Assembly: GCF_000526155.1 (NCBI RefSeq)
Contig: NZ_JAFN01000001.1
Coordinates: 872,501-936,500 of the forward strand
Origin: Deferrisoma camini S3R1
GTDB lineage: Bacteria > Desulfobacterota > Deferrisomatia > Deferrisomatales > Deferrisomataceae
Direction of reading: 5' to 3'
Length of the DNA stretch: 64,000 nt
The notes beneath the pieces were generated by a model, which did not search any database, was not told the DNA's origin, and saw only the letters and a program-made list of their open reading frames with translations. The first letter of the stretch is position 1; each line of letters starts with the position of its first letter. Shown piece by piece: positions 1-64,000 of the stretch. Made by a program: the position numbers and the translations under genes.

Positions 1-269
1 TGGGGCTCGTGCCCAACCCCCAGGGGTTGCTCGCGATGGGGGGCGGGAAGTTCGCCGAGTCGCCGACCTCGGGCTCCGGGTTTCCGCCGGTGATGCCGGG
101 CAGCGGGGGGGCCGGCACGGTGGCCTCCGGGTTCCTCGAGATGTCCAACGTGGACCTGACCCGGGAGTTCACCGACATGATCGTGACCCAGAGGGGTTTC
201 CAGGCCAACTCCCGGATCATCACCACCAGCGACGAGATGCTCCAGGACCTCCTTGCATTGAAGCGGTAA
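1..269 (+). CDS. flgE: Flagellar hook protein FlgE, C-terminal part (runs off left edge)
   Basis: C-terminal end of the flagellar hook protein, which polymerises outside the cell into the hook joining rod and filament. Only about the last 89 residues are inside the window; the frame is open to the left edge. The motif [19 protein letters not shown] followed by RGFQANSR and TTSDEML is the conserved terminal helix of hook and rod proteins, and this wording ([16 protein letters not shown]) matches FlgE better than FlgG or FlgF. The gene ends at TAA and a strong terminator follows, so it closes a transcription unit whose other genes lie outside the window. Confidence 0.9.
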
Positions 270-299
270 CGGTAAAGTTTCCGCAACATCGGGCGATCA

Positions 300-339
300 G
301 AGAGGGGGCGGGGACCACCCGCCCCCTCTCTTCTTGTTT
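300..339 (+). terminator. Rho-independent terminator after flgE
   Basis: A perfect 13-bp stem (GAGAGGGGGCGGG at 300-312, complement at 318-330) with a 5-base loop is followed by TTCTTGTTT. It lies 30 bases after the flgE stop and separates the hook gene from fliL. Confidence 0.85.
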
Positions 340-406
340 GGTTCCGGACGCCGTGGTAAAGGAAAGGGCCTTCAGGCCCCTGAGGGGCAGGGCAACAGGG
401 GAAAGG

Positions 407-582
407 CTGCTGGAGAGCCGCGTGCGGCTCCTTAGCTCGCCGCCCAGCGCCTCCAACGCTCGCACCGTGAAACCGTTCGGTCCCCGGCCGGACTGCCATG
501 CAACCACTGTTGGTGCCCCGTGCCTGCGCGGCGAATCTCATGCCCGGCTTCGCGCGCGGCCGGAAGCGGACCCCATGCCCCA
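407..582 (+). repeat. Dispersed structured repeat, core module (copy at 407)
   Basis: About 176 bases nearly identical to 38151-38329 and, inverted, to 29682-29857; a diverged copy is at 14952-15138. Internal stems visible here are GCCGCCCAG (439-447) against CTGCGCGGC (524-532, one mismatch) and the small hairpin CACT-GTT-GGTG (505-515, one U-G pair). The rest of the 270-814 gap holds the flgE terminator, a stretch near 650-690 that matches 5478-5515 inverted, and a second repeat module at 722-796. No convincing gene is seen in the gap: the open frames through it do not keep codon-like differences between copies. Confidence 0.85.
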
Positions 583-721
583 CCGCCGAAACCGTGCGGG
601 GATCGGTTCGAGTTGTTTCTTCGCAAACAGGCCGCCTCGCGGTCTACTGGAGCTGAAGTCTGGCCCTTGAAACCTATGCCCCCGGAGCGTGAGGTGGTGG
701 CGCTGAGGCCGGTTGTGTCGA

Positions 722-796
722 GAACGCTTGGATATCAAAGAGGTTTTCGAGCTTTCTAGTCTCCTGGCCTCCGAGCCTCCTAACCCCCTAGCCGAA
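722..796 (+). repeat. Dispersed repeat, CTAG-rich module (copy upstream of fliL)
   Basis: Starts GAACGCTTGGATATCAAAG, continues AGGTTTTCGAGC and ends in a degenerate tandem of short CTAG/CCTCC units. Similar copies occur at 53671-53734 (same strand) and, inverted, at 5601-5667 and 38021-38099. It lies just upstream of the fliL ribosome binding site, so it would be part of any fliL leader. Confidence 0.75.
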
Positions 797-814
797 GTCG
801 CTGGAAAGGGCGCC

Positions 815-1270
815 ATGAACAAGAAGAAGCTGATCTTCATCGTGGGCGGCCTGGTGCTGCTGCTGGGTCTTGCGGGGGGCGGCTTTTTCGCCTACAAGAC
901 CTTTTTCGCGGCGCCGCCCCCGGAAGAGGCGGAGAAGGCTCCCGAGCCGCCCCAGCCGAAGGTGACGCTGGGGCCGATCTACCCCCTGGATCCGTTCCTC
1001 GTGAACCTGGCGGATCCGGGCCGGCCCCGGTTCCTGAAGGTGGTCATGGAGCTGGAGCTGGACGGCGAGGCCGTGAGCGCGGAGCTGGACACCCTGCGTC
1101 CTAAGGTTCGGGATGCGCTGTTGACCCTGCTGTCGAGCAAGACCTCGGCCGACCTCGTGACCGTGGCCGACAAGGAGAAGCTCCGCAACGAGATCCTCCA
1201 CCGCTTGAACTCGTTCCTGGGGACGGGCAAAGTGGTGGAGGTGTACTTCAGTGAGTTCGTGGTGCAGTAG
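815..1270 (+). CDS. fliL: Flagellar basal body protein FliL
   Basis: Inner-membrane protein that sits around the flagellar stator and supports torque. It has 151 residues: a basic start (MNKKK), one transmembrane helix at about residues 6-27, a Pro/Glu-rich linker to about 50, then the periplasmic FliL domain (YPLDPFLVNLAD near the start, EVYFSEFVVQ at the end), the usual size for the family. The start is ATG 815, 4 bases after a GGAAAGGG-type ribosome binding site; an upstream GTG at 713 would add residues encoded by repeat DNA and is less likely. It heads the fli operon, 8 bases before fliN. Confidence 0.92.
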   Translation: MNKKKLIFIVGGLVLLLGLAGGGFFAYKTFFAAPPPEEAEKAPEPPQPKVTLGPIYPLDPFLVNLADPGRPRFLKVVMELELDGEAVSAELDTLRPKVRDALLTLLSSKTSADLVTVADKEKLRNEILHRLNSFLGTGKVVEVYFSEFVVQ

Positions 1271-1278
1271 GGAGGCCC

Positions 1279-1566
1279 ATGCCCCGCTCCAAGGTCAACA
1301 CCGACGAAGAGGCGGCCCGGTATCAACGGGACTGGGGACTGTTGCGAGACGTCCCGCTCCGGTTAAACGTGGAGGTGGGACGGGCCCGGATGCGGATCCG
1401 GGACGTGCTGGCCCTGGAGGAGGGTGCCCTGGTGGTGACCCAGAAGCTCTCGGGCGAGCCCATGGACCTGAGCCTGGACGGCGAGATCTTCGCGCGGGCG
1501 GAGGTGATCATCATCAAGGACCGGCTCTGGGCGCGGCTCACCAAGATCGTGGGGGGAGAGCGGTGA
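1279..1566 (+). CDS. fliN: Flagellar motor switch protein FliN (short form)
   Basis: C-ring component that, with FliM and FliG, sets the direction of rotation. The 95 residues are essentially one SpoA (surface presentation) domain: VPLRLNVEVGRARMRIRDVL, then GEPMDLSLDGEIFARAEVII and a final VGGER. This is the short FliN without the long N-terminal extension. Unusually, no fliM lies between fliL and fliN, where most relatives keep it; fliM must be elsewhere or its role is taken by another protein. The gene overlaps fliO by 4 bases (GTGA), suggesting translational coupling. Confidence 0.88.
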   Translation: MPRSKVNTDEEAARYQRDWGLLRDVPLRLNVEVGRARMRIRDVLALEEGALVVTQKLSGEPMDLSLDGEIFARAEVIIIKDRLWARLTKIVGGER

Positions 1567-2450
1567 GGCGGGTGCTCCTGTGGGTGGCGGCCCTGGCCCT
1601 CCTGGCGGGCCCGGCCGCTGCAGGCCAGGCCGTGGTGCAGTGGGAGTACGGGTACGTGAACGTGCGCTCCGCGCCCGACGGCCGCAAGGTGGACCGGCTG
1701 GAGCGGGGGGCGCGGGTGGAGACCCTGGAGACCCGGGGGGAATGGGTGCGCGTTCGCTACGAAGGGCGGGACGGGTGGGTGGTGGCCCGGAGCCTGCGGC
1801 CCGTGAAGGCGCCCCCGGCCCGGGAGCCCCAGGGGCCCGCCCCGGAGGCGCCGGCCGCGGCCGAGCCCCGGCCCGCGGCCCCGCCGGCGCAGGTGCGGGA
1901 GGAGCCGGCACCGCCTCCCCCGGCGGCCGAGCCCCCGGCCCGGGAGGCCGGCCGCGGTTACCTGGCCGAGTACCTGGACCGGCCGGAGCCCCAGCCGAGC
2001 CGGCCGGGAGGGGCGTGGCTCCAGATCCTGTCGGGGCTATTCCTGGTTCTGGCCCTGATCGGCGGAGCGGTCTGGGTGGCGCGGATGGTCCTGGCCCGGC
2101 GCCCCGGCCTGGGGAGGGCTTCGGGGGGGATCCGGATCCTCGCGACCCGGCCCCTGGGCCCCCGGCAGGGGCTGCTGCTGGTGGAGGCGGGCGGGCTCGT
2201 GTGGCTGCTGGCCCAGGGGCCCGAGGGGGTGCGCCCCATCGCCGAGATCCGGGACGCGGACGCGCTCAAACGGCTCAACGAGCGGTACGGCTTCCTGGAG
2301 AGCCCGTTCGAAGCGGAGCTCCGGAAGCAGGTGGACCTGGAGTCCGAGGGGAGCCCGGTCCCCGAACCCGCCCCGGAGGCGGGCGGGCCCACCCCTGAGG
2401 AGCGGCTGGCCGCCCTGCGGCGCCGGCCGCGGCCGGGTGACCCCACGTGA
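1563..2450 (+). CDS. fliO: FliO-type flagellar export protein with N-terminal SH3 domain
   Basis: FliO helps FliP assemble in the flagellar type III export gate. The 295-residue product, starting at GTG 1563, has a signal-like helix (1-20), a bacterial SH3 domain at about 28-80 (YVNVRSAPDG, ERGARVETLE, WVRVRYEGRDGWV), a Pro/Ala/Glu-rich linker (82-150), a transmembrane helix (about 151-176) and the cytoplasmic FliO domain (to about 260). Ordinary FliO is about 100-130 residues and lacks the SH3 part, which here would lie in the periplasm and could bind peptidoglycan. Its position just before fliP supports the call. The start overlaps the fliN stop and the end overlaps the fliP start, each by 4 bases. 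Confidence 0.85.
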   Translation: MRRVLLWVAALALLAGPAAAGQAVVQWEYGYVNVRSAPDGRKVDRLERGARVETLETRGEWVRVRYEGRDGWVVARSLRPVKAPPAREPQGPAPEAPAAAEPRPAAPPAQVREEPAPPPPAAEPPAREAGRGYLAEYLDRPEPQPSRPGGAWLQILSGLFLVLALIGGAVWVARMVLARRPGLGRASGGIRILATRPLGPRQGLLLVEAGGLVWLLAQGPEGVRPIAEIRDADALKRLNERYGFLESPFEAELRKQVDLESEGSPVPEPAPEAGGPTPEERLAALRRRPRPGDPT

Positions 2451-3190
2451 GACGGCTGGCGGCCGCCGCCGCGCTCGTGGTCTGGGCAGGCGCCGCCCAC
2501 GCCCAAGAGGCGGTGCTGCCGGCCCTGCGGTTCGGCATCGACCGGGCCACGGGGCCCCAGGACGTCAGCCTCACCCTCCAGATCGTGTTCCTCCTGACGG
2601 TGCTCACCCTGGCGCCGGCGATCCTCATCCTGCTCACCTCGTTCACCCGGATCATCGTGGTCCTGTCGTTCCTGCGCAACGCCCTGGGCACCCAGGCCAT
2701 GCCGCCGAACCAGGTCCTCGTGGGGCTCGCCCTGTTCCTGACGTTCTTCGTGATGACCCCCACCTGGAACCAGGTGTACACGGGGGCCCTGCGGCCGTAC
2801 CTGGACGGTCGGATCCCCCAGGCCGAGGCGCTGGAACGGGCCGAGCCCCCGGTCCGGCGGTTCCTGCTGGAGCACACGCGTGAGAAGGACATCGCCCTGT
2901 TCGTCCGCCTGGGTCAGGGGCCCCGCCCCCGCAGCCCCGAGGAGGTGCCGTTCGCGGCGCTGGTGCCGGCCTTCGTGATCAGCGAGCTGCGAACCGCGTT
3001 CACGATCGGGTTCCTCCTGTACATCCCGTTCGTGGTGATCGATCTGGTGGTGGCCAGCGTGCTCATGAGCATGGGCATGTTCATGCTGCCGCCGATGATG
3101 GTGAGCCTGCCGTTCAAGATCATCTTCTTCGTCCTAGTGGACGGGTGGAACCTGGTGGTGGGGAGCCTGGCGAGGAGCATACTGGGATGA
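2447..3190 (+). CDS. fliP: Flagellar export gate protein FliP
   Basis: Core membrane protein of the flagellar type III export gate (the FliP-FliQ-FliR pore). The 247 residues carry a cleavable signal peptide ending at about AHA-Q, then the family hallmarks TLAPAILILLTSFTRIIVVL, LRNALGTQ.MPPNQVLVGLAL and, near the end, FMLPPMMVSLPFKIIFFVL. Length and motif order are typical. GTG start at 2447 overlaps the fliO stop; the stop overlaps the fliQ ATG (ATGA). Confidence 0.97.
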   Translation: MRRLAAAAALVVWAGAAHAQEAVLPALRFGIDRATGPQDVSLTLQIVFLLTVLTLAPAILILLTSFTRIIVVLSFLRNALGTQAMPPNQVLVGLALFLTFFVMTPTWNQVYTGALRPYLDGRIPQAEALERAEPPVRRFLLEHTREKDIALFVRLGQGPRPRSPEEVPFAALVPAFVISELRTAFTIGFLLYIPFVVIDLVVASVLMSMGMFMLPPMMVSLPFKIIFFVLVDGWNLVVGSLARSILG

Positions 3191-3456
3191 CCCCGGACGA
3201 CGTGCTGGCCCTGGCCCGAAGGGCAGTGGAGATCACCCTGATGCTGTCGGGCCCGCTGTTGTTGGTGTCGCTGGTGGTGGGGGTGATCATCAGCCTCCTG
3301 CAGGCGGTCACCCAGATCCAGGAGCAGACCCTCACCTTCGTGCCGAAGTTCCTGGCCATCGTGGTCGTGTTCCTGCTGATGCTCCCCTGGGCCATGAATC
3401 TCATGCTGGGTTACGCCACCGAGCTGTTCCTGAGCTTCCACCGGTTCGCGGGGTAG
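3187..3456 (+). CDS. fliQ: Flagellar export gate protein FliQ
   Basis: Small two-helix subunit of the flagellar export gate. It has 89 residues, the standard FliQ length, with two hydrophobic helices (about 15-40 and 50-75) and the conserved loop ISLLQAVTQIQEQTLTFVPK. The ATG overlaps the fliP stop codon, so the two are probably translated in coupled fashion; fliR follows after 14 bases. Confidence 0.96.
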   Translation: MTPDDVLALARRAVEITLMLSGPLLLVSLVVGVIISLLQAVTQIQEQTLTFVPKFLAIVVVFLLMLPWAMNLMLGYATELFLSFHRFAG

Positions 3457-3470
3457 GCGGCCGTCCGCCC

Positions 3471-4244
3471 ATGCTGGGGATCACCGACGTCCAGTTTTTC
3501 GGCTTCCTGTTGGTCCTGCTTCGCACCGCGTCGTTGTTCTCGTTCGCGCCGGTGTTCTCGAGCCCGTTCGTGCCGGTTCAGGTCAAGGCCGCCGCGGTCC
3601 TGGGGTTGAGCGTGGGGCTCGCCGGGCTGGGGCTCGCCCCGGCCGTGGCGGTGCCCCCCACGGCGGCGGGCGTGGCGGCCCTGGCCGGGCGCGAGGTGGT
3701 GGTGGGGCTGCTGGCCGGGTTCGTGGCCCGCCTGGTGTTCGCGGCCGTGCAGTTCGGGGGCCAGCTGGTGGGGTTCCAGATGGGGTTGGGGATCGTCAGC
3801 GTCATGGACCCCCAGTTCGAGACCCAGATCTCGGTGGTCAGCCAGTTGGAGTTCGTCCTGGCCCTGCTCCTGTTCCTGTCGGTGGGGGGCGACCGGATGT
3901 TGGTGGAGGCGTTCGTGTCGAGCCTGGCGACCGTGCCGCCCGGAGGGTGGTGGGACTCGCCAGCGGTGATGGAGGTGCTGGTACGTCTGTCGGGCGACGT
4001 GTTCCGGCTGGGGGTGACCCTGGCCGCGCCCGTGATCGCCGCCCTGTTCGCGGCCCACGTGATCCTGGGGGTGTTCGCCCGGGCGGTTCCCCAGATGAAC
4101 ATGCTCATCCTGGGGTTTCCCCTGCAGATCCTGGTGGGGTTCACGGTGCTGGGGCTGTCCCTGCGGCACTGGGGCCGGGCGTTCCTGTGGGCGCTGCAGG
4201 ACAGCTTCCGGGCGCTCGAGGCGCTCGGGAGGATCTGGGGGTAG
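3471..4244 (+). CDS. fliR: Flagellar export gate protein FliR
   Basis: Third pore protein of the flagellar export gate. It has 257 residues with at least six hydrophobic segments; conserved spots include FSFAPVFSSPFVPVQVKA near the N-terminus, GREVVVGLLAGF, and GFQMGLGIVSVMDPQ. Length is typical and no FliR-FlhB fusion is seen: flhB starts separately 3 bases later. Confidence 0.95.
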   Translation: MLGITDVQFFGFLLVLLRTASLFSFAPVFSSPFVPVQVKAAAVLGLSVGLAGLGLAPAVAVPPTAAGVAALAGREVVVGLLAGFVARLVFAAVQFGGQLVGFQMGLGIVSVMDPQFETQISVVSQLEFVLALLLFLSVGGDRMLVEAFVSSLATVPPGGWWDSPAVMEVLVRLSGDVFRLGVTLAAPVIAALFAAHVILGVFARAVPQMNMLILGFPLQILVGFTVLGLSLRHWGRAFLWALQDSFRALEALGRIWG

Positions 4245-4247
4245 CCC

Positions 4248-5354
4248 GTGGCCGCGGACGATCAGGAACGAACCGAAGCCGCAACCCCGAAACGCCGCAG
4301 AGAGGCCCGGGAGGAGGGCCAGGTCGCCCGCAGCCCCGAGGTGCTCACCGCGTTCGTGCTGGGGGCGGGGGTGCTCGGCGTGTGGCTGGGCGCGGGCCAC
4401 CTGTACCGGGAGCTGGCAGGGCTGACCCTGGACGTGATCCGCCAGGGGGGCGGCCTCGATCTCCGGCCGGATGCGGCGGCCGCCCTGGCGCTGCGGGTGT
4501 TCCGGGCCCTGCTCAGCGGGCTGGCGCCCGTGTTCCTGGCCGCGCTGGTGGGGGGCGTTGCGGGCAACGTGGTCCAGGTGGGGTTCCTGGTGTCGTTCAA
4601 GGCGATCGAGCCCAATCCGGACCGCATCAACCCGATCTCGGGGTTCGGCAATCTGTTCCAGTGGGCCAAGGTGGTCGACCTGGCCAAGAGCCTGCTCAAG
4701 GTGGTGGCCGTGGGGTGGGCCGCCTATCTCGCCCTGCGGGACCGGCTGTGGGAGTTTCCGGCCCTGGCCGGGGTTCCTCCCCGCACCCTCCTGGAGTTCC
4801 TGCTGGCCAAGGTGGCCTTCCCCATCCTGCGCAACGTGCTGCTCGTGTACGTGGCGATCGCGTTGCTCGACTATGCGTTCCAGCGGTGGCAGTTCGAGAA
4901 GAAGATCCGGATGACCAAGCAGGAGATCAAGGACGAGTACAAGGAGACCGAGGGCGACCCACTGGTCCGGAGCCGCATCCGCACCCTGCAGCGCGAGATG
5001 GCCCGGCGCCGGATGATGGCCGAGGTGCCCCGGTCCGACGTGGTGATCACCAACCCCACCCACTTTGCCGTGGCCCTTCGCTACGTGCCGGAGGAGATGG
5101 ACGCGCCCCAGGTGACCGCCAAGGGCGCGGACCGGGTGGCCGAGAAGATCCTCGAGCTGGCCCGGGAGCACCGGGTGCCCGTGGTGGAGGATCCCCCGGT
5201 GGCCCGGGCCCTGTACCGCCAGACCGAGCCGGGCGATCGGGTGCCGGCAGACCTGTTCCAGGCCGTGGCCGAGATCCTCGCGCACGTCTACCGCCTGACC
5301 GGGCGGATCCCCGGCGAAGCACCCACGCAGCCCCCTCCCACCTCCGGAGCCTGA
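4248..5354 (+). CDS. flhB: Flagellar export switch protein FlhB
   Basis: Membrane protein of the flagellar export apparatus that cleaves itself to change substrate class from rod/hook to filament. The 368 residues begin DDQERTEAATPKRRREAREE, continue through four membrane segments, and carry the autocleavage site N269-P-T-H (ITNPTHFAVALRY). The C-terminal domain ends DLFQAVAEILAHVYRLTGR plus a short Pro-rich tail. GTG start. In many relatives flhA follows directly; here a 622-base gap of repeat DNA follows and flhA is not in the window. A second, detached FlhB C-terminal domain is encoded at 14648. Confidence 0.96.
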   Translation: MAADDQERTEAATPKRRREAREEGQVARSPEVLTAFVLGAGVLGVWLGAGHLYRELAGLTLDVIRQGGGLDLRPDAAAALALRVFRALLSGLAPVFLAALVGGVAGNVVQVGFLVSFKAIEPNPDRINPISGFGNLFQWAKVVDLAKSLLKVVAVGWAAYLALRDRLWEFPALAGVPPRTLLEFLLAKVAFPILRNVLLVYVAIALLDYAFQRWQFEKKIRMTKQEIKDEYKETEGDPLVRSRIRTLQREMARRRMMAEVPRSDVVITNPTHFAVALRYVPEEMDAPQVTAKGADRVAEKILELAREHRVPVVEDPPVARALYRQTEPGDRVPADLFQAVAEILAHVYRLTGRIPGEAPTQPPPTSGA

Positions 5355-5383
5355 CGGCCGCCGGGCGGCTTCCATGGAACTTC

Positions 5384-5418
5384 GGTCGTCGGTCTACGGT
5401 CAACGGTCGCCGGTCTGA
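5384..5418 (+). repeat. Tandem heptamers GGTCNNN
   Basis: Five units in a row: GGTCGTC, GGTCTAC, GGTCAAC, GGTCGCC, GGTCTGA. Shorter arrays of the same pattern occur at 29600-29620 (GGTTGTT, GGTCGTT, GGTCGGG) and, inverted, at 45673-45693. Confidence 0.8.
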
Positions 5419-5826
5419 GGCCTTCGGCCCGCTGGGCGACCAGGCGGCTGGACGGCTCACGAACCGCGCCAAGCTCGGGGGGCATGGGTTTCAGGGGCCA
5501 GAATTCAGAAGTCGGTGGACAGGGAGAAGGCTCTTCGGCCCCCCGAGAGGATCCTCCCGGGAACCCAAACTGCTTTTCGGGATTTCCTGTCTCCTGTTCG
5601 CTTCCATGTAGCTTCCGCTAGGACGCTAGGACGCATAAAAACCTACTTGATTCCAAAGTGTTCCAAGTATGGCCCCGCCTCTTTGTCGTCATCTCACGGT
5701 CTCGGGGAGGAAGGGACCTGGTGGAGCGCCCGCCCGCCTAAAGGGGCCGAGATCCCCGTGGTCTCCAGTCTCTAGTTTCTAGTCTTCGGCCCGCCGGAAG
5801 CAGGCCCCATGCCCCACCGCCGGCAA
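5384..5826 (+). repeat. Mosaic of dispersed repeat modules between flhB and cheB
   Basis: The 5355-5976 gap holds no gene I can support. In order it has: tandem heptamers at 5384-5418; a GAGGCCTTCGGCCCGCT stretch shared with 29620-29640; GGGGGGCATGGGTTTCAG and GGCCAGAATTCAG at 5478-5508, matching about 650-690 inverted; an inverted CTAG-rich module (5601-5667, as at 38021); a GGGACCTGGTGGAGCGC arm at 5714; a CTCTAGTTTCTAGTC stretch at 5768-5782 (inverse of 45331-45348); and the right arm of the core module (GGAAGCAGGCCCCATGCCCC, about 5799-5818). The core seems to have lost its middle here. Confidence 0.75.
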
Positions 5827-5885
5827 CGCTCCCGGCGCCCCGTGGCCACGCCAGAAGGACGGTTTCCGGTGTCCCCCAAAACGGG

Positions 5886-5913
5886 TCAAGTTCTTTTCGG
5901 CCGGTGCCGATGG
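5886..5913 (+). promoter_or_regulatory. Possible sigma-28 (FliA-type) promoter of the che operon
   Basis: TCAAGTTC, 12 bases, then GCCGATGG, close to the enterobacterial flagellar sigma-28 consensus TAAAGTTT-N11-GCCGATAA but one base longer. It lies 64 bases before the cheB start, where a chemotaxis operon promoter is expected. This is by eye only. Confidence 0.4.
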
Positions 5914-5976
5914 GTATGCCGAACGGCCCCGGGGCGGGAGCCGGCCCCGAGGCAACCGCGGTCGAAAGGAGCGGAC

Positions 5977-6996
5977 GTGATCCGGGTGTTGGTGGTGGAC
6001 GACTCGGCGTTCATGCGCAAGGCCCTGTCGAGGCTGCTCGAGGACGATCCCGAGATCCGGGTGGTGGGCAGCGCCCGGGACGGGTACGAGGCCCTGGAGA
6101 AGGTGCAGGAGCTGGACCCGGATCTCGTGACCCTCGACGTGGAGATGCCCCGGATGGACGGCCTCGAGGCCCTGGCGCGGATCATGGAGACCTCGCCGAG
6201 GCCGGTGATCATGGTGTCCAGCGTGACCGAGGAGGGCGCCGAGGTGACCCTGAGGGCGCTGGACATGGGCGCCGTGGACTACGTGCCCAAGAACATCGGC
6301 TCCAACCCCCTCGAGGTGGTGAAGATCCGGCAGACCCTGTGCCAGAAGGTCAAGGCGGTGGCCCGCCGCGGCGCGCCCCCGAAGCCGGCCCCGACCTCCG
6401 AGTCCCGCCGCCCGGCGCGGCTGGGGCCGGCCCGGTTGGTGGCGATCGGCGCGTCCACCGGCGGGCCCCCCGCGCTCCAGAAGGTGTTCTCGGGGCTTCC
6501 GGAGGGGTTTGGGGCGCCGGTCCTGGTGGTGCAGCACATGCCCAAGGCGTTCACGAAGGCGTTCGCGAAGCGGCTGGACGCCATGGGCCCCCTGGCGGTG
6601 AAGGAGGCCGAGAGCGGAGACCGGCTGGAGGCCGGCCGGGCCTTCGTGGCGCCCGGGGGGCGGCACGTGGTGGTCCACCGGGACGGCCGGGGGCTGGTTC
6701 TCCAGGTCACCGAACGGCCGGCGGACACCCTGCACCGGCCCAGCGTGGACGTCACCTTCCGGTCGGTGGCCGAGATCCCGGTGTCGGACGCCCTGGCGGT
6801 GGTCCTGACCGGCATGGGGTCGGACGGGGCCCGGGGCGCGGCAGCGATCAAGGCCCGGGGCGGGAGCGTGGTGGCCCAGAGCCCCGAGACCTGCGTGGTG
6901 TACGGGATGCCCCGGGCCGTGGTGGAGGCGGGCGTGGCCGATGCGGTGCTTCCCATCGACCGCATCGCGCCCGCGATCCGGGAGGCGGTGCCGTGA
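5977..6996 (+). CDS. cheB: Chemotaxis protein-glutamate methylesterase/deamidase CheB
   Basis: Removes methyl groups from, and deamidates, chemoreceptors; active when phosphorylated by CheA. The 339 residues have an N-terminal receiver domain (acid pair D8-D9, phosphorylation site D54 in LDVEMPRMDG), a linker rich in Pro/Arg (about 128-148), and a C-terminal esterase domain with the catalytic triad S160 (GASTGG), H187 (VQHMP) and D283 (GMGSDGA). The chosen GTG start at 5977 has an AAAGGAG site upstream and begins exactly where receiver domains begin. It is the first gene of the che operon and overlaps the next gene by 4 bases. Confidence 0.96.
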   Translation: MIRVLVVDDSAFMRKALSRLLEDDPEIRVVGSARDGYEALEKVQELDPDLVTLDVEMPRMDGLEALARIMETSPRPVIMVSSVTEEGAEVTLRALDMGAVDYVPKNIGSNPLEVVKIRQTLCQKVKAVARRGAPPKPAPTSESRRPARLGPARLVAIGASTGGPPALQKVFSGLPEGFGAPVLVVQHMPKAFTKAFAKRLDAMGPLAVKEAESGDRLEAGRAFVAPGGRHVVVHRDGRGLVLQVTERPADTLHRPSVDVTFRSVAEIPVSDALAVVLTGMGSDGARGAAAIKARGGSVVAQSPETCVVYGMPRAVVEAGVADAVLPIDRIAPAIREAVP

Positions 6997-7874
6997 GCTT
7001 GGAACGGGTGGTGGAGGTGATCAAGCGGTCCGGCGAGCTCCCCACCATCGGTGCGGTGGCGGCCGAGGTCATGCGCCTGGCCGGGGACCCCTCGGCGGAC
7101 TTCGGAAAGGTGGCGGCAGCGGTGGAGAACGATCCGTCGCTCGCCGCCAAGGTTCTGAGGCTGGCCAACTCCCCGTTCTACGGACTCCGGGGGGAGGTGG
7201 CCTCGGTGGAGCGGGCGGTGGCCCTCCTGGGCATGACCCAGGTTCGCAACATCGCCCTGTCGCTGTCCCTGATCCGGGACTTCTCGGGGGCCTACGGCGG
7301 CGAGACCTTCCGGTGGGACCGGTTCTGGGAGCACTCGGCCGGCGTGGCCCTGATCGCGGAGACCATGACCCGGCTGCTCAGGCTGCCGGTGTCGGGCACC
7401 GAGTACGCGGCCGGCCTGCTCCACGACGTGGGCAAGATCCTGCTGGGGCACCACTTCCCGGAGGAGTTCGGCCGGTGCCTGGACCTGGCGGCGCGGCGTC
7501 AGGTCTCTCTGTGGGAGGTGGAGCCGGAGGTGTTCGGCACCCACCACGCGGAGTTGGGGGGGTGGATCGCCGAGCGCTGGGGGTTCCCGGCCCCGCTGCG
7601 CGGTGCCATCCGCTACCACCACGAGCCCGGCGAGGCCGGGGACGAGCACGGGGTGGCGGCCGTGGTGCACCTGGCCGACCTCTTCGCCAAGGTCAAGCAG
7701 ATCGGGTTCGGGGGCGACCGGGTGGCGGTGTGCTTCGCCGACGACCCCGCCTGGGCCGTTCTGGTGGAGCGGCAGCCCCACCTGAGGGTCCTGGACCTGG
7801 CCCGGTTCACGCTGCAGCTGGACCAGGAGGTCGAGATGGCCCGGGCCCTGGCGAAGCTGGGGAGGGAGCCGTGA
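6993..7874 (+). CDS. HDOD-domain protein in chemotaxis operon
   Basis: HDOD domains are related to HD phosphohydrolases but usually lack activity, and are common next to chemotaxis and signalling genes. The 293 residues start with LPTIGAVAAEVMRLAGDP and include DPSLAAKVLRLANSPFYG and VERAVALLGMTQVRNIALSLSL, the classic HDOD core. An AAGLLHDVGKILLGHHF stretch retains an HD pair and HHAELGGWIAERWGFP follows. Starts at GTG overlapping the cheB stop; ends overlapping the cheR start. Its exact role is unknown; the operon position suggests a signalling scaffold or regulator. Confidence 0.85.
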   Translation: MSLERVVEVIKRSGELPTIGAVAAEVMRLAGDPSADFGKVAAAVENDPSLAAKVLRLANSPFYGLRGEVASVERAVALLGMTQVRNIALSLSLIRDFSGAYGGETFRWDRFWEHSAGVALIAETMTRLLRLPVSGTEYAAGLLHDVGKILLGHHFPEEFGRCLDLAARRQVSLWEVEPEVFGTHHAELGGWIAERWGFPAPLRGAIRYHHEPGEAGDEHGVAAVVHLADLFAKVKQIGFGGDRVAVCFADDPAWAVLVERQPHLRVLDLARFTLQLDQEVEMARALAKLGREP

Positions 7875-8749
7875 GCGGCTCCGCCAACCTGCGCCAGGGC
7901 GTCGTGAGCTTGTCGGCCGAGGAGTTCCGGGCGATCCGGGACTTCCTGTACGAGCGCAGCGGGCTGTACTTCGCCGAGAACAAGAAATACCTGCTCGAGA
8001 ACCGGTTGGCCCGGTGCATGGAGCAGGCCGGGGCCGAGACCGTGGCCCAGTACCTGAGCCTGCTGCGCTCCCCCACCCGGGGCCGGTCGGCCCTCATGAA
8101 CCTGCTCGACGCGGTCACCACCCACGAGACCTCCTTCTTCCGGCACCGGGCCCAGCTGGAGGCGTTCCAGCGCCAGGTGCTGCCCCAGCTGATGGAGGAC
8201 CTGAAGAGGCGCGGCCGCCGGAGCCTGCGGCTGTGGAGCGCGGCGTGCTCCTCGGGGGAGGAGCCCTACACCCTGGCCATGCTGATCCTCGAGGCCCTGG
8301 GGCCCGACCTGGGGGGGTGGAACGTGCGCATCTACGGAACGGACATCGCCCACTCCGTGATCCAGAAGGCCCGGGGCGCGGAGTACACCCGGTACTCGTT
8401 CCGGGGTACCCCGGCGTACTACGCGCAGAAGTACTTCGACGTGTTGGGGCCGGACCGTTTCCGCGTGAAGGAGGAGGTGCGCAGCCTGGTGGAGTTCGGC
8501 CTGCTCAACTTCGCGGACGACCTGCGCATGGGCCGCATGAGGGGGTTCCAGACGATCTTTTGCCGCAACGCGCTCATCTACTTCGACAAGCCGGCCAAAC
8601 GCAAGTTCGTGGCCCACTTCTACCGGGCCCTGGATCCGGGCGGGTATCTGTTCGTGGGCCACAGCGAGTCGCTCCACGGCATTACCGACGAGTTCAAGCT
8701 GGTCCATTTCCCCGGGGCGATGGGCTACTTGAAGCCGGCCGTTCCGTAG
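7871..8749 (+). CDS. cheR: Chemotaxis protein methyltransferase CheR (copy 1)
   Basis: Methylates glutamates of chemoreceptors using S-adenosylmethionine. The 292 residues show the N-terminal all-helical CheR domain (FRAIRDFLYERSGLYFAENK, VTTHETSFFRH) followed by the SAM-binding domain with WSAACSSGEEPYTLAM, the GTDIAHSVIQKA segment, and FCRNALIYFDKPAKRK. GTG start overlaps the preceding stop. A second, slightly shorter cheR lies in the same operon (11917). CheB and CheR together provide adaptation, but no receptor gene is seen in the window. Confidence 0.95.
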   Translation: MSGSANLRQGVVSLSAEEFRAIRDFLYERSGLYFAENKKYLLENRLARCMEQAGAETVAQYLSLLRSPTRGRSALMNLLDAVTTHETSFFRHRAQLEAFQRQVLPQLMEDLKRRGRRSLRLWSAACSSGEEPYTLAMLILEALGPDLGGWNVRIYGTDIAHSVIQKARGAEYTRYSFRGTPAYYAQKYFDVLGPDRFRVKEEVRSLVEFGLLNFADDLRMGRMRGFQTIFCRNALIYFDKPAKRKFVAHFYRALDPGGYLFVGHSESLHGITDEFKLVHFPGAMGYLKPAVP

Positions 8750-8770
8750 GGTCTGTCCAGGGAGGTGTCC

Positions 8771-11014
8771 ATGGAACCCGACCGAGTGTCCCCGGAGGTG
8801 GCCGAGCTCCTGCCGGACTATCTGGCCGACGCCCGGGAGTGCCTGGAGCGCGCCTCCGGGATCCTGCTCGCCATCGAGCGGGGGGACGACGACCCCGAGC
8901 TGCGGGCCGACCTGTACCGGCAGATGCACGTGATCAAAGGGGGGGCGGGACTGATGGGGTTCCGGACCGTGGAGGCGGTCACCCATGCCGCCGAGACCGC
9001 CCTGGGGCCGGTGAAGCGGGGGGAGCGGCCGTTCACCCCGGCCCTGGCCGCCGGCCTGCTCCGGGCCCACGACGTGATCGCGGCCCTGCTCAACGAGTTG
9101 GAGGCGGACGGGCGGACCCGCACCGACCCGGGGCCCGCCCTGGAGGCCCTCGAGGCGGCCGCCCGGGGGGAAGAGCCGGCCCCGAGCGAGACGGAGCCGG
9201 CCCCCTCGCCGGAAGCCCCTCCGGACCCCCCCGCCGACGGGCTCGCTTCGGACGACGAGGTGGTGCAGGAGTTCTTCGTCGAGGCCTGGGAGCTGATGGA
9301 GGAGCTGGAGCAGGACTTGGTGGCCCTGGAGGAGTCGCCGGACGACGCGGAGCTGCTCAACAAGATCTTCCGGGCGGCCCACACCCTGAAGGGGTCCAGC
9401 TCGTTCCTCGGGTTCGACGCCATCAGCCGGGTGACCCACCGGGTCGAGGACGTGTTCAACAAGCTGCGCCGGGGTGAGATGGTGGCCTCGGGCGAGGTCA
9501 TGGACGTGGTGCTCGAGGCCGTGGACCGGCTCCGCAGGCTCCTGGAGGCGGCCCAGGCCGGCCGGCCCGGCCCGGCCGTGGACGACGTGCTGGGGGCCCT
9601 GACCGAGGCCGTGGAGAGCGGCCGCCCCAAGCGGCTGGGGGAGATCCTGGTGGAGCAGGAGGGGGTTCCAGCGGAGGCGGTGGAGAAGGCCCTGCAGAGC
9701 CAGAAGGACGGCAAGCCCCTGGGCCAGGTGCTGGTGGAGCAGAAGGCGGTTCCCCCCGAGGTGGTCGAGCGGGGCCTGGCGCGGCAAAGGCAGATGCAGC
9801 GGCCGGCCCCCGAACAGACCGTGCGGGTGGACGTGGGACGCCTGGACACCCTGATGAACCTGGTGGGGGAGCTGGTGCTGGCGAAGAACCGCCTGGCCCG
9901 GCTGCGGGCCGAGGCGGAGGAGCGGTGGCCGGGGGAGGACCTGGTCGAGGCCCTGGGCGAGACCTCGGCCCAGGTGGACCTGGTGGCCTCGGACCTCCAG
10001 CTGGCGGTCATGAAGACGCGGTTGGTGCCGATCGGCAAGGTGTTCCGGAAGTTTCCCCGGATGGTGCGCGATCTCGCGCGCAACCTGGGCAAGGGGCTTC
10101 GCCTGGAGGTGGAGGGCGAGGGCACCGAGCTGGACAAGTCGGTGGTGGAGGTGATCGGGGACCCGCTGGTCCACCTGATCCGCAACGCCGCGGACCACGG
10201 GGTGGAGCCCCCCGAGGAACGGGAGCGGGCCAGAAAGCCCCGGGACGGGGTGATCCGGCTGTCGGCCCGCCACGAGGGGAACCACATCGTGGTGGAGGTG
10301 GCCGACGACGGGCGGGGCATGGACCCGGAGCGGCTGAAGGCCAAGGCCGTGGAGAAGGGTCTCCTGAGCGCCCAGGACGCGGCCGCGCTGTCGCCGAAGG
10401 AGGCGTTCAACCTGGTGTTCGCCCCGGGCTTCTCCACGGCGGAGAAGGTGTCGAACGTGAGCGGCCGGGGGGTGGGCATGGACGTGGTGCGCACGAACAT
10501 CCAGCAGCTCAACGGCCTGATCGAGATCGACTCGGAGCCCGGGCGGGGCACGAAGGTGGAGCTCAGGATCCCCCTGACCCTGGCCATCATCCAGGCCCTC
10601 CTCGTCCGGTGCGGCCCCGAGGTCTACGCGATCCCCCTGGTGAGCGTGTTGGAGACCGTGCGGGTCGAGCCGGGGCAGGTGAAGCCCCTGGACGGGGTGC
10701 CCGTGCTCCGGCTGCGGGATCAGGTGGTGCCCCTCGTGTACCTGGACCGGCTGTTGGCCGTACCCCCCCACGAGCGGTCGGCCCGGGAGTACGTGGTGGT
10801 GATCGGGCTCGCCGAGAAACGGGTGGGGGTGGTGGTGGGCGGCCTCCTGGGGGAGCAGGAGGTGGTGATCAAGAGTCTGGGGGGATACCTGTCGGACACC
10901 CCTGCGGTGGCGGGGGCCACGATCCTGGGTGACGGCCGGGTGACGCTGATCCTCGACGTGAACCAGGTCCTGGACTTGGCGGGCAAGACCGCGCCGCCCC
11001 GGGCCGCAGCCTGA
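8771..11014 (+). CDS. cheA: Chemotaxis histidine kinase CheA with two Hpt domains
   Basis: Central kinase of chemotaxis: receives receptor signals and phosphorylates CheY and CheB. The 747 residues carry two phosphotransfer domains, H53 (MHVIKGGAGLMGF) and H204 (AHTLKGSSSFLGF), separated by a Pro/Glu-rich linker. Next comes an unusual stretch with two similar units (LGEILVEQEGVPAEAVEKAL and LGQVLVEQKAVPPEVVERGL), then the dimer domain (VGRLDTLMNLVGELVLAKNR), the ATP-binding domain (HLIRNAADHGVE, VADDGRGMD, GRGVGMDVVRTN) and a CheW-like C-terminal domain. ATG 8771 has GGAGG six bases upstream. The LGEILVEQ units resemble the N-terminal c-di-GMP-binding fold of GspE/MshE; that similarity is only by eye. 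Confidence 0.94.
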   Translation: MEPDRVSPEVAELLPDYLADARECLERASGILLAIERGDDDPELRADLYRQMHVIKGGAGLMGFRTVEAVTHAAETALGPVKRGERPFTPALAAGLLRAHDVIAALLNELEADGRTRTDPGPALEALEAAARGEEPAPSETEPAPSPEAPPDPPADGLASDDEVVQEFFVEAWELMEELEQDLVALEESPDDAELLNKIFRAAHTLKGSSSFLGFDAISRVTHRVEDVFNKLRRGEMVASGEVMDVVLEAVDRLRRLLEAAQAGRPGPAVDDVLGALTEAVESGRPKRLGEILVEQEGVPAEAVEKALQSQKDGKPLGQVLVEQKAVPPEVVERGLARQRQMQRPAPEQTVRVDVGRLDTLMNLVGELVLAKNRLARLRAEAEERWPGEDLVEALGETSAQVDLVASDLQLAVMKTRLVPIGKVFRKFPRMVRDLARNLGKGLRLEVEGEGTELDKSVVEVIGDPLVHLIRNAADHGVEPPEERERARKPRDGVIRLSARHEGNHIVVEVADDGRGMDPERLKAKAVEKGLLSAQDAAALSPKEAFNLVFAPGFSTAEKVSNVSGRGVGMDVVRTNIQQLNGLIEIDSEPGRGTKVELRIPLTLAIIQALLVRCGPEVYAIPLVSVLETVRVEPGQVKPLDGVPVLRLRDQVVPLVYLDRLLAVPPHERSAREYVVVIGLAEKRVGVVVGGLLGEQEVVIKSLGGYLSDTPAVAGATILGDGRVTLILDVNQVLDLAGKTAPPRAAA

Positions 11015-11050
11015 CCCGCCCGCCGCGGGCCACGGGACACGGAGGTCCCC

Positions 11051-11920
11051 ATGGGAGACGACCGGACCGCGCCGAGCATCGTGGGCACCAGCGCCGCGGT
11101 CGAGGCCCTGCGCCGGGCTCTGGCCCGGGTGGCCCGCACCCGCCTGCCGGTGCTGCTGTACGGAGAGACCGGCACCGGCAAGAAGCTGGCCGCCCGGGTC
11201 CTCCACGAGCTCTCGGGGCACGGGGGGGAGCTCCGCTGGGCCAACGGGAGGGACGAGGCCTCCCTGGCCGGGCTCGAGCGGGAGGGGCGTGGAGGCACCC
11301 TGGTGGTGGCCGGCATCGACGAGGCGCCGGCATCGGCCCAGGCCCGGATCCTGGGGTGGGTGGAGACTTGGGGGGACGAGGGGCCCTGGCGGTGGGTGTT
11401 CACGGCCCGCACGGACCTGGAGAGCCGGGTGGAGGAGGGCCGGTTCCGGGCGGATCTGTACTATCTGATCGGCGGGTTTCCCCTGGTCGTTCCCCCCTTG
11501 CGGGAGCGCCTCGAGGACCTGCCCGCCCTGGCCCGGGCCCTGGTGGCCCGGCACGCCCCGGGCCGGGAGTTCCCGGGGCTGAGCCCCGCCTTCCTGGAGG
11601 AGGCGGCCCTGTACCCCTGGCCAGGGAACGTGCGGGAGCTGGAACTGCTGCTGCTGGGCAGTTTCCCGCCGGAGCCGGGCGAGCCGTGGCCCCCGGCCCC
11701 GGCCACCCGGGCCCGGGCGGATCGGCCGGGGATCCTTCCCTTCGGCGAGGCCAAGCGCAGGTTCGAGCGGGACTACGTGGCCCGTCTGCTGCTGGTGACG
11801 CGGGGCAACGTGGCCCGGGCGGCGCGGCTGGCGGGGAAGGCCCGCAAGGACTTCTACATCCTGATGGGCCGCACGGGGATCCGGCCCCACGCGTTTCGGG
11901 CCGGCGGGAGGCGGGGTTGA
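11051..11920 (+). CDS. NtrC-like AAA+ protein lacking the GAFTGA loop
   Basis: Resembles the ATPase of sigma-54 activators. The 289 residues have Walker A GETGTGKK (38-45), a Walker-B-like GGTLVVAGIDEA, the ADLYYLIGGFPLVVPPLRERLEDLPALA block and PWPGNVRELELLLLG, then a Fis-type helix-turn-helix (RGNVARAARLAGKARKDFY). Between Walker A and Walker B the usual 35 or so residues holding ESELFGHxxGAFTGA are missing, so the loop that contacts sigma-54 is absent. It therefore probably cannot open sigma-54 promoters in the normal way and may be a regulator or remodelling ATPase for the chemotaxis system. No receiver domain. The stop overlaps the next start (TTGA). Confidence 0.8.
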   Translation: MGDDRTAPSIVGTSAAVEALRRALARVARTRLPVLLYGETGTGKKLAARVLHELSGHGGELRWANGRDEASLAGLEREGRGGTLVVAGIDEAPASAQARILGWVETWGDEGPWRWVFTARTDLESRVEEGRFRADLYYLIGGFPLVVPPLRERLEDLPALARALVARHAPGREFPGLSPAFLEEAALYPWPGNVRELELLLLGSFPPEPGEPWPPAPATRARADRPGILPFGEAKRRFERDYVARLLLVTRGNVARAARLAGKARKDFYILMGRTGIRPHAFRAGGRRG

Positions 11921-12777
11921 GTCGGCTATGGCAAGACCCCCGATTCGGGCCCCTGGCCCAAGAGCTGTACCGCCGGTGCGGCCTGGTGTTCGAGGGCGGC
12001 CAGGCCCACCTGTTCCGCAAGCGGGTGGAGCGACGGGCGATGGAGGCCGGGCACGGTGACGTGGACTCGTACCTGGAGCGGCTGGCGTTCGGCATCGATC
12101 CGGAGGAGTTCGAGCGGCTCGTGGATCTGCTGACGGTCAACGAGACCTTCTTTTTCCGGGAGCCGGAGCACTTCCGGCTGTTGTTGGACGAGTTCTGGCC
12201 CCGGTGGCGGGAAAGGGGGGAGGTCCGGGTCTGGAGCGCGGCCTGCTCCACCGGGTGCGAGCCCTACACCCTGGGCATGCTCCTGCGGGAGCGGGGTTGG
12301 CACGAGGGGGTGGAGATCCTGGCGAGCGACGTGAGCACCCGCGTCCTGGGTGAGGCCCGGCAGGGGGTGTACACCGAGTTCGCCCTGCGGAACACGCCCG
12401 CGTACTACCGGCAGCGGTACTTCCGGACCGAGGGGGGCCGGTTCCACCTGGACGCCTCGGTCCGGTCCATGGTGCGGTTCCAGCGGATCAACCTGGCCGG
12501 GCCCGAGCCGTGGAGCCCCCCGGGCCGGTTCCATGCGGTGTTCTGCCGCAACGTCCTGATCTACTTCGACCTGGAAGCCAAGCGCCGGGTCGTGGGACGA
12601 CTGGTGGCCAGCTTGCGGCCGGGTGGGGTGCTGGTGGTGGGGCGTTCGGAGTCGTTGCTGAGCGTGCCGGAGGCCCCGCCCCCGTTGCACCGGGGTGGGG
12701 TGGTGGTGTACCGGTTGCCGGAAGAGACGGAGAACGAATCCGAGGTTTCCCCGTTCGGGTGGAGGAGCCATGTCTGA
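11917..12777 (+). CDS. cheR: Chemotaxis protein methyltransferase CheR (copy 2)
   Basis: Second CheR-type SAM-dependent methyltransferase in this operon, 286 residues. Visible features: LYRRCGLVFEGGQAHLFRKR, VDLLTVNETFFFREPEHF, WSAACSTGCEPYTLGM (SAM loop), EILASDVSTRVLGEARQGVY and FCRNVLIYFDLEAKRRVVG. It starts at TTG 11917 overlapping the stop of the AAA+ gene and overlaps cheW by 8 bases. It is clearly a different lineage from copy 1, so the two may act on different receptors. Confidence 0.92.
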   Translation: MSRLWQDPRFGPLAQELYRRCGLVFEGGQAHLFRKRVERRAMEAGHGDVDSYLERLAFGIDPEEFERLVDLLTVNETFFFREPEHFRLLLDEFWPRWRERGEVRVWSAACSTGCEPYTLGMLLRERGWHEGVEILASDVSTRVLGEARQGVYTEFALRNTPAYYRQRYFRTEGGRFHLDASVRSMVRFQRINLAGPEPWSPPGRFHAVFCRNVLIYFDLEAKRRVVGRLVASLRPGGVLVVGRSESLLSVPEAPPPLHRGGVVVYRLPEETENESEVSPFGWRSHV

Positions 12778-13252
12778 CAACGCGAACAGCTCGGACCAGG
12801 AGATCCTGCAGCTCGTCACCTTCCACATCGGGGAGGAGGAGTTCGGCGTGGCCATCCTGGACGTCCGGGAGATCAACCGGATGATGGAGGTCACCCGGGT
12901 GCCCCACGCCCCCGAGTTCGTGGAAGGGGTCGTGAACCTGCGGGGCCGGGTGATCCCGGTGGTGGACCTGCGCAAGCGCTTCGGCCTGCCGGCCCGGGAG
13001 CGGGACCGCAGCACCCGGATCGTGGTGGTGGAGCTGACCGACAAGGTCGTGGGGTTCATCGTGGACGCGGTGGACGAGGTGCTGCGGGTGCCGTCGAACC
13101 TGGTGGAGCCCCCACCGCCCATCGTGGGAGGCGTGGATCGGCAGTACATCGAGGGGGTGGTCAAGCTGGAGGACCGGTTGCTCATCCTGTTGAACCTGCA
13201 CAAGCTCCTCGGCACCGACGAGTCGGAGGAGCTCCGGGAGTTCGAACCGTGA
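12770..13252 (+). CDS. cheW: Chemotaxis coupling protein CheW
   Basis: Links receptors to CheA at the cell pole. It has 160 residues, a single CheW domain: LQLVTFHIGEEEFGVAILDV, PHAPEFVEGVVNLRGRVIPV, DLRKRFGL, then VDAVDEVLRVP and the final LLILLNLHKLL. ATG 12770 has GGAGGAG upstream, inside the end of cheR copy 2. The stop overlaps the cheX start (GTGA). Confidence 0.96.
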   Translation: MSDNANSSDQEILQLVTFHIGEEEFGVAILDVREINRMMEVTRVPHAPEFVEGVVNLRGRVIPVVDLRKRFGLPARERDRSTRIVVVELTDKVVGFIVDAVDEVLRVPSNLVEPPPPIVGGVDRQYIEGVVKLEDRLLILLNLHKLLGTDESEELREFEP

Positions 13253-13716
13253 AAGCCGAGATCGTGAATCCGTTCTTGCATGCCACCGTGGACGTGCTGC
13301 GCACCATGGCCGGGGTCGAGGCCCGGCGGGGGGCCCCCCGGCTCAAGGGAGCCGGGGAGCCCTCGTTCGACATCTCGGGCCTCGTGGGCCTCAGCGGCCA
13401 GGTGCAGGGGTACGTGGCCCTGAGCTTTCGGGAGCCCGCGGCGTTCTACGTGGTGGGCCGGTTCCTCGGGGAACCGGTGCAGGAGACGAACGCCCAGGTG
13501 CGCGACGCCGTGGGCGAGCTGGCCAACATCGTGGCCGGCGGGGCCAAGCGGGTGCTGGCCGAGCAGGGCTACGACCTGAAGATCTCCATCCCCACCGTGG
13601 TGGTCGGTCGGAACCACACCGTGTCGAGGCCCCGGGGGATCCCCTGCATCGAGATCCCCTTCGACACCGACGGGGGGCCGTTCCGGGTGGAGCTGTGTCT
13701 CAAGTTGGAGCCGTAG
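13249..13716 (+). CDS. cheX: Chemotaxis phosphatase CheX
   Basis: CheX dephosphorylates CheY-P. The 155 residues contain one CheC/CheX-type half-motif, AVGELANIVAGGAKR, with the E..N pair that inserts at the CheY active site, plus an N-terminal FLHATVDVLRTMAGVE helix and a C-terminal PFRVELCLKLEP strand. It supplies signal removal for an operon without cheZ. GTG start coupled to cheW; overlaps the next gene by 22 bases. Confidence 0.9.
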   Translation: MKAEIVNPFLHATVDVLRTMAGVEARRGAPRLKGAGEPSFDISGLVGLSGQVQGYVALSFREPAAFYVVGRFLGEPVQETNAQVRDAVGELANIVAGGAKRVLAEQGYDLKISIPTVVVGRNHTVSRPRGIPCIEIPFDTDGGPFRVELCLKLEP

Positions 13717-14651
13717 GGCCGGGCGCCGCGCCGCCGGCCGCCGCGCCGGGGGCGGCGGAAGGGGTGCGGCTGGCGGCCGGGACCGTGGTCGAGGCCCAGA
13801 TCCTCGAGTCGGCCGAGCCGGGCTCGGGCAGGGTGGCGGTGGGCCGGTGGGTGCTGGACGCGCGGTTTCCGGCGGAGCTGCCCCAGGGCGCGCGGTTCCA
13901 GGCCCGGGTGGAGGTCGAGGGGCCGCCCGTGGTGCTGCGGCTCCTGGAGCCTCCGGAGGCGGATGCGGCACGCCTGGCCGTGCCCCCCCGCCAGGCCCTG
14001 GCCCGGGCGGTGGTGCGGCTGCTGGAGGCCGCCCGGTCCGACCCGGACCTGGCCCCCCTGGCCCGGCTGCTCCGGCTGTCCCCCGAGCCCCGGGCCTTGG
14101 CCTCGGACCTGGCCCGATGGGTGCGGGAGAGCGGGGTGTTCCACGAGTCGGCCCTGGCCCGGGGGGAGGTGCCCGAGGACCTGAAGACCCTGGCGGGCCG
14201 TCTGCTGGGGAGGCTCGGCGACGGGCCGGTGCGCGAGGCCCTGGAGGGCCTGGTTCGCCACGTGGAGGCCCACCAGGCCCGGGGCGCGCTCACGGGCGGG
14301 CCGGTGATTCCCCTGGTGCTGCCCTGGCCGGGCGGCGCCGTGCACGGCGAGATCGCCCTGGAGCCCGAGCGGGGCGGCCGCGGGGGGCCGGGGCGACGGT
14401 ATCGGGCCCTGAGGATCCGCCTGGACCTGCCCAACCTGGGCCCGGTGGAGGTCCGGGCGGCCTGGTCCCCCGAGGGCGTACGGCTGGGCCTGGCAGCCCG
14501 GGCCGAGGTGCTGCCCCTGGTGCGGGCACGGTTGGATGGGCTGCGTCGCGCCCTGACCCGGGACGCCGGGGTGCGGCTCGTGGGCCTGGCGGTGGAGGCC
14601 CTGCGGCCGCCCGCGGTGGAGGGCCCTTCGGTCCTGGAGGTTCGGGCGTGA
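13695..14651 (+). CDS. FliK-like protein (flagellar hook-length control domain)
   Basis: A 318-residue, Ala/Pro/Arg-rich protein. The C-terminal 90 residues (LRIRLDLPNLGPVEVRAAWS, then GVRLGLAARAEVLPLVRARL and DGLRRALTRDAGVRL) fit the Flg_hook domain of FliK, the ruler and switch signal that acts on FlhB. The long N-terminal part has no domain I can name. Directly downstream is a free FlhB-type C-terminal domain, a pairing that makes functional sense. Start taken at GTG 13695, inside cheX; a later GTG near 13761 is possible. Confidence 0.72.
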   Translation: MSQVGAVGPGAAPPAAAPGAAEGVRLAAGTVVEAQILESAEPGSGRVAVGRWVLDARFPAELPQGARFQARVEVEGPPVVLRLLEPPEADAARLAVPPRQALARAVVRLLEAARSDPDLAPLARLLRLSPEPRALASDLARWVRESGVFHESALARGEVPEDLKTLAGRLLGRLGDGPVREALEGLVRHVEAHQARGALTGGPVIPLVLPWPGGAVHGEIALEPERGGRGGPGRRYRALRIRLDLPNLGPVEVRAAWSPEGVRLGLAARAEVLPLVRARLDGLRRALTRDAGVRLVGLAVEALRPPAVEGPSVLEVRA

Positions 14652-14992
14652 AGGGCCGGCCCAAGGCCGCGAGCCTCGCCTACCGGCCGGGAACCGACCG
14701 GGCGCCCCGGGTCACGGCATCGGGCCGGGGAAGGGTGGCGGAGCGGATCCTGGAGGTGGCGCGGCAGGCCGGCATTCCGATCCGGCACGACCCCGCCCTT
14801 GCCGAGATCCTGTCGCGGCTGGATCCCGGCGAGGAGATCCCCCCCGAGACGTACCGGGCCGTGGCCGAGATCCTGGCATTCCTGTACCGGCTGGACGGGG
14901 AGAAGGCGGCTGATACCAAGTTGCATTCAGGGCCATCGGCGCCTGCCCAGAGGGGCAAGGGACCTGTCGGAGAGCCGGGCGCGGCTCCTTAG
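14648..14992 (+). CDS. Free FlhB C-terminal domain protein (FlhX/YlqH-like) with repeat-encoded tail
   Basis: Short relative of the FlhB/YscU cytoplasmic domain: ASLAYRPGTDRAPRVTASGR, GRVAERILEVARQAGIPI, DPALAEILSRLDPGEEIPPE and TYRAVAEILAFLYRLDG. It lacks the NPTH cleavage site and starts where the cleaved FlhB fragment would, so it could stand in for it. Family members normally stop soon after FLY.L. Here the last 25 or so residues (from about ADTKLHSG on) are read from the repeat element that begins at 14912, so the insertion changed the natural C-terminus. GTG start overlaps the fliK-like stop. Last gene of the che operon. Confidence 0.85.
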   Translation: MKGRPKAASLAYRPGTDRAPRVTASGRGRVAERILEVARQAGIPIRHDPALAEILSRLDPGEEIPPETYRAVAEILAFLYRLDGEKAADTKLHSGPSAPAQRGKGPVGEPGAAP

Positions 14993-15177
14993 CTCGCCGT
15001 GCAGCGCCTCCGGTGTCTGGACTGCGAAATGGTATGGATTCCGACGTGTTGCCATGAATCCAGCTCCCCAGCTCCGTGCCTGCACGGCGAATCTCAATGC
15101 CCGGATTCGCGCCCGGCCGTAGGCAGGTCCCTTGCCCCGCCCCCGGATGCGTATCCGATGGATGACAACTTGGTTAT
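14912..15177 (+). repeat. Repeat element with ATACCAAGTTG ends and a nested core-module hairpin
   Basis: Outer ends GATACCAAGTTGCAT (14912) and GATGACAACTTGGTTAT (15161-15177) are imperfect inverted repeats. Inside, a perfect 15-bp inverted pair GGGGCAAGGGACCTG (14952-14966 / 15124-15138) encloses a diverged core module with stem GCCGTGCAG (14996-15004) pairing CTGCACGGC (15080-15088). The right half (GGATACGCATCCGGGGGCGG inverted) is shared with the element at 54977. It overlaps the end of the FlhB-like gene. Confidence 0.85.
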
Positions 15178-15218
15178 GAGTCCCAGTCGGGGCCTCGGGG
15201 GCCCGGCCCCGCCGGGGG

Positions 15219-16637
15219 TCACGCAGCGGGGTCCGGCGCTTCGGGCAGGTGAACGATGAACGAGCTGCCCCGGCCGGGCTGGCTGCGTACCTCGATGCGC
15301 CCCCCGTGGACCTCGGCGATCCAGCGGCAGATGGCGAGCCCCAGGCCGCTGCCCCCCTGGGCCCGGGACCGGTGCTTGTCGACCCGGTAGAACCGTTCGA
15401 AGATCTTGGCCTGGTGCTCCGGAGGGATGCCGATGCCGGTGTCCTTCACGGTGATCCGGGCCCAACCCGGCCCCGACCGGGCGTGGCTCAGGAACACCTT
15501 TCCGCCCTCGGGCGTGTACTTCACGGCGTTGTCCAGCAGGTTCCAGACCAGCTGCCGGAGCCGCAGGGGGTCCGCCTCGACCCGGATGGGAGGGCCCCCG
15601 GCCCAGGTGAACTCCAGCCCCTTGGCCTCGGCCAGCACCGCGGCCCGGCCGGCCAGCTCGCCCAGCACCTCCTCCAGCCGAAGCGGCACCTTCTCCACCG
15701 GCGCTTCGCCCAGGTCCCCCTTGGCCAGGAGGAGCAGATCCTCCACGATCCGGCCCATGCGGTGGATCTCCTCCAGGCTGGAGGCGAGCACCTGCTGGTA
15801 CTCCTCGGCCGTGCGCGGGTGGCGCAGGGCTACCTCGGCCTCGCCGCGCAGCACCGTGAGGGGGGTGCGCAGCTCGTGGCTCGCGTCGGCCGTGAACTCC
15901 CTCACCCGCCGGAACGCGTCGGCCAGCCGGCGCAGCAGCCCGTTGATGCTCCGGGCCAGCTCCCGCACCTCCTCGGTGCCCTCGTCCTCCGGCAGCCGAG
16001 CGGCCAGGCGGTCGGCGTCGAGGCGGCGCAGGGCCGCCACCAGCCCGTCCAGGGGGCGCAGGGCCCGACCCGCCAGGAACCACCCGCCCCACAGGACCAG
16101 GAAGAGGGTCAGGGGAATGCCCACCGCCAGGGCCAGGAGCACCTGGCGCAGGGTCGTGACCACCGACTCCAGGCTGGTGGCCACCTGGACCACGTTGCGC
16201 ACCCGGCCGCGGACGATGATCGGGTAGGTCAGCACCCGCAGCGGGGCGTGGGGGTCGGGCACGGTCTCGAATACCCGCTGACCGTGGACCGCCCGCCGCA
16301 GGGCCTCGCGGGAGACCGGTAGGTTGCGCAGGATCAGGTTCTGGCTGCGGGCCCCCACCTTGCCCGAGGGATCGAGCACCTGGATGAACTGGCCCGCGGC
16401 CGGAACCCCGAAGAACTCCTCGAGGAGGCGTGCGAAGTTGGTGTAGCCGGGCCTCAGGAAGTTGCGGACGCTCGACTCCGCCACCACCTCGGCCAGGGCC
16501 AGGAGCTTCTGGTCCACCCCTCGGTACAGGTTCCGGGCCAGGGCCGCGTAGAACCCGACCCCGAACAGGAGGAGCACGGCGGTGAGCAGCGCTCCGTACC
16601 ACAGGGTGAGGCGGCCCCGAAGGGTCTGGGGGCTCAC
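15219..16637 (-). CDS. Two-component sensor histidine kinase (HAMP, HisKA)
   Basis: Membrane sensor kinase of the OmpR/EnvZ-like class, 472 residues. TM1 at about 10-32, a periplasmic loop to about 165, TM2 at about 165-188, HAMP (about 190-242), then the phosphorylated H254 in [16 protein letters not shown] and an ATP-binding domain ([51 protein letters not shown]). GTG start overlaps the stop of the response regulator, so the pair is an operon. The periplasmic loop is not one I recognise; the arrangement resembles heavy-metal or copper sensors (CusS-like), but nothing nearby shows the stimulus. Confidence 0.92.
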
Positions 16638-17308
16638 GGTTCCTCCCGGAGCACGTAGCCCACGCCCCGCACCGTGTGGATCAGCCGGGGCTCGAACCCC
16701 TGGTCCACCTTCTTGCGCAGGTAGTTCACGTACACGTCCACCACGTTGGTGTACGAGTCGAACGACTGGTCCCACACGTGCTCGAGGATCATGGTCCGGG
16801 TCAGAACCCGGCCGGCGTGGCGCATGAAGTACTCGAGCAGGGCGAACTCCTTGGCCGTGAGCTCGATGGGCTTCCCGGCCCGGGTCACCCGGCGGGCCGC
16901 CGGGTCCAGGGTGAGGTCGGCCACCTGGAGCACCGGCGGCGCCTGGGGCGCGCCCCGCCTCAGCAGGGCCCGGATCCGGGCGAGGAGCTCGGCGAACGCG
17001 AACGGCTTGGTCAGGTAGTCGTCGGCCCCCAGGTCGAGCCCCTTGACCTTGTCGCCCACCGAGTCCCGGGCGGTGAGCACCAGGATCGGGGTGTGCACCC
17101 CCTGGGCCCGGAGCCGCTGGATGAACCGGAAGCCGTCGAGCCCCGGCAGCATCAGGTCGAGCACGATCAGATCGTAGGGGTTGAGCTCGGCGAGCTCGAG
17201 CCCCTCCTCCCCGTCCAGGGCCACGTCCACGGCGTAGCGCTCCTCCTCGAGGCCCTTGCGGATGAACGAGGCCACCTTCTCTTCGTCTTCCACCACCAGG
17301 ATGCGCAC
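16634..17308 (-). CDS. OmpR-family response regulator
   Basis: Transcription regulator partnered with the kinase just downstream. It has 224 residues: receiver domain MRILVVEDEEKVASF with phospho-acceptor D51 (IVLDLMLPGLDGF) and conserved Lys in YLTKPFAFAEL; then a winged-helix DNA-binding domain with LTAKEFALLEYFMRHAG and DVYVNYLRKKVD and final IHTVRGVGYVLR. The ATG lies at the upstream end of a 440-base gap of repeat DNA. Confidence 0.95.
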   Translation of the reverse strand: MRILVVEDEEKVASFIRKGLEEERYAVDVALDGEEGLELAELNPYDLIVLDLMLPGLDGFRFIQRLRAQGVHTPILVLTARDSVGDKVKGLDLGADDYLTKPFAFAELLARIRALLRRGAPQAPPVLQVADLTLDPAARRVTRAGKPIELTAKEFALLEYFMRHAGRVLTRTMILEHVWDQSFDSYTNVVDVYVNYLRKKVDQGFEPRLIHTVRGVGYVLREEP

Positions 17309-17401
17309 GGTCCGTACCCTCCGTCGTCGAGTCGGCGCCCGGGTGTCGCCGGCGTCCAGATAGACGCTCCCCCTCCGCCCGTGGGAGGGGCAAGGGAAGC
17401 A

Positions 17402-17667
17402 CGCCTATTTTGTCGCCGGGTTGATACTAATGCCAACGGAACTATTGTCAGATCCCCGGCCTTCACAAGGGAACCAGCGGGTGGGGGGCTGGTGGAGAGC
17501 CGGGCGCGGCCCCTTACGTCGCCGCGCCCTCACCCGGCTTGGATCGCTTTGTAAGTTCAGGAACTTCCGCCACCGGCGCCCCGGCCTACCGGGCTGACAA
17601 CGGCATGCGAAGGCGCGGCGAAAAGGGTGCCGCACTCGCGCCCGGCCGGAGCCAGTCCCCCACCCGC
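17402..17667 (+). repeat. Dispersed repeat: CGCCTA-type module plus diverged core hairpin
   Basis: Fills most of the 17309-17748 gap, which holds no gene. It begins CGCCTATTTTGTCGCCGGG (17402), a motif repeated at 29890 and, inverted, at 42013-42038. The core hairpin is bounded by GCGGGTGGGGGGCTGG (17477-17492) and CCAGTCCCCCACCCGC (17652-17667), complementary at 15 of 16. An inner stem pairs GCCGCGCC (17521-17528) with GGCGCGGC (17612-17619). The arms differ in sequence from the copy at 38137 yet still match each other. Confidence 0.8.
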
Positions 17668-17748
17668 GTCCGGCAATACCTTCGTAGGCCTTAGTAAGCC
17701 CTTCAACTAGGATTGCCGCAATGCGCGATGGGCCCTGGTGGGGCGGAG

Positions 17749-18204
17749 TCAGCAGCATTCGGAAGGGGGCTCGGCCGCGGTCTTTGCCGCCGGCCAGGGG
17801 GCCGGGGTCCGGGCGCGGGGCGGCCCGCCCCTTCCCGCCGGCAGCCGGCTCCGCACGGCGGCCCACAGGCCCACCCCCACCGACGCCCCCACCAGGTCCG
17901 CCACCCAATCGAGCCAGCTGGGCTGGCGACGGGGCACGAACCACTGGTGGACCTCGTCGGTCGCGCCGAACGCGGCCGCGGCCAGGAACCCCCACGCGAG
18001 GCCCCGCCGGCCGCGCACCCCCAACGCCCGGGCCCACAGGTAGCCCATGGGCACGTACTCCAAGGCGTGCAGGGGCTTGTCGCCCAGCGCCCACAGGAAA
18101 CGGGGCAGGGGGGGGCGCGACGAGTTGGACAGGCCGAACACCACGGCCATGTACAGCACCGGCGGACCGAACCGCCAAAGCAGCGAACGAACCCGGGTGG
18201 GCAT
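17749..18204 (-). CDS. VanZ-family membrane protein
   Basis: Small integral membrane protein, 151 residues from ATG 18204, which has a GAGGAG site upstream. Typical VanZ features: [58 protein letters not shown] and [14 protein letters not shown], with about four hydrophobic segments and the conserved H, E, D residues between them. The family includes the glycopeptide-resistance accessory VanZ, but most members have no known role. The Pro/Ala-rich tail is not conserved. Divergent from the uracil-DNA glycosylase gene. Confidence 0.85.
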
Positions 18205-18324
18205 GATCTCCTCGGATGCGGAACCGGGACCCCAAGCGGCCATCGCCTTGCAGGGTACGCACGGCCAACCCTAGAATGCAACCGGTCGGGGCCCCGCCGC
18301 CCATCAACCCCTTGCCGGAATCTT

Positions 18325-18990
18325 GTGCCCTTGCGAACCCACCGACCCTCCCTGGACCCGGAACTCCTCGAAACCCTTCGGTTCGCCGTGAACTCGGGAG
18401 CCTGGCTGGTGGCCGGGGCGCCCGCCTCCTCCCGGCCCGCCGCGTCGGATCTGGCCGCGGTCCGGCGGGAGCTGGGGGAGTGTCGCCGGTGCCGGCTGTG
18501 GCAGACCCGGACCCGGATCGTGTTCGGGGTGGGGGACGAGCGTGCCCGGGTCGTGTTCGTGGGGGAGGCCCCGGGGTTCCAGGAGGACCTGCGGGGCGAG
18601 CCGTTCGTCGGACGGGCCGGCCAACTCCTGGACCGGATGCTCGCGGCCCTGGGCCTGGACCGGGGGCGGGTGTACATCGCCAACGTGCTCAAGTGTCGGC
18701 CCCCGGACAACCGCGATCCCCTGGCGGACGAGGTGGAGACCTGCGTGGCCTTCCTGTGGGCCCAGATCGAGGCGATCCGGCCCCGGGTGATCTGCGCCCT
18801 CGGGGCCCATGCGGCCCGGGCCCTGCTGGGAGTCACGGGCTCGATCTCGGAGCTGCGGGGCAAGGCACAGCCCGTTGGGCCGTGGACCGTGGTGCCCACC
18901 TACCATCCGGCGTTCCTGCTGCGCCGGCCGAGGTTCAAGCGCCAGGCGTGGGCGGATCTGAAGGCCGTGGCGCGACTCCTGGCGGAGTGA
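18325..18990 (+). CDS. Uracil-DNA glycosylase, family 4 (iron-sulfur)
   Basis: Removes uracil from DNA, typical of archaea, thermophiles and many high-GC bacteria. About 221 residues; motifs [20 protein letters not shown] with the [11 protein letters not shown] follow-on, [16 protein letters not shown] and [11 protein letters not shown] are the three active-site segments of family 4. Cysteines C..C in ECRRCRLW, plus those in LKCRPP and VETCVAFL, would bind the 4Fe-4S cluster. The start is uncertain: GTG 18325 or TTG 18331. The residues before the cysteines (about 45) form a short N-terminal extension. Confidence 0.92.
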
Positions 18991-19011
18991 GCCGCCGCGG
19001 CCCATTCGGGT

Positions 19012-19039
19012 TTGACGAACCGGCCGAACCGGGTAAGGT
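19012..19039 (+). promoter_or_regulatory. Sigma-70-type promoter of hflKC
   Basis: TTGACG, 16-base spacer, TAAGGT, ending 45 bases before the hflK ATG. The same TTGAC-N16-TA pattern precedes two other genes in the window (28405, 35549). Confidence 0.65.
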
Positions 19040-19083
19040 GTCCGGAAGCCGTGAGGGCCGGGTTCGGCAGAGAGGAGAAAACG

Positions 19084-20097
19084 ATGGACTGGCAAGACGA
19101 CATGGGCAACCCCAAGAGCCCCGGAGAGATCGTGGCGGAGCTGCGGGAACGGTTCGGGGGGTGGTTCGGAGGAGGGCTGGCCACGGTGGCCGCCGCCGTG
19201 GTGCTGCTGGGATGGGCGGCCACGGGGTTCTACATCGTGAACCCCGACGAGGTGGGCGTGGTGAAGCGGTTCGGCCGGTACTCCTACACCGTGGGGCCGG
19301 GGCCCCACTGGCGCCTGCCGTACCCCATCGAGTCGGTGCTCCGACCCAAGGTCACCAAGGTGCGCAGGGTCGAGGTGGGGTTCCGGACCGTCGCGGTGGG
19401 CCCCCCGGCCCGGTACCAGAAGGTGCCAGCCGAGGCGCTCATGCTCACGGGAGACGAGAACATCGTGTCCACCGAGTTCATCGTCCAGTACCGGGTGCGC
19501 GACCCCGTGGAGTTCCTGTTCAACGTGCGCGATCCCGAGGGCGCGGTGCGGGACGCGGCCGAGGCGACCATGCGTGAGGTGGTGGGCCGGCACACCGTGG
19601 ACGACGTGCTCACCGAGCAGAAGGACAAGATCCAGCTGGAGGCCCGCGACACCCTCCAGCGGATCCTGGACTCCTATAAGACCGGCGTGTCCGTGGAGTA
19701 TGTGAAGCTCCAGGACGTGTACCCGCCGTCCCAGGTGATCGACGCGTTCCGTGACGTGGCCAGCGCCCGGGAGGACCGGGAGCGGCTCCGGAATGAGGCC
19801 GAGGCCTACGCGAACGACGTGCTGCCCAAGGCCCGGGGCGAGGCCAAGAAGATCGTCAACGAGGCCCAGGCCTACCGGGAGACCCAGATCAAGCGGGCCC
19901 AGGGGGACGCGGCCCGGTTCCTGGCCCTGTTGAAGGAGTACCGCCGGGCGCGGGAGGTGACCCGCAAGCGGCTGTACCTGGACGCCATGCGCGACATCCT
20001 GGCCAACGCCAAGCTGGTGCTGCTGGAGCCCCAGGGCGCCTCCGGGGTGCTGCCCCTGCTGCCCCTGAGCCCCCTCAACACCGGGGAGAAGAACTGA
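19084..20097 (+). CDS. hflK: HflK, membrane modulator of FtsH protease
   Basis: SPFH/prohibitin-domain protein that with HflC forms a large membrane cage controlling the FtsH protease. It has 337 residues: a short cytoplasmic N-terminus without the long Gly-rich segment of E. coli HflK, TM at about 31-51, then the SPFH domain (NPDEVGVVKRFGRY, GPHWRLPYPIESV, LTGDENIVSTEFIVQYRV, FNVRDPEGAVRDAAEATMRE) and a long coiled coil (REDRERLRNEAEAYANDVLP). ATG 19084 has AGGAG upstream. hflC follows after one base. Confidence 0.94.
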   Translation: MDWQDDMGNPKSPGEIVAELRERFGGWFGGGLATVAAAVVLLGWAATGFYIVNPDEVGVVKRFGRYSYTVGPGPHWRLPYPIESVLRPKVTKVRRVEVGFRTVAVGPPARYQKVPAEALMLTGDENIVSTEFIVQYRVRDPVEFLFNVRDPEGAVRDAAEATMREVVGRHTVDDVLTEQKDKIQLEARDTLQRILDSYKTGVSVEYVKLQDVYPPSQVIDAFRDVASAREDRERLRNEAEAYANDVLPKARGEAKKIVNEAQAYRETQIKRAQGDAARFLALLKEYRRAREVTRKRLYLDAMRDILANAKLVLLEPQGASGVLPLLPLSPLNTGEKN

Positions 20098-20098
20098 G

Positions 20099-20965
20099 AT
20101 GGGACGCATCCTCCGAATTCTCGGAATCCTGTTCGCGCTCGGTGCGCTCGCCTGGGGCACCGTGCTGTTCACCGTGGACCAGACCGAGGTGGCCATCGTG
20201 CTCCGGCTCGGAAAGCCGGTGGGCGGGCCCCGGTCGCCGGGGCTGCACGTGCGCATCCCGCTGGTGGAGAGCGTGGTGGTGTACGACGCCCGCCAGTTGG
20301 AGTACGACGCCGAGGCCCGCGAGGTGATCAGCAAGGACAAGAAGAACCTCAAGGTGGACAACTACGCCCGGTGGCAGATCGTGGATCCGCTCAAGTTCTA
20401 CCAGACCGTGCGGGACGAGCGCGGGGCCCAGTCCCGACTGGACGACATCATCTACTCCCAGGTGCGCGAGCAGCTGGGCAAGTACACCCTGCTCGAGATC
20501 GTGGCCGAGAAGCGCTCCGAGATCATGGCCGAGGTGACCGAGCGCACCCGGGAGGCGGCCGCGGAGTTCGGCATCGCCGTGGTCGACGTCCGGATCAAGC
20601 GCGCGGACCTGCCCCCGGCCAACGAGAAGGCCGTGTACGCCCGGATGCAGGCCGAGCGCAAGCGCCAGGCCCACCGGTACCGGGCCGAGGGCGAGGAGGC
20701 GGCGCGGGAGGTGCGATCCCAGGCCGACAAGGAGAAGGCGATCCTGCTGGCCGAGGCATACCGCAAGGCCCAGGAGATCCGGGGCGAGGGAGACGCCGAG
20801 GCCACCCGGATCTTCGCCGAGGCGTTCGGCCAGGACCCGGAGTTCTACGACTTCATGCGCAGCCTCGAGATCTACCGGAAGGGGATCAAGAAGGGCGACG
20901 TGCTGCTCCTGTCCCCCACGAGCCAGCTGTTCCGTTATCTGGCGCCGGTGGGCTCGGGGCCGTGA
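20099..20965 (+). CDS. hflC: HflC, membrane modulator of FtsH protease
   Basis: Partner of HflK, 288 residues. N-terminal TM (about 4-23), then FTVDQTEVAIVLRLGKPVGG, GLHVRIPLVESVVVYDAR, EVISKDKKNLKVDNYARWQI, the GIAVVDVRIKRADLPP segment and a coiled coil with AEGEEAAREVRSQADKEKAI. Gene order hflK-hflC is universal. The stop overlaps the queA GTG start. Confidence 0.95.
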   Translation: MGRILRILGILFALGALAWGTVLFTVDQTEVAIVLRLGKPVGGPRSPGLHVRIPLVESVVVYDARQLEYDAEAREVISKDKKNLKVDNYARWQIVDPLKFYQTVRDERGAQSRLDDIIYSQVREQLGKYTLLEIVAEKRSEIMAEVTERTREAAAEFGIAVVDVRIKRADLPPANEKAVYARMQAERKRQAHRYRAEGEEAAREVRSQADKEKAILLAEAYRKAQEIRGEGDAEATRIFAEAFGQDPEFYDFMRSLEIYRKGIKKGDVLLLSPTSQLFRYLAPVGSGP

Positions 20966-22005
20966 GGATCGGGGACTTCACCTACGAACTGCCCCCCGAT
21001 TGCATCGCCCAGTTTCCGGTGGACCCGCGGGACGCCTCGCGCCTGCTGGTGGTGCGGCCGACGGGGGCGTTCGAGGACGCGCGGTTTCGGGACCTGCCCG
21101 ACCACCTGGAGCCGGGGGACCTGCTGGTGGTGAACGACACGCGGGTCCTGCCGGCCCGGCTGTTGGGCCGCAAGCCCACGGGCGGCCGGGCCGAGGTGCT
21201 TCTGCTGACCCGGCTGGCGGCCGGGGAGTGGGAGGCCCTGGTGCGGGCGTCCAAGCCGGTGCGGGCCGGGGTACGGATCGAGGTGGCGGACGGCGGGGTG
21301 CGGGTGCTCGAGCCGCTGGGGGAGGGGCGTTACCGGGTCCGGATCGAGGCGCCCGAAGCGGTCGAGGCGTGGCTCGATCGGGTGGGGCGGATGCCCCTGC
21401 CCCCCTACATCCGGCGGGAGGCTCCGGACGGGCGGGACCGGTCGTGGTACCAGACCGTTTTCGCTCGGCCCGATCGGGCGGGATCGGCGGCCGCCCCCAC
21501 CGCCGGGCTCCACTTCACCCCCCGGGTGCTGGAGGCGCTGGAACGAAGGGGGGTGGGTCGGGCCAGCGTGACGTTGCACGTGGGGTTGGGGACGTTCCTC
21601 CCGGTGCGGGTCGAGGATCTGGACGAGCACCGCATGCACCGGGAGTGGTTCGAGGTGCCGGCGGACACGGCCCGGGCGGTGAACCGGACGCTGGAGCGGG
21701 GCGGCCGGGTCGTGGCGGTGGGCACCACCGTGACCCGGGTGCTCGAGCACGTGGGCCGCTCCGGCCGGGTGGAACCCGATGTGGGGTGGACCGATCTGTT
21801 CATCCGGCCGGGCCACGGGTTCCGGGTGGTGTCGGGCCTGGTGACCAACTTCCACCTGCCCCGCTCGACCCTGCTGGTGTTGGTGTGCGCGTTCGGGGGC
21901 ACGGACCGCATCCTCTCCGCGTACCGCCACGCGGTGCGCTCGGGGTACCGGTTCTACTCCTACGGGGACGCCATGCTGGTGCTGGGGAGCCCCCCGGCCG
22001 CCTAG
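20962..22005 (+). CDS. queA: S-adenosylmethionine:tRNA ribosyltransferase-isomerase QueA
   Basis: Transfers the ribosyl group of SAM to preQ1 in tRNA, a late step of queuosine synthesis. It has 347 residues, standard length, with FTYELPPDCIAQFPVDPRDA, LLVVNDTRVLPARLLGRK, the SKPVRAG stretch, SAAAPTAGLHFTPRVLEALE and TNFHLPRSTLLVLVCAFGG. GTG start overlaps hflC. Its stop codon TAG (22003-22005) is the second to fourth base of a repeat element's CTAGTGTCC end, so the element abuts or supplies the stop. Confidence 0.96.
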   Translation: MRIGDFTYELPPDCIAQFPVDPRDASRLLVVRPTGAFEDARFRDLPDHLEPGDLLVVNDTRVLPARLLGRKPTGGRAEVLLLTRLAAGEWEALVRASKPVRAGVRIEVADGGVRVLEPLGEGRYRVRIEAPEAVEAWLDRVGRMPLPPYIRREAPDGRDRSWYQTVFARPDRAGSAAAPTAGLHFTPRVLEALERRGVGRASVTLHVGLGTFLPVRVEDLDEHRMHREWFEVPADTARAVNRTLERGGRVVAVGTTVTRVLEHVGRSGRVEPDVGWTDLFIRPGHGFRVVSGLVTNFHLPRSTLLVLVCAFGGTDRILSAYRHAVRSGYRFYSYGDAMLVLGSPPAA

Positions 22006-22084
22006 TGTCCTGCTCCGCAAGTTCGTGCATTCCCCCAGCCCCACCGCTGCAATCGATATGCTTTCTTGGGGAACGGGACACTAG
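22002..22084. repeat. Short inverted-repeat element with CTAGTGTCC ends
   Basis: Perfect 9-bp terminal inverted repeats CTAGTGTCC (22002-22010) and GGACACTAG (22076-22084) bound 83 bases. The right half, CCCCCAGCCCCACCGCTGCA onward, is shared with 53555-53604. No coding capacity; looks like a miniature mobile element or remnant. The queA stop codon lies in the left end. Confidence 0.8.
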
Positions 22085-22101
22085 CGGGCCGAAGGCTCCC
22101 C

Positions 22102-22479
22102 TCAGTACCGGCTGCGGGCCAGGGGCAGGGCGACCCCGCCCGAGCCCCGGCCGGGGAGGTCCCAGCTCACCCTCACCACGATCCGCCTCAGGTCCCCTGC
22201 GTCGCCGGGCAGGGCGGGGACCGCGGCGAACTCCCACTCCCGGGTGAACCCCGCCGCCGGGGCGTCGGAGCCGGGCACCCGAAGGGACAGGTCGTCGAAG
22301 GGAACCGTGCGCAGCTCCTCGGCCTTCTCCTGGGCCAGGGCCACGGCCTGGGTGCGCACGCCGGCCACGTCCACCGCCCTCAGGTTGGCCACCGCCATGG
22401 GGAGCAGCGCGGCCACCCCCAGGGCGAACAGTGCCAGGGCCACCAGCAGCTCCACCAGGGTGAACCCCCTCCGGCTCAT
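22102..22479 (-). CDS. Type II secretion/type IV pilus minor pseudopilin (GspI/PilV-like)
   Basis: 125 residues beginning MSRRGFTLVELLVALALFAL, a class III prepilin leader cut after G5 with E5 of the mature helix present. The rest is a short C-terminal domain (LAQEKAEELRTVPFDD is typical of the GspI/PilV group). ATG 22479 has GGGAGG five bases upstream and overlaps the stop of the upstream pseudopilin gene. Only two pseudopilin genes are present, without secretin, ATPase or peptidase, so the rest of the machinery is elsewhere. Confidence 0.8.
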   Translation of the reverse strand: MSRRGFTLVELLVALALFALGVAALLPMAVANLRAVDVAGVRTQAVALAQEKAEELRTVPFDDLSLRVPGSDAPAAGFTREWEFAAVPALPGDAGDLRRIVVRVSWDLPGRGSGGVALPLARSRY

Positions 22480-23027
22480 TCCCACCTCCCGGTTCCCGGG
22501 TTCCAGGTGTACGCCCGCACCCGCCCGGTCGTGGACAGCACGGCGACCTTGCGCTCCGGGGTCGCCCGGCCGGGCACCCGGAGGACCACGCTGCCGCCGT
22601 TGGAGGTGCCGCGGGGCCGGAACACGGCCACGTCGTTCTGGAACGTGACCGGGTCCGCCACCACGGTGGACCCCAGGACCACGCCCGGAAACTGGTCCGT
22701 CACGGCCACCTCCCGGTCCGTCTGGTCGCCGGGGGTGGGCCCTGCCACGCCGTCGGCCTCGCGGACGATTCGATAGACCGAGGTGCCCACCTCGAACACG
22801 ACGTAGACCGGCTCCCCCGACTCCACCGCCAGGGTCCGGGCCCGCCGAAGGTCGGTCAACACCTGGCGGGTGGCGGCGGCGGCGCGCCGGTTCGGCAGCG
22901 AGGCAAGATAGTAGGGCATGGCCACGGCCCCGGCCACGGCGAGGATCACCAGGACCAGCACGAGCTCCAGGAGGGTCAGCCCCCGGGTCAGCCGTAGGCG
23001 GCCTTCTTCCGCTGGGCCTTGCGCCAC
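22476..23027 (-). CDS. Minor pseudopilin (GspH/FimT-like), start uncertain
   Basis: Contains the prepilin signature RGLTLLELVLVLVILAV (Glu at position 5) followed by a GspH-type domain (TDLRRARTLAVESGEPVYVV, VAVFRPRGTSNGGSVVL). No ATG is near the leader. Options are GTG 23027, overlapping the preceding gene by 40 bases with a 16-residue leader, or a CTG at 22991 that overlaps the preceding TGA and would give a very short leader. GTG is listed here. The stop overlaps the start of the next pseudopilin (ATGA), so they form an operon. Confidence 0.75.
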   Translation of the reverse strand: MAQGPAEEGRLRLTRGLTLLELVLVLVILAVAGAVAMPYYLASLPNRRAAAATRQVLTDLRRARTLAVESGEPVYVVFEVGTSVYRIVREADGVAGPTPGDQTDREVAVTDQFPGVVLGSTVVADPVTFQNDVAVFRPRGTSNGGSVVLRVPGRATPERKVAVLSTTGRVRAYTWNPGTGRWE

Positions 23028-23443
23028 CCCTCGGCGTAGAACCTCTGCTCCCGCTCCAGGGCCCATTTCTTCAGGGCCTCGAAGTGGGCCTTCGGGTCCC
23101 CGGCGTAGCGCTGCTCGATCTCCCGGCGCTCCCGCGCCCGTTGGATGTTGTCCTCCGGGCTGAAGCCCACCCAGGTCACGAAGTCGCCGTCGAACACCTT
23201 CTCGGCGGTGACCTCGTCGGGGGTCATGTCCATCCGGGGGGCGTAGGCCCGCAGGACGTCCATGTCGAGCTCCAGGATCCAACCGTTGTCCTCGACCGCG
23301 GCCACCGGGTCCGGCTCCACCGTGGCCGCGCACTCGGGGCAGTACACGGCGCGCACGGCCGCCTCGTCGAGGATCATGTGGCCGAAAAACAGCTCGGCCG
23401 TGCGTTGTCCGCAGGCACAGGGTTTGCGATAGCTCTGGCACAT
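22988..23443 (-). CDS. Conserved-looking protein with cysteine (zinc) motif, function unknown
   Basis: I do not recognise this 151-residue protein. The N-terminus has a cluster of cysteines, CQSYRKPCACGQ and, after a spacer, VYCPECA, which would suit a zinc ribbon. The rest is acidic and helical: WILELDMDVLRAY, GDFVTWVGFSPEDNIQRARE, RREIEQRYAGDPKAHFEALK. No signal peptide. ATG 23443 has GAAGGAGACA upstream. It is the first gene of a three-gene minus-strand unit with the two pseudopilins. Confidence 0.7.
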   Translation of the reverse strand: MCQSYRKPCACGQRTAELFFGHMILDEAAVRAVYCPECAATVEPDPVAAVEDNGWILELDMDVLRAYAPRMDMTPDEVTAEKVFDGDFVTWVGFSPEDNIQRARERREIEQRYAGDPKAHFEALKKWALEREQRFYAEGWRKAQRKKAAYG

Positions 23444-23591
23444 GGCGAGTTGTCTCCTTCTTGGGAGGATCGACGAACCAAAGTCTAACCGATACGGTCA
23501 TCATTGGCAACCCGCCCGCTTTTCTCGATACCTCGAAAGCCGTTACCCTACCCCGGATTTCCCGATTGTCCAGGAACCGAGGAGGTGTCCG

Positions 23592-24770
23592 ATGGACGGA
23601 GCGTTGGAAGGAATCCGGGTGCTGGACCTGTCGCGCCTGTTCCCGGGGCCGTTCGCCACCCAGCTCCTGGCGGACTTCGGCGCGGACGTAATCAAGGTGG
23701 AGCAGCCGGGCCGGGGCGACTACATGCGGGGATTCGCTCCCATGGTGCGGGGCGAGAGCCTGTTCTTCCTGAACCTGAACCGCAACAAGCGAAGCGTGGC
23801 CCTGGACCTGAAGCACCCCCGGGGCCGGGACGCCCTGCTGCGCCTGGTGGACACGGCCGACGTGGTGGTGGAGTCGTTCCGGCCCGGGGCCATGGAGCGG
23901 CTCGGCCTGGGGCCGGACGAGCTCCTGGGGCGCAACCCCCGGCTGATCTACTGCGCGGTCACCGGATACGGCCGGTCCGGCCCCTACGCCCAGCGGGCCG
24001 GCCACGACGCCAACTACCTGGGGGTGGCGGGCGCCCTGGCGCTCAACCGGGACGCCCAGGGCCGGCCCGTGCTGCCCCACTTCCAGATCGGGGACGTGGG
24101 GGGCGGGGCGCTCAACGCGTGCATCGGGATCCTGCTGGCCCTGGTGGCCCGGCAACGCACCGGCCGGGGGCAGGTCGTGGATGCCGCCATGGTGGACGGT
24201 GTGGCCACCTGGCTCACCTACCGGTGGGCCCACCTGGAGGTGGGCACGCCGGAACGGGAACTCCATCTCGGGGGCGGATACCCATGTTACGCGGTGTACG
24301 AGACGGCGGACGGCCGTTTCGTGGTGCTGGCGGCCCTGGAGCCCCAGTTCTGGGAGCGGTTCTGTCGCCACATCGGCCGGCCCGAGTGGATCCGGGCCCA
24401 GTTCGCAGGCGGGGAGGAGCGGGACCGGATCTTCGACGAGCTGCGCTCGCTGTTCCGCAGCCGTACCCGGGACGAGTGGGTTCGGGAGCTCGAGCCCGTG
24501 GACTGCTGCACCTCCCCGGTGCTGGAGGTGGACGAGCTGGCCGACGATCCCCACTGGCGGGAGAGGGAGCTGGTTCGGCCCGTCGAGATCCCGGGGTGGG
24601 GGGTCCTGCGGGCCCTGGGGTTCCCGGTCCGGCTCTCCGCCACCCCCGGGTCGGTCCGCAGGCCGCCGCCCGGCCTGGGGGAGCACACCCGGGAGGTGCT
24701 GACCGAGGCGGGGCTGTCGGAGGGGGAGATCCACGCCCTGCTGGCCGAGGGGGCGGCGGCAGGCTCGTGA
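23592..24770 (+). CDS. CaiB/BaiF-type CoA transferase (alpha-methylacyl-CoA racemase-like)
   Basis: Family III CoA transferase fold, 392 residues. Landmarks: LEGIRVLDLSRLFPGPFATQ, LADFGADVIKVEQPGRGD, NRNKRSVALDLKHPRGRD, AGHDANYLGVAGALAL and IGDVGGGALNACIGILLALV, then VVDAAMVDGVATW. The GHDxNY and GDVGGG segments match the racemase branch (His and Asp catalytic pair) better than formyl-CoA transferase. Substrate cannot be told from the neighbours. ATG 23592 has GGAGGTGT upstream. Confidence 0.85.
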   Translation: MDGALEGIRVLDLSRLFPGPFATQLLADFGADVIKVEQPGRGDYMRGFAPMVRGESLFFLNLNRNKRSVALDLKHPRGRDALLRLVDTADVVVESFRPGAMERLGLGPDELLGRNPRLIYCAVTGYGRSGPYAQRAGHDANYLGVAGALALNRDAQGRPVLPHFQIGDVGGGALNACIGILLALVARQRTGRGQVVDAAMVDGVATWLTYRWAHLEVGTPERELHLGGGYPCYAVYETADGRFVVLAALEPQFWERFCRHIGRPEWIRAQFAGGEERDRIFDELRSLFRSRTRDEWVRELEPVDCCTSPVLEVDELADDPHWRERELVRPVEIPGWGVLRALGFPVRLSATPGSVRRPPPGLGEHTREVLTEAGLSEGEIHALLAEGAAAGS

Positions 24771-24855
24771 TCCTTGACCCCGGTCAAGGCGCTGGAAACC
24801 GATCTGGGGTGAGATGCATCCAACCGCTCGGAACCCCACGCGCCGGAGGGACGCC

Positions 24856-24981
24856 ATGGGCCTCGACGCCCTGTTCGTCGTGCTGCTCGCGGTCCTGGCC
24901 GGGATCTACGGGATCTACTGGCTGGAGGCCCGGAGGGCCGGGCCCCGCCCGGGGGGGCGGGACGGTCAGGACTCGCAGTGA
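24856..24981 (+). CDS. Possible small single-span membrane protein (41 residues)
   Basis: ATG 24856 has GGAGGGAC five bases upstream. The frame reads MGLDALFVVLLAVLAGIYGI, a clear hydrophobic helix, then YWLEARRAGP and a basic, Gly-rich tail. It ends inside the 3' end of the convergent ferredoxin gene (16-base overlap). Upstream at 24772-24789 is an 18-base palindrome CCTTGACC-CC-GGTCAAGG. No family known to me. Confidence 0.45.
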   Translation: MGLDALFVVLLAVLAGIYGIYWLEARRAGPRPGGRDGQDSQ

Positions 24982-25151
24982 ATCGCCTCGACCGGACACG
25001 TCTCTGCCGCCTCCGTGATCCGGTCGTCCAGGGAGAGGTCGGCGTCGGCGCGCACCGTGGCCACGTCGCCCTCGAGCTCGAACACCTCGGGGCAGATGTC
25101 CACACAGGTTCCGCAGGCGATGCACTCGTCGTCGATCCAGACCTTCTTCAT
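24966..25151 (-). CDS. Small [4Fe-4S] ferredoxin
   Basis: Electron carrier of 61 residues: KKVWIDDECIACGTCVDICP gives the C-x2-C-x2-C-x3-CP motif, and ETCPVEAIHCES adds the distal cysteine, so one cubane cluster as in Desulfovibrio or Thermotoga ferredoxins. The ATG overlaps the stop of the sirtuin gene (ATGA), so it is the last gene of the ThiF-GlpD-sirtuin-ferredoxin run. Confidence 0.93.
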   Translation of the reverse strand: MKKVWIDDECIACGTCVDICPEVFELEGDVATVRADADLSLDDRITEAAETCPVEAIHCES

Positions 25152-25930
25152 GGGGTTCCTCCGGGGTGCGAGGGGGAAGGGGATCCGCTCCCCGCGGGGG
25201 GCGGCCCCGGCAGGGGAATCCGTCGGAACAGGGCCCCCGCGGCGGAACGTACGCTCAGGTCCAAGGACGGGGTGAGGGGGGTGGCCGCCGGGTTGATCTC
25301 GACCACCACCGCCCCTCGGGCCAGCAGGGGAAACGAGGCCACCGGCTGGACCACGGCCGAGGTGCCGATCACGAGGAGGAGATCCGCCTCCTGCACCGCC
25401 TCCGTGCTCCGGGTCAGGGCCTCGGCGGGCAGGGGCTCTCCAAACCACACGACCCCGGGCCTCAGCAGCCCGCCGCACTCGGGGCACCGGGGCGGCACGG
25501 GCAACGGCACCCGCCGGTCCTCGCCCTCCCGGCCGCAACGGGTGCAGCGGAGCACCCAGAGGTTGCCGTGCACCTCGACCAGCCGGCGGCTTCCCGCCAG
25601 ACGGTGCAGCCCGTCCACGTTTTGGGTGATCAGCAGGAACCCGGGGTTGGCCCGTTCGTAGGCGGCGAGCCACCGATGGGCCGGGTTGGGCCGGGCCGGG
25701 GCGATCCGTTCCCTGCGCCAGTTGTACCACTCCCACACCAGGGCGGGGTCGCGGGCGAACGCCTCGGGCGTGGCCAGGTCCTCGGGCCGGTGGCGCCTCC
25801 ACAGCCCGTCCGGCCCCCGGAACGTGGGCACCCCGCTCTCCGCGGACACGCCGGCGCCCGTGAGGGCCACGGGACGCCGGGCTTTTCGGAGCAGGCCGGT
25901 CAGCTCGGCCACCGGATCCCGGCCGCTCAC
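25148..25930 (-). CDS. NAD-dependent protein deacylase, Sir2 family
   Basis: Sirtuin that removes acyl groups from protein lysines using NAD. From GTG 25930 it has 260 residues: ALTGAGVSAESGVPTFRG (NAD site), LITQNVDGLHRLAG, catalytic His in VEVHGNL, zinc cysteines in CTRCGREG and CPECGGLLRPGVVWFGEPLP, and VIGTSAVVQPVASFP. The Ala-Tyr/Arg pair of class III desuccinylases is not obvious: WYNWRRERIAPARPNPAH has Y and R close together, which hints at class III. Coupled to the genes on both sides by 4-base overlaps. Confidence 0.93.
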   Translation of the reverse strand: MSGRDPVAELTGLLRKARRPVALTGAGVSAESGVPTFRGPDGLWRRHRPEDLATPEAFARDPALVWEWYNWRRERIAPARPNPAHRWLAAYERANPGFLLITQNVDGLHRLAGSRRLVEVHGNLWVLRCTRCGREGEDRRVPLPVPPRCPECGGLLRPGVVWFGEPLPAEALTRSTEAVQEADLLLVIGTSAVVQPVASFPLLARGAVVVEINPAATPLTPSLDLSVRSAAGALFRRIPLPGPPPAGSGSPSPSHPGGTP

Positions 25931-27525
25931 CGCCACACCTCCTGGGCCGTTCGGATCTGGGCCCAGACCAGCTCCTCGAACCGCTCCTGCTCCTGACGGC
26001 GGCGGGGCTCGTCCCACCCCAGCTCCCGCGCCATGAGCCGGGAGGCCGCCTCGGCCACCCCCAGCCCCCGGTCGGGCCGCAGGCCCGTGCCCAGCCGTCG
26101 CAGCAGCACGTCGTCCAGGTGCCGGGCCCCTTCCTGACGTACGGCGTAGACCACCTGGGCCTTCCGGTCGTCGCATCCGGGGCCGAGACGCTCGCGCAGA
26201 TCCTCGCGGGCGAGGCCCAGCTCGATCACGTCGCACGCCTTCCGGCCGTACAGGCTCACCAGGTGGTCCACCACCTCCCGGGGGATGTGGGGCAGGTTCT
26301 CCGTGCACTCGACCAGGTTCTCCCGATACACGACCTGGTCACCGAATCCGCCGCCGACGAGGGGGGTCCGGTCCGTGGTTCCCGGGACCGCGGTGCCCAG
26401 GTGCCGGCAGGCCGCATCCACGCCGTATTCCGCCAGCCGGCGAAACAGGGTCAGGTTCCCGCCTGCCAGGGTGACGAACCCCGGAGGCCCGCCCGAGGGG
26501 ATCACCTCGAACCGGCAGGGCAGATCCCCGGCCCGGTCCTGTTGCCCCCGGGGTACGGCCCAGGCGCCGGCCTCGGCCAGGAGCAGCTGGGAACGGTCCC
26601 GGGCCAGGCCCGGCATGCGCGTCCGGGCCAGGCCCACCCACTCCCTCAGCCCCTCCACGTCGGGATGGGCGGCCTGGGCCGGGTCGGAGAGGTCGCGCAG
26701 GTGCCACCCGGCCACCACGTGGCCGTCCCGGGGTACGGCGAAGCACGGCGGGAACGACTCGCACCAAAGGGCGGTGTCCAGATCCGCGTCGATCCACAGA
26801 TGGGCCCCCTGCAGGATCCGGATCCGGGCCGCCCAGCCCGGGCCGGCCCGGCGCCCTAGCTCGTCGGCCCACGCGCCGGCCGCGTTGATCACCGCCCGGG
26901 CCTCCAGCACGTGCCGGCGGCCGGTCTGGACCTCGCGCACCTCCAGGCGGAACGAGCCCTGGCCCGGCCGAATCCGCTCCACCTCGTGGTAGTTCCGGCA
27001 GTCCGCGCCCCGTTCCCGGGCCGAGAGCACGTGCTCGAGAACCAACCGGGACGGAAGGGCGCAGTGGAAGTCGTAGAACAGCCCCGCCCCCAGGAGGCCT
27101 TTGCCGTCCAGCACGGGCGCCCGACGCAGCGCCTCGCGCTCGGACAGGATCTGGCAGACGGGGTCGGCCGACCCCATGCTGAGCCAGTCGTAGAACCGAA
27201 ACCCCCAGCGGATCCGCCGCAGCGTCAGGGAGCCCCCGCGATAGGCCGGCACGATCACCGGCAGGGGACGGATGAGGTGGGGCACGATCCGGTGGAGGAT
27301 CTCCCGTTCCCGGAGGCATTCCAGTGCCAGGTGGAACTTCCGGTCCCGGGCGAACCGGAGTCCGCTGTGGATCAGGCCCGCAGCCCGGCCCGTGGTGCCC
27401 GAGGCCCAGTCCCCCCGCTCGAGGAGCACCACCCGCAGCCCCCGCAGCACCGCGTCCCGGGCCGCCGCGGCGCCCACGATCCCCCCCCCGACCACCGCGA
27501 TGTCATAGGGACGCGTGGTTCCCAC
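25927..27525 (-). CDS. FAD-dependent glycerol-3-phosphate dehydrogenase family protein (GlpA/GlpD)
   Basis: Oxidises glycerol-3-phosphate to dihydroxyacetone phosphate, passing electrons to quinone. It has 532 residues from GTG 27525: FAD motif YDIAVVGGGIVGAAAARDAV, GLRVVLLERGDWASGTTGRA, LIHSGLRF, INAAGAWADELG and TDRTPLVGGGFG, then a helical C-terminal domain. Length and the C-terminal domain fit GlpD/GlpA. No glpF or glpK nearby. The start lies 23 bases inside the end of the ThiF-like gene. Confidence 0.88.
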   Translation of the reverse strand: MGTTRPYDIAVVGGGIVGAAAARDAVLRGLRVVLLERGDWASGTTGRAAGLIHSGLRFARDRKFHLALECLREREILHRIVPHLIRPLPVIVPAYRGGSLTLRRIRWGFRFYDWLSMGSADPVCQILSEREALRRAPVLDGKGLLGAGLFYDFHCALPSRLVLEHVLSARERGADCRNYHEVERIRPGQGSFRLEVREVQTGRRHVLEARAVINAAGAWADELGRRAGPGWAARIRILQGAHLWIDADLDTALWCESFPPCFAVPRDGHVVAGWHLRDLSDPAQAAHPDVEGLREWVGLARTRMPGLARDRSQLLLAEAGAWAVPRGQQDRAGDLPCRFEVIPSGGPPGFVTLAGGNLTLFRRLAEYGVDAACRHLGTAVPGTTDRTPLVGGGFGDQVVYRENLVECTENLPHIPREVVDHLVSLYGRKACDVIELGLAREDLRERLGPGCDDRKAQVVYAVRQEGARHLDDVLLRRLGTGLRPDRGLGVAEAASRLMARELGWDEPRRRQEQERFEELVWAQIRTAQEVWR

Positions 27526-28336
27526 CCGACGCCTTCTCCTCTCCGAGCACCAGACGCAGGACCAGGTTCGCCTGGGCATGGGCCGCCACCCCCACCCGTG
27601 GGGCCATGAGCCCCACCCCGGGGCGGGCCTCGGACTCCAGGTCCCCCACCACGAACAGGCGGTGGGCCACCCGGTGGGTGCGGATCGCGTCGCTGGGGCC
27701 GTACCCTGCGAGCCCCGAGGCCGCCACGATCCAGGTGCCCGGCATCCGGGCCAGCACGGTCTCGACCAACATGGCCTTCTGGTCGGCTCGATCGAAGGCC
27801 TCGACCACCACCTGGCAGCCCCGGAACACCTCCGGCACGTTGGCCGGGGTCAGCCGAACCGGCCGGAGCTCCAGATCCACGTAAGGGTTGATCCGGCGCA
27901 GGTTGTGGGCCAGGGCCTCCACCTTGGGCAGGCCGATCTGGTCCACGAAGTACTGCTGCCGGTTGAGGTTGCTGGGTTCGACCACGTCGAAGTCGGCCAG
28001 CACCAGCCGGCCGAACCCAGTGCGCGCCAGGGCCACGGCGACCTGGCTTCCCAGGCCTCCCAACCCGGCGATGCCCACGCAGGCGCGCTTCACCCGGTCG
28101 TGGACGCCGGGGGTGTGGCGGGCCACCAGCAGGGCCTCCATCTCCTCGGCTGAGGGGACCTCGCCCCTACGGATCAGGACGATCTCGTCCCCCGGCCGCA
28201 CCGGCTCCTCGGCCCGGGCCGGGAACCCGTTTCGCACCAACACGTCCGCCCCGGGTCTGAACCGGTCACGCAGGTCGCCCACCCGCGAGCCCTCGGGCAC
28301 CTCCACCGACCGCTCGTTGACCCTGATCCGAAGCAC
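27503..28336 (-). CDS. thiF: ThiF-like adenylyltransferase with N-terminal ThiS-like domain
   Basis: E1-like enzyme that activates the sulfur carrier ThiS. From GTG 28336 (GGGAGG six bases upstream) it has 277 residues. Residues 1-65 form a ubiquitin-like ThiS fold (LRIRVNERSVEVPEGSRVGD, RPGDEIVLIRRG) but without the C-terminal Gly-Gly tail. The rest is ThiF: GIAGLGGLGSQVAVALARTG, ADFDVVEPSNLNRQQYFVDQ, VEAFDRADQKAMLVE and GLMAPRVGVAAHAQ. A proper ThiS with a GG end is at 37810, so the fused domain probably does not carry sulfur. TAG stop; overlaps glpD start. Confidence 0.88.
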   Translation of the reverse strand: MLRIRVNERSVEVPEGSRVGDLRDRFRPGADVLVRNGFPARAEEPVRPGDEIVLIRRGEVPSAEEMEALLVARHTPGVHDRVKRACVGIAGLGGLGSQVAVALARTGFGRLVLADFDVVEPSNLNRQQYFVDQIGLPKVEALAHNLRRINPYVDLELRPVRLTPANVPEVFRGCQVVVEAFDRADQKAMLVETVLARMPGTWIVAASGLAGYGPSDAIRTHRVAHRLFVVGDLESEARPGVGLMAPRVGVAAHAQANLVLRLVLGEEKASGGNHASL

Positions 28337-28404
28337 CTGGAACCTCCCGGGACGGCGTGTGCAGGCGATTGTGGCACCGGACCGGCCGGTTCGCAACCCG
28401 TGTC

Positions 28405-28432
28405 TTGACAGGGCGGCCAACCGGGCTAGGCT
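28405..28432 (+). promoter_or_regulatory. Sigma-70-type promoter upstream of the release-factor-like gene
   Basis: TTGACA, 16-base spacer, TAGGCT, ending 47 bases before the ATG at 28480. Good match to the -35 consensus and same spacing as the hflK promoter. Confidence 0.65.
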
Positions 28433-28479
28433 CGGATTCCACGCCGTTCCCCCGTTCGACCCAACGCCGGGAGGGTGCC

Positions 28480-29595
28480 ATGGACCTGGATCGGGAAATC
28501 CGTCGTCTCGCCCGTCTCGCACGCACGGAACATCCCTTCTTCACCGTGTACCTGAACACCCGCTGGAACTCCGAGAGGGAGCGCGAACGGGTGCGGATCT
28601 TCGTGAAGTCCAGGCTGCGCGAGTGCCTGGGGTCGGAGCCGGCCGAGGCCGGTGCCGGCGTGGAGGCGGACCGGGAGAAGATCGAGCACTACGTGAAGGG
28701 GCTGGTGGCCCGGGAGTGGGACGAGGAGTACAACGGCGTGGCCGTGTTCGCGTGCTCGGGGTTGGGGGTGTACCGGATCGTCCGCAGCTACATCCCGTTC
28801 CGGGACGAGGTGCAGTGCGCGGACCGGCCGTTCCTGAAACAGGCGGTGGAGAACCTGTGGGAGGGCCAGCGGGGGATCCTGGCCCACGTGGGATCGGAGG
28901 GGGGCAGCCTCTACGAGTTTCACCTGGGGGGGGTGGTGCGGACCTGGCGGTTCGAGGACGAGGAGTTCCCGGGCCGCCACGAGCAGGGCGGCTGGAGCCA
29001 AGCCCGGTATCAGCGGCACGTGGAGGACCACCTCCACCGGAACCTGCGGCGGCTCGCGGACCGCATGACCGCCTGGGTGGACGAGAGGGGCGGGTGCCGG
29101 GTGGTCGTGGCCGGACCGGACGAGATCGTGGCCGCGTTCGAGCGGGAGGTGCCCCGCCGGATCCAGGAGCGCCTCGCGGCGCGGCTACGGGTGGACCCCC
29201 ACGCCGGTTCGGCCGAGGTCGTGGAACGAAGCCTGGCGGCGTTGGCCCGGGCCCGGGACCGAGAGGCCGCCGGCCGGCTCCAGAGGGTGCTGGACCGGGA
29301 CGGCGGCCGGGCGCTGGGAACCGTCGCGGTGTGCACGGCCGTGCGGGACGGCCGGGTGCACGAGCTGTTCCTGCTCAAGGGGTTCCGGCGGCCCGGCTGG
29401 GCGTGTGCGAGCTGCGGCGAGCTGGGGGAGCGGGTGCCCCTGGGATGCCCCCGGTGCGAGCGACCGGTGGAGGCCGTGGATCTGGGGGAGGAGTGGGTGC
29501 GCAGGGTCCTGGCGAGCGACGGGCAGATCGCGTTCCTGGACGGCCACGAGGGGCTGGAGGCGGCCGGGGGGGTGGCGGCGGCCCTCCGGTACTGA
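28480..29595 (+). CDS. Bacterial archaeo-eukaryotic release-factor-like protein (baeRF/Vms1-like) with zinc ribbon
   Basis: Resembles the baeRF superfamily related to eRF1 and to Vms1/ANKZF1, which release nascent chains from tRNA on stalled ribosomes. It has 371 residues. An N-terminal domain (EHPFFTVYLNTRWNSERERE) leads to GVAVFACSGLGVYRIVRSYI. The HEQGGWSQARYQRHVEDHLH segment sits where the family keeps its catalytic loop (GGWSQ here). A helical part (LHRNLRRLADRM) and VVVAGPDEIVAAFEREVP follow, and the C-terminus carries a zinc ribbon (CASCGELG...GCPRC). Which reaction it performs is inference; no substrate is visible. Confidence 0.75.
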   Translation: MDLDREIRRLARLARTEHPFFTVYLNTRWNSERERERVRIFVKSRLRECLGSEPAEAGAGVEADREKIEHYVKGLVAREWDEEYNGVAVFACSGLGVYRIVRSYIPFRDEVQCADRPFLKQAVENLWEGQRGILAHVGSEGGSLYEFHLGGVVRTWRFEDEEFPGRHEQGGWSQARYQRHVEDHLHRNLRRLADRMTAWVDERGGCRVVVAGPDEIVAAFEREVPRRIQERLAARLRVDPHAGSAEVVERSLAALARARDREAAGRLQRVLDRDGGRALGTVAVCTAVRDGRVHELFLLKGFRRPGWACASCGELGERVPLGCPRCERPVEAVDLGEEWVRRVLASDGQIAFLDGHEGLEAAGGVAAALRY

Positions 29596-29599
29596 CCTC

Positions 29600-29916
29600 G
29601 GTTGTTGGTCGTTGGTCGGGGCCTTCGGCCCGCTAGGCAGCTAGGGGGCCAGGCAGCGCTCGAACCGCGCCAAAGCCCGGGGGCATGGGGCCTGCTTCCG
29701 GCCGCGCGCGAAGCCGAGCATGAGATCCGCCGCGCAGGCACGGGGCATCAGCGATGGTTTCATGACAGACCGGTCAGCACGAACGATTTCACGGTGCGAA
29801 CGTTGGAGGCGCTGCGCGGCGAGCCAAGGAGCCGCACGCGGCGCTCCAGCAGACCCCTTGTATAAGGGCCCCCGGACAGGGGAGTGAGTGCGCCTACTTC
29901 GTTGCCGGTTCAATAC
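29600..29916 (+). repeat. Mosaic repeat island: heptamers, inverted core module, CGCCTA motif
   Basis: The 29596-30000 gap has, in order: heptamer array (29600-29620), a GGGCCTTCGGCCCGCTAGGC stretch also at 5420-5440, an inverted core module 29682-29857 (arms CATGGGGCCTGCT and AGCAGACCCC), and CGCCTACTTCGTTGCCGG (29891). Stem CTGCGCGGC/GCCGCGCAG is at 29812-29820 and 29729-29737; the small hairpin reads CATC-AGC-GATG (29746-29756). No gene is seen. The dodecin ribosome binding site follows at about 29988. Confidence 0.85.
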
Positions 29917-30000
29917 CTTCTCCGTTGCCCGACCCCGCAGGGGCCTGAGGAGGCCTCCCCGGCCGGTTGGGTCGACAACCACACCCAAAGGAGGACGATC

Positions 30001-30210
30001 ATGGCAGTGGCTCGGGTTACCGAACTGGTGGCGGCATCGCCGGTGAGCTTCGACGACGCCATCCGCAAGGGGTTCGAACGGGCGGCCAAGACGCTGCGGA
30101 ACATCACGGGGTTCCACGTCACCGAGTGGCGGGCCAGCGTGAAGGACGAGGCGATCCAGGAGTATCGGGTCACCATGCGGGTGACCTTCCTCCTGGAAGA
30201 CACCCTATAG
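30001..30210 (+). CDS. Dodecin (flavin-binding storage protein)
   Basis: Small protein forming a hollow dodecamer that binds riboflavin, FMN or related flavins. It has 69 residues: VARVTELVAASPVSFDDAIR, ERAAKTLRNITGFHVTEWRA and EYRVTMRVTFLLEDTL, an excellent match in size and pattern (Trp in TEWRA in place for flavin stacking). ATG 30001 has AAAGGAGGAC upstream. The stop TAG (30208-30210) lies in the 11-base target that the downstream insertion sequence duplicated, so the gene end is intact. Confidence 0.93.
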   Translation: MAVARVTELVAASPVSFDDAIRKGFERAAKTLRNITGFHVTEWRASVKDEAIQEYRVTMRVTFLLEDTL

Positions 30211-30213
30211 CCC
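30203..30213. repeat. Left copy of target-site duplication of the IS4 element
   Basis: CCCTATAGCCC, identical to 31683-31693. Eleven bases is within the 10-13 range of the IS4 subgroup. It holds the dodecin stop codon. Confidence 0.9.
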
Positions 30214-31682
30214 AATACTGTTCACTTAGTGTGCCTTCGTGCTATTCTTCTCTCGTCTTCCTTACTCATGGAAAGCGAGGTGAAGGATGGCTCGAACTCC
30301 AGCAGGGCTTCCCGAAGGCACGCGGATCACGGATTACATCACGCTGGGGGTCATCGCAAAAACGTTCCCCCTGCCCAAGGTGCACGAGGTGCTGCAAGCC
30401 ACAGGCAAGGCGAGCCAGCGACAGCGCGCCTTACCTGCCCATGTCGTGGTCTACTATGTGATCGCACTGGCGTTGTACATGAGCGTGTCCACACGAGAGG
30501 TGCTCCGCTGTTTGCTCGAAGGTCTCCAGTGGCTCATGGGGCCCCGTGAACGCGTTCGCGTTGCCGGAAAATCGGCCATCTCCCAAGCGCGGTCCCGTCT
30601 GGGGGCGGAACCGATCGAACGGCTGCACAACGAACTCGTCCGGCCGATCGCCGAAACGGCCACCCGAGGGGCGTGGTACCGGCGCTGGCGGCTGGTCAGC
30701 CTGGACGGCAGCACCTTGGATGTGGCCGATACTCAGGAGAACGAACAAGCCTTCGGACGCCCCAAGGCCGCCCGGGGACGGAGCGCCTATCCGCAGATCC
30801 GGTTCGTCTCCTTGGTGGAGAACGGAACCCACGTGCTGTTCGGCTCCCGCATGGGTGGATACCACACGAGCGAGGTCGCGTTGGCTCGGCACGTGGTGGA
30901 GTCCTTGCGGCCCGGGATGCTGTGTCTGGCCGATCGGTGTTTCTTCTCCTGGCCCTTGTGGACCCAGGCCTGCGCAACCGGAGCCGATCTGCTGTGGCGA
31001 GTGAAGGCAAGCGCACGCCTGCCGTGCATCCGTCGTCTGTCCGATGGTTCCTATCTGAGCAAGATCTATCCCAACGCCTATGCTCGCCAAAAGGATCGGG
31101 GCGGTGTCATGGTCCGGGTGATCGAGTACACACTGGACGGAGTCCCAGGCGCAGAGGACGTGTACCGGTTGGTGACCACGATCCTCGACCCTGAAGATGC
31201 CCCGGCAGAGGAGTTGGCCGCCCTGTACCAGGAACGCTGGGAGATCGAGACTGCACTCGACGAGTTGAAAACGCACCTCCGAGGGGCTCGGATTGTGCTC
31301 CGGAGCAAGACCCCGGAGCTCGTCCGACAGGAGTTCTTTGGGTTCCTGATGGCGCATTTTGCGATACGAGGACTCATGCATGAAGCCGCCCGCAAGGGCG
31401 ATGTGGATCCTGACGAACTTTCCTTCGTTCACACGGTGCGGGTGGTGCGTCGGAGACTGCCCGCTTTCGTCGCCACTCCCCCCTGAGCACAGGGCGGCGT
31501 TCCATGCGCAGGTGCTGGAGGAGATTTTGGAAGAGCGAGTGGTGTCCAGTCGTGGTCGACGCAACCCGCGAGCGGTGAAGCGGAAGATGACCCCGTATCC
31601 GACTCGGCATCGCCAAACGGTCTCGCCCATGCGACTGCAGCCCATTTGCGAACACGTTCGTATCTTAAAGTGAACAGTATTG
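30214..31682 (+). mobile_element. IS4-family insertion sequence, complete, 1469 bp
   Basis: Bounded by AATACTGTTCACTT (30214-30227) and its inverse AAGTGAACAGTATTG (31668-31682), with matching 11-base direct repeats on both sides. One transposase gene occupies most of it. Lower GC and different codon use than its neighbours suggest recent arrival. It sits exactly between the convergent dodecin and PHP genes and breaks neither. Confidence 0.93.
30287..31486 (+). CDS. IS4-family transposase, C-terminus shifted out of frame
   Basis: DDE transposase of the IS4 subgroup. The 399 residues in this frame start with the IS4 N-terminal domain (LPEGTRITDYITLGVIAKTF, VVVYYVIALALYM) and hold the catalytic acids in SLDGSTLDVAD, LADRCFFSWP and the Y-x2-R-x3-E-x6-K signature YQERWEIETALDELK. 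The frame stops at ACT CCC CCC TGA (31475-31486). In the +1 frame it continues EHRAAFHAQVLEEILEERVV to a TGA at 31671-31673, just inside the right end, giving about 461 residues. So the last 62 or so residues need a +1 shift, or the run gained one C. ATG 30287 has GAGGTGAAGG upstream. Confidence 0.92.
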   Translation: MARTPAGLPEGTRITDYITLGVIAKTFPLPKVHEVLQATGKASQRQRALPAHVVVYYVIALALYMSVSTREVLRCLLEGLQWLMGPRERVRVAGKSAISQARSRLGAEPIERLHNELVRPIAETATRGAWYRRWRLVSLDGSTLDVADTQENEQAFGRPKAARGRSAYPQIRFVSLVENGTHVLFGSRMGGYHTSEVALARHVVESLRPGMLCLADRCFFSWPLWTQACATGADLLWRVKASARLPCIRRLSDGSYLSKIYPNAYARQKDRGGVMVRVIEYTLDGVPGAEDVYRLVTTILDPEDAPAEELAALYQERWEIETALDELKTHLRGARIVLRSKTPELVRQEFFGFLMAHFAIRGLMHEAARKGDVDPDELSFVHTVRVVRRRLPAFVATPP

Positions 31683-31693
31683 CCCTATAGCCC
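31683..31693. repeat. Right copy of target-site duplication of the IS4 element
   Basis: CCCTATAGCCC, identical to 30203-30213. It holds the stop codon (TAG on minus, 31685-31687) of the PHP gene. Confidence 0.9.
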
Positions 31694-32566
31694 GGGTTTG
31701 AGGACCGGGCCGAGCTCCGGCCGGCGGTCTTCGAGCCGGCGCGCCAGGGCCTCGAAACAGGCATCCGGCACGTGTAGGGAGCCGTAGCCCGTGCCCAGGG
31801 CCGGGCCGTCGGAGCCGGGCTCGTGGAAGTCGCTTCCGCCGGTGACCAGCAGGTCCCGTCGGGCGGCGAGGGAGCGGTATCGTTCCTGCTGCTCCCGGGT
31901 GTGCCGGCTGTAGTAGGCCTCGATCCCTTCCAGGCCGAGCTCCACCAGGTGATCCAGGAGGGGGCGAAGAAGGCCCGGGGCGTCCTCCTCGATCAGCCCG
32001 GGGTGGGCGAGGACCGCCACGCCCCCGGCCCGCCGGATCGTCCGGCACGCCTCGGCCGGGTCGAGGCGGTCCTTGTCCACGTAGGCCGGCCTGCCCCGGC
32101 CCAGCAGGCGGTCGAATGCCTGCTGCACGTCCCTCACCACCCCTTTGCGGACCAACACCCGGGCCACGTGGGGCCGCCCCACCAGGGCGGCGCCGGCCTC
32201 GGCGCGAACCTCCTCCAGCGTGATCGGGATCCCCAGGTCCCGGAGCCGGGCGATCATTCTCGGCGCCCGTGCCTCGCGGCTGCGGGCCAGCCGGTCGAAG
32301 GCGGCCTTCACCTCTGGGATGCGGGGATCGATGCCGTAGCCGAGGAGATGGAAGGTGACGCCGTTCCACCGGGTGGAGATCTCCACGCCGGGGACCACGG
32401 CGACCCCCAGGGCTCGGCCGGCATCGACCAGCTCGGCGTTGCCGTCCACCGAGTCGTGGTCCGTGAGCCCCACGGCCCGAAGGCCGACCCGGACGGCCTC
32501 CTCCACGATGCGGCCGGGGGGCCAGGTGCCGTCCGAGGCGGTGCTGTGGGTGTGCAGATCCACCAT
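31685..32566 (-). CDS. PHP-domain phosphoesterase
   Basis: Metal-dependent phosphoesterase of the PHP family, 293 residues from ATG 32566 (GGAGAGAC upstream). Metal-binding motifs: MVDLHTHSTASDG, GLTDHDSVDGNAELVD, VPGVEISTRW, VAVLAHPG and TGGSDFHEPG. Close relatives include 3',5'-nucleoside bisphosphate phosphatases (YciV/TrpH-like), so a role in nucleotide or RNA-end turnover is plausible. Length is typical. Its stop lies in the duplicated IS target. Confidence 0.9.
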   Translation of the reverse strand: MVDLHTHSTASDGTWPPGRIVEEAVRVGLRAVGLTDHDSVDGNAELVDAGRALGVAVVPGVEISTRWNGVTFHLLGYGIDPRIPEVKAAFDRLARSREARAPRMIARLRDLGIPITLEEVRAEAGAALVGRPHVARVLVRKGVVRDVQQAFDRLLGRGRPAYVDKDRLDPAEACRTIRRAGGVAVLAHPGLIEEDAPGLLRPLLDHLVELGLEGIEAYYSRHTREQQERYRSLAARRDLLVTGGSDFHEPGSDGPALGTGYGSLHVPDACFEALARRLEDRRPELGPVLKPGL

Positions 32567-32660
32567 GGGGGTCTCTCCTGATGAGGGGGACCGGCTCATA
32601 TACGCGGCCCGGGTTTCCGGGTCAAGGTTCCGAGGGGATTTCGGTAGACTTTTGAACACC

Positions 32661-32689
32661 TTGACTTTCAAGGGACGGGCATCTAGCAT
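32661..32689 (+). promoter_or_regulatory. Promoter of tRNA-Arg
   Basis: TTGACT, 17-base spacer, TAGCAT, 18 bases before the tRNA. Good fit for a sigma-70 promoter. Confidence 0.65.
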
Positions 32690-32707
32690 CGGCGTGCTTT
32701 CGGACAC

Positions 32708-32784
32708 GCCCCCGTAGCTCAGTCGGATAGAGCACAGGATTCCTAATCCTGGAGTCGCAGGTTCGAGCCCTGCCGGGGGCACCA
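32708..32784 (+). tRNA. tRNA-Arg (anticodon CCT)
   Basis: Full cloverleaf by eye: acceptor GCCCCCG / CGGGGGC, D-arm GCTCAGTCGGATAGAGC, anticodon arm CAGGATTCCTAATCCTG with CCT, variable loop GAGTC, T-arm GCAGGTTCGAGCCCTGC, discriminator A and encoded CCA. Reads AGG codons. No duplicated 3' end (integration scar) is seen nearby. Confidence 0.96.
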
Positions 32785-32915
32785 CGTTCGTGCAGGGGCC
32801 CGGGGCGGCCCGAGGAATCCGCGGGTATCCCCGGGTCCGGCCCGGGGGAGACGAGGGGCCGGTTGGTGAAGGAGAGGGCGTTGGTGCGGGGACCTCGCCG
32901 GGAGGCGTTCGAGCG

Positions 32916-33191
32916 ATGAACAAATCCGACCTGATCAAGGCACTGTCCGACCGGGGCGACATGCCCCTGAAGGAGGCCCGGGCGGCCGTGGAGGCCTTCT
33001 TCACGGCCATGGAGGAGGCGATCCTCCGGGAGGACCGGATCGAGATCCGGGGGTTCGGCAGCTTCTGCGTGAAGAAGTACGGGGCGTACGTGGGGCGCAA
33101 CCCCAAGACGGGGGAACGGATCCAGGTGCCGCCGAAGCGGCTTCCCTACTTCAAGGTCGGCAAGGAGCTCAAGGAGAGGATCGATTCGTGA
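32916..33191 (+). CDS. Integration host factor / HU family DNA-binding protein
   Basis: Nucleoid protein of 91 residues that bends DNA. MNKSDLIKALSDRGDMPLKE, the helical dimer core, then IEIRGFGSFCVKKYGAYVGR, NPKTGERIQVPPKRLPYFKV and KELKERI. The RNPKTGE..VPPKR..YFK arm fits IHF subunits better than HU. ATG 32916 is preceded by GGGAGGCG. It may share a transcript with hypC, 25 bases downstream. Confidence 0.9.
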   Translation: MNKSDLIKALSDRGDMPLKEARAAVEAFFTAMEEAILREDRIEIRGFGSFCVKKYGAYVGRNPKTGERIQVPPKRLPYFKVGKELKERIDS

Positions 33192-33216
33192 AGGCCTTCC
33201 GGTTCGGGGGGCGGGC

Positions 33217-33444
33217 ATGTGCGTAGCGGTGCCGGGTGAGATCGTGCGATTGGCGGGTGACGGAACCGCCGAGGTGGACTTCGGCGGGGTCCGTAGGGTC
33301 GTCTCCACGGCCCTGCTGCCCGAGGTGGAGCTCGGCGATTTCGTGATCGTCCACGCCGGCTTCGCCCTGCACCGGGTCGACCCGGACGAGGCCCGGCAGA
33401 CCCGGGAGTTGTTTCGGCAGGTACTGGATGAATCTCCTTCGTGA
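33217..33444 (+). CDS. hypC: Hydrogenase assembly chaperone HypC
   Basis: Carries the Fe(CN)2CO group with HypD during NiFe hydrogenase maturation. It has 75 residues starting MCVAVPGEIVRLAGDGTAEV with the essential Cys2, then VSTALLPEVELGDFVIVHAG and FALHRVDPDEA. Overlaps hypD by 17 bases. No hydrogenase structural gene is in the window. Confidence 0.95.
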   Translation: MCVAVPGEIVRLAGDGTAEVDFGGVRRVVSTALLPEVELGDFVIVHAGFALHRVDPDEARQTRELFRQVLDESPS

Positions 33445-34531
33445 CACGGGCCCGTCAGGGCCCGAACTTGTCTCTGGGTTCGTGGAACGGCTGCGGGCCT
33501 ACCGCGGTCCCTCCGTGGCCATCATGGAGGTGTGCGGCACCCACACGGTGGCGGCGGCCCGGATGGGGCTCCGGGGCCTGCTGCCGGAGGGGGTGCGGCT
33601 GCTGTCGGGCCCGGGGTGCCCGGTGTGCGTGACCCCGGTGGACCTGTTCGACCAGGCCCTCCACCTGGTCCGGGAGGCCGGGGTGATCCTGGCCACCTAC
33701 GGCGACGCCGTGCGGGTGCCAGGCACCCGCGGCTCCCTGGATCGGGCCCGGTCCCAGGGGGCGGACGTGCGGGTGGTGTACTCGGCGCTGGACGCGCTGG
33801 CCCTGGCCGAGCGGAACCCGGACCGGGAGGTGGTTCTCCTGGGCCTGGGGTTCGAGACCACGGCTCCCACCGTGGCCGCCGCCCTGCTGCGGGCCCGGCA
33901 GGAGGGGGTTCGGAACTTCTCGGTGCTCTCGGCCCACAAGGCGATCCTCCCGGCCATGGAGGCCCTGCTCCAGGATCCCGAGGTGCGGATCGGGGCCTTC
34001 CTGTGCCCGGGACACGCCAGCATGGTGCTGGGGGCTAAAGCCTACGAACCGCTTGCCGAAAGGTACGGTGTTCCTTGCTGCGTAGCGGGGTTCGAGCCCG
34101 AGGACGTGCTGGCCGGGGTGCTATGCCTGCTCGGCCAGGTGCAGCGGGGGGAGGCCCGGGTCGAGAACGCCTACCCCCGGGCGGTGTCGGCCGAGGGAAA
34201 CCGCGCGGCCCAAGAGGCGTTGGAGCGGGTGTTCCAGAGGGCTCCCGCCCGGTGGCGGGGGCTGGGGGAGATCGACGGGAGCGGGTACGACCTGCGGCCC
34301 GCCTTCGCGCCCTGGGACGCCCGGAGGAGGTTCCTGCAGGGGGTGCGGTTCGAGGGCCGGGAACCCGCGGGGTGCCGGTGCGCGGAGGTGCTGCGGGGCC
34401 GGATCGAGCCGGCGGAGTGTCCCCTGTTCGCCCGGGCCTGCACGCCCCAGCAGCCGGTGGGGGCGTGCATGGTGAGCTCCGAGGGCGCCTGCGGCGCCCA
34501 CTATCGCTACCGAGGGCGGGCTGATGGCTGA
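33428..34531 (+). CDS. hypD: Hydrogenase maturation protein HypD
   Basis: Iron-sulfur scaffold where the Fe(CN)2CO unit of NiFe hydrogenase is built. It has 367 residues: VAIMEVCGTHTVAAARMG, LLSGPGCPVCVTPVDLFDQA, GLGFETTAPTVAAALLRA and the C-terminal cysteines CRCAEVLRGRIEPAECPLFA, then ACTPQQPVGACMVSSEGACG, which bind the 4Fe-4S cluster. Full length. Overlaps hypC and hypE, so the three are cotranslated. Confidence 0.96.
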   Translation: MNLLRDTGPSGPELVSGFVERLRAYRGPSVAIMEVCGTHTVAAARMGLRGLLPEGVRLLSGPGCPVCVTPVDLFDQALHLVREAGVILATYGDAVRVPGTRGSLDRARSQGADVRVVYSALDALALAERNPDREVVLLGLGFETTAPTVAAALLRARQEGVRNFSVLSAHKAILPAMEALLQDPEVRIGAFLCPGHASMVLGAKAYEPLAERYGVPCCVAGFEPEDVLAGVLCLLGQVQRGEARVENAYPRAVSAEGNRAAQEALERVFQRAPARWRGLGEIDGSGYDLRPAFAPWDARRRFLQGVRFEGREPAGCRCAEVLRGRIEPAECPLFARACTPQQPVGACMVSSEGACGAHYRYRGRADG

Positions 34532-35522
34532 GCCGGTGGTGACCCGGGCCCACGGCGGCGGGGGCCGGGAGATGCGCGAGCTGATCCGGGACGTGTTCCT
34601 GGCCGGCCTGGGCGATGCGGGGGGTGGGGGCTCGGACGACGCCGCGCGGGTCGAGGTGCCGGCCGGCCGGCTGGCGGTGACCACGGACTCGTTCGTGGTG
34701 CAGCCCTGGCGGTTTCCGGGCGGGAACCTGGGAGACCTGGCGGTGTGCGGTACCGTGAACGACCTGGCCATGGTGGGCGCCCGTCCCCTGTACCTGACCG
34801 CGGGGTTCGTGCTGCCCGAGGGGTTTCCCCTGCGGGATCTCGAGGAGATCGTGGCCCGGATGGCCAGCCGGGCCCGGCAGGCCGGCGTGCGGATCGTGGC
34901 CGGCGACACCAAGGTGGTGCCGTTCGGGGACCCGGTGGTCAACACGGCCGGCATCGGGGCCCTGCCCGAGGCGCCGGTCCTCAGCGGGTCGGCGGCCCGG
35001 CCGGGCGATGCGGTCGTGCTGACCGGCGACGTCGGACGCCACGGGATCGCGGTATTGTCCCGCCGGGAGGGGATCGGGTTCGAGGCGGAGATCGAGAGCG
35101 ACGTGGCCCCGTTGAACGGGCTGGTGTCGGCGCTGCTTGCCAGCGGCGTGGAGGTGCACGTGCTCAGGGATCCCACCCGGGGCGGGGTGGCCGGTGCGCT
35201 CAACGAGATCGCGTCGGCCTCGTGCGTGGAGATCGTGATCGACGAGGCGCGCGTGCCCGTGGCTCCGGCGGTCCGGACCGCCTGCGATCTGCTGGGGTAC
35301 GATCCGCTGGAGGTGGCCAACGAGGGATGCGCGCTGGCGTTCGTGGCCGGCACGGACGCCCAGCGGGCCCTGGAGGCCCTCCGGGCCCACCCCCTCGGCC
35401 GCCGGGCGGCCGTGGTGGGGGAGGTGAGGGAAGGACCGGCCAGGGTGTTGGCCCGAACCGTGCTGGGGGGAACCCGGCTGGTGGACGAGCCGGCGGGGGA
35501 GCTGCTGCCGCGTATCTGCTGA
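34524..35522 (+). CDS. hypE: Hydrogenase maturation protein HypE
   Basis: Dehydrates its own C-terminal thiocarbamate to thiocyanate, the cyanide source for NiFe hydrogenase. It has 332 residues: AHGGGGREMRELIRDVFL, VTTDSFVVQPWRFPGGNLGD, GTVNDLAMVGARPLYLTAGF, AGDTKVVPFG and DPTRGGVAGALNEIA, ending LPRIC with the required terminal cysteine. hypA, hypB and hypF are not adjacent. A separate promoter for the next gene follows. Confidence 0.96.
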   Translation: MAEPVVTRAHGGGGREMRELIRDVFLAGLGDAGGGGSDDAARVEVPAGRLAVTTDSFVVQPWRFPGGNLGDLAVCGTVNDLAMVGARPLYLTAGFVLPEGFPLRDLEEIVARMASRARQAGVRIVAGDTKVVPFGDPVVNTAGIGALPEAPVLSGSAARPGDAVVLTGDVGRHGIAVLSRREGIGFEAEIESDVAPLNGLVSALLASGVEVHVLRDPTRGGVAGALNEIASASCVEIVIDEARVPVAPAVRTACDLLGYDPLEVANEGCALAFVAGTDAQRALEALRAHPLGRRAAVVGEVREGPARVLARTVLGGTRLVDEPAGELLPRIC

Positions 35523-35548
35523 ACCGGGCCCGGGAGGGGGAACCCCCC

Positions 35549-35576
35549 TTGACGAGCCGGGCGCGGCGGCTAGGAT
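35549..35576 (+). promoter_or_regulatory. Sigma-70-type promoter of the sigma-54 response regulator
   Basis: TTGACG, 16-base spacer, TAGGAT, ending 95 bases before the ATG at 35671. Confidence 0.6.
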
Positions 35577-35670
35577 CTCGCACTCGGAGCAGAGTATCCC
35601 GCGTGCACCGCGAAGGGCCTTTTCTCCGTGGGGGACGTCCGCCCCTGGACAGGGGCGAGGGGAGTCGGCG

Positions 35671-37098
35671 ATGGACGATCGTCACACGGTTCTGGTGGTG
35701 GACGACGATCCGGGAATCTTGGCGTATCTGGACAGCCTGCTGTCCCTGCAGGGGTATCGGGTCGTCACCGCGGAAACCGGCGAGGCGGCCCTGGCCCGGC
35801 TGAACAACGGCCTGCGGCCCGACGTGGTCGTGCTCGACGTGATGATGCCCGGAATGGACGGCCTGGCGACCCTGCGTCACCTGAGGGACCGGGACCCCGA
35901 GCTGCCGGTGATCATGCTCTCGGGGGTGGGCCGCACCGCCACGGTGGTGGAGGCCATGCGCTCCGGCGCGTACGACTACATCGACAAGTCGTTCGAGGCC
36001 GACGAGCTGAACCTGGCCCTGGAGAAGGCGCTGGAGCGGCGGCGGCTGGTCCAGGAGATCCGGGAGCTGCGCAACCAGCTGGCCGAGCAGGAGCAGCTGG
36101 ACCCGATCGTGGGGGTGAGCCAGTCCCTGCAGGGCATGAAGGACCTGCTCGACTCCATCGCCGACACCGACGTGACGGTGCTGATCGAGGGGGAGAGCGG
36201 GGTGGGCAAGGAGCTGGCCGCGCGCCGGCTCCACACCAAGTCCTCCCGCCGGCGGGGCCGCTGGGTGAAGGTGAACTGCGCGGCCCTGCCGCCGGATCTC
36301 CTGGAGAGCGAGCTGTTCGGGTACGAGAAGGGGGCGTTCACCGGGGCCCAGAAGCGCAAGGTGGGGCGGTTCGAGTACGCGGACGGCGGCACCATCTTCC
36401 TGGACGAGATCGGGGAGATGAGCCTCCCGCTCCAGGCGAAGCTGCTGCAGGTCCTTCAGGACCGGGAGTTCTGCCGGGTGGGGGGGAACGAGCCGGTGCG
36501 GGTCGACGTGCGGATCGTGTGCGCGACGAACCGGGATCTGCGCCAAGCCGTGGAGAACAAGGAGTTCCGGGAGGACCTGTACTACCGTCTCAACGTGGTC
36601 AACGTGCGGATCCCCCCCCTGCGGGAGCGCAGGGAGGACATCCCCCTGCTGACCCGGTACTTCCTGCACAAGTACGTGGAGAAGTACGGCCGGGGGCCGT
36701 CCGAGATCTCCGATCCCCTGATGGCGTACTTCCTGTCCTACGACTGGCCCGGCAACGTGCGGGAGCTGGAGAACCTGGTCAAGCGGCTGGTGATCCTCAA
36801 CGACGAGCGGTTCCTGTTCAGCGACTTCCGTTCCAAGAACGTCACCCCGGCCACCCCTTCGCCCGAGCCGCTGGTACCGGAGGACCCGCTGGACCGGATC
36901 GACCTCGACGGGACCGACGAGGTGATCTCCCTCAAGGAGATCGCGCGCAAGGCCGCGATGCAGGCCGAGCGGCGCATGATCGCGGCGGTGCTGCGCCAGA
37001 CCAACTGGAACCGCCGGAAGGCGGCCCAGCTGCTCGACATCAGCTACAAGACCCTTCTGTACAAGATCCGGGAGTGCGGCCTGGAGCCGGGGCAGTGA
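35671..37098 (+). CDS. Sigma-54-dependent response regulator (NtrC family)
   Basis: Two-component activator of sigma-54 promoters, 475 residues. Receiver domain (VLVVDDDPG, phospho-site D56 in VVLDVMMPGMDG, Lys in DYIDKSFEADE), then an AAA+ domain with Walker A IEGESGVGKE, the complete ESELFGYEKGAFTGAQKRK loop, Walker B GGTIFLDEIGEM and PWPGNVRELENLVKRL, and a Fis-type helix-turn-helix (NWNRRKAAQLLDISYKTLLY). It is a complete activator, unlike the AAA+ protein at 11051. No kinase gene is adjacent. Its last 59 bases overlap menG on the other strand. Confidence 0.95.
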   Translation: MDDRHTVLVVDDDPGILAYLDSLLSLQGYRVVTAETGEAALARLNNGLRPDVVVLDVMMPGMDGLATLRHLRDRDPELPVIMLSGVGRTATVVEAMRSGAYDYIDKSFEADELNLALEKALERRRLVQEIRELRNQLAEQEQLDPIVGVSQSLQGMKDLLDSIADTDVTVLIEGESGVGKELAARRLHTKSSRRRGRWVKVNCAALPPDLLESELFGYEKGAFTGAQKRKVGRFEYADGGTIFLDEIGEMSLPLQAKLLQVLQDREFCRVGGNEPVRVDVRIVCATNRDLRQAVENKEFREDLYYRLNVVNVRIPPLRERREDIPLLTRYFLHKYVEKYGRGPSEISDPLMAYFLSYDWPGNVRELENLVKRLVILNDERFLFSDFRSKNVTPATPSPEPLVPEDPLDRIDLDGTDEVISLKEIARKAAMQAERRMIAAVLRQTNWNRRKAAQLLDISYKTLLYKIRECGLEPGQ

Positions 37099-37813
37099 GG
37101 GGGAGGGCGGGCTTCTCGGCCTCGTACAGGGTCGCGATGCCGAACGTGAGGTCCCGATACCGGGGCCGTTCGAACCCGGCCCGGGCCATCATGGCGGCGA
37201 ACCGGTGGCGGGGGGGGAACCCCTCCACGCTGCGCGGCAGGTAACGGTAGGCCTCGAAGTTGCCGGAGATCACCCCGCCCACGAACGGCAGCACCCGGTG
37301 GAAGTACACCCGGTACAGGGCCGCGAGGCCCGAGGACCGGGGAATCGAGAAGTCCAGGATCAGCAGGCGGCCGCCGGGGCGCAGCACCCGGTGGAGCTCG
37401 GCCAGGGCCCGCTCCCGGCGGACCACGTTGCGGATGCCGAACGCCATGGTGGCCGCGTCAAAGGTGTCGTCCCGGTAGGGAAGGTCCTCGGCCGAGGCGT
37501 TCTGCAGGAGGATCCGCCCGGCGCCGCGGCGCCGCAGCTTGGGGGTACCGGCCCGCAGCATCGGCAGGGCGAAGTCGGCCCCGAACACCCGGGCGGCCGG
37601 CCTCTGCCGGGCGATCTCCAGGGCCACGTCGCCGGTTCCACAGGCCAGGTCCAGCACCCGCCGGCATCCGGGGGGCAGGCGCCGGACCATCTGGCGGCGC
37701 CAGCCCACGTCCACCCCGAGGCTCAGGATCCGGTTCAGAAGATCGTAGGTGGGGGCGATGGCGGAGAACATCGCCCGGACCGCCCGGGCCCGGGACTCGG
37801 CCGTGGAACTCAT
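37040..37813 (-). CDS. menG: Demethylmenaquinone methyltransferase (MenG/UbiE)
   Basis: SAM-dependent C-methyltransferase for the last step of menaquinone (or ubiquinone) synthesis. It has 257 residues: VRAMFSAIAPTYDLLNRILS, RRVLDLACGTGDVALEIARQ, DDTFDAATMAFGIRNVVRRE, the RLLILDFSIPRSSGLAALYR segment and final DLTFGIATLYEAEKP. The GIATLY ending suits MenG. An extra C-terminal tail (about 22 residues) is read antisense to the end of the response regulator gene. ATG overlaps the thiS stop. Confidence 0.92.
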   Translation of the reverse strand: MSSTAESRARAVRAMFSAIAPTYDLLNRILSLGVDVGWRRQMVRRLPPGCRRVLDLACGTGDVALEIARQRPAARVFGADFALPMLRAGTPKLRRRGAGRILLQNASAEDLPYRDDTFDAATMAFGIRNVVRRERALAELHRVLRPGGRLLILDFSIPRSSGLAALYRVYFHRVLPFVGGVISGNFEAYRYLPRSVEGFPPRHRFAAMMARAGFERPRYRDLTFGIATLYEAEKPALPLTAPAPGRTPGSCTEGSCS

Positions 37814-38010
37814 CCGCCCCCCACGAACCGGACCACCTCCAGCCGGTCTCCTTCGGCCAACACGGTCCGGTCGAAGGCGTCTCGGGGCACCACCTCCCCG
37901 TTGCGCTCCACCACCACCGTGGCGGGCCGCACCCCCAGAGAGACCAAGAGGGCGCCCAGCGTGGTCCCGGCGTCTACCGGCCGGGGCTCCCCGTTGACCA
38001 CCACCGTCAC
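37810..38010 (-). CDS. thiS: Sulfur carrier protein ThiS
   Basis: Small ubiquitin-like carrier that delivers sulfur for the thiazole ring of thiamine. It has 66 residues: TVVVNGEPRPVDAGTTLGAL, VVERNGEVVPRDAFDRTVLA, ending VVRFVGGG with the Gly-Gly needed for adenylation. GTG start with GGAG upstream. Downstream it is coupled to menG; upstream it is separated from thiH by a repeat island. Confidence 0.93.
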   Translation of the reverse strand: MTVVVNGEPRPVDAGTTLGALLVSLGVRPATVVVERNGEVVPRDAFDRTVLAEGDRLEVVRFVGGG

Positions 38011-38020
38011 GGCAACACTC

Positions 38021-38099
38021 CTTCCATGTAACTTCCGCTAGGACGCTAGGAGGCTGGGACGCTGGGAGGCTTGAAAACCTCCCGGATTCCCACACGTTC
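38021..38099 (-). repeat. Dispersed repeat, CTAG-rich module (inverted copy between thiH and thiS)
   Basis: Reads GAACGTGTGGGAATCC on the minus strand, then AGGTTTTCAAGCC and CCTAGCGTCCTAGC-type units. Same family as 722-796 and 53671-53734; closest to 5601-5667, with which it shares CTTCCATGTA and ACTTCCGCTAGGACGCTAGG. Confidence 0.75.
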
Positions 38100-38136
38100 T
38101 AGGCATTACCATGCCTCTTCGCCTCCACCTCATGGT

Positions 38137-38332
38137 CCGGGGGGCATGGGGTCTGCTGGAGAGCCGCGCGCGGCTCCTTGGCTCGCCGCGCAGCGCCTCC
38201 GGCGCTCGCACCGTGAAACCGTTCGGTCCCCGGCCGGACTGCCATGAAACCACCGTTGGTGCCCCGTGCCTGCGCGGCGAATCTCGATGCCCGGCTTCGC
38301 GCGCGGCCGGAAGCAGGCCCCATGCCCCCCGG
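38137..38332 (+). repeat. Dispersed structured repeat, best-formed core copy with 21-bp inverted ends
   Basis: The ends (CCGGGGGGCATGGGG, then TCTGCT at 38137-38157; inverse at 38312-38332) match at 20 of 21 bases. Inside are GCCGCGCAG (38185-38193) pairing CTGCGCGGC (38270-38278), the hairpin CACC-GTT-GGTG (38251-38261), and GAGAGCCGCGCGCGGCTCC facing a CGGCTTCGCGCGCGGCCGG arm. The whole 196 bases can fold as one long imperfect hairpin. The remainder of the 38011-38406 gap holds the CTAG-rich module and about 70 bases without a recognisable feature. Confidence 0.87.
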
Positions 38333-38406
38333 CGCAAAGGCCTCGGACCGACGACAGCTTTCCTTCCCCGTTGCCCGGCCCGGCGAGGCCTGGGGGGCTC
38401 GGGTCG

Positions 38407-39528
38407 TCACGGGGCGGTGTCGTGCAGGGCCGCGTCCCAGTCCTTCCATACCGGCTCCACGCCGAGCTCCAGGAGCCGGGCGGCCACCTCGGCAGGGGGG
38501 CGCTGATCCTCCACCTGGAACTGCACGTCCGCTTCGCCGGGCCGCGTATACCCTCCCGGCTCGGTCCGGGATCCCGCGCTGGTGTGGGTCACGCAGATCC
38601 GGGACAGGCCGTCCCGCAGCTCCGGGCTCTCGCGGGTCGACAACACGAGCCCCACGTCCGGCAGAAGAAGCCGCAGGGCGCACATGAGCTGCACCAGTTC
38701 CCGGTCGGACACGGGGTGGGGCGGGGTGTACCCCCCCGGCGCGGGCCGGAGCCGGGGGAACGAGATGGTGACCTGCGTCTGCCAGAACCGTCGCTCGAGC
38801 CACAGGGCGTGCAGGGCCAACCCCACCGCTTCGAGCCGCCATGGCCCCAGCCCCAGGAGGGCGCCGAGCCCCACCCGGCGCATCCCGGCCCGGGCCGCAC
38901 GCTCCGGAGTGGCGAGCCGCCAGGAGTAATCGGCCTTTCGGCCGGCCGGATGGACCTGCCGATACCGGTCCGGGTCGTAGGTCTCCTGGAACACGGTGAC
39001 CCCGTCCACCCCTGCCCGGGCCAGCCGCCGGTATCCGTCTTCGTCCAACGGGTAGATCTCGACCGAGAGGCTCGGGAACCGGGCCCCCAGGCGCCGGGCC
39101 AGGGCCTCGAAGTAGGACACCGGCACCGCAGCCGGGTTCTCGGACGACACGATCAGCAGGTTGCGGAACCCCTGCTCCCACAGCACCCGGGCCTCGGCCT
39201 CGGCGTCGTCCAGGCTCAGGGTGGTGCGCCGGATGGGGTTGTGGCGGTTGAACCCGCAGTAGACGCAGGCGTTGACGCAGTCGTTGGAGACGTACAGCGG
39301 AGCATAGAGCTGGACGACCCGGCCGAACCGCTCTCGGGTGAGGGACTGGGCCTGACGGGCCATGGGCTCCAGGAAGGCGGCGGCCGCCGGGGAGATCAGC
39401 GCCAGAAACCCCTCCAGGTCCACGACCCGCCGGCCCAGGGCCGCCTCCACCTGCTCCGGAGTGGCCCGGTTCGCCTGGGCCACCAGACCTGCCACCTCGC
39501 TGCGGCGCCAGAACTCCTCGAAGGTCAT
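38407..39528 (-). CDS. thiH: 2-iminoacetate synthase ThiH (radical SAM)
   Basis: Cleaves tyrosine to dehydroglycine (2-iminoacetate) for thiazole formation in anaerobes. It has 373 residues with the radical-SAM triad [10 protein letters not shown], flanked by [20 protein letters not shown] and [40 protein letters not shown] and [15 protein letters not shown] are typical ThiH blocks. Full length. The ATG overlaps the thiG stop, so thiG-thiH are coupled. Confidence 0.95.
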
Positions 39529-40325
39529 GGCTCGTCCCGCAGGAAGCCGGTCAGAGGGCTCGACGGCCGGGCCTGCCGCGACACCGGAGCCCTGCCGGCC
39601 AGGAACGCCTCCCGGCCTGCTTCCACCCCTTTTCGGAAGGCCGCGGCCATGGCCACCGGATCCCGGGCCACGGCCACGGCCGTGTTCACGAGCACGGCGT
39701 CGGCGCCCAGCTCCATGGCCTCGGCAGCGTGGGACGGAACCCCCAGCCCGGCGTCCACCACCACCGGCACGGTGGCCTGCTCGATGATGATCCCCACGGA
39801 CTCCCGGGTCAGGAGCCCGCGGCCGGATCCGATGGGGGAGCCCAAGGGCATCACCGTGGCGGTGCCCAGTTCCTCCAGGCGTTTCGCCAGGACCGGGTCC
39901 GCGCCGATGTACGGCAGCACCGTGAACCCCTCTCCGACCAGCACCTCGGCCGCCCGCAGGGTCTCCACCGGGTCGGGCAACAGGTAGCGGGGATCGGGGG
40001 TCACCTCGAGCTTCACCCAGTCCGACAGACCCGCGGCCCGGGCCAGCCGGGCCAGGCGCACGGCCTCGTCGGCGTTTCGGGCGCCCGAGGTGTTCGGCAG
40101 CAGCAGGTACCGGTCCCGGTCGATGTGGGCCAGGATGTCCTCCTGGGGTCGGCTCAGGTCCACCCGCCGGAGGGCCACGGTCACGATCTCTGCGCCCGAG
40201 GCGGCCAGGGCCTGGGCCATGGTCCGGGGGTTCGGGAACTTGCCGGTGCCCATCAGGAGTCGGGACCGAAAGGTGCGACCGGCGATGACCAGACGGTCAT
40301 CGCCGGCGGTGCGGACGTCGCTCAT
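39525..40325 (-). CDS. thiG: Thiazole synthase ThiG
   Basis: Builds the thiazole phosphate ring of thiamine from DXP, ThiS-thiocarboxylate and iminoacetate. It has 266 residues: [52 protein letters not shown], the Schiff-base lysine in [17 protein letters not shown], and [23 protein letters not shown] 40325. No TPP riboswitch is visible in the 118 bases upstream. Expressed from a promoter that overlaps that of the divergent redoxin gene. Confidence 0.95.
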
Positions 40326-40349
40326 TCGTCTGCCTTGGGATCGCTGGAT

Positions 40350-40403
40350 TTGTAAGCGCTGGCGGCTGTCGAGTAGTATCGCAGAGCGATTTCCAGGATG
40401 CAA
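40350..40403. promoter_or_regulatory. Overlapping divergent promoters (redoxin gene, plus; thiGH, minus)
   Basis: Plus strand: TTGTAA (40350), 18 bases, TAGTAT (40374-40379). Minus strand: TTGCAT (40403-40398), 17 bases, GATACT (40380-40375). The two -10 boxes overlap, so use of one should exclude the other. Confidence 0.5.
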
Positions 40404-40443
40404 CCGAGGGGGCGAACCGAGGCCGCAGGGAGGTATGGGCGCG

Positions 40444-41739
40444 ATGCGACGGGTTTCCTGGGGGGTTCTGGCCCTGTTGTTCCTGATGCCGATGGCGGCG
40501 TGGGCCTTCAAACGCACGCGGGAGGGGCAGGAGGTCAAGGACTTCCGGCTGACCACCCCGGCCGGGGAGACCGTGCACCTCAGGGAGGCGCTGGGCTCCA
40601 AGGCGACGGTGGTGGTGTTCTGGGCCATGTGGAGCCCACGCAGCGAGGAGGCCCTGCGGGACTTCCAGAACCTGTACGAGCGCTACGCCGATCGGGGGCT
40701 GCAGGTGATCGCCGTGAACGTGGAGCACCAGGAGCGGGATCCCGGCGAGATGGAGGCGATCGCCCGGTGGGCCGCCGAACGGGGGCTGACCTTTTCCGTG
40801 GTGGTGGACACGGACCTGTCCGTGTTCAACCGCTACGGAGTGATCGCCGTGCCGTCCCTGCTGCTGTGCGATGCCGAGGGCACGATCCGGGCCCTGCTGG
40901 AGGGATACTCCGACATGACCCGGGACGGGTTCAAGGATCGGGTGCTGGAGCTCCTGGGCGTGCTGACCAAGCCGGAGGCGGCGCCGGCCGAGGCCCAGCC
41001 GGTCTACCGGCCCAAGGGGATGGCCGAGCGGTACACCCGCATGGGGGAGATCCTCCTCAAGCGCCGCATGGCCGCCCGGGCCGTGAAGGTGTTCCGGCAG
41101 GCCCTGGAGGAGGATCCCGACTACCCCAGGGCCCGGCAGGGGCTCGCCCGGGCCCTGGAGGTGCTGGGGAAGGAGCAGGGCCGAAGCGCTCCCGAGAAGG
41201 TCGAGGCCCGGTGGCCGACACCCGTTCGGCAGCCGGAGAAACAGGAGGGACCCGCGCCGGTCGCAACCCCGGAGAAGAGGGAGCCAGAGAAGACCGAGAG
41301 GTCCGAGGCGGTCGAGAAGCCAGAGAAGTCCGAGAATCCAGAGGAGCCGGAGGCGGCCAAAAGGACCGAGGAGCCCGCGGCAGGGTCGAACCCCCGGGCC
41401 CTGCGGTACGTGCGCATGGGCAAACTGCTGCTCGCCCGGAAGTTCTACCCCAACGCCGAGGCCGTGTTCCGGCGGGCCGTGGAGGCCGACCCCGCGTGCC
41501 GGGAGGCGTACCTGGGGCTGGCCGAGGCCCTGGAGGCCCAGGGGAAGACCGAGGAGGCGCAACAGGTCCGGGAACGGGCCGGGTCCGCCCCCGCTGCGCA
41601 ACCATCTCCGGCCGACGCAGGGGCGGCGCCGAACCCGAGAGGAGGAACCGATGAAGGTGGGAAACCTGGAGGAGATCGAGGCGACCCCGGTCCGGATGGA
41701 GGGGGCCCAAGGGGTGCGGATGCGGATCGTGATCGGTGA
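40444..41739 (+). CDS. Exported thioredoxin-fold protein without CxxC, fused to TPR domain
   Basis: From ATG 40444 (GGGAGG upstream; ATG 40435 is too close to it) the product has 431 residues: a signal peptide ([15 protein letters not shown]), a TlpA/AhpC-like redoxin domain ([57 protein letters not shown]) and a TPR region with a Lys/Glu/Pro-rich linker ([40 protein letters not shown]). The active-site CxxC of TlpA is SPRS here, so it cannot be a thiol oxidoreductase. The last 30 residues are read from the start of the cupin gene (89-base overlap) and may reflect loss of the original stop. Confidence 0.8.
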
Positions 41740-41989
41740 GGGCCAGGGCGCACCCAACTTCGTGATGCGGGTGTTCGACGTGGACCCCGGCGGCCACACC
41801 CCCTACCACACCCACGACTTCGAGCACGAGGTGTTCGTGCTGGAGGGGCACGGGACCCTGCTGGAGGAGGGGCGCTCCACGCCCCTGGGGCCGGGCGACG
41901 TGGTGTACGTGCCGCCCGGCGCGCTCCACCGGTTCCTGGCCTCGGACGAGCAGGGGCTGCGGTTCATCTGCGTCGTGCCCCGGAGCTGA
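41651..41989 (+). CDS. Small cupin-domain protein
   Basis: Single-domain beta-barrel protein of 112 residues with the cupin metal motif GGHTPYHTHDFEHEVFVLEG (H, H, E) and the second motif GPGDVVYVPPGALHRF. The metal-binding set is complete, so it may be an enzyme or sensor; substrate unknown. ATG 41651 has GAGGAGGAACC upstream and lies inside the end of the redoxin gene. Confidence 0.85.
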   Translation: MKVGNLEEIEATPVRMEGAQGVRMRIVIGEGQGAPNFVMRVFDVDPGGHTPYHTHDFEHEVFVLEGHGTLLEEGRSTPLGPGDVVYVPPGALHRFLASDEQGLRFICVVPRS

Positions 41990-42012
41990 CCGCCGCCTCC
42001 CCACCCTGATCG

Positions 42013-42038
42013 CTATACCCGGCGACAAAGTAGGCGCG
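42013..42038 (-). repeat. Short dispersed motif GCGCCTACTTTGTCGCCGGG
   Basis: Inverse copy of the motif at 17402-17428 and 29889-29916, directly upstream of the rhodanese ribosome binding site. No larger element is visible around it. Confidence 0.65.
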
Positions 42039-42058
42039 TTGTCTCGGAGGGAGAGGGG

Positions 42059-42316
42059 GTGTTCCTCCTGGACGCGCGCACGCCCGGGGAGTTCCGCAGG
42101 GGCCACATGCCGGGGGCCGTGCTGATCCCCATGAACGAGGTGCCCCGCCGCCTCGCCGAGATCCCGGGCGACCGGAAGATCGTGGTCGTGTGCGCCAGCG
42201 GGGCCCGGAGCGCGGCGGTGGCGAGGTTCTTGGATTCGCGCGGGTACGCCTGGGTGGGCAACTACACCGAGGGGGTGTCCGGGTGGGTCCGGGTCGGGCT
42301 GCCCCTAGTTCGTTAG
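42059..42316 (+). CDS. Single-domain rhodanese (sulfurtransferase)
   Basis: Small cytoplasmic rhodanese of 85 residues: FLLDARTPGEFRRGHMPGAV, LIPMNEVPRRLAEI, and the active-site loop VVVCASGARSAAVARFLDSR with the persulfide cysteine. It may transfer sulfane sulfur. GTG start with GGAGGGAGA upstream. The stop overlaps the end of the convergent TPR gene by 12 bases. Confidence 0.9.
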   Translation: MFLLDARTPGEFRRGHMPGAVLIPMNEVPRRLAEIPGDRKIVVVCASGARSAAVARFLDSRGYAWVGNYTEGVSGWVRVGLPLVR

Positions 42317-43585
42317 GGAGCCGGCCACCCGGTCCCACTCCTCCCGGGCCTCCTCGTCTTCCGGCAGCCGGGCGGCCGCATGGTCGAGGATCTCCCGAGC
42401 CTCGGCGGCCCAGCCCCGGGCCGCATAGGCCTCGGCGACCCGGAGCAGGTACCACCAGCCCCGGCCGGGGTCGATCCGGACACAGTGTTTGAACACCTCT
42501 GCGGCCCGCTCCGCATGGACTCCGCCCCGAGCGAGCAGGATCCGGCCGAGCGGGACGAGGGCCTCCACCAGGTCGGGCCGCCGGGCCAGCACGCCCTGGA
42601 GCTCGGTCACGGCGTCGTCGGTGCGGCCGAGGGCCTCCAGGGTGCGGGCCCGAAGCAGCCCCACCTCGGGGGGCGGCTCGGAGAAGGACTGTGCGGCCGG
42701 GTCCAGGGCCGCGAGGGCCGCCTCCGGGTCTCCGCCGTCGAGCCGCAGCGCCGCCAGCCGAACCCACGAGGGGCCGTCTTCGGGGTGGTCCTCCACCCAC
42801 CGTTCGAGGAGGCGCACGGCCCGTTCGGTCTGGCCGGCCTCCCGCAGGGTGTCGGCCCAGTGATGGACGGCCGCGGCCAGGTCGGGGGCCGCGGCCAGGG
42901 CCTCCTTGAACCGGGCCTCGGCCTCTGCCCACTCGCCCCGAAGGCTGTGGAGCACGCCTAGGGCGTAGGCCGGACCCGCGGCGCCGGGGTGCTCGGCTGC
43001 CGCCTCGCCGAGCCGGCGGCCGGCTTCGTCCAGATCCCCCTGTTGCAAGGCCACGAACCCCGCCCGGAACGCCTCGCCCAGACCGGTGAGCACCGCCCGC
43101 TCGGCCGGGTCCACGGCCTCCAGGTAGAACTCGAACAGGTCGGTGTCGGCCGGGGCTGCCTCCTCCTCGGTGGGGGGCTCGGGCTCGCACGGGGCGTCGC
43201 AGCCGCACGAGGGGGCGAACACGGGCCGGGCCGGGCCCCTCGGCTGCGGCTCGGGCGGGCTCAGCTCGGCCTCGCACGCCTCGATCCGGGCCGCCAGGCC
43301 GGGGTCTCCTGCGGCGTACTTCCGGGCCAGGGCCAGGTGCTCCCGGGCCCGGCCGGGGTCCGAGGCCGCGAGGCACTCCCGGGCCTCCTCCAGGTTGATC
43401 TCGGCCAGGCGGGCGCGGCAGGCCCGGATCTCATCCCCGAGCTCCGGTGGCGCGTCGGGCCGGCCGGCCGCGTCCTCCAGATAGGCCAGGGCCTCGCCCC
43501 AGCGGCCCTGACGGGCCAGCTTCCGGCCCTTCTCCACGAGCTGTTCCAGCGAGCTGCGTCTCTTCCCGAACCATCCGAACGCCAT
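42305..43585 (-). CDS. TPR-repeat protein, function unknown
   Basis: 426 residues of mostly helical repeats. The N-terminus MAFGWFGKRRSSLEQLVEKG has no signal peptide. Recognisable TPR units include ARFKEALAAAPDLAAAVHHW, TERAVRLLERWVEDHPEDGP and DDAVTELQGVLARRPDLVEA. A Pro/Cys stretch (CGCDAPCEP) splits the N-terminal quarter from the rest. Likely a protein-binding scaffold. Confidence 0.75.
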   Translation of the reverse strand: MAFGWFGKRRSSLEQLVEKGRKLARQGRWGEALAYLEDAAGRPDAPPELGDEIRACRARLAEINLEEARECLAASDPGRAREHLALARKYAAGDPGLAARIEACEAELSPPEPQPRGPARPVFAPSCGCDAPCEPEPPTEEEAAPADTDLFEFYLEAVDPAERAVLTGLGEAFRAGFVALQQGDLDEAGRRLGEAAAEHPGAAGPAYALGVLHSLRGEWAEAEARFKEALAAAPDLAAAVHHWADTLREAGQTERAVRLLERWVEDHPEDGPSWVRLAALRLDGGDPEAALAALDPAAQSFSEPPPEVGLLRARTLEALGRTDDAVTELQGVLARRPDLVEALVPLGRILLARGGVHAERAAEVFKHCVRIDPGRGWWYLLRVAEAYAARGWAAEAREILDHAAARLPEDEEAREEWDRVAGSLTN

Positions 43586-43698
43586 GGAAACCTCCGGCCG
43601 TCGAACTGGGCAGCGGGGGGGCCGAGCTGTTACACTTCGTCGCGGCCGCCAAGCGTAGGGGCTGGGGGCTCACCCTGTCAAACCACCCGGAGGGACGC

Positions 43699-44364
43699 GT
43701 GGCCGACGAGCAGCGAATCCAGATCTATACCGACGGGGCCTGCCTGGGGAACCCGGGTCCGGGGGGATGGGCCGCGGTGCTCGTGGAGCCTGGCGGGCGG
43801 GTATGGGAGATCGGCGGGCGGGACCCGGCCACCACCAACAACCGGATGGAGCTCACCGCGGTGATCGAGGGGTTGCGCCGTACGGCCTCCGGGGCGCGGG
43901 TCCACGTGGTCACGGACTCCCGGTACGTGTACGACGGGATCTCCAGCTGGATCCACGGCTGGAAACGCCGGGGCTGGCGCAAGGCCGACGGTCAGCCCGT
44001 GCTGAACCGGGACCTGTGGGAGGAGCTGGACCGGCTGGCCTGGGGCTCGGGCCGCCGGGTCACCTGGGAGCACGTGCGGGGACACCGGGGCCATGCGTTC
44101 AACGAGCGCTGCGACGAGCTGGCCACGGCCTTCGCTCGGGGCGAGACCCCGGATCTGCGGGACGGCTCGGGGGAGTGGATCGGGGCGGCGGAGTCGGGAC
44201 GCTCGTTCCCGTGCTACGTGAGCCGGGTGGACGGGGAGGTCGCGTTCCACGGCTCCTGGCCGGAGTGCGAGGCCCGGGTGCGGGGAGTGAGCGGGGCGCG
44301 GCACCGCAAGGTGAGGAGCCCGACCGAGCTGGAGCGGGTGCTGCGGGAGTGGGAGGGGGCCTGA
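43699..44364 (+). CDS. rnhA: Ribonuclease HI with C-terminal viroplasmin-like (hybrid-binding) domain
   Basis: Degrades RNA in RNA-DNA hybrids. From GTG 43699 (CGGAGGG upstream) it has 221 residues. Residues 1-150 are RNase HI: IQIYTDGACLGNPGPGGWAA (Asp), TTNNRMELTAVIEGL (Glu), HVVTDSRYVYDGI (Asp), WEHVRGHRGHAFNERCDELA (His, Asp). The last 55 or so residues, CYVSRVDGEVAFHGSWPECE and ARVRGVSGARHRKV, match the viroplasmin/hybrid-binding fold that in most proteins lies N-terminal to RNase H. Here the order is reversed. Confidence 0.88.
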   Translation: MADEQRIQIYTDGACLGNPGPGGWAAVLVEPGGRVWEIGGRDPATTNNRMELTAVIEGLRRTASGARVHVVTDSRYVYDGISSWIHGWKRRGWRKADGQPVLNRDLWEELDRLAWGSGRRVTWEHVRGHRGHAFNERCDELATAFARGETPDLRDGSGEWIGAAESGRSFPCYVSRVDGEVAFHGSWPECEARVRGVSGARHRKVRSPTELERVLREWEGA

Positions 44365-44367
44365 CCG

Positions 44368-45348
44368 ATGGGACCGGCCGGCGTGGCCCAGGCGTTCCTG
44401 CTGGCCGCGGGCCTGGGCACCCGCCTGAGGCCCCTGAGCCGGGTCGTGCCCAAGCCGGTCTGGCCGCTGTTCGACGTGCCCCTGGCCGCTCGGGTGCTGG
44501 ACCTCCTGGCGTCGGCAGGGGTGGGCCGGGCCGTGGTGAACCTTCACCATCTGCCCGAGATGCTGCAGGGCCGCCTGGAGCCCTGGGTGCCGCAGGGCCT
44601 GGAGCTCGCGTGGAGCCGGGAGGCGCGGATCCTGGGCACTGGCGGGGCGCTGGTGCCGTGGAAGGACGCCCTGGCCGGGGGGCCCTTCTTCTTGGCCAAC
44701 GCCGACACCTACCAAGAGATCGACCTGCGGGCCCTGGCACGGTTCCACCGCCAGCGCGGGGCCCTGGCCACCCTGTCGGTGGCCCCGGTGGCCCCGGGGC
44801 GTTCGGCCCCCCTTGAGCTGGCCCCCGACGGCCGCATCGTGCGGTTCCTCGGCGCCCGTGCGCCGGGTGAGAGGGCCGGCCGGCCCTGCGAGTTCACGGG
44901 ACTCCACCTGCTGGAGCCGGAGATCCTGGCCGAGGTGCCGGACGGTCCCTGCTGCATCAACGCCGACGTCCATCAACGACTCGTGGGGTGTGGGGCGCCG
45001 GTGTACGGGTTCGAGCTGGAGCAGGGGGCGTTCTGGAGCGATCTGGGCACCCCGGGCCGGTACCTGACGGCCCACCGGAGGCTGCTGGATCTGGGACGGC
45101 TGCCGGCCGCGCCGGGTGAGGTGGTCGACGGGCCGGCGGGCCCGTGGTACCGGGGCCGGGAAGCCCGGATCGCCGAGGGGGTGCGGATCGGTCCGGGGAC
45201 GGTGGTGGGCGCCGGGGCCCGGATCGAGGCGGGGGCCCGGCTCCGGAGCTGCGTGGTGTGGCCGGGCGCAAGGTGCGCCGGCGCCGAGGACGCGGTGGTG
45301 CCCGACCAGGGGCCGGTGCTCGCCGCCGGGCTAGAGACTAGAAACTAG
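44368..45348 (+). CDS. Sugar-1-phosphate nucleotidyltransferase
   Basis: Makes an NDP-sugar from a sugar-1-phosphate. It has 326 residues: QAFLLAAGLGTRLRPLSRVV plus PKPVWPLFDVPL is the nucleotide and Lys signature; ARILGTGGALVPWKDAL, FFLANADTYQEIDL and FWSDLGTPGRYLTAH follow; a C-terminal left-handed helix of hexapeptides begins EARIAEGVRIGPGTVVGAGA. Relatives include mannose-1-phosphate guanylyl- and MurNAc-1-P uridylyl-transferases; the substrate cannot be decided. The stop TAG is part of a CTAGAGACTAGAAACTAG tract. Confidence 0.88.
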   Translation: MGPAGVAQAFLLAAGLGTRLRPLSRVVPKPVWPLFDVPLAARVLDLLASAGVGRAVVNLHHLPEMLQGRLEPWVPQGLELAWSREARILGTGGALVPWKDALAGGPFFLANADTYQEIDLRALARFHRQRGALATLSVAPVAPGRSAPLELAPDGRIVRFLGARAPGERAGRPCEFTGLHLLEPEILAEVPDGPCCINADVHQRLVGCGAPVYGFELEQGAFWSDLGTPGRYLTAHRRLLDLGRLPAAPGEVVDGPAGPWYRGREARIAEGVRIGPGTVVGAGARIEAGARLRSCVVWPGARCAGAEDAVVPDQGPVLAAGLETRN

Positions 45349-45693
45349 CGAGGCTCCGCCTCAGACCGTCGAGGCATGGGGAGCCGGAGCAAGGGAACTG
45401 CGCCTCCACGAAAAAACTTGACGCATTTGCAGCGAGTTTTGCCCCTCAAGGTTTCTAGAATCTTGAGGCCGCGCCCGGCTCTCCGGCAGACCCCATGCCC
45501 CCGGGGCTTTGACCGCCGGGTCGGAAGCCAGTTGGAAGAAGCCGGAGAAAGGGCAAAGACGTTGCCCCCAACGCGACGTGTTGGGGTCACGACCCGTCCA
45601 CTGGACTCGGTTCTCCGGCCCTTGATCCTGGAGATCCCATGCTCCCCGGCTCCGGTGTCGGGGCGAGCTTTCGACCGTAGACCGGCGACCGAC
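45331..45693 (+). repeat. Mosaic repeat island between nucleotidyltransferase and scpA
   Basis: The 45349-45725 gap contains: CTAGAGACTAGAAACTAG (45331-45348, inverse near 5768); CTCAAG...CTTGAG around a TCTAGA (45445-45467); an inverted core arm (CCGGCTCTCC, GCAGACCCCATGCCCC at 45475-45502); a stretch with CATGGGGAGCCGGAGCAAGG matched inversely near 45620-45655; and inverted heptamers (45673-45693). No gene is seen. Confidence 0.7.
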
Positions 45694-45725
45694 GGCCGGT
45701 GTCGCTTCGCCGGCGAGGAGAGGGG

Positions 45726-46499
45726 ATGGAGCACGACGAGGGCGGCGCGATCCTGGTCGGCGACCAGGCCGGATACCGGGTGCGGCTCGAGGGGTTCGAG
45801 GGCCCCCTGGATCTCCTGCTGCACCTGATCCGCAAGCACCGCTACGACATCTACGACATCCCCATCGCCCGGATCCTGGAAGAGTACCTGGCGGTGCTGG
45901 ACACCATGCGGGTGCTCGACCTGGACGTGGCCAGCGAGTTCCTGGTGATGGCCGCCACCCTGGCCGAGATCAAGTCCCGGATGCTCCTGCCCAAGCCCCA
46001 GGAGGACGAGGAAGAGGGGGAGGACCCCCGGGCCGAGCTGGTGCGTCGGCTGCTGGAGTACGAGCGGATGCGGGCGGCGGCCGAGCGGCTGGCGGACCGC
46101 CCCGTGCTGGGCCGGGAGGTGTTCGCCCGCTCGTTCCGGGCGCCCGACCTGGACGAGGTGGAGCACCCCGACGCGCCCATCGAGGCGGACCTGTTCCGGC
46201 TGCTCCTGGCCTTCCGGGACGTGCTGGAGGAGGCGCCCGAGACGTTCGTGGAGGACGTGGCCCGGGAGCGGATCTCGATCCAGGAGGCCATGCAGGAGAT
46301 CCTGGAGCTGTTCGAGGCGGCGCCGGCCGGGGCCGGCCTTGCGTTCCAGGACCTGTTCCCGCCGCGGACCAGCCGCACCCGCCTGGTGACCACGTTCCTG
46401 GCGGTTCTGGAGCTGGTACGGCTGCGGGCCCTGCGGGTGATGCAGGTGACCCCGTTCGGGGAGATCCGGCTGTTCGCGGTGCCGATGGAGGAGTCGTGA
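45726..46499 (+). CDS. scpA: Segregation and condensation protein A (ScpA)
   Basis: Kleisin subunit of the SMC-ScpAB condensin that organises and separates chromosomes. It has 257 residues: YRVRLEGFEGPLDLLLHLIR, KHRYDIYDIPIARILEEYL, LVMAATLAEIKSRMLLPKP and a C-terminal winged helix (LVTTFLAVLELVRLRALRVM). ATG 45726 has GAGGAGAG upstream. It starts a long plus-strand run of close-packed genes. Confidence 0.95.
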   Translation: MEHDEGGAILVGDQAGYRVRLEGFEGPLDLLLHLIRKHRYDIYDIPIARILEEYLAVLDTMRVLDLDVASEFLVMAATLAEIKSRMLLPKPQEDEEEGEDPRAELVRRLLEYERMRAAAERLADRPVLGREVFARSFRAPDLDEVEHPDAPIEADLFRLLLAFRDVLEEAPETFVEDVARERISIQEAMQEILELFEAAPAGAGLAFQDLFPPRTSRTRLVTTFLAVLELVRLRALRVMQVTPFGEIRLFAVPMEES

Positions 46500-46501
46500 G
46501 G

Positions 46502-47065
46502 ATGGACCCGGAGACCCTTGCCCGGGCGGTGGAGGCGGTTCTGTTCGCCTCGCCGGAGCCGGTGCCCCTGGTCCGGCTGGTGGAGCTGTTCGGCCCGGAG
46601 GGCGCGGACCGGGAGGCCGTGCTGGGGGCCCTGGCGAGCCTGGAGCGGGCCCTGGCCGGCCGGGCCGTGGAGGTGCGGGAGGTGGCCGGCGGGTACCAGC
46701 TTCGCACCCGGCCGGAGTTCGCCCCGTTCCTGGCCCGGCTCGAGGTGCCCAGGCCGGTGCGGTTCAGCCGGGCGGCCCTGGAGACGTTGGCCATCGTGGC
46801 GTACCGCCAGCCGGTGACCCGGGCCGAGGTGGAGGAGGTGCGGGGGGTGGACTGCGGCGGGGTGCTCAAGTCGCTGGCGGAAAAAGGGCTCGTGCGGATC
46901 GTGGGCAAGAAGGACGTGCCCGGCCGGCCCCTCCTGTACGGCACCACCCGGAAGTTCCTGGAGGTGTTCGGCCTGGCCTCCCTGGCCGACCTGCCCAGTC
47001 TTCAGGAGATCGAGGAGCTCCTGGCGCAGGAGGAGGAGCCCGGCGATCCCCCGGGAGCGGCCTGA
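46502..47065 (+). CDS. scpB: Segregation and condensation protein B (ScpB)
   Basis: Winged-helix partner of ScpA in condensin. It has 187 residues: LARAVEAVLFASPEPVPLVR, VEVREVAGGYQLRTRPEF, FSRAALETLAIVAYRQPVTR and VRGVDCGGVLKSLAEKGLVR, GRPLLYGTTRKFLEVFGL. ATG 46502 has GGAGGAG eight bases upstream; the GTG at 46496 overlapping scpA is an alternative. The pseudouridine synthase begins one base after the stop. Confidence 0.95.
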   Translation: MDPETLARAVEAVLFASPEPVPLVRLVELFGPEGADREAVLGALASLERALAGRAVEVREVAGGYQLRTRPEFAPFLARLEVPRPVRFSRAALETLAIVAYRQPVTRAEVEEVRGVDCGGVLKSLAEKGLVRIVGKKDVPGRPLLYGTTRKFLEVFGLASLADLPSLQEIEELLAQEEEPGDPPGAA

Positions 47066-47066
47066 G

Positions 47067-47831
47067 ATGCCCGGGGAGCGGCTCCAGAAGGTGTTGGCCG
47101 CCCGCGGCGTGGCGAGCCGGCGCCAGGCCGAACGGTGGATCGAGCAGGGCCGGGTGCGGGTGGACGGCCGGGTGGTGACCCGGCTCGGAACCCGGGTGGA
47201 CCCCGAGGCCCAGGTGATCGAGGTGGACGGCCGACCCCTGCCGCCCCCCCCGCCCAGGGTGGTGGTGGTCCTCCGGAAACCCCCGGGCTACGTGACCACG
47301 GTGCAGGACCCCCACGCCGGGGCCACGGTCATGGACCTGTTGGCCGGCCTGTCGGAACGGGTGATGCCCGTGGGGCGGCTCGATCGGGACACCCGGGGGG
47401 TCCTCCTGTTCACCAACGACGGCGGGCTGGCCCACCGCCTTCTCCACCCCAGCCGGGGCGTGGAGAAGGTGTATCGGGTGAGCGCCCGGGGGAGGTTCGA
47501 TCCCCGACGGCTGGTCTCCGGGGTTCGGCTGGACGACGGGCCTGCGGCCGCGGTGCGGGTGTGGGAGGTGGACCGGTCCGGTGGGATGGTGCGGTTCTCC
47601 CTGGCGCTCCACGGCGGACGCAAGCGCCAGGTGCGACGCATGGTCCAGGCCCTGGGGGGGCGGGTGGTGGACCTGGAGCGGGTGGCGTTCGGCCCGATCC
47701 GGGCGGGGGACCTTCCGGAGGGCCGCTGGCGCCACCTCACCCCCGACGAGATCCAGGCCCTGGAACAGGCGGCCGGCAGGGGCGGAGGCCGGCCCGAAGA
47801 CCCGAGGCAGGACGCGCCATGGACGACGTGA
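47067..47831 (+). CDS. 23S rRNA pseudouridine synthase, RluB/RsuA family
   Basis: Isomerises a uridine in rRNA. It has 254 residues: an S4 RNA-binding domain (ERLQKVLAARGVASRRQAER), then the catalytic GRLDRDTRGVLLFTNDGGLA with the key Asp, and EKVYRVSARGRFDP, RKRQVRRMVQALGGRVVDLE. Conserved next to scpAB in many bacteria, usually as RluB; the exact site cannot be read from sequence alone. Overlaps pheA by 13 bases. Confidence 0.92.
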   Translation: MPGERLQKVLAARGVASRRQAERWIEQGRVRVDGRVVTRLGTRVDPEAQVIEVDGRPLPPPPPRVVVVLRKPPGYVTTVQDPHAGATVMDLLAGLSERVMPVGRLDRDTRGVLLFTNDGGLAHRLLHPSRGVEKVYRVSARGRFDPRRLVSGVRLDDGPAAAVRVWEVDRSGGMVRFSLALHGGRKRQVRRMVQALGGRVVDLERVAFGPIRAGDLPEGRWRHLTPDEIQALEQAAGRGGGRPEDPRQDAPWTT

Positions 47832-48913
47832 AGCAACGGTTGGCGGAGCTGCGGGCCGCCATCGACGACCTGGACCGCCGAATCCTCGAGCTCCTGAACG
47901 AAAGGGCAGGGCTGGCCCGCCGGGTGGGCGAGATCAAACGGGAGGCCGGCGCCCGGTTCTACGCCCCCGGCCGGGAGGAGGACCTGCTGCGCCGGCTCGA
48001 GCAGGCCAACCCCGGCCCGTTCCCCAACGCGGCGGTCCGGGCCGTGTGGCGGGAGATCATCTCGGCCTCCCTGGCCCTCGAGGCGCCCATGAGCGTGGCG
48101 TACCTGGGGCCGCCGGCCACCTTCACCCACCAGGCCGCCCTGCGGAGGTTCGGGGAGTCGGCGCGGCTGGAGCCCGCCCGCACCATCGGCGAGGTGTTCG
48201 AGCGGGTGGAGAAGGGCAAGGTGGCCTACGGGGTGATCCCGGTGGAGAACACCACCGAGGGGGTGGTGAGCCACACCCTGGACATGTTCCTCCGGTCCGA
48301 GCTGAAGATCGTGGCCGAGGTGTACCTGCGGGTGACCCACCACCTGCTCAACCGCAGCGGCCGGCTGGGCGACGTGGAGCGGATCTACTCCCACCCCCAT
48401 GCCGTGGCCCAGTGCCGGGGATGGCTGGAGACCCACCTGGCCGAGGTGCCGGTGTTCGACGCGGCGAGCACCGCCCAGGCGGCCAAGATCGCGTCCGAGG
48501 ACCCGGGGGCGGCCGCGATCGCGGCCGAGGTGGCGGCCCAGGCCTACGGCCTGCGGGTGGTGGAGTCGCGCATCGAGGACAACCCCAACAACTTCACCCG
48601 GTTCCTGGTGATCGGCCCCGAGATTCCCGATCCCAGCGGCCGCGACAAGACCTCGGTGGTGTTCGCGGTCCGGGACGAGGTGGGGGCCCTGTACCGGATG
48701 CTCCAGCCGTTCTTCGAGCACGGCGTGAACCTGACCAAGATCGAGTCCCGTCCCATGCCCGACGAGGCCTGGCAGTACGTGTTCTTCACCGACTGCGAGG
48801 GTCACCTCACCGAGCCCGGCGTCCGGGCCGCCCTGGAGGAGCTGCGCTCCCGCTGCCGGTTCCTGCGGGTGCTGGGCTCCTACCCCCAGGGGAGCCTGCC
48901 CCGGGCCCAGTAG
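47819..48913 (+). CDS. pheA: Bifunctional chorismate mutase/prephenate dehydratase PheA
   Basis: Makes phenylpyruvate from chorismate. It has 364 residues: an AroQ chorismate mutase (LAELRAAIDDLDRRILELLN), then prephenate dehydratase (SVAYLGPPATFTHQAALRRF, YGVIPVENTTEGVVSHTLDM, RIEDNPNNFTRFLVIG) and a C-terminal ACT domain (KTSVVFAVRDEVGALYRMLQ, NLTKIESRPM) for feedback by phenylalanine. First enzyme of a five-gene aromatic block. Confidence 0.96.
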   Translation: MDDVKQRLAELRAAIDDLDRRILELLNERAGLARRVGEIKREAGARFYAPGREEDLLRRLEQANPGPFPNAAVRAVWREIISASLALEAPMSVAYLGPPATFTHQAALRRFGESARLEPARTIGEVFERVEKGKVAYGVIPVENTTEGVVSHTLDMFLRSELKIVAEVYLRVTHHLLNRSGRLGDVERIYSHPHAVAQCRGWLETHLAEVPVFDAASTAQAAKIASEDPGAAAIAAEVAAQAYGLRVVESRIEDNPNNFTRFLVIGPEIPDPSGRDKTSVVFAVRDEVGALYRMLQPFFEHGVNLTKIESRPMPDEAWQYVFFTDCEGHLTEPGVRAALEELRSRCRFLRVLGSYPQGSLPRAQ

Positions 48914-49084
48914 GCGGTTCCCGGCGTCCGGCGCGGCCAGCTTTTCGATCCCGTGCGTTCGAAATCCCGGTACCAACCCGCGGTCGGCTCTGGACGGGCG
49001 GCCGCGGGTTCGGCTATACAGGAGCCTCCCGCCGGCCCGGGCCGGCTTCCGCGATGTCCGAGGGACCTCCACACCCGTGCCACC

Positions 49085-50200
49085 ATGACCGACCGCTTCC
49101 GCCAGCTGGTAAGTCCGTTCGTCCACGACCTATCCCCGTACGTGCCCGGCAAGCCCCTCGAGGACCTGGCCCGGGAGAAGGGGCTCGCCCACATCGTCAA
49201 GCTGGCGAGCAACGAGAACCCCCTGGGCCCCTCGCCCCGGGCCGTGGAAGCGGCCCGATCCGCGCTGGAGGCGGCCCACCGGTACCCGGACGGGTACGGC
49301 CGTGCCCTCAAGGAGGCGCTGGCCCGGCGCTGGGGCGTGGGCCCCGAGAACCTCGTGCTGGGCAACGGCAGCTCCGAGGTGATCGAGATGGTGGTGCGGC
49401 TCGTGGTGCGGCCGGGCCGGTCGGTGGTGCTGGCGAGCCCCTCGTTCAGCATCTACGAGCTGACGGTGCGGGCCCAGGGGGGGGAAGTGGTGTGGGTGCC
49501 GTTGCAGGACCACCGGGTCGACCTGGGCGCCGTGGCCGCGGCCGTCCGTCCGGACACCTCGCTGGTGATCCTGGGCAACCCGAACAACCCCACGGGCACG
49601 GCGTTCGGTGCGGGCGAGTGGGAGCGGTTCCTGGAGCGGGTGCCTTCGTCCGTGGCCGTGATTCTGGACGAGGCCTACGCCGAGTACGCGGACGCCCCTG
49701 ACTTTCCGCAGGGCCCCAGGTACGTGGACCCGAGCCGCCCCCTGGTGGTGGTGCGCACGTTCTCCAAGGCCTACGGGCTGGCCCTGCTGCGGATCGGCTA
49801 CGCCGTGGGCCCGCCGGGGCTGGTGGACTACCTGAACCGCCTGCGGCTGCCGTTCAACGCCAACGGGGTGGCCCAGGCCGCGGCCCTGGCCGCCCTGGCG
49901 GACGGGGAGCACCTGAGACGCAGCCGGCAGGTGAACCGGCGGGGCCGGGAGCGCCTGCACCGGCTGTTCGGCCGAATGGGCCTCGAGCACGTGCCCAGCC
50001 AGGCGAACTTCGTGGCGGTGAAGGTGGGCGACGGCGACGGCGTGTACCGCCGCCTGCTCGATCACGGGGTCATCGTGCGCTCGATCCGGGGCTTCGGCAT
50101 GCCCGAATGGCTGCGGGTCACCGTGGGGCTGCCCGAGGAGTTGGACCGGTTCGAAGCCGCTTTCCAGGCCGTGATGGCCGAGGGGATCGCAAGACCATGA
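49085..50200 (+). CDS. hisC: Histidinol-phosphate/aromatic aminotransferase (HisC family)
   Basis: PLP enzyme of 371 residues: [72 protein letters not shown] and the PLP lysine in [20 protein letters not shown]. No his genes are near; the position between pheA and the DAHP synthase suggests it transaminates phenylpyruvate and hydroxyphenylpyruvate, though it may do both jobs. A 170-base stretch before it has no feature I can support. Its stop overlaps the next ATG. Confidence 0.9.
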
Positions 50201-51225
50201 TCATCGTTCTCAAACCCGACCACAAGGAAGAGGACCGGCGGCAGCTGGTCGAGACCCTCCGGGCCCTGGGGTTGGCCGTGCACGAGTCCCGGGGCGTGCA
50301 GCGCACCCTGGTGGGGGCCATCGGTGACGAGGCGGTGCTGCGGGACCTGCCCCTGGAGTCCATGCCGGGCGTGGAGAGGGTGATCCCGATCCTGAAACCC
50401 TACAAGCTGGTGAGCCGCGAGTTCCACCCGGCCGACTCCGAGGTGGAGGTGGGCGGGATCGCCTTCGGCCCCGGGCCCGTGCAGATCATCGCCGGGCCGT
50501 GCTCCATCGAGGACCGGCAGCTGCTGCTGGAGACCGCCCACGCCATCCAGGAGGCCGGCGCCACCTGCCTGCGGGGCGGGGCCTACAAGCCCCGCACCAG
50601 CCCCTACGCGTTCCAGGGGCTGGGCGAGAAGGGGCTGGAGATGCTGGCCGAGGCCCGGGAGGCCACGGGGTTGCCGGTGGTGACCGAGCTCATGGACCCC
50701 CGGGACACGGTGCTCGTGGCCCGGTACGCCGACGTGGTGCAGATCGGGGCGCGCAACATGCAGAACTTCCGGCTCCTCAAGGAGGTGGGAAACCTCACCA
50801 AGCCCATCCTCATCAAACGGGGCATGTCGGCCACGATCACCGAGTGGCTGATGAGCGCGGAGTACGTGGCCGCCCAGGGCAACCAGCGGATCCTGCTGTG
50901 CGAACGGGGCATCCGGACCTTCGAGACCGCCACCCGCAGCACCCTGGACCTGTCCGCCGTGCCGGTGCTGAAGAGCCAGACCCACCTCCCCGTGTTGGTG
51001 GACCCCAGCCACGCCGCCGGCAGTTGGGAGCTGGTGGAGCCGCTGAGCCGGGCGGCCGTGGCGGCCGGGGCCGACGGGCTGATGATCGAGGTCCACGCCC
51101 GGCCCGATGCGGCCCTGTGCGACGGCAACCAGAGCCTGAAGCCCGAGCGGTTCGCCCGGCTGGTGGAGGCCGTGGCCAACGTGTGCCGGGCCGTGGGCCG
51201 GGAGCTCGGGGGAGGGGAGCGATGA
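50197..51225 (+). CDS. aroF: 3-deoxy-7-phosphoheptulonate synthase (DAHP synthase, type I-beta)
   Basis: First step of the shikimate pathway: PEP plus erythrose-4-phosphate to DAHP. It has 342 residues, with an N-terminal ferredoxin-like regulatory domain ([20 protein letters not shown] to about 70) as in the Thermotoga enzyme, then the barrel: [103 protein letters not shown] overlaps the hisC stop; tyrA follows with a 4-base overlap. Confidence 0.96.
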
Positions 51226-52079
51226 CCGGTCCCACGGTGGGGATCGTGGGCCTCGGGCAGATCGGAGGAAGCCTGGCCGCGGCGATCAAGGCCCACGGCG
51301 TGCCCTACCGGGTGCGGGCGTGGGATCGGCGCACGGCGGCCCTGGGCATGGGCCGGGAGCGCGGGTGGGTGGACGAGGCGGTGGGCTCGGCGGCCGAGGC
51401 CGTGGCCGGGGCCGACCTGGTGGTGCTGGCGGCCCCGGTGACCGCGGTGCGCCGCCTGCTGGCCGAGATCGCCCCGGCCGTGTCCCCGGGCCAGGTCGTC
51501 ACCGACGTGGGCAGCACCAAGGCCTCCATCGTGGCCGAGGCGGCCCGGGTGCTGCCGGCCGGGGTGGAGTTCGTGGGGGCACATCCGGTGGCCGGCACGG
51601 AGCGCTCGGGGGTCGAGGCGGCCGACCCGAGGCTGTTCGACGCTCGGCCGTGCGTGTTGACCCCCCTGCCCCCCACCCCGGCCGAGGCCGTGGAGCGGGT
51701 GGAGTCGCTGTGGAGAGCGCTAGGGGCCCGGGTGGTCCGGATGTCGCCGGAGGCCCACGACCGGGTGTTCGCGTGGGTGAGCCACCTGCCCCACCTGCTC
51801 GCGTACACCCTGACCTGGGCGGTGCTCGAGAAGCTCGGGGACCAGGAGCTGAACCTGGCGGGGCCGTCGCTGCGGGACTGGACCCGGGTGGTGGGGAGCC
51901 CCCCGGCCCTGTGGCGGGACATCTGCATGGAGAACCGCGAGGCCCTGGGCCGGGTCCTGGGGGAGTTCGAGGAGGAGCTGGCCGCGGTGCGAAAGCGGCT
52001 CGAGACCGGGGACGCCGAGGCCCTGGAGGCCCTGTTCCACGGGGCGAAGGAAGGGAGGAGCCGGCTTTGGACCGTGTGA
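51222..52079 (+). CDS. tyrA: Prephenate dehydrogenase TyrA
   Basis: Oxidises prephenate to 4-hydroxyphenylpyruvate. It has 285 residues: NAD motif [60 protein letters not shown] (active-site His), then the helical C-terminal half ([20 protein letters not shown]). No ACT domain. GGAGGGGAGC upstream of ATG 51222. aroA starts inside its end. Confidence 0.95.
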
Positions 52080-53359
52080 GGGTGGCGGGCTCCGGCCCGT
52101 TCCGGCGGGAGCTTCGGGTGCCGGGGGACAAATCCGTCTCCCATCGGGCATTGATGTTCGCGGCCCTGGCCGAGGGAACGTCCCGGATCCGGGGCCTGCA
52201 GGCCGGGGCCGACGTGGCGTCCACCCGGGCCGCGCTGGAGCGCCTGGGCGTGGCGATGTGGGACGAGGGGGACACGGTCGTGGTGGAGGGCCGGGGTCTG
52301 GGGGGGCTCCGGGAGCCCGACGACGTGCTGGACTGCGGGAACTCCGGAACCACCATGCGGCTGCTCGCGGGCGTGCTGGCCGGCCACGGGTTCCTGTCGG
52401 TGCTCACCGGCGACGCCAGCCTGCGCCAGCGGCCCATGGCCCGGGTCCTGGACCCCCTGCGGGAGATGGGGGCCCTGGCCCTGGGCCGCCGGGAGGACCG
52501 CCTGGCGCCCCTGGTGATCCGGGGCGGGAGCCTGCGGGCCCTGACCTGGAGGCTGCCCGTGGCCAGCGCCCAGGTGAAGAGCGCCGTGCTCCTGGCCGGG
52601 CTCCACTGCCGGGGAACCACCTGGGTGGAGGAGCCGGCCCCGTCCCGGGACCACACCGAGCGGATGCTCGAGGCCATGGGCGCCGGGATCGTCCGGGAGG
52701 ACGGCAGAGTGGGGGTGAGGGGACGCGTGCCGCTGGCGCCGCTCGACATGGAGGTGCCGGGCGACCCGTCGGCCGCGGCGTTTTGGGCTGCCGCGGCCTG
52801 TCTGGTGCCCGGCTCGCGGGTCACGGTGCGGGGGGTGTGCCTGAACCCGACCCGCACCGGGTTCTTCCGGATCCTCCGGAGGATGGGGGCGGCCGTGGAG
52901 CTGCGGCCCACCGGCACCTCCGGGGGCGAGCCCGTGGGGGACGTGACCGTGGAGCACCGGGCCCTGCGAGGGACCCGGGTGGACCCCGCCGAGGTGCCGG
53001 CCGCCATCGACGAGTTCCCGGTGCTGGCCGCGGTGGCGGCCGCGGCCGGGGGGGTGACCGAGGTGACCGGCGCGGGGGAGCTGCGGCACAAGGAGTCCGA
53101 CCGGATCGGAACCCTGGCGGGGGAGCTTCGCAAGGCCGGGGTGGAGGTGGAGGCGTTCGAGGACGGGTTCCGGATCCGGGGGCCGGCCGCCTTGCGGCCG
53201 GCCGTGTTCGACAGCCACGGCGACCACCGGCTCGCCATGGCCCTGGGGGTGCTGTCTCTGGCCATCCCGGGCGGGGCCGAGGTGACCCGGGCCGATGCCG
53301 TGGCGGTGTCTTACTCGCGGTTCTGGGAGGATCTCGGTGGGAACCCCGACAGGCCGTGA
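52067..53359 (+). CDS. aroA: 3-phosphoshikimate 1-carboxyvinyltransferase (EPSP synthase) AroA
   Basis: Sixth shikimate-pathway enzyme. It has 430 residues: RRELRVPGDKSVSHRALMFA, LDCGNSGTTMRLLAGVLAGH, LRQRPMARVLDPLREMGA, VPGDPSAAAFWAAAACLVPG and ELRHKESDRIGTLAGELRKA, SHGDHRLAMALGVL. Start taken at TTG 52067, six bases after GGGAGGAG; GTG 52076 also overlaps the tyrA stop but is 15 bases from that site. In relatives cmk, ispH and rpsA often follow; here 393 bases of repeat DNA follow instead. Confidence 0.95.
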   Translation: MDRVRVAGSGPFRRELRVPGDKSVSHRALMFAALAEGTSRIRGLQAGADVASTRAALERLGVAMWDEGDTVVVEGRGLGGLREPDDVLDCGNSGTTMRLLAGVLAGHGFLSVLTGDASLRQRPMARVLDPLREMGALALGRREDRLAPLVIRGGSLRALTWRLPVASAQVKSAVLLAGLHCRGTTWVEEPAPSRDHTERMLEAMGAGIVREDGRVGVRGRVPLAPLDMEVPGDPSAAAFWAAAACLVPGSRVTVRGVCLNPTRTGFFRILRRMGAAVELRPTGTSGGEPVGDVTVEHRALRGTRVDPAEVPAAIDEFPVLAAVAAAAGGVTEVTGAGELRHKESDRIGTLAGELRKAGVEVEAFEDGFRIRGPAALRPAVFDSHGDHRLAMALGVLSLAIPGGAEVTRADAVAVSYSRFWEDLGGNPDRP

Positions 53360-53384
53360 GACGGCCTACCGGTGCCGCGTCTCA

Positions 53385-53610
53385 GAAATTTCGTGGTGTT
53401 CCAAGGGGTGGGGCTGGGGGCCCCTCCTTCGCTGAACGGCCTCGCAGGGGCCACCTCGGCGCGGTCCGCTGCGGCGCGTGAGAGCACGCGCCGCGGCCGC
53501 TCCCCTGGCGCCGGGCGGCCCGAGCTGCTCGGCCGTCGCGCTTCGTCGGAGCCCCCAGCCCCACCGCTGCAATCCGCATACGTTTTTGCGAAACGGTACA
53601 CTAGAAATTC
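53385..53610. repeat. Inverted-repeat element, larger relative of the one at 22002
   Basis: Left end GAAATTTCGTGGTGTTCC (53385) and right end GGTACACTAGAAATTC (53595-53610) are imperfect inverses. Just inside, GGGGTGGGGCTGGGGGC faces CCCCCAGCCCCACC, the segment shared with 22033-22046. The middle holds a perfect 10-bp hairpin GCGGCGCGTG-agag-CACGCGCCGC (53471-53494). No gene. With the CTAG-rich module at 53671 it fills the 53360-53752 gap. Confidence 0.75.
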
Positions 53611-53670
53611 GAGGCCGGACCATGCCCCTGGAGACCGGGGGGTGACGCCAAAGGGGCGGCGTTATGTCTG

Positions 53671-53734
53671 GAACGCTTGGAGATCAAGGGGGTTTTCCAG
53701 CTTTCCAGCTTTCTAGCTTTTTAGCCTTCTAGCC
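53671..53734 (+). repeat. Dispersed repeat, CTAG-rich module (copy upstream of ftsY)
   Basis: GAACGCTTGGAGATCAAGG, GGGTTTTCCAGC, then TTTCCAGC/TTTCTAGC/TTTTTAGC/CTTCTAGC units of eight bases. Same family and same position relative to the next gene as 722-796 before fliL. Confidence 0.75.
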
Positions 53735-53752
53735 GACCACGAGGGAGGAGCT

Positions 53753-54976
53753 GTGAGCGAGGAAATCCCGAAGAAGCGGGGGCTGTTCGGCCGGTTGTTC
53801 CGGCGGGGAGGGGGCGAGGCGGTCGAGCCCCCGGAGCCGCCGTCGGAGCCGGACGAGGAGCCGACATCCGGAGAGGAGGCCGACGCCCCCGCACCCGAGC
53901 CGCCCGCGGACCAGGAGCCGTCGCCTGAAGAGGAGCCGTTGCCCGAGCCCGAGGAGGTCGGGGAGGCGCCCCCCCCGGAGCCTGCCGACGCCCCGCCCGA
54001 GCCCGTGCCGGAAGAGGAGAGGGAGGGGGAGGCTGAGGAGGGGTCTGGTGAGGACTCCCCGGCCCGGGCCGGGTTCCTAGCCCGGCTCCGCCAGGGGCTG
54101 GCCAAGACCCGCCAGGGCCTGGCCAAGAAGGTGGACCGGGTGCTGTTCGGCAAGAAGGAGATCGACGCCGAGACCCTGGACGAGCTGGAGGAGGCCCTGG
54201 TCACCGCGGATCTGGGCGTGGCCACGGTCATGCACCTGGTGGACGAGATCCGGGAGAAGGTGAGCCGCAAGGAGTTGGTGCGGCCCGAGGCCCTGCGCGA
54301 GCACCTGAAGGCGGCCATCCGGGAGATCCTGGTGGCGGAGGAGGCCCGACCGGCGCCGGAGGGGGTGCGGCCCTGGGTGATCATGGTGGTGGGCGTGAAC
54401 GGCGTGGGCAAGACCACCACCATCGGCAAGATCGGGGCCCGGTTTCGCCGGGAGGGCAAGCGGGTGATCCTGGCCGCCGGCGACACGTTTCGGGCGGCGG
54501 CCATCGAACAGCTCGAGATCTGGGGGAACCGGATCGGGGCCCAGGTGGTGCGGCACCAGCAGGGGTCCGACCCGGCCGCGGTGGCGTTCGACGCGGTGGA
54601 GGCCGGCAAGGCCCGGGATGCGGACGTGGTCATCGTGGACACGGCGGGCCGGCTCCACACCAAGCGCAACCTGATGGAGGAGCTCAAGAAGGTCCGGCGG
54701 GTGATCGGCAAGGCCCTGCCCGGCGCGCCCCACGAGGTGCTGCTGGTCCTGGACGCCACCACCGGCCAGAACGCCGTGAGCCAGGCGCGGCTGTTCCACG
54801 AGGCCGTGGGGGTGGACGCCATCGCCCTGACCAAGCTGGACGGCACGGCCCGGGGCGGCGTGATCGTGGCCATCTGCGACGACCTCAAGATCCCCATCCG
54901 GTACATCGGCATCGGCGAAGGGGTCGAGGACCTGCGCCCCTTCGACGCCCAGGCGTTCGTGGACGCGCTGTTCTGA
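53753..54976 (+). CDS. ftsY: Signal recognition particle receptor FtsY
   Basis: GTPase that docks ribosome-SRP complexes at the membrane. It has 407 residues with a long acidic, Pro/Glu-rich N-terminal A domain (about 1-105), then the NG domain: VVGVNGVGKTTTIGKIGARF, VILAAGDTFRAAAIEQLEIW, VVIVDTAGRLHTKRNLMEEL, ALTKLDGTARGGVIVAICDD and IGIGEGVEDLRPFDAQAFVD. GTG 53753 has GGGAGGAG upstream. The stop TGA directly abuts a repeat element. Confidence 0.97.
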   Translation: MSEEIPKKRGLFGRLFRRGGGEAVEPPEPPSEPDEEPTSGEEADAPAPEPPADQEPSPEEEPLPEPEEVGEAPPPEPADAPPEPVPEEEREGEAEEGSGEDSPARAGFLARLRQGLAKTRQGLAKKVDRVLFGKKEIDAETLDELEEALVTADLGVATVMHLVDEIREKVSRKELVRPEALREHLKAAIREILVAEEARPAPEGVRPWVIMVVGVNGVGKTTTIGKIGARFRREGKRVILAAGDTFRAAAIEQLEIWGNRIGAQVVRHQQGSDPAAVAFDAVEAGKARDADVVIVDTAGRLHTKRNLMEELKKVRRVIGKALPGAPHEVLLVLDATTGQNAVSQARLFHEAVGVDAIALTKLDGTARGGVIVAICDDLKIPIRYIGIGEGVEDLRPFDAQAFVDALF

Positions 54977-55109
54977 CACCAAGTTGCCATCCAACGGATA
55001 CGCATCCGGGGGCGGGGCCAGGGACCCGCGGTTTCCGACGGGTCCCCGGCCCCGCCGAGCAGGGGGCGATAACGCCTGTTCCTCCGCCTGGTTGCATGCA
55101 ACTTGGTAT
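54977..55109. repeat. Short element with ACCAAGTTG inverted ends
   Basis: Left CACCAAGTTGCCATCC (54977) and right GCATGCAACTTGGTAT (55094-55109). The left half (GGATACGCATCCGGGGGCGG) matches the inverse of the right half of the element at 14912-15177. Inside, GGGACCCG-cggtttccga-CGGGTCCC forms a hairpin (near 55021-55047). It abuts the ftsY stop, as the related element runs into the end of the FlhB-like gene. Confidence 0.8.
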
Positions 55110-55151
55110 GGCCCGCGGCCCCGCAGGGCCTTCGTTCGGATCCGAAAAGGC

Positions 55152-55178
55152 TCAAGTTTGAGCGGCCGGGGCCGAACC
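55152..55178 (+). promoter_or_regulatory. Possible sigma-28-type promoter or palindromic operator upstream of the antiporter
   Basis: TCAAGTTT, exactly 11 bases, GCCGAACC, similar to TAAAGTTT-N11-GCCGATAA. The site overlaps a perfect palindrome GCTCAAGTTTGAGC (55150-55163), and another palindrome, TTCGGATCCGAA, is at 55135-55146. It could be an operator rather than a promoter. Confidence 0.3.
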
Positions 55179-55220
55179 GTTCCACGGCCGGCATCCCGCT
55201 TTTTCCGGGAGGAGCGAGAA

Positions 55221-56663
55221 ATGGACAAACGCCCTCTGGGCCGCCTTCTGGCGGCGATCGCCCTGGGAACCCTGTTCGCCACCACGGCGTGGGCCTCCGG
55301 CGGAGGGGAGGGAGGGGCCGGGCTCGGGAGCGAGCTCGCCCTGTACTGGGGAATTCCGTTCGTGGGCATCCTGCTCTCCATCGCCCTGTTTCCCCTGTTG
55401 GCGCCCCGGTTCTGGCACCACCACTTCGGCAAGGTCTCGGCCTTCTGGGCCTTGGCCCTGGCGGTGCCGTTCCTGGTCGCGTACCGGGGCGAGGCGCTGC
55501 ACCAGATCATCGAGATCTACCTGGCCGACTACGTGCCGTTCATCATCCTGCTGTGGTCCCTGTACACGGTGGCCGGCGGCATCCTGGTCACCGGCAGCCT
55601 CGCGGGCACCCCCCTGGTCAACCTGCTGCTGCTGGTGGTCGGAACGGCCATCGCCTCGTGGGTGGGCACCACGGGCGCGGCCATGCTCCTGATCCGGCCG
55701 TTCCTGCGGGCCAACACCTGGCGCAAGCGCCGCACCTACCAGGTGGTGTTCTTCATCTTCCTGGTGTGCAACGTGGGCGGCGCCCTGACCCCTCTGGGGG
55801 ATCCACCCCTGTTCCTGGGGTTCCTCCACGGGGTGCCGTTCTTCTGGACCTTCAAGATCCTGCCGCCGATGCTGCTGGTGTCCGCGGTGCTGCTGACCGT
55901 ATTCTTCCTCATGGACTGGTACTACTACCGCAAGGAGGAGGGCCGGCCCCCGGCCCCGGACGGGTCGAAGCTCCGGATCGAGGGAGGGCACAACCTGCTG
56001 TTCCTCGCCGGCGTGGTGGCGGGGGTGCTGCTGAGCGGGGTGCTCCACACCCGCCTGGGAACGGTCAATCTGTTGGGGGTGACCCTGTCCGTGGCGGGTG
56101 TGGGCCGGGACGTGCTGCTGGTGGCGATGGGGATCCTTTCCCTGCGGACCACCAGGCGGGCGATCCGGGAGCGCAACGAGTTCACCTGGTTCCCCATCGT
56201 GGAGGTGGCCTACCTGTTCGCCGGCATCTTCGTGACCATGATCCCGGTGCTCGAGATCCTGAAGGCCGGCACCCAGGGCCACATGGCCTTCCTGATCGAG
56301 GCGGTCAAGGAGCCGCTCCACTACTTCTGGGTCACCGGCGGGCTGTCCAGCTTCCTGGACAATGCGCCCACCTACCTGGTGTTCCTGAACACGGCCCTGG
56401 GCAACTTCTTCCCGGGGGTGCCGGAGCGTCAGGCCATCCTGAACCTGATCCAGCACCAGCAGGTCTACCTCGAGGCCGTGGCGGCGGGCGCCGTGTTCAT
56501 GGGAGCGAACACGTACATCGGAAACGCGCCCAACTTCATGGTGCGGTCCATCGCCGAGGAGGCCGGCGTGGAGATGCCCAGTTTCTTCGGGTATATTCTC
56601 AAGTACTCCCTGGTCTTCCTGGTGCCCACCTTCGTTCTCGTGACCCTCGTCTTCTTCCGGTGA
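55221..56663 (+). CDS. Sodium:proton antiporter / ion transporter (NhaD-like)
   Basis: Integral membrane transporter of the ion-transporter superfamily, 480 residues from ATG 55221 (GGGAGGAGCGAG upstream). A signal-like N-terminus (LLAAIALGTLFATTAWASGG) is followed by about 11 hydrophobic segments. Conserved spots: TGAAMLLIRPFLRANTWRKR, VGGALTPLGDPPLFLGFLHG, VTGGLSSFLDNAPTYLVFLN, and ANTYIGNAPNFMVRSIAEEA. The two GxxSxxxDNAP/GDPP loops are the substrate hairpins of this superfamily. Which ion it moves is inference. Coupled with a universal stress protein 12 bases downstream. Confidence 0.82.
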   Translation: MDKRPLGRLLAAIALGTLFATTAWASGGGEGGAGLGSELALYWGIPFVGILLSIALFPLLAPRFWHHHFGKVSAFWALALAVPFLVAYRGEALHQIIEIYLADYVPFIILLWSLYTVAGGILVTGSLAGTPLVNLLLLVVGTAIASWVGTTGAAMLLIRPFLRANTWRKRRTYQVVFFIFLVCNVGGALTPLGDPPLFLGFLHGVPFFWTFKILPPMLLVSAVLLTVFFLMDWYYYRKEEGRPPAPDGSKLRIEGGHNLLFLAGVVAGVLLSGVLHTRLGTVNLLGVTLSVAGVGRDVLLVAMGILSLRTTRRAIRERNEFTWFPIVEVAYLFAGIFVTMIPVLEILKAGTQGHMAFLIEAVKEPLHYFWVTGGLSSFLDNAPTYLVFLNTALGNFFPGVPERQAILNLIQHQQVYLEAVAAGAVFMGANTYIGNAPNFMVRSIAEEAGVEMPSFFGYILKYSLVFLVPTFVLVTLVFFR

Positions 56664-56675
56664 GGGGAGGTAGCC

Positions 56676-57575
56676 ATGGACGCGATTCGCAAGGTGCTGT
56701 TCCCCACCAAGTTCGAGGATCTGTCGTTCCGGTGCCTGGAGCGGCTGCTTCCCCTCAAGGCCGCCGGCCTGGAGGAGGTGATCCTCCTGTTCGTGATCGA
56801 TCGGGACGAGGTGGCCTACAACCTGTTCCGGGGCTTCGACAAGAAGCTCGCGGACCAGCTCCGGGAGGAGGCCCGGATCCGGTTCGAGGACTGGGAGAAA
56901 CGCCTGGCCGAGGAGGGGATCCGGGCCCGGCACCGGATCGAGGTGGGCTCGCCCGAGGGCAAGATCCTGGAGCTGGGCTGCGAGGAGGAGGTGGACCTGG
57001 TGGTGGCCGGCCGGCAGCATGCCCATGTGGCCGACACCGTGTACCTAGGTGGCACCACCATGGCGGTCCTGCGGCGATCGGCCATGCCGGTGCTCGTGTG
57101 CAAGCACACGGGCGAGGGGGCCTGCGACCTGCCCGGTGCCAACGTGTTCGAGCGGGTGCTTCTGGCCACGGACTTCTCCGCCGACAGCGAGCGGGCCCTG
57201 GGGTTCGTGCGGGCCCTGGCCCCGGCGGCCAAGGCCGTGGACGTGGTGCACGTGATCACCGAACGGGACTTCCGGCGGAGCCCCCCCGAGGCGATCGCCG
57301 AGGCCGAGGCCGAGGCCAAGGAGCGCATGGAGGCGATCTGCCAGGACCTGCGTGGGCTGGGCCTGGAGGCCGATCCCCACCTGCTGGCCGGACATACGGC
57401 CGAGGCCGTGCTCCAGGCGGCCCAGGACTACCACAGCACCCTGATCGTGATGGGCACGAAGGGGCGCCACGGCATCCGGGAGATGTGGGTCGGGAGCGCG
57501 TCCCACCGGGTGGCCGAGCTCGCCCCCACTCCGGTGGTGCTGGTGCCCCTGGCCCGGGACGAGTGCTACGTGTGA
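56676..57575 (+). CDS. Universal stress protein with two UspA domains
   Basis: 299 residues with tandem Usp domains: first IRKVLFPTKFEDLSFRCLER to VLVCKH at about 140, second VFERVLLATDFSADSERALG to VVLVPL. The second has the ATP-binding GTKGRHGIREMWVGSASHRV pattern (G-2x-G-9x-G-S); the first has AGRQHAHVADTVYLGGTTMA, which is weaker. Its place right after the antiporter suggests it senses nucleotide or stress for that transporter. Confidence 0.9.
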   Translation: MDAIRKVLFPTKFEDLSFRCLERLLPLKAAGLEEVILLFVIDRDEVAYNLFRGFDKKLADQLREEARIRFEDWEKRLAEEGIRARHRIEVGSPEGKILELGCEEEVDLVVAGRQHAHVADTVYLGGTTMAVLRRSAMPVLVCKHTGEGACDLPGANVFERVLLATDFSADSERALGFVRALAPAAKAVDVVHVITERDFRRSPPEAIAEAEAEAKERMEAICQDLRGLGLEADPHLLAGHTAEAVLQAAQDYHSTLIVMGTKGRHGIREMWVGSASHRVAELAPTPVVLVPLARDECYV

Positions 57576-57584
57576 CCCGAGCGG

Positions 57585-59672
57585 TCACCCCAGGGGGGGC
57601 GGCCGGGTCAGCGCGGCGGCCAGGTCATCCGGGTCGGTGAGGGGGGCCTCACACGCGAAGTTCTGGCACACGTAGGCGGCCGCCCGGCCGCCTACGGTCT
57701 TCATGGAGCTGGTGAACGGCGCGATTCCAGCCAGAGAGCCGTCGGGCGCGGCGAGCAGAACCGCGGTCTCGGGGGTGTACTCGGACCGCACGGCCTCCAC
57801 CAGCGCCCGGGTGTCGTCGCGGCCGGGCGGGCCCACGATCACCACCTCGCGGGTGGGCTCCAGCAGGTGGGCGGCCCCGGTCAGGTAGGCCGTGAACGCG
57901 GCAGGGTACCGGTGCACGCGGCCCGCCAGGGCCTCGGCCAGGTCCCTGGCCCGCCGGGTCCAGGCCGGATCCGCGATCAGGAGCCCCAGCCGGGCGAACG
58001 CCTCGAGCGCCGCGCTGTTGGCCGAAGGGACGGCGCCGTCGTACACCTCCTTGGGACGCCACGGCAGGGCGTCCCCGTCCGGGGGGACGTCGAACAGCCC
58101 CCCGGCGTCGGCGTCCCAGAACCGTTCCACGAGGCGCTCGGCCAGGTCCAGGGCCGCCGCGATCCACGCCGGATCGAACGTGGCCGCATAGAGGTCCAGC
58201 AGACCCCGGCACAGGAACGCGTAGTCCTCGGCCACGGCGTCCACCCCGGCCTGGCCCTGCCGGTAGCGCCGCAGCAGGCGGCCGTCCGCCCGGAGCCGGC
58301 CCATGACGAACCGGGCCGTGTCCACCGCCGCCCGGGCGTACCCCCCGTCCCCCAGCACCCAGGCCGCCCGGGCTAGGGCCGAGATCATGAGCCCGTTCCA
58401 CCCGGTGAGCACCTTGTCGTCCTTGGCGGGGCGGGGCCGGAGGCTCCGGCGGGCCAGCAAGAGCTTGCGGTCCTCCCCCAGACCGGCCTCTAGCTCCGAG
58501 GCCTCCACGCCCCACTCCCGGACCCACTCCTCCACGGGCCGGCCGAGGTACAGCACGTTGGCACCGGTGCGCTCGCCCGTGGCCTCGTCCCGGAAGTTCC
58601 CCTCGGCCGTCACGCCGTACACCCGGCAGAACCGCTCCCCCCGGTCCTCGCCCAGCACCTCCATGATCTCGGCCCGGGTCCACACGTAGAACGCACCCTC
58701 CTTCCCCTGGGAGTCGGCGTCCTCGGCCGAGTGGAACCCGCCCTCAGGCCCGCGCAGGTCCCGCAGGCAGTAGGTGAGAATCTCCCGGGCCGTGCGGGCG
58801 AACCCGTGATTCCCCGTCGCCTGCCAGCCCTCCAGATAGGCCGAGACGAGCCCGGCCTGGTCGTAGAGCATCTTCTCGAAGTGGGGCAGCCTCCAGTCGG
58901 CGTCGGTGGCGTAGCGATGGAACCCGAACCCCAGGTGGTCGTAGATGCCGCCCCGCCGCATGGCCTCGAGGGTGATCTCGGCCATGCGGCGGGCGTGCTC
59001 GTCGCCGGTTCGACGGAACCTGCGCAGCAGGAACACCAGGCTGTGGGGGGTGGGGAACTTGGGGGCCGCCCCGAACCCGCCCCGGGCCGGGTCAAACTCC
59101 TGGGCGAAGATCTCGGTGGCCGCCTCCAGGAGCCGGCCGGAGAACGGGCCTGGCGGGGCCTCCCCGATCTCTCGAAGCCGCGCCACGATCTGGCGGGCCG
59201 AGGACCGCACCCGGTCCGGGTCCTGCCGCCACAGGGCCGCGGCGCGGCGCACCAGCTCGACCACCCCCACCCGGCCGTGGCGGCTCTCCTTGGGCAGGTA
59301 GGTGCCCGCGAAGAACGGCTCCCGCTCCGGGGTCAGCAGCAGGGTCAGGGGCCAGCCCCCGGTGCCGGTGAGGGCCTGGCACGCCGCCATGTACACCTGG
59401 TCCACGTCGGGACGCTCCTCCCGGTCCACCTTGACCGGCACGGTGAGGGTGTTCAGGACCGCGGCCACCCCCGGGTCCTCGAAGCTCTCCCGCTCCATCA
59501 CGTGGCACCAGTGGCAGGTGGCGTACCCGATCGACAGGAACACGATGCGGTTCTCCGCCCGGGCCCGGGCGAACGCCTCCTCGCCCCAGGGGTACCAGTC
59601 CACGGGGTTGTAGGCGTGCTGCAGGAGGTAGGGGCTCTTCTCGCGAATGAGCCGGTTGGGCCGCTGGGTCAT
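57585..59672 (-). CDS. Thioredoxin-domain protein of the DUF255/YyaL (spermatogenesis-associated 20) family
   Basis: 695 residues, typical length. N-terminal thioredoxin-like domain ([39 protein letters not shown] with [24 protein letters not shown]) and a C-terminal alpha/alpha barrel like glycosidases ([57 protein letters not shown]). Widely conserved, function not established. ATG 59672 (59672-59670 on minus). Transcribed downstream of clpB, with a terminator between. Confidence 0.9.
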
Positions 59673-59749
59673 CGGCGCCTCTGGGGAAAGGGTGAGGGGG
59701 AGAGGGTACCGCAACGGGCGGTTCGCGCCAGCCCGGCCGCCGAACCGAA

Positions 59750-59784
59750 CCGCGGCCGCCCCCCTCGAAGGGAAGCGGCCGCGG
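59750..59784. other. Perfect 10-bp palindromic hairpin between clpB and the DUF255 gene
   Basis: CCGCGGCCGC (59750-59759) and GCGGCCGCGG (59775-59784) with a 15-base loop. It lies in the leader of the DUF255 gene, downstream of the clpB terminator in the direction of transcription, and could be a regulatory hairpin. Confidence 0.45.
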
Positions 59785-59795
59785 GATTCCGGTTG

Positions 59796-59826
59796 CAAAA
59801 AGCCCCCCTGGGCCCCGCTGGGGCGT
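59796..59826 (-). terminator. Rho-independent terminator after clpB
   Basis: On the minus strand a GCCCC...GGGGGC hairpin is followed by TTTTTGC, 13-40 bases after the clpB stop. Confidence 0.7.
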
Positions 59827-59839
59827 TGTAGCAAGCCGA

Positions 59840-62509
59840 TCAGTTCACCACCTCGGCCTCGTACACCTCGGGCTCGTCGGGTGGGCTCTCTTCGGCACCG
59901 GAGGGGTTCTCCCACCGGAGCCGGAGCTCGCCGTCCTCGGCGTCCACCGTGACGGTGGCGCCGTCGCGCACCTCGCCCGCGATGAGGGAGCGGGCGATGC
60001 GGGTCTCGAGCTGCCGCTGGAGGTAGCGCTTGAGGGGGCGCGCGCCGTAGACCGGGTCGTACCCGGCCCGGGCGATGAGCTTGCGGGCCTCCTCGGTCAG
60101 CACGAACCGGATCCTCCGGTCCTGGAGCCGCCGCACCAGGTCCTGGGTCAGCAGGTCCACGATCCGCTCGATCTCCTCCAGGGTCAGGGGCTTGAACAGC
60201 ACGATCTCGTCCACCCGGTTCAGGAACTCCGGCCGGAAGTGGGCCCGGAGCTCCCGCATCACGGCCTCCCGGGCCGACTCCCGGATCTCGCCCCGGTCGG
60301 TGACCCCCTCGAGCAGGTGGTGGGAGCCGATGTTAGAGGTCATGATGATCACCGTGTTGCGGAAGTCCACCGTGCGGCCGTGGGAGTCGGTGAGCCGGCC
60401 GTCGTCCAGGATCTGGAGCAGCACGTTGAACACGTCGTGATGGGCCTTCTCGATCTCGTCGAACAGGATCACCGAGTAGGGCTTGCGTCGCACCGCCTCG
60501 GTGAGCTGTCCGCCCTCCTCGAACCCCACGTACCCCGGCGGGGCTCCGATCAGGCGGCTCACCGCGTGCTTCTCCATGTACTCGCTCATGTCGATCCGGA
60601 TCAGGTTCTCCTCGGTGTCGAACAGGGCCTCGGCCAGGGTCTTGGCCAGCTCGGTCTTGCCCACGCCGGTGGGGCCGAGGAAGATGAACGACCCGATCGG
60701 CCTCCGGGGGTCCTTGATCCCGGAGCGGGCCCGGAGCACCGCGTCGGCCACGAGCTGCACGGCCTCGTCCTGGCCCACCACCCGACGGTGGAGCACCTCA
60801 TCGAGCCGGAGCAGCTTCTCCCGCTCGCCCTCCATCAGCCGGGACACCGGGATCCCGGTCCAGCGGGACACGATCTCGGCGATCTCCTCCTCGGTCACCT
60901 CCTCCCGCAGGAGCCGCGTGCCGCCCAGCCGGTTGAGCTCGGCCTCCTTCTCCCGGAGCCGGCGCTCCAGCTCGGGCAGCCGACCGTGCTTGAGCTCGGC
61001 CGCCTTCTCTAGGTCGTAGTTGCGCTCGGCCACCGAGATCTCCTGGCGCACCCCCTCGATCTCCTCGCGCAGGCCCTGCACGGCCTTGATGGCCTCCTTC
61101 TCGTTGTCCCACTGGGCCCGCATGGCGTCCGCCCGGGCCCGCAGGTCGGCCAGCTCCTTCCGGAGCTGCTCTAGCCGCTCCCGGCTCGCCGCGTCCTTCT
61201 CCTTCTTCAGCGCCGCCTCCTCGATCTCCAGCTGCATGATCCGCCGGGTCACCTCGTCCAGCTCGGCCGGCATGGAGTCGATCTCCGTGCGGATCATGGC
61301 GCAGGCCTCGTCCACCAGGTCGATGGCCTTGTCGGGCAGGAACCGGTCCGTGATGTAGCGGTGGCTCAGCACGGCGGCGGCCACCAGGGCGTTGTCCTGG
61401 ATGCGCACGCCGTGGTGGACCTCGTAGCGCTCCTTGAGCCCCCGGAGGATCGAGATCGAGTCCTCCACCGTGGGCTCCTCCACCAGCACCGGCTGGAACC
61501 GGCGCTCGAGCGCCGGGTCCTTCTCGATGTACTGGCGGTACTCGTCCAGGGTGGTCGCGCCGATGCAGCGCAGCTCCCCCCGGGCGAGCATGGGCTTGAG
61601 CATGTTGCCGGCGTCGATGGCGCCCTCGGCCTTGCCCGCGCCCACGATGGTGTGGAGCTCGTCGATGAACAGGATGATGCGGCCCTCGCTCTCCTTGATC
61701 TCCTGGAGCACCGCCTTCAGCCGCTCCTCGAACTCGCCCCGGTACTTGGCCCCGGCCACCAGGGCCCCCATGTCCAGGGCGTACACGGTCTTGTCCTTGA
61801 GCCCCTCGGGCACGTCGCCCCGGACGATCCGCTGGGCCAGGCCCTCCACGATGGCGGTCTTGCCCACGCCGGGCTCACCGATCAGCACCGGGTTGTTCTT
61901 GGTCTTGCGCGAGAGGATCCGGATCACCCGCCGGATCTCGGCGTCCCGGCCGATCACGGGGTCGAGCCGGCCCATCTGCGCCTCCTTGACCAGGTCCCGG
62001 CCGTAGCGCTCCAGCGCCTCGTAGGTGGCCTCGGGCGTGGGGCTGGTGACCCGCTGGTGGCCCCGCACGGCCACCAGGGCCTCCATGAACCGCTCGGCCG
62101 TGACGCCGTACTCCGCAAAGATCCGGCCGGCCTCGGTCTCGGTACCCTCGCGGATCATGGCGAGCACCAGGTGCTCCACCGACACGTACTCGTCCTTGAG
62201 CCGCTTCGCCTCCTCCTCGGCCCGAACCAGGAGCCGGTTCAGACGCTGGGTCACGTAGATCTTTCCGCCTTCGACCCCCGGGCCGGACACCTGGGGCCGC
62301 GTGTCCAGGGCCCGGATCACCTTGGCGCGGAAGTCGGCCACCACCACGTCGAGCCGCTCCAGCAGTCGGGGAATCAGGCCGTCGGCCTGGTCCACCAGGG
62401 CGAGGAGCAGGTGCTCCCCGTCCACCTCCACGTGGCCGCGCTTCATGGCGATCTTCTGGGCCTCGGCAAGGGCCTCCTGGGACTTCTGGGTCAGTCGGTT
62501 CAGGTCCAT
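59840..62509 (-). CDS. clpB: ATP-dependent chaperone ClpB
   Basis: Hexameric disaggregase that rescues aggregated proteins with DnaK. It has 889 residues: N-domain ([20 protein letters not shown]), first AAA+ with Walker A GEPGVGKT and [20 protein letters not shown], a long coiled-coil middle domain (about 400-530), second AAA+ with GPTGVGKT and [20 protein letters not shown], and the usual acidic tail. No ClpP-binding loop is expected. ATG 62509 has AGAAGGAGAAGGAGAC upstream. I do not see a clear heat-shock promoter in the 285-base gap, which contains a core-module fragment. Confidence 0.97.
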
Positions 62510-62656
62510 GGTCTCCTTCTCCTTCTCGGCCCCGATCGGGCCGGTTGGTCTTCTGCGAGTTCGTACGCGGCCACAAAGGTAAGGCCGAAAGGGGGGAACG
62601 CAAGTCGCCCTCGCCGGGTTTGGTGCCGAGCTGCGCCGAAACCGAGAGCCCTTGAG

Positions 62657-62724
62657 GGCGGGGCAAGGGGCCCTGCCGGAGAGCCGGGTGCGAAGCCGGG
62701 CCTTGGGACCCGCCGCGCAGACGG
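62657..62724 (+). repeat. Fragment of the dispersed core repeat upstream of clpB
   Basis: GGGCGGGGCAAGGGGCCCTG, then CCGGAGAGCCGGGTGCGAAG and CCGCCGCGCAGACGGG, parallel to the left arm of the element at 14950. The right arm is absent. Confidence 0.6.
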
Positions 62725-62738
62725 GGGAGGGGGGCCGG

Positions 62739-62768
62739 AAAAAACGGCGCATCCTCGGTGGATGCGCC
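62739..62768 (-). terminator. Rho-independent terminator after the acyl-CoA ligase gene
   Basis: Perfect 9-bp stem GGCGCATCC / GGATGCGCC (62746-62754, 62760-62768) with loop TCGGT, followed on the minus strand by TTTTTT. It starts 26 bases after the stop of the ligase gene. Confidence 0.88.
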
Positions 62769-62794
62769 GGGGCCTGCCGGGGGCGGGGAGGGGC

Positions 62795-64000
62795 TCAGCC
62801 GCGGATCCGGGCCGCGGCGTCGGACCACTCCTGCTGGCGCAGCACGTTCTTGCGGATCTTACCGGTGCTGGTCTTGGGCAGCTCGCAGAACTCGAAGTGC
62901 TTGGGGCACTTGAAGTGGGCCAGCCGCTCCCGACAGAAGGCCCGCAGCTCCTCGGCCGTGGCGGTGGCTCCGGGTTTCAGGGTTACGAACGCCTTGGGCA
63001 CCTCGCCCCACTTCTCGTCGGGAACACCCACCACCGCGCACTCGGCCACGGCCGGGTGCTTGTACAGGGTGTTCTCCACCTCGATGGTGGAGATGTTCTC
63101 CCCGCCCGAAATGATGATGTCCTTCTTGCGGTCCTTGAGCTCGATGTAACCGTCGGGGTGCACCACGGCCAGGTCCCCGCTGTGGAACCACCCGCCCCGG
63201 AACGCCTGGGCCGTGGCCTCGGGCTGGCGGTAGTACCCGAGCATCACGTTGTTGCCGCGCATGACCACCTCCCCCAGGGTCTGGCCGTCCGCGGGCACGT
63301 CTTGCATGTTCTCGTCCACCACCCGCAGGAAGGCGGCGTGGGTGTAGGCCACCCCCTGCCGGGCCTTGAGCCGGGCCCGCTCCTCCAGGGGCAGGGCGTC
63401 CCATTCCGGGTGCCAGGCGCACACCGTGTGGGGGCCGTACACCTCGGTCAGGCCGTACACGTGGGTGAGCCGGGCGCCCATGTCCTCCACCTGGGCGATC
63501 AGGGTGGGGCTCGGCGGCGCGGCCGCCGTGACGATGTGCACGGGCCGGGCGAACCGATAGTCCGGGGCAGGCCGGGCGGCCAGGAACATGCGCAGCACGG
63601 TGGGGGCCCCGCACAGGTGGGTCACCCCCCAGCGCTCGATCAACCGGTACGCCTCGGCCGGGTCGAACCGGCGCAGGCACACGTGGGTCGCGCCCACGGC
63701 CGTGACCGCCCAGGGGAAGCACCACCCGTTGCAGTGGAACATGGGAAGGGTCCACAGGTACACGCTGGCCGTGGAAAGCCCGGTCTCGATGATCTCGCCC
63801 ATCGCGTTCAGGGCCGCGCCGCGGTGGGAGTACACGACGCCCTTGGGGTTGCCCGTGGTGCCCGAGGTGTAGTTGATCGAGATGGGGGTGGCCTCGTCCT
63901 CGACCCGAAAGGTCACCTCGGTGCCGGACCCTCCGGCCAGAAACTCCTCGTAGCCGGGGCCCGGGGGCACCCAGCCGTCCTCGGCGGCGGGGTCGGAGAC
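62795..64000 (-). CDS. Fatty-acid/acyl-CoA ligase (AMP-forming), N-terminal part beyond the window
   Basis: Adenylate-forming enzyme that joins CoA to a carboxylic acid. About 400 residues are visible; the frame is open to the right edge. A3 motif ISINYTSGTTGNPKGVVYSH, VYLWTLPMFHCNGWCFPWAV, VTHLCGAPTVLRMFLA, THVYGLTEVYGP, FHSGDLAVVHPDGYIELKDR, KDIIISGGENISTIEVENTL and the C-terminal Lys in LPKTSTGKIRKNVLRQQEW. The MFHCNGW block is found in medium/long-chain acyl-CoA ligases of the AlkK/AAE group. Followed by a strong terminator. Confidence 0.92.
   Translation of the reverse strand, partial: VSDPAAEDGWVPPGPGYEEFLAGGSGTEVTFRVEDEATPISINYTSGTTGNPKGVVYSHRGAALNAMGEIIETGLSTASVYLWTLPMFHCNGWCFPWAVTAVGATHVCLRRFDPAEAYRLIERWGVTHLCGAPTVLRMFLAARPAPDYRFARPVHIVTAAAPPSPTLIAQVEDMGARLTHVYGLTEVYGPHTVCAWHPEWDALPLEERARLKARQGVAYTHAAFLRVVDENMQDVPADGQTLGEVVMRGNNVMLGYYRQPEATAQAFRGGWFHSGDLAVVHPDGYIELKDRKKDIIISGGENISTIEVENTLYKHPAVAECAVVGVPDEKWGEVPKAFVTLKPGATATAEELRAFCRERLAHFKCPKHFEFCELPKTSTGKIRKNVLRQQEWSDAAARIRG

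Follow-up and report, generated by a model that had tools for sequence, protein, structure and literature searches.

Several EBP paralogues lack the GAFTGA motif, including TyrR, DhaR, HupR, and VpsR (PMC3162934) as well as the NtrC proteins of Rhodobacter and Caulobacter, of which Rhodobacter NtrC needs ATP binding but not hydrolysis (PMC10274813). A number of these GAFTGA-less proteins are reported to act on sigma-70 promoters (PMC3162934, PMC10274813). A paralogue of this kind working at promoters other than those of sigma-54 is an already known type. The 289-aa protein described here is a more degenerate, chemotaxis-linked variant of the GAFTGA-less EBPs. The gene lies in a 64,000-nucleotide stretch of DNA (the window) that corresponds to positions 872501–936500 of the source genome, a single contig of 4.24 Mb. 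With a probability of roughly 0.6, the product is a one-component DNA-binding regulator that acts on motility or chemotaxis genes independently of sigma-54, is probably unable to hydrolyse ATP, and derives from a sigma-54 activator. Literature on the PF14532 domain, on Deferrisoma chemotaxis, and on sigma-54-domain proteins in che operons contained nothing on this protein.

The gene is one open frame with an SD-like GGAGG immediately 5' of its start, and its place between cheA and cheR in a che operon is as the original prediction had it (Table 1). PF14532 (Sigma54_activ_2) spans the protein from end to end with 74.1 bits, against a gathering cut-off of 25. Further Pfam matches are AAA_lid_14 and a broken match to PF00158, and no receiver or other N-terminal domain was identified with Pfam. 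HTH_8 matches six of the seven members of the orthologue set weakly and is below the curated cut-off in the 289-aa protein. Elsewhere in the window, a weak Sigma54_activat match at 59840–62752 on the minus strand belongs to an ordinary ClpB-type AAA+ chaperone.

Table 1 Features of the che operon and of the 289-aa protein, in window positions
Feature	Position	Strand	Basis or remark
Conserved element and sigma-28-like promoter GTC..AAAA..GG-TCAAGT-N14-GCCGAT, upstream of cheB	5871..5911	+	Six genomes; the seventh ends at a contig end
cheB	5977..6996	+	Translation and synteny
HDOD-domain protein gene	6993..7874	+	
cheR, first copy	7871..8749	+	
cheA	8765..11014	+	Stop at 11014, upstream of the 289-aa protein gene
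289-aa protein, degenerate bEBP (AAA+ pseudo-activator, probable GlrR-type HTH)	11051..11920	+	PF14532, AAA_lid_14, weak HTH_8, no GAFTGA, seven orthologues
Walker A LYGETGTGK, residues 36–44, kept	11156..11182	+	GExGxGK invariant in seven orthologues
Shrunken stretch, residues 57–80, in place of helix 2, L1/GAFTGA loop, and helix 3; net loss 22 aa	11219..11290	+	Spacing; model
Degenerate Walker B GGTLVVAGIDEA, residues 81–92; canonical D-E replaced by A87-G88; D90 invariant	11291..11326	+	Alignment of seven
Arginine-finger segment GRFRADLYYL, residues 130–139; first Arg kept, second is Leu	11438..11467	+	
C-terminal helix-turn-helix, residues 230–283, best-conserved part, GKARKDFY signature	11738..11899	+	
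cheR, second copy (CheR2)	11917..12777	+	TTG start overlaps the stop of the 289-aa protein gene (TTGA)
cheW	12770..13252	+	
cheX	13249..13716	+	
fliK-like gene	13695..14651	+	

The AAA+ domain has lost the parts that contact sigma-54 and much of its catalytic apparatus. GAFTGA is absent from all seven orthologues, the 289-aa protein among them. The Walker A lysine is separated from the GGT before Walker B by 37 residues (35–43 across the seven orthologues), compared with a median of 59 and a 5–95% range of 58–60 in 106 other bEBPs. Since the deletion is common to all seven orthologues, it reflects neither chance nor error. The interval from GGT to the arginine finger, which holds the pre-sensor I or L2 loop, is also about nine residues short (50 versus 59), and measures 50–55 residues in six of the seven members and 63 in G005. 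Walker B reads LVVAGIDEA where the usual form is LFLDEIGE, and the residues at the position of the acidic pair are AG, TG, TG, SG, EG, ED, and EA in the seven members. The Asn/His of sensor I is gone from all seven (Arg120 in the 289-aa protein). The first arginine finger, R133 of FRxDL, is invariant, the second position holds Leu139 here and Leu or Gln in the orthologues, and the sensor II Arg is kept in six of seven members. These residue roles follow those known for PspF and NtrC1. Two residues past the lost acidic pair, D90 might serve as a relocated metal ligand, in which case residual hydrolysis would be possible.

An AlphaFold2 model of the protein, a check proposed with the original prediction, is of good confidence (mean pLDDT 87.8) and has a bEBP-like AAA+ fold. 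One short helix (residues 69–77) replaces the L1 hairpin directly before strand 82–87. The AAA+ part is closest to FleQ, FlrC, NtrX, and VpsR and also aligns with PspF, with Z scores of about 19–22, mostly over about 210 residues. The original prediction was correct about the loss of GAFTGA and overestimated its size, giving about 35 missing residues between Walker A and Walker B where the net loss is 22 (37 versus a median of 59). Its claim that the arginine-finger region remains is borne out for FR133xDL and fails for the second arginine, now Leu139. The Fis-type helix-turn-helix that it described is present at the C terminus according to the HTH profile, the AlphaFold2 model, and the weak HTH_8 match. 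It did not mention that all seven members have lost the Walker B acidic pair as well as the sensor I Asn/His. There is good sequence support for its claim that the protein could not serve as a conventional sigma-54 activator, given the lost L1, the shortened L2, and the missing catalytic residues. Its suggestion of a new chemotaxis regulator is plausible.

Orthologues were searched for in 59 genomes, comprising the source genome and its relatives. Six were identified, with 92%–97% identity within the genus and 45%–49% within the family and order (E ≤ 1e-55), and the next bEBP in that search had an E value of 1e-36. A profile search over 12 genomes of the class yielded the same set. All seven flagellated Deferrisomatales genomes sampled, which have flhB and belong to three families, carry the gene. 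It was not found in any of the five non-flagellated genomes of the order, which form a fourth family and also lack flhB. The gene tracks flagellation, a pattern confounded with the absence of the whole operon from the flhB-less genomes. Gene order is preserved in all seven as far as contigs reach: flhB, cheB, (HDOD), cheR, cheA, the 289-aa protein gene, cheR, cheW, cheX, fliK, and flhB-like. The case rests on few genomes, most of them draft assemblies.

Occurrence beyond the seven genomes was assessed in 388 other Desulfobacterota genomes for the signature and in 23 cheA neighborhoods. A search of 395 Desulfobacterota genomes with a degenerate DNA pattern for the GKARKDFY signature gave a single match in each of the seven and no match in the remaining 388. 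No similar gene adjoins cheA in the neighborhoods (1.5 kb either side) of 23 other Desulfobacterota genomes; in one of them, part of a bEBP is matched weakly on the opposite strand, beyond cheW.

GAFTGA is altered or missing in some other bEBPs. In a second paralogue without GAFTGA in the source genome (G000:C1:4081667-4082095), Walker A is changed to GEAGTGR and Walker B has degenerated to YLKDVEHLP. Another bEBP (G000:C1:1790927-1791424) has GAVSDA for GAFTGA and Walker B LEDVDG, is otherwise full length, and is possibly another sigma-54-independent EBP. In Candidatus Thiothrix singaporensis (L096:8001-8948), a bEBP-type protein without GAFTGA and with a changed Walker B, FVAEI, is an unrelated case of like loss. 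Two Desulfobacterales bEBPs that seemed by spacing to share the deletion both have GAFTGA and were artefacts of the motif search.

The ancestry of the protein was judged from the helix-turn-helix alone. The AAA+ core by itself was uninformative, and in a maximum-likelihood tree built from AAA+ and HTH together the seven proteins share a single long branch (support 1.0) beside two other bEBPs, a placement that looks like long-branch attraction and was therefore set aside. A profile of the seven HTH regions scored 66–82 bits on five GlrR-type proteins of the order and 43–66 bits on six other bEBPs of the phylum, with the next protein at 31 bits. For the GlrR-like protein of the source genome (G000:C1:1029985-1031361), the best family is the NCBIfam GlrR model, with 619 bits, below the strict cut-off of 763; the gene for this protein follows a HAMP/HisKA kinase gene, and the protein keeps GAFTGA. 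Descent of the 289-aa protein from GlrR is likely on the strength of these HTH scores. The recognition helix is KDFYALMARN in the 289-aa protein and TEFYKLLSRH in GlrR, and the DNA site is therefore expected to differ. No copy of the GlrR-type palindrome TGTC-N10-GACA lies close to the operon, and its frequency across the window is that of chance. This would be expected of an altered recognition helix that reads a different site; no other site was found.

In a different interpretation, the protein is an anti-activator that keeps one arginine finger and an AAA+ interface and poisons sigma-54 activation, either by joining the assemblies of an intact bEBP (GlrR or a flagellar one) or by competing with it for sites. 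Its HTH most resembles that of GlrR from the same order, the first arginine finger (FRxDL) is invariant, and the source genome has about 30 bEBP domains. Against this, the recognition helices differ, G001 and G005 (both draft assemblies) carry the gene and have no GlrR orthologue at the threshold used, and the sigma-54 site TGGC-N6-TTGC has no match anywhere in the window. We consider an anti-activator improbable.

Upstream of cheB, TCAAGT-N14-GCCGAT preceded by an A-tract is present in all six genomes in which the region is readable. It resembles the sigma-28 consensus, and a fliA-type sigma gene is intact in the source genome. Four genomes carry the upstream extension GTCRAAAARRNGTCAAG, each of them without mismatch only before cheB in the whole genome; the window's genus has it in a longer form. 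This extension is the best candidate site for a dedicated regulator, and autoregulation by the 289-aa protein through it is a guess. A similar promoter-like motif, TCAAGT-N13-GCCGAT, lies at G000:C1:1436956-1436980 and in same-genus counterparts, about 3 kb upstream of a second cheA-like gene and with a T-rich stretch before it. Between flhB and cheB, the window also contains an interspersed intergenic repeat (5440–5620) of at most about 160 bp, which the genome matches in full or in part at about 50 places. The flhB–cheB gap is much shorter in the same-genus genome G001, and the repeat looks inserted.

The preferred reading is that of a stand-alone regulator that lacks receiver and sensor domains, has a sigma-54 activator as its ancestor, and probably bears a GlrR-type DNA-binding domain. 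Because L1 with GAFTGA, part of L2, the Walker B acids, sensor I, and the second arginine finger are lost, it is not expected to remodel sigma-54 polymerase, and its ATP hydrolysis is probably weak or absent. The intact Walker A may still bind nucleotide as a structural or oligomerisation cue. Through the conserved Fis-type HTH, the protein, as a dimer or a larger oligomer, would recognise a specific DNA site and modulate promoters of other sigma factors (sigma-28 or sigma-70), most likely those of the flagellar/chemotaxis regulon. Should the gene share a transcript with cheA, cheR, cheW, and cheX that starts at the sigma-28-like promoter ahead of cheB, the amount of the protein would increase as late flagellar genes are expressed, making it a feedback regulator of motility genes. 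A more specific version is tentative and less likely than not: that a stripped sigma-54 activator was converted in the ancestor of the flagellated Deferrisomatales to a one-component factor that feeds chemotaxis or late-flagellar expression back onto its own operon's promoter (GTC-AAAA-GTCAAGT overlapping the sigma-28-like -35) or onto other motility promoters.

Selection on the gene bears on the remaining alternatives. Values of dN/dS against two same-genus copies are 0.078 and 0.125, compared with 0.120 and 0.146 for CheA and 0.114 and 0.137 for CheR2. At the level of the order, the protein diverges faster than its che neighbors (about 42%–48% identity versus 54%–78%). Identity to order-level orthologues is 65%–67% in the HTH and 35%–65% in the main AAA+ segments, and the turn and recognition-helix segment AGKARKDFY is invariant across members. 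The gene is kept by selection and is not decaying. A structural or signaling role, in which the AAA+ remnant contacts the chemotaxis apparatus (CheR2, CheW, or CheX) and the HTH does no more than dimerise the protein or anchor it to the nucleoid, would account for purifying selection on an AAA+ core without a motor, for the strict position between cheA and cheR2, and for the start codon overlap in the source genome. The full invariance of AGKARKDFY exceeds what dimerisation alone needs, and such a role is doubtful. That the protein is still a sigma-54 activator, contacting sigma-54 through another surface, is very unlikely: Walker A, the first arginine finger, the sensor II Arg (6/7), and the HTH are kept, but L1 is lost, L2 is shortened, the Walker B acids are gone, and the operon promoter looks sigma-28-like. 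A decaying pseudogene of a sigma-54 activator, as the many missing catalytic residues might suggest and as the original prediction would have concluded had orthologues kept GAFTGA, is refuted by those orthologues, all seven without GAFTGA in the same operon, with an open frame across three families, dN/dS of 0.08–0.13, and the same lesions and synteny throughout.

The locus is a natural case of an AAA+ motor without its engine, in which the DNA-binding part is under strong selection and the gene is fixed in the che operon of the order's flagellated genomes. If the protein is a transcription regulator, it connects the chemotaxis genes to gene regulation, a link that is unstudied in these bacteria. 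It also carries a warning for annotation pipelines, which score it as a protein with a sigma-54 interaction domain although it is without the required features. The full-length PF14532 match assigns a domain family only and is silent on function.

FleQ, FlrC, NtrX, and PspF AAA+ structures have the same fold as the 289-aa protein (Z of about 20–22 over about 210 residues); of these, FleQ, FlrC, and PspF activate sigma-54 and have an L1 loop. GlrR (QseF), a sigma-54 response regulator, shares the AAA+ family and has the closest DNA-binding domain, but differs in its receiver domain, GAFTGA, intact Walker B, other recognition helix, and separate locus. TyrR, DhaR, HupR, VpsR, and the Rhodobacter and Caulobacter NtrC proteins share the AAA+ plus HTH arrangement and the loss of the sigma-54 contact loop, and carry N-terminal receiver or sensory domains. 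In contrast to these proteins, which serve other regulons, the 289-aa protein is without an N-terminal domain, has wider catalytic loss, and has its home in a che operon.
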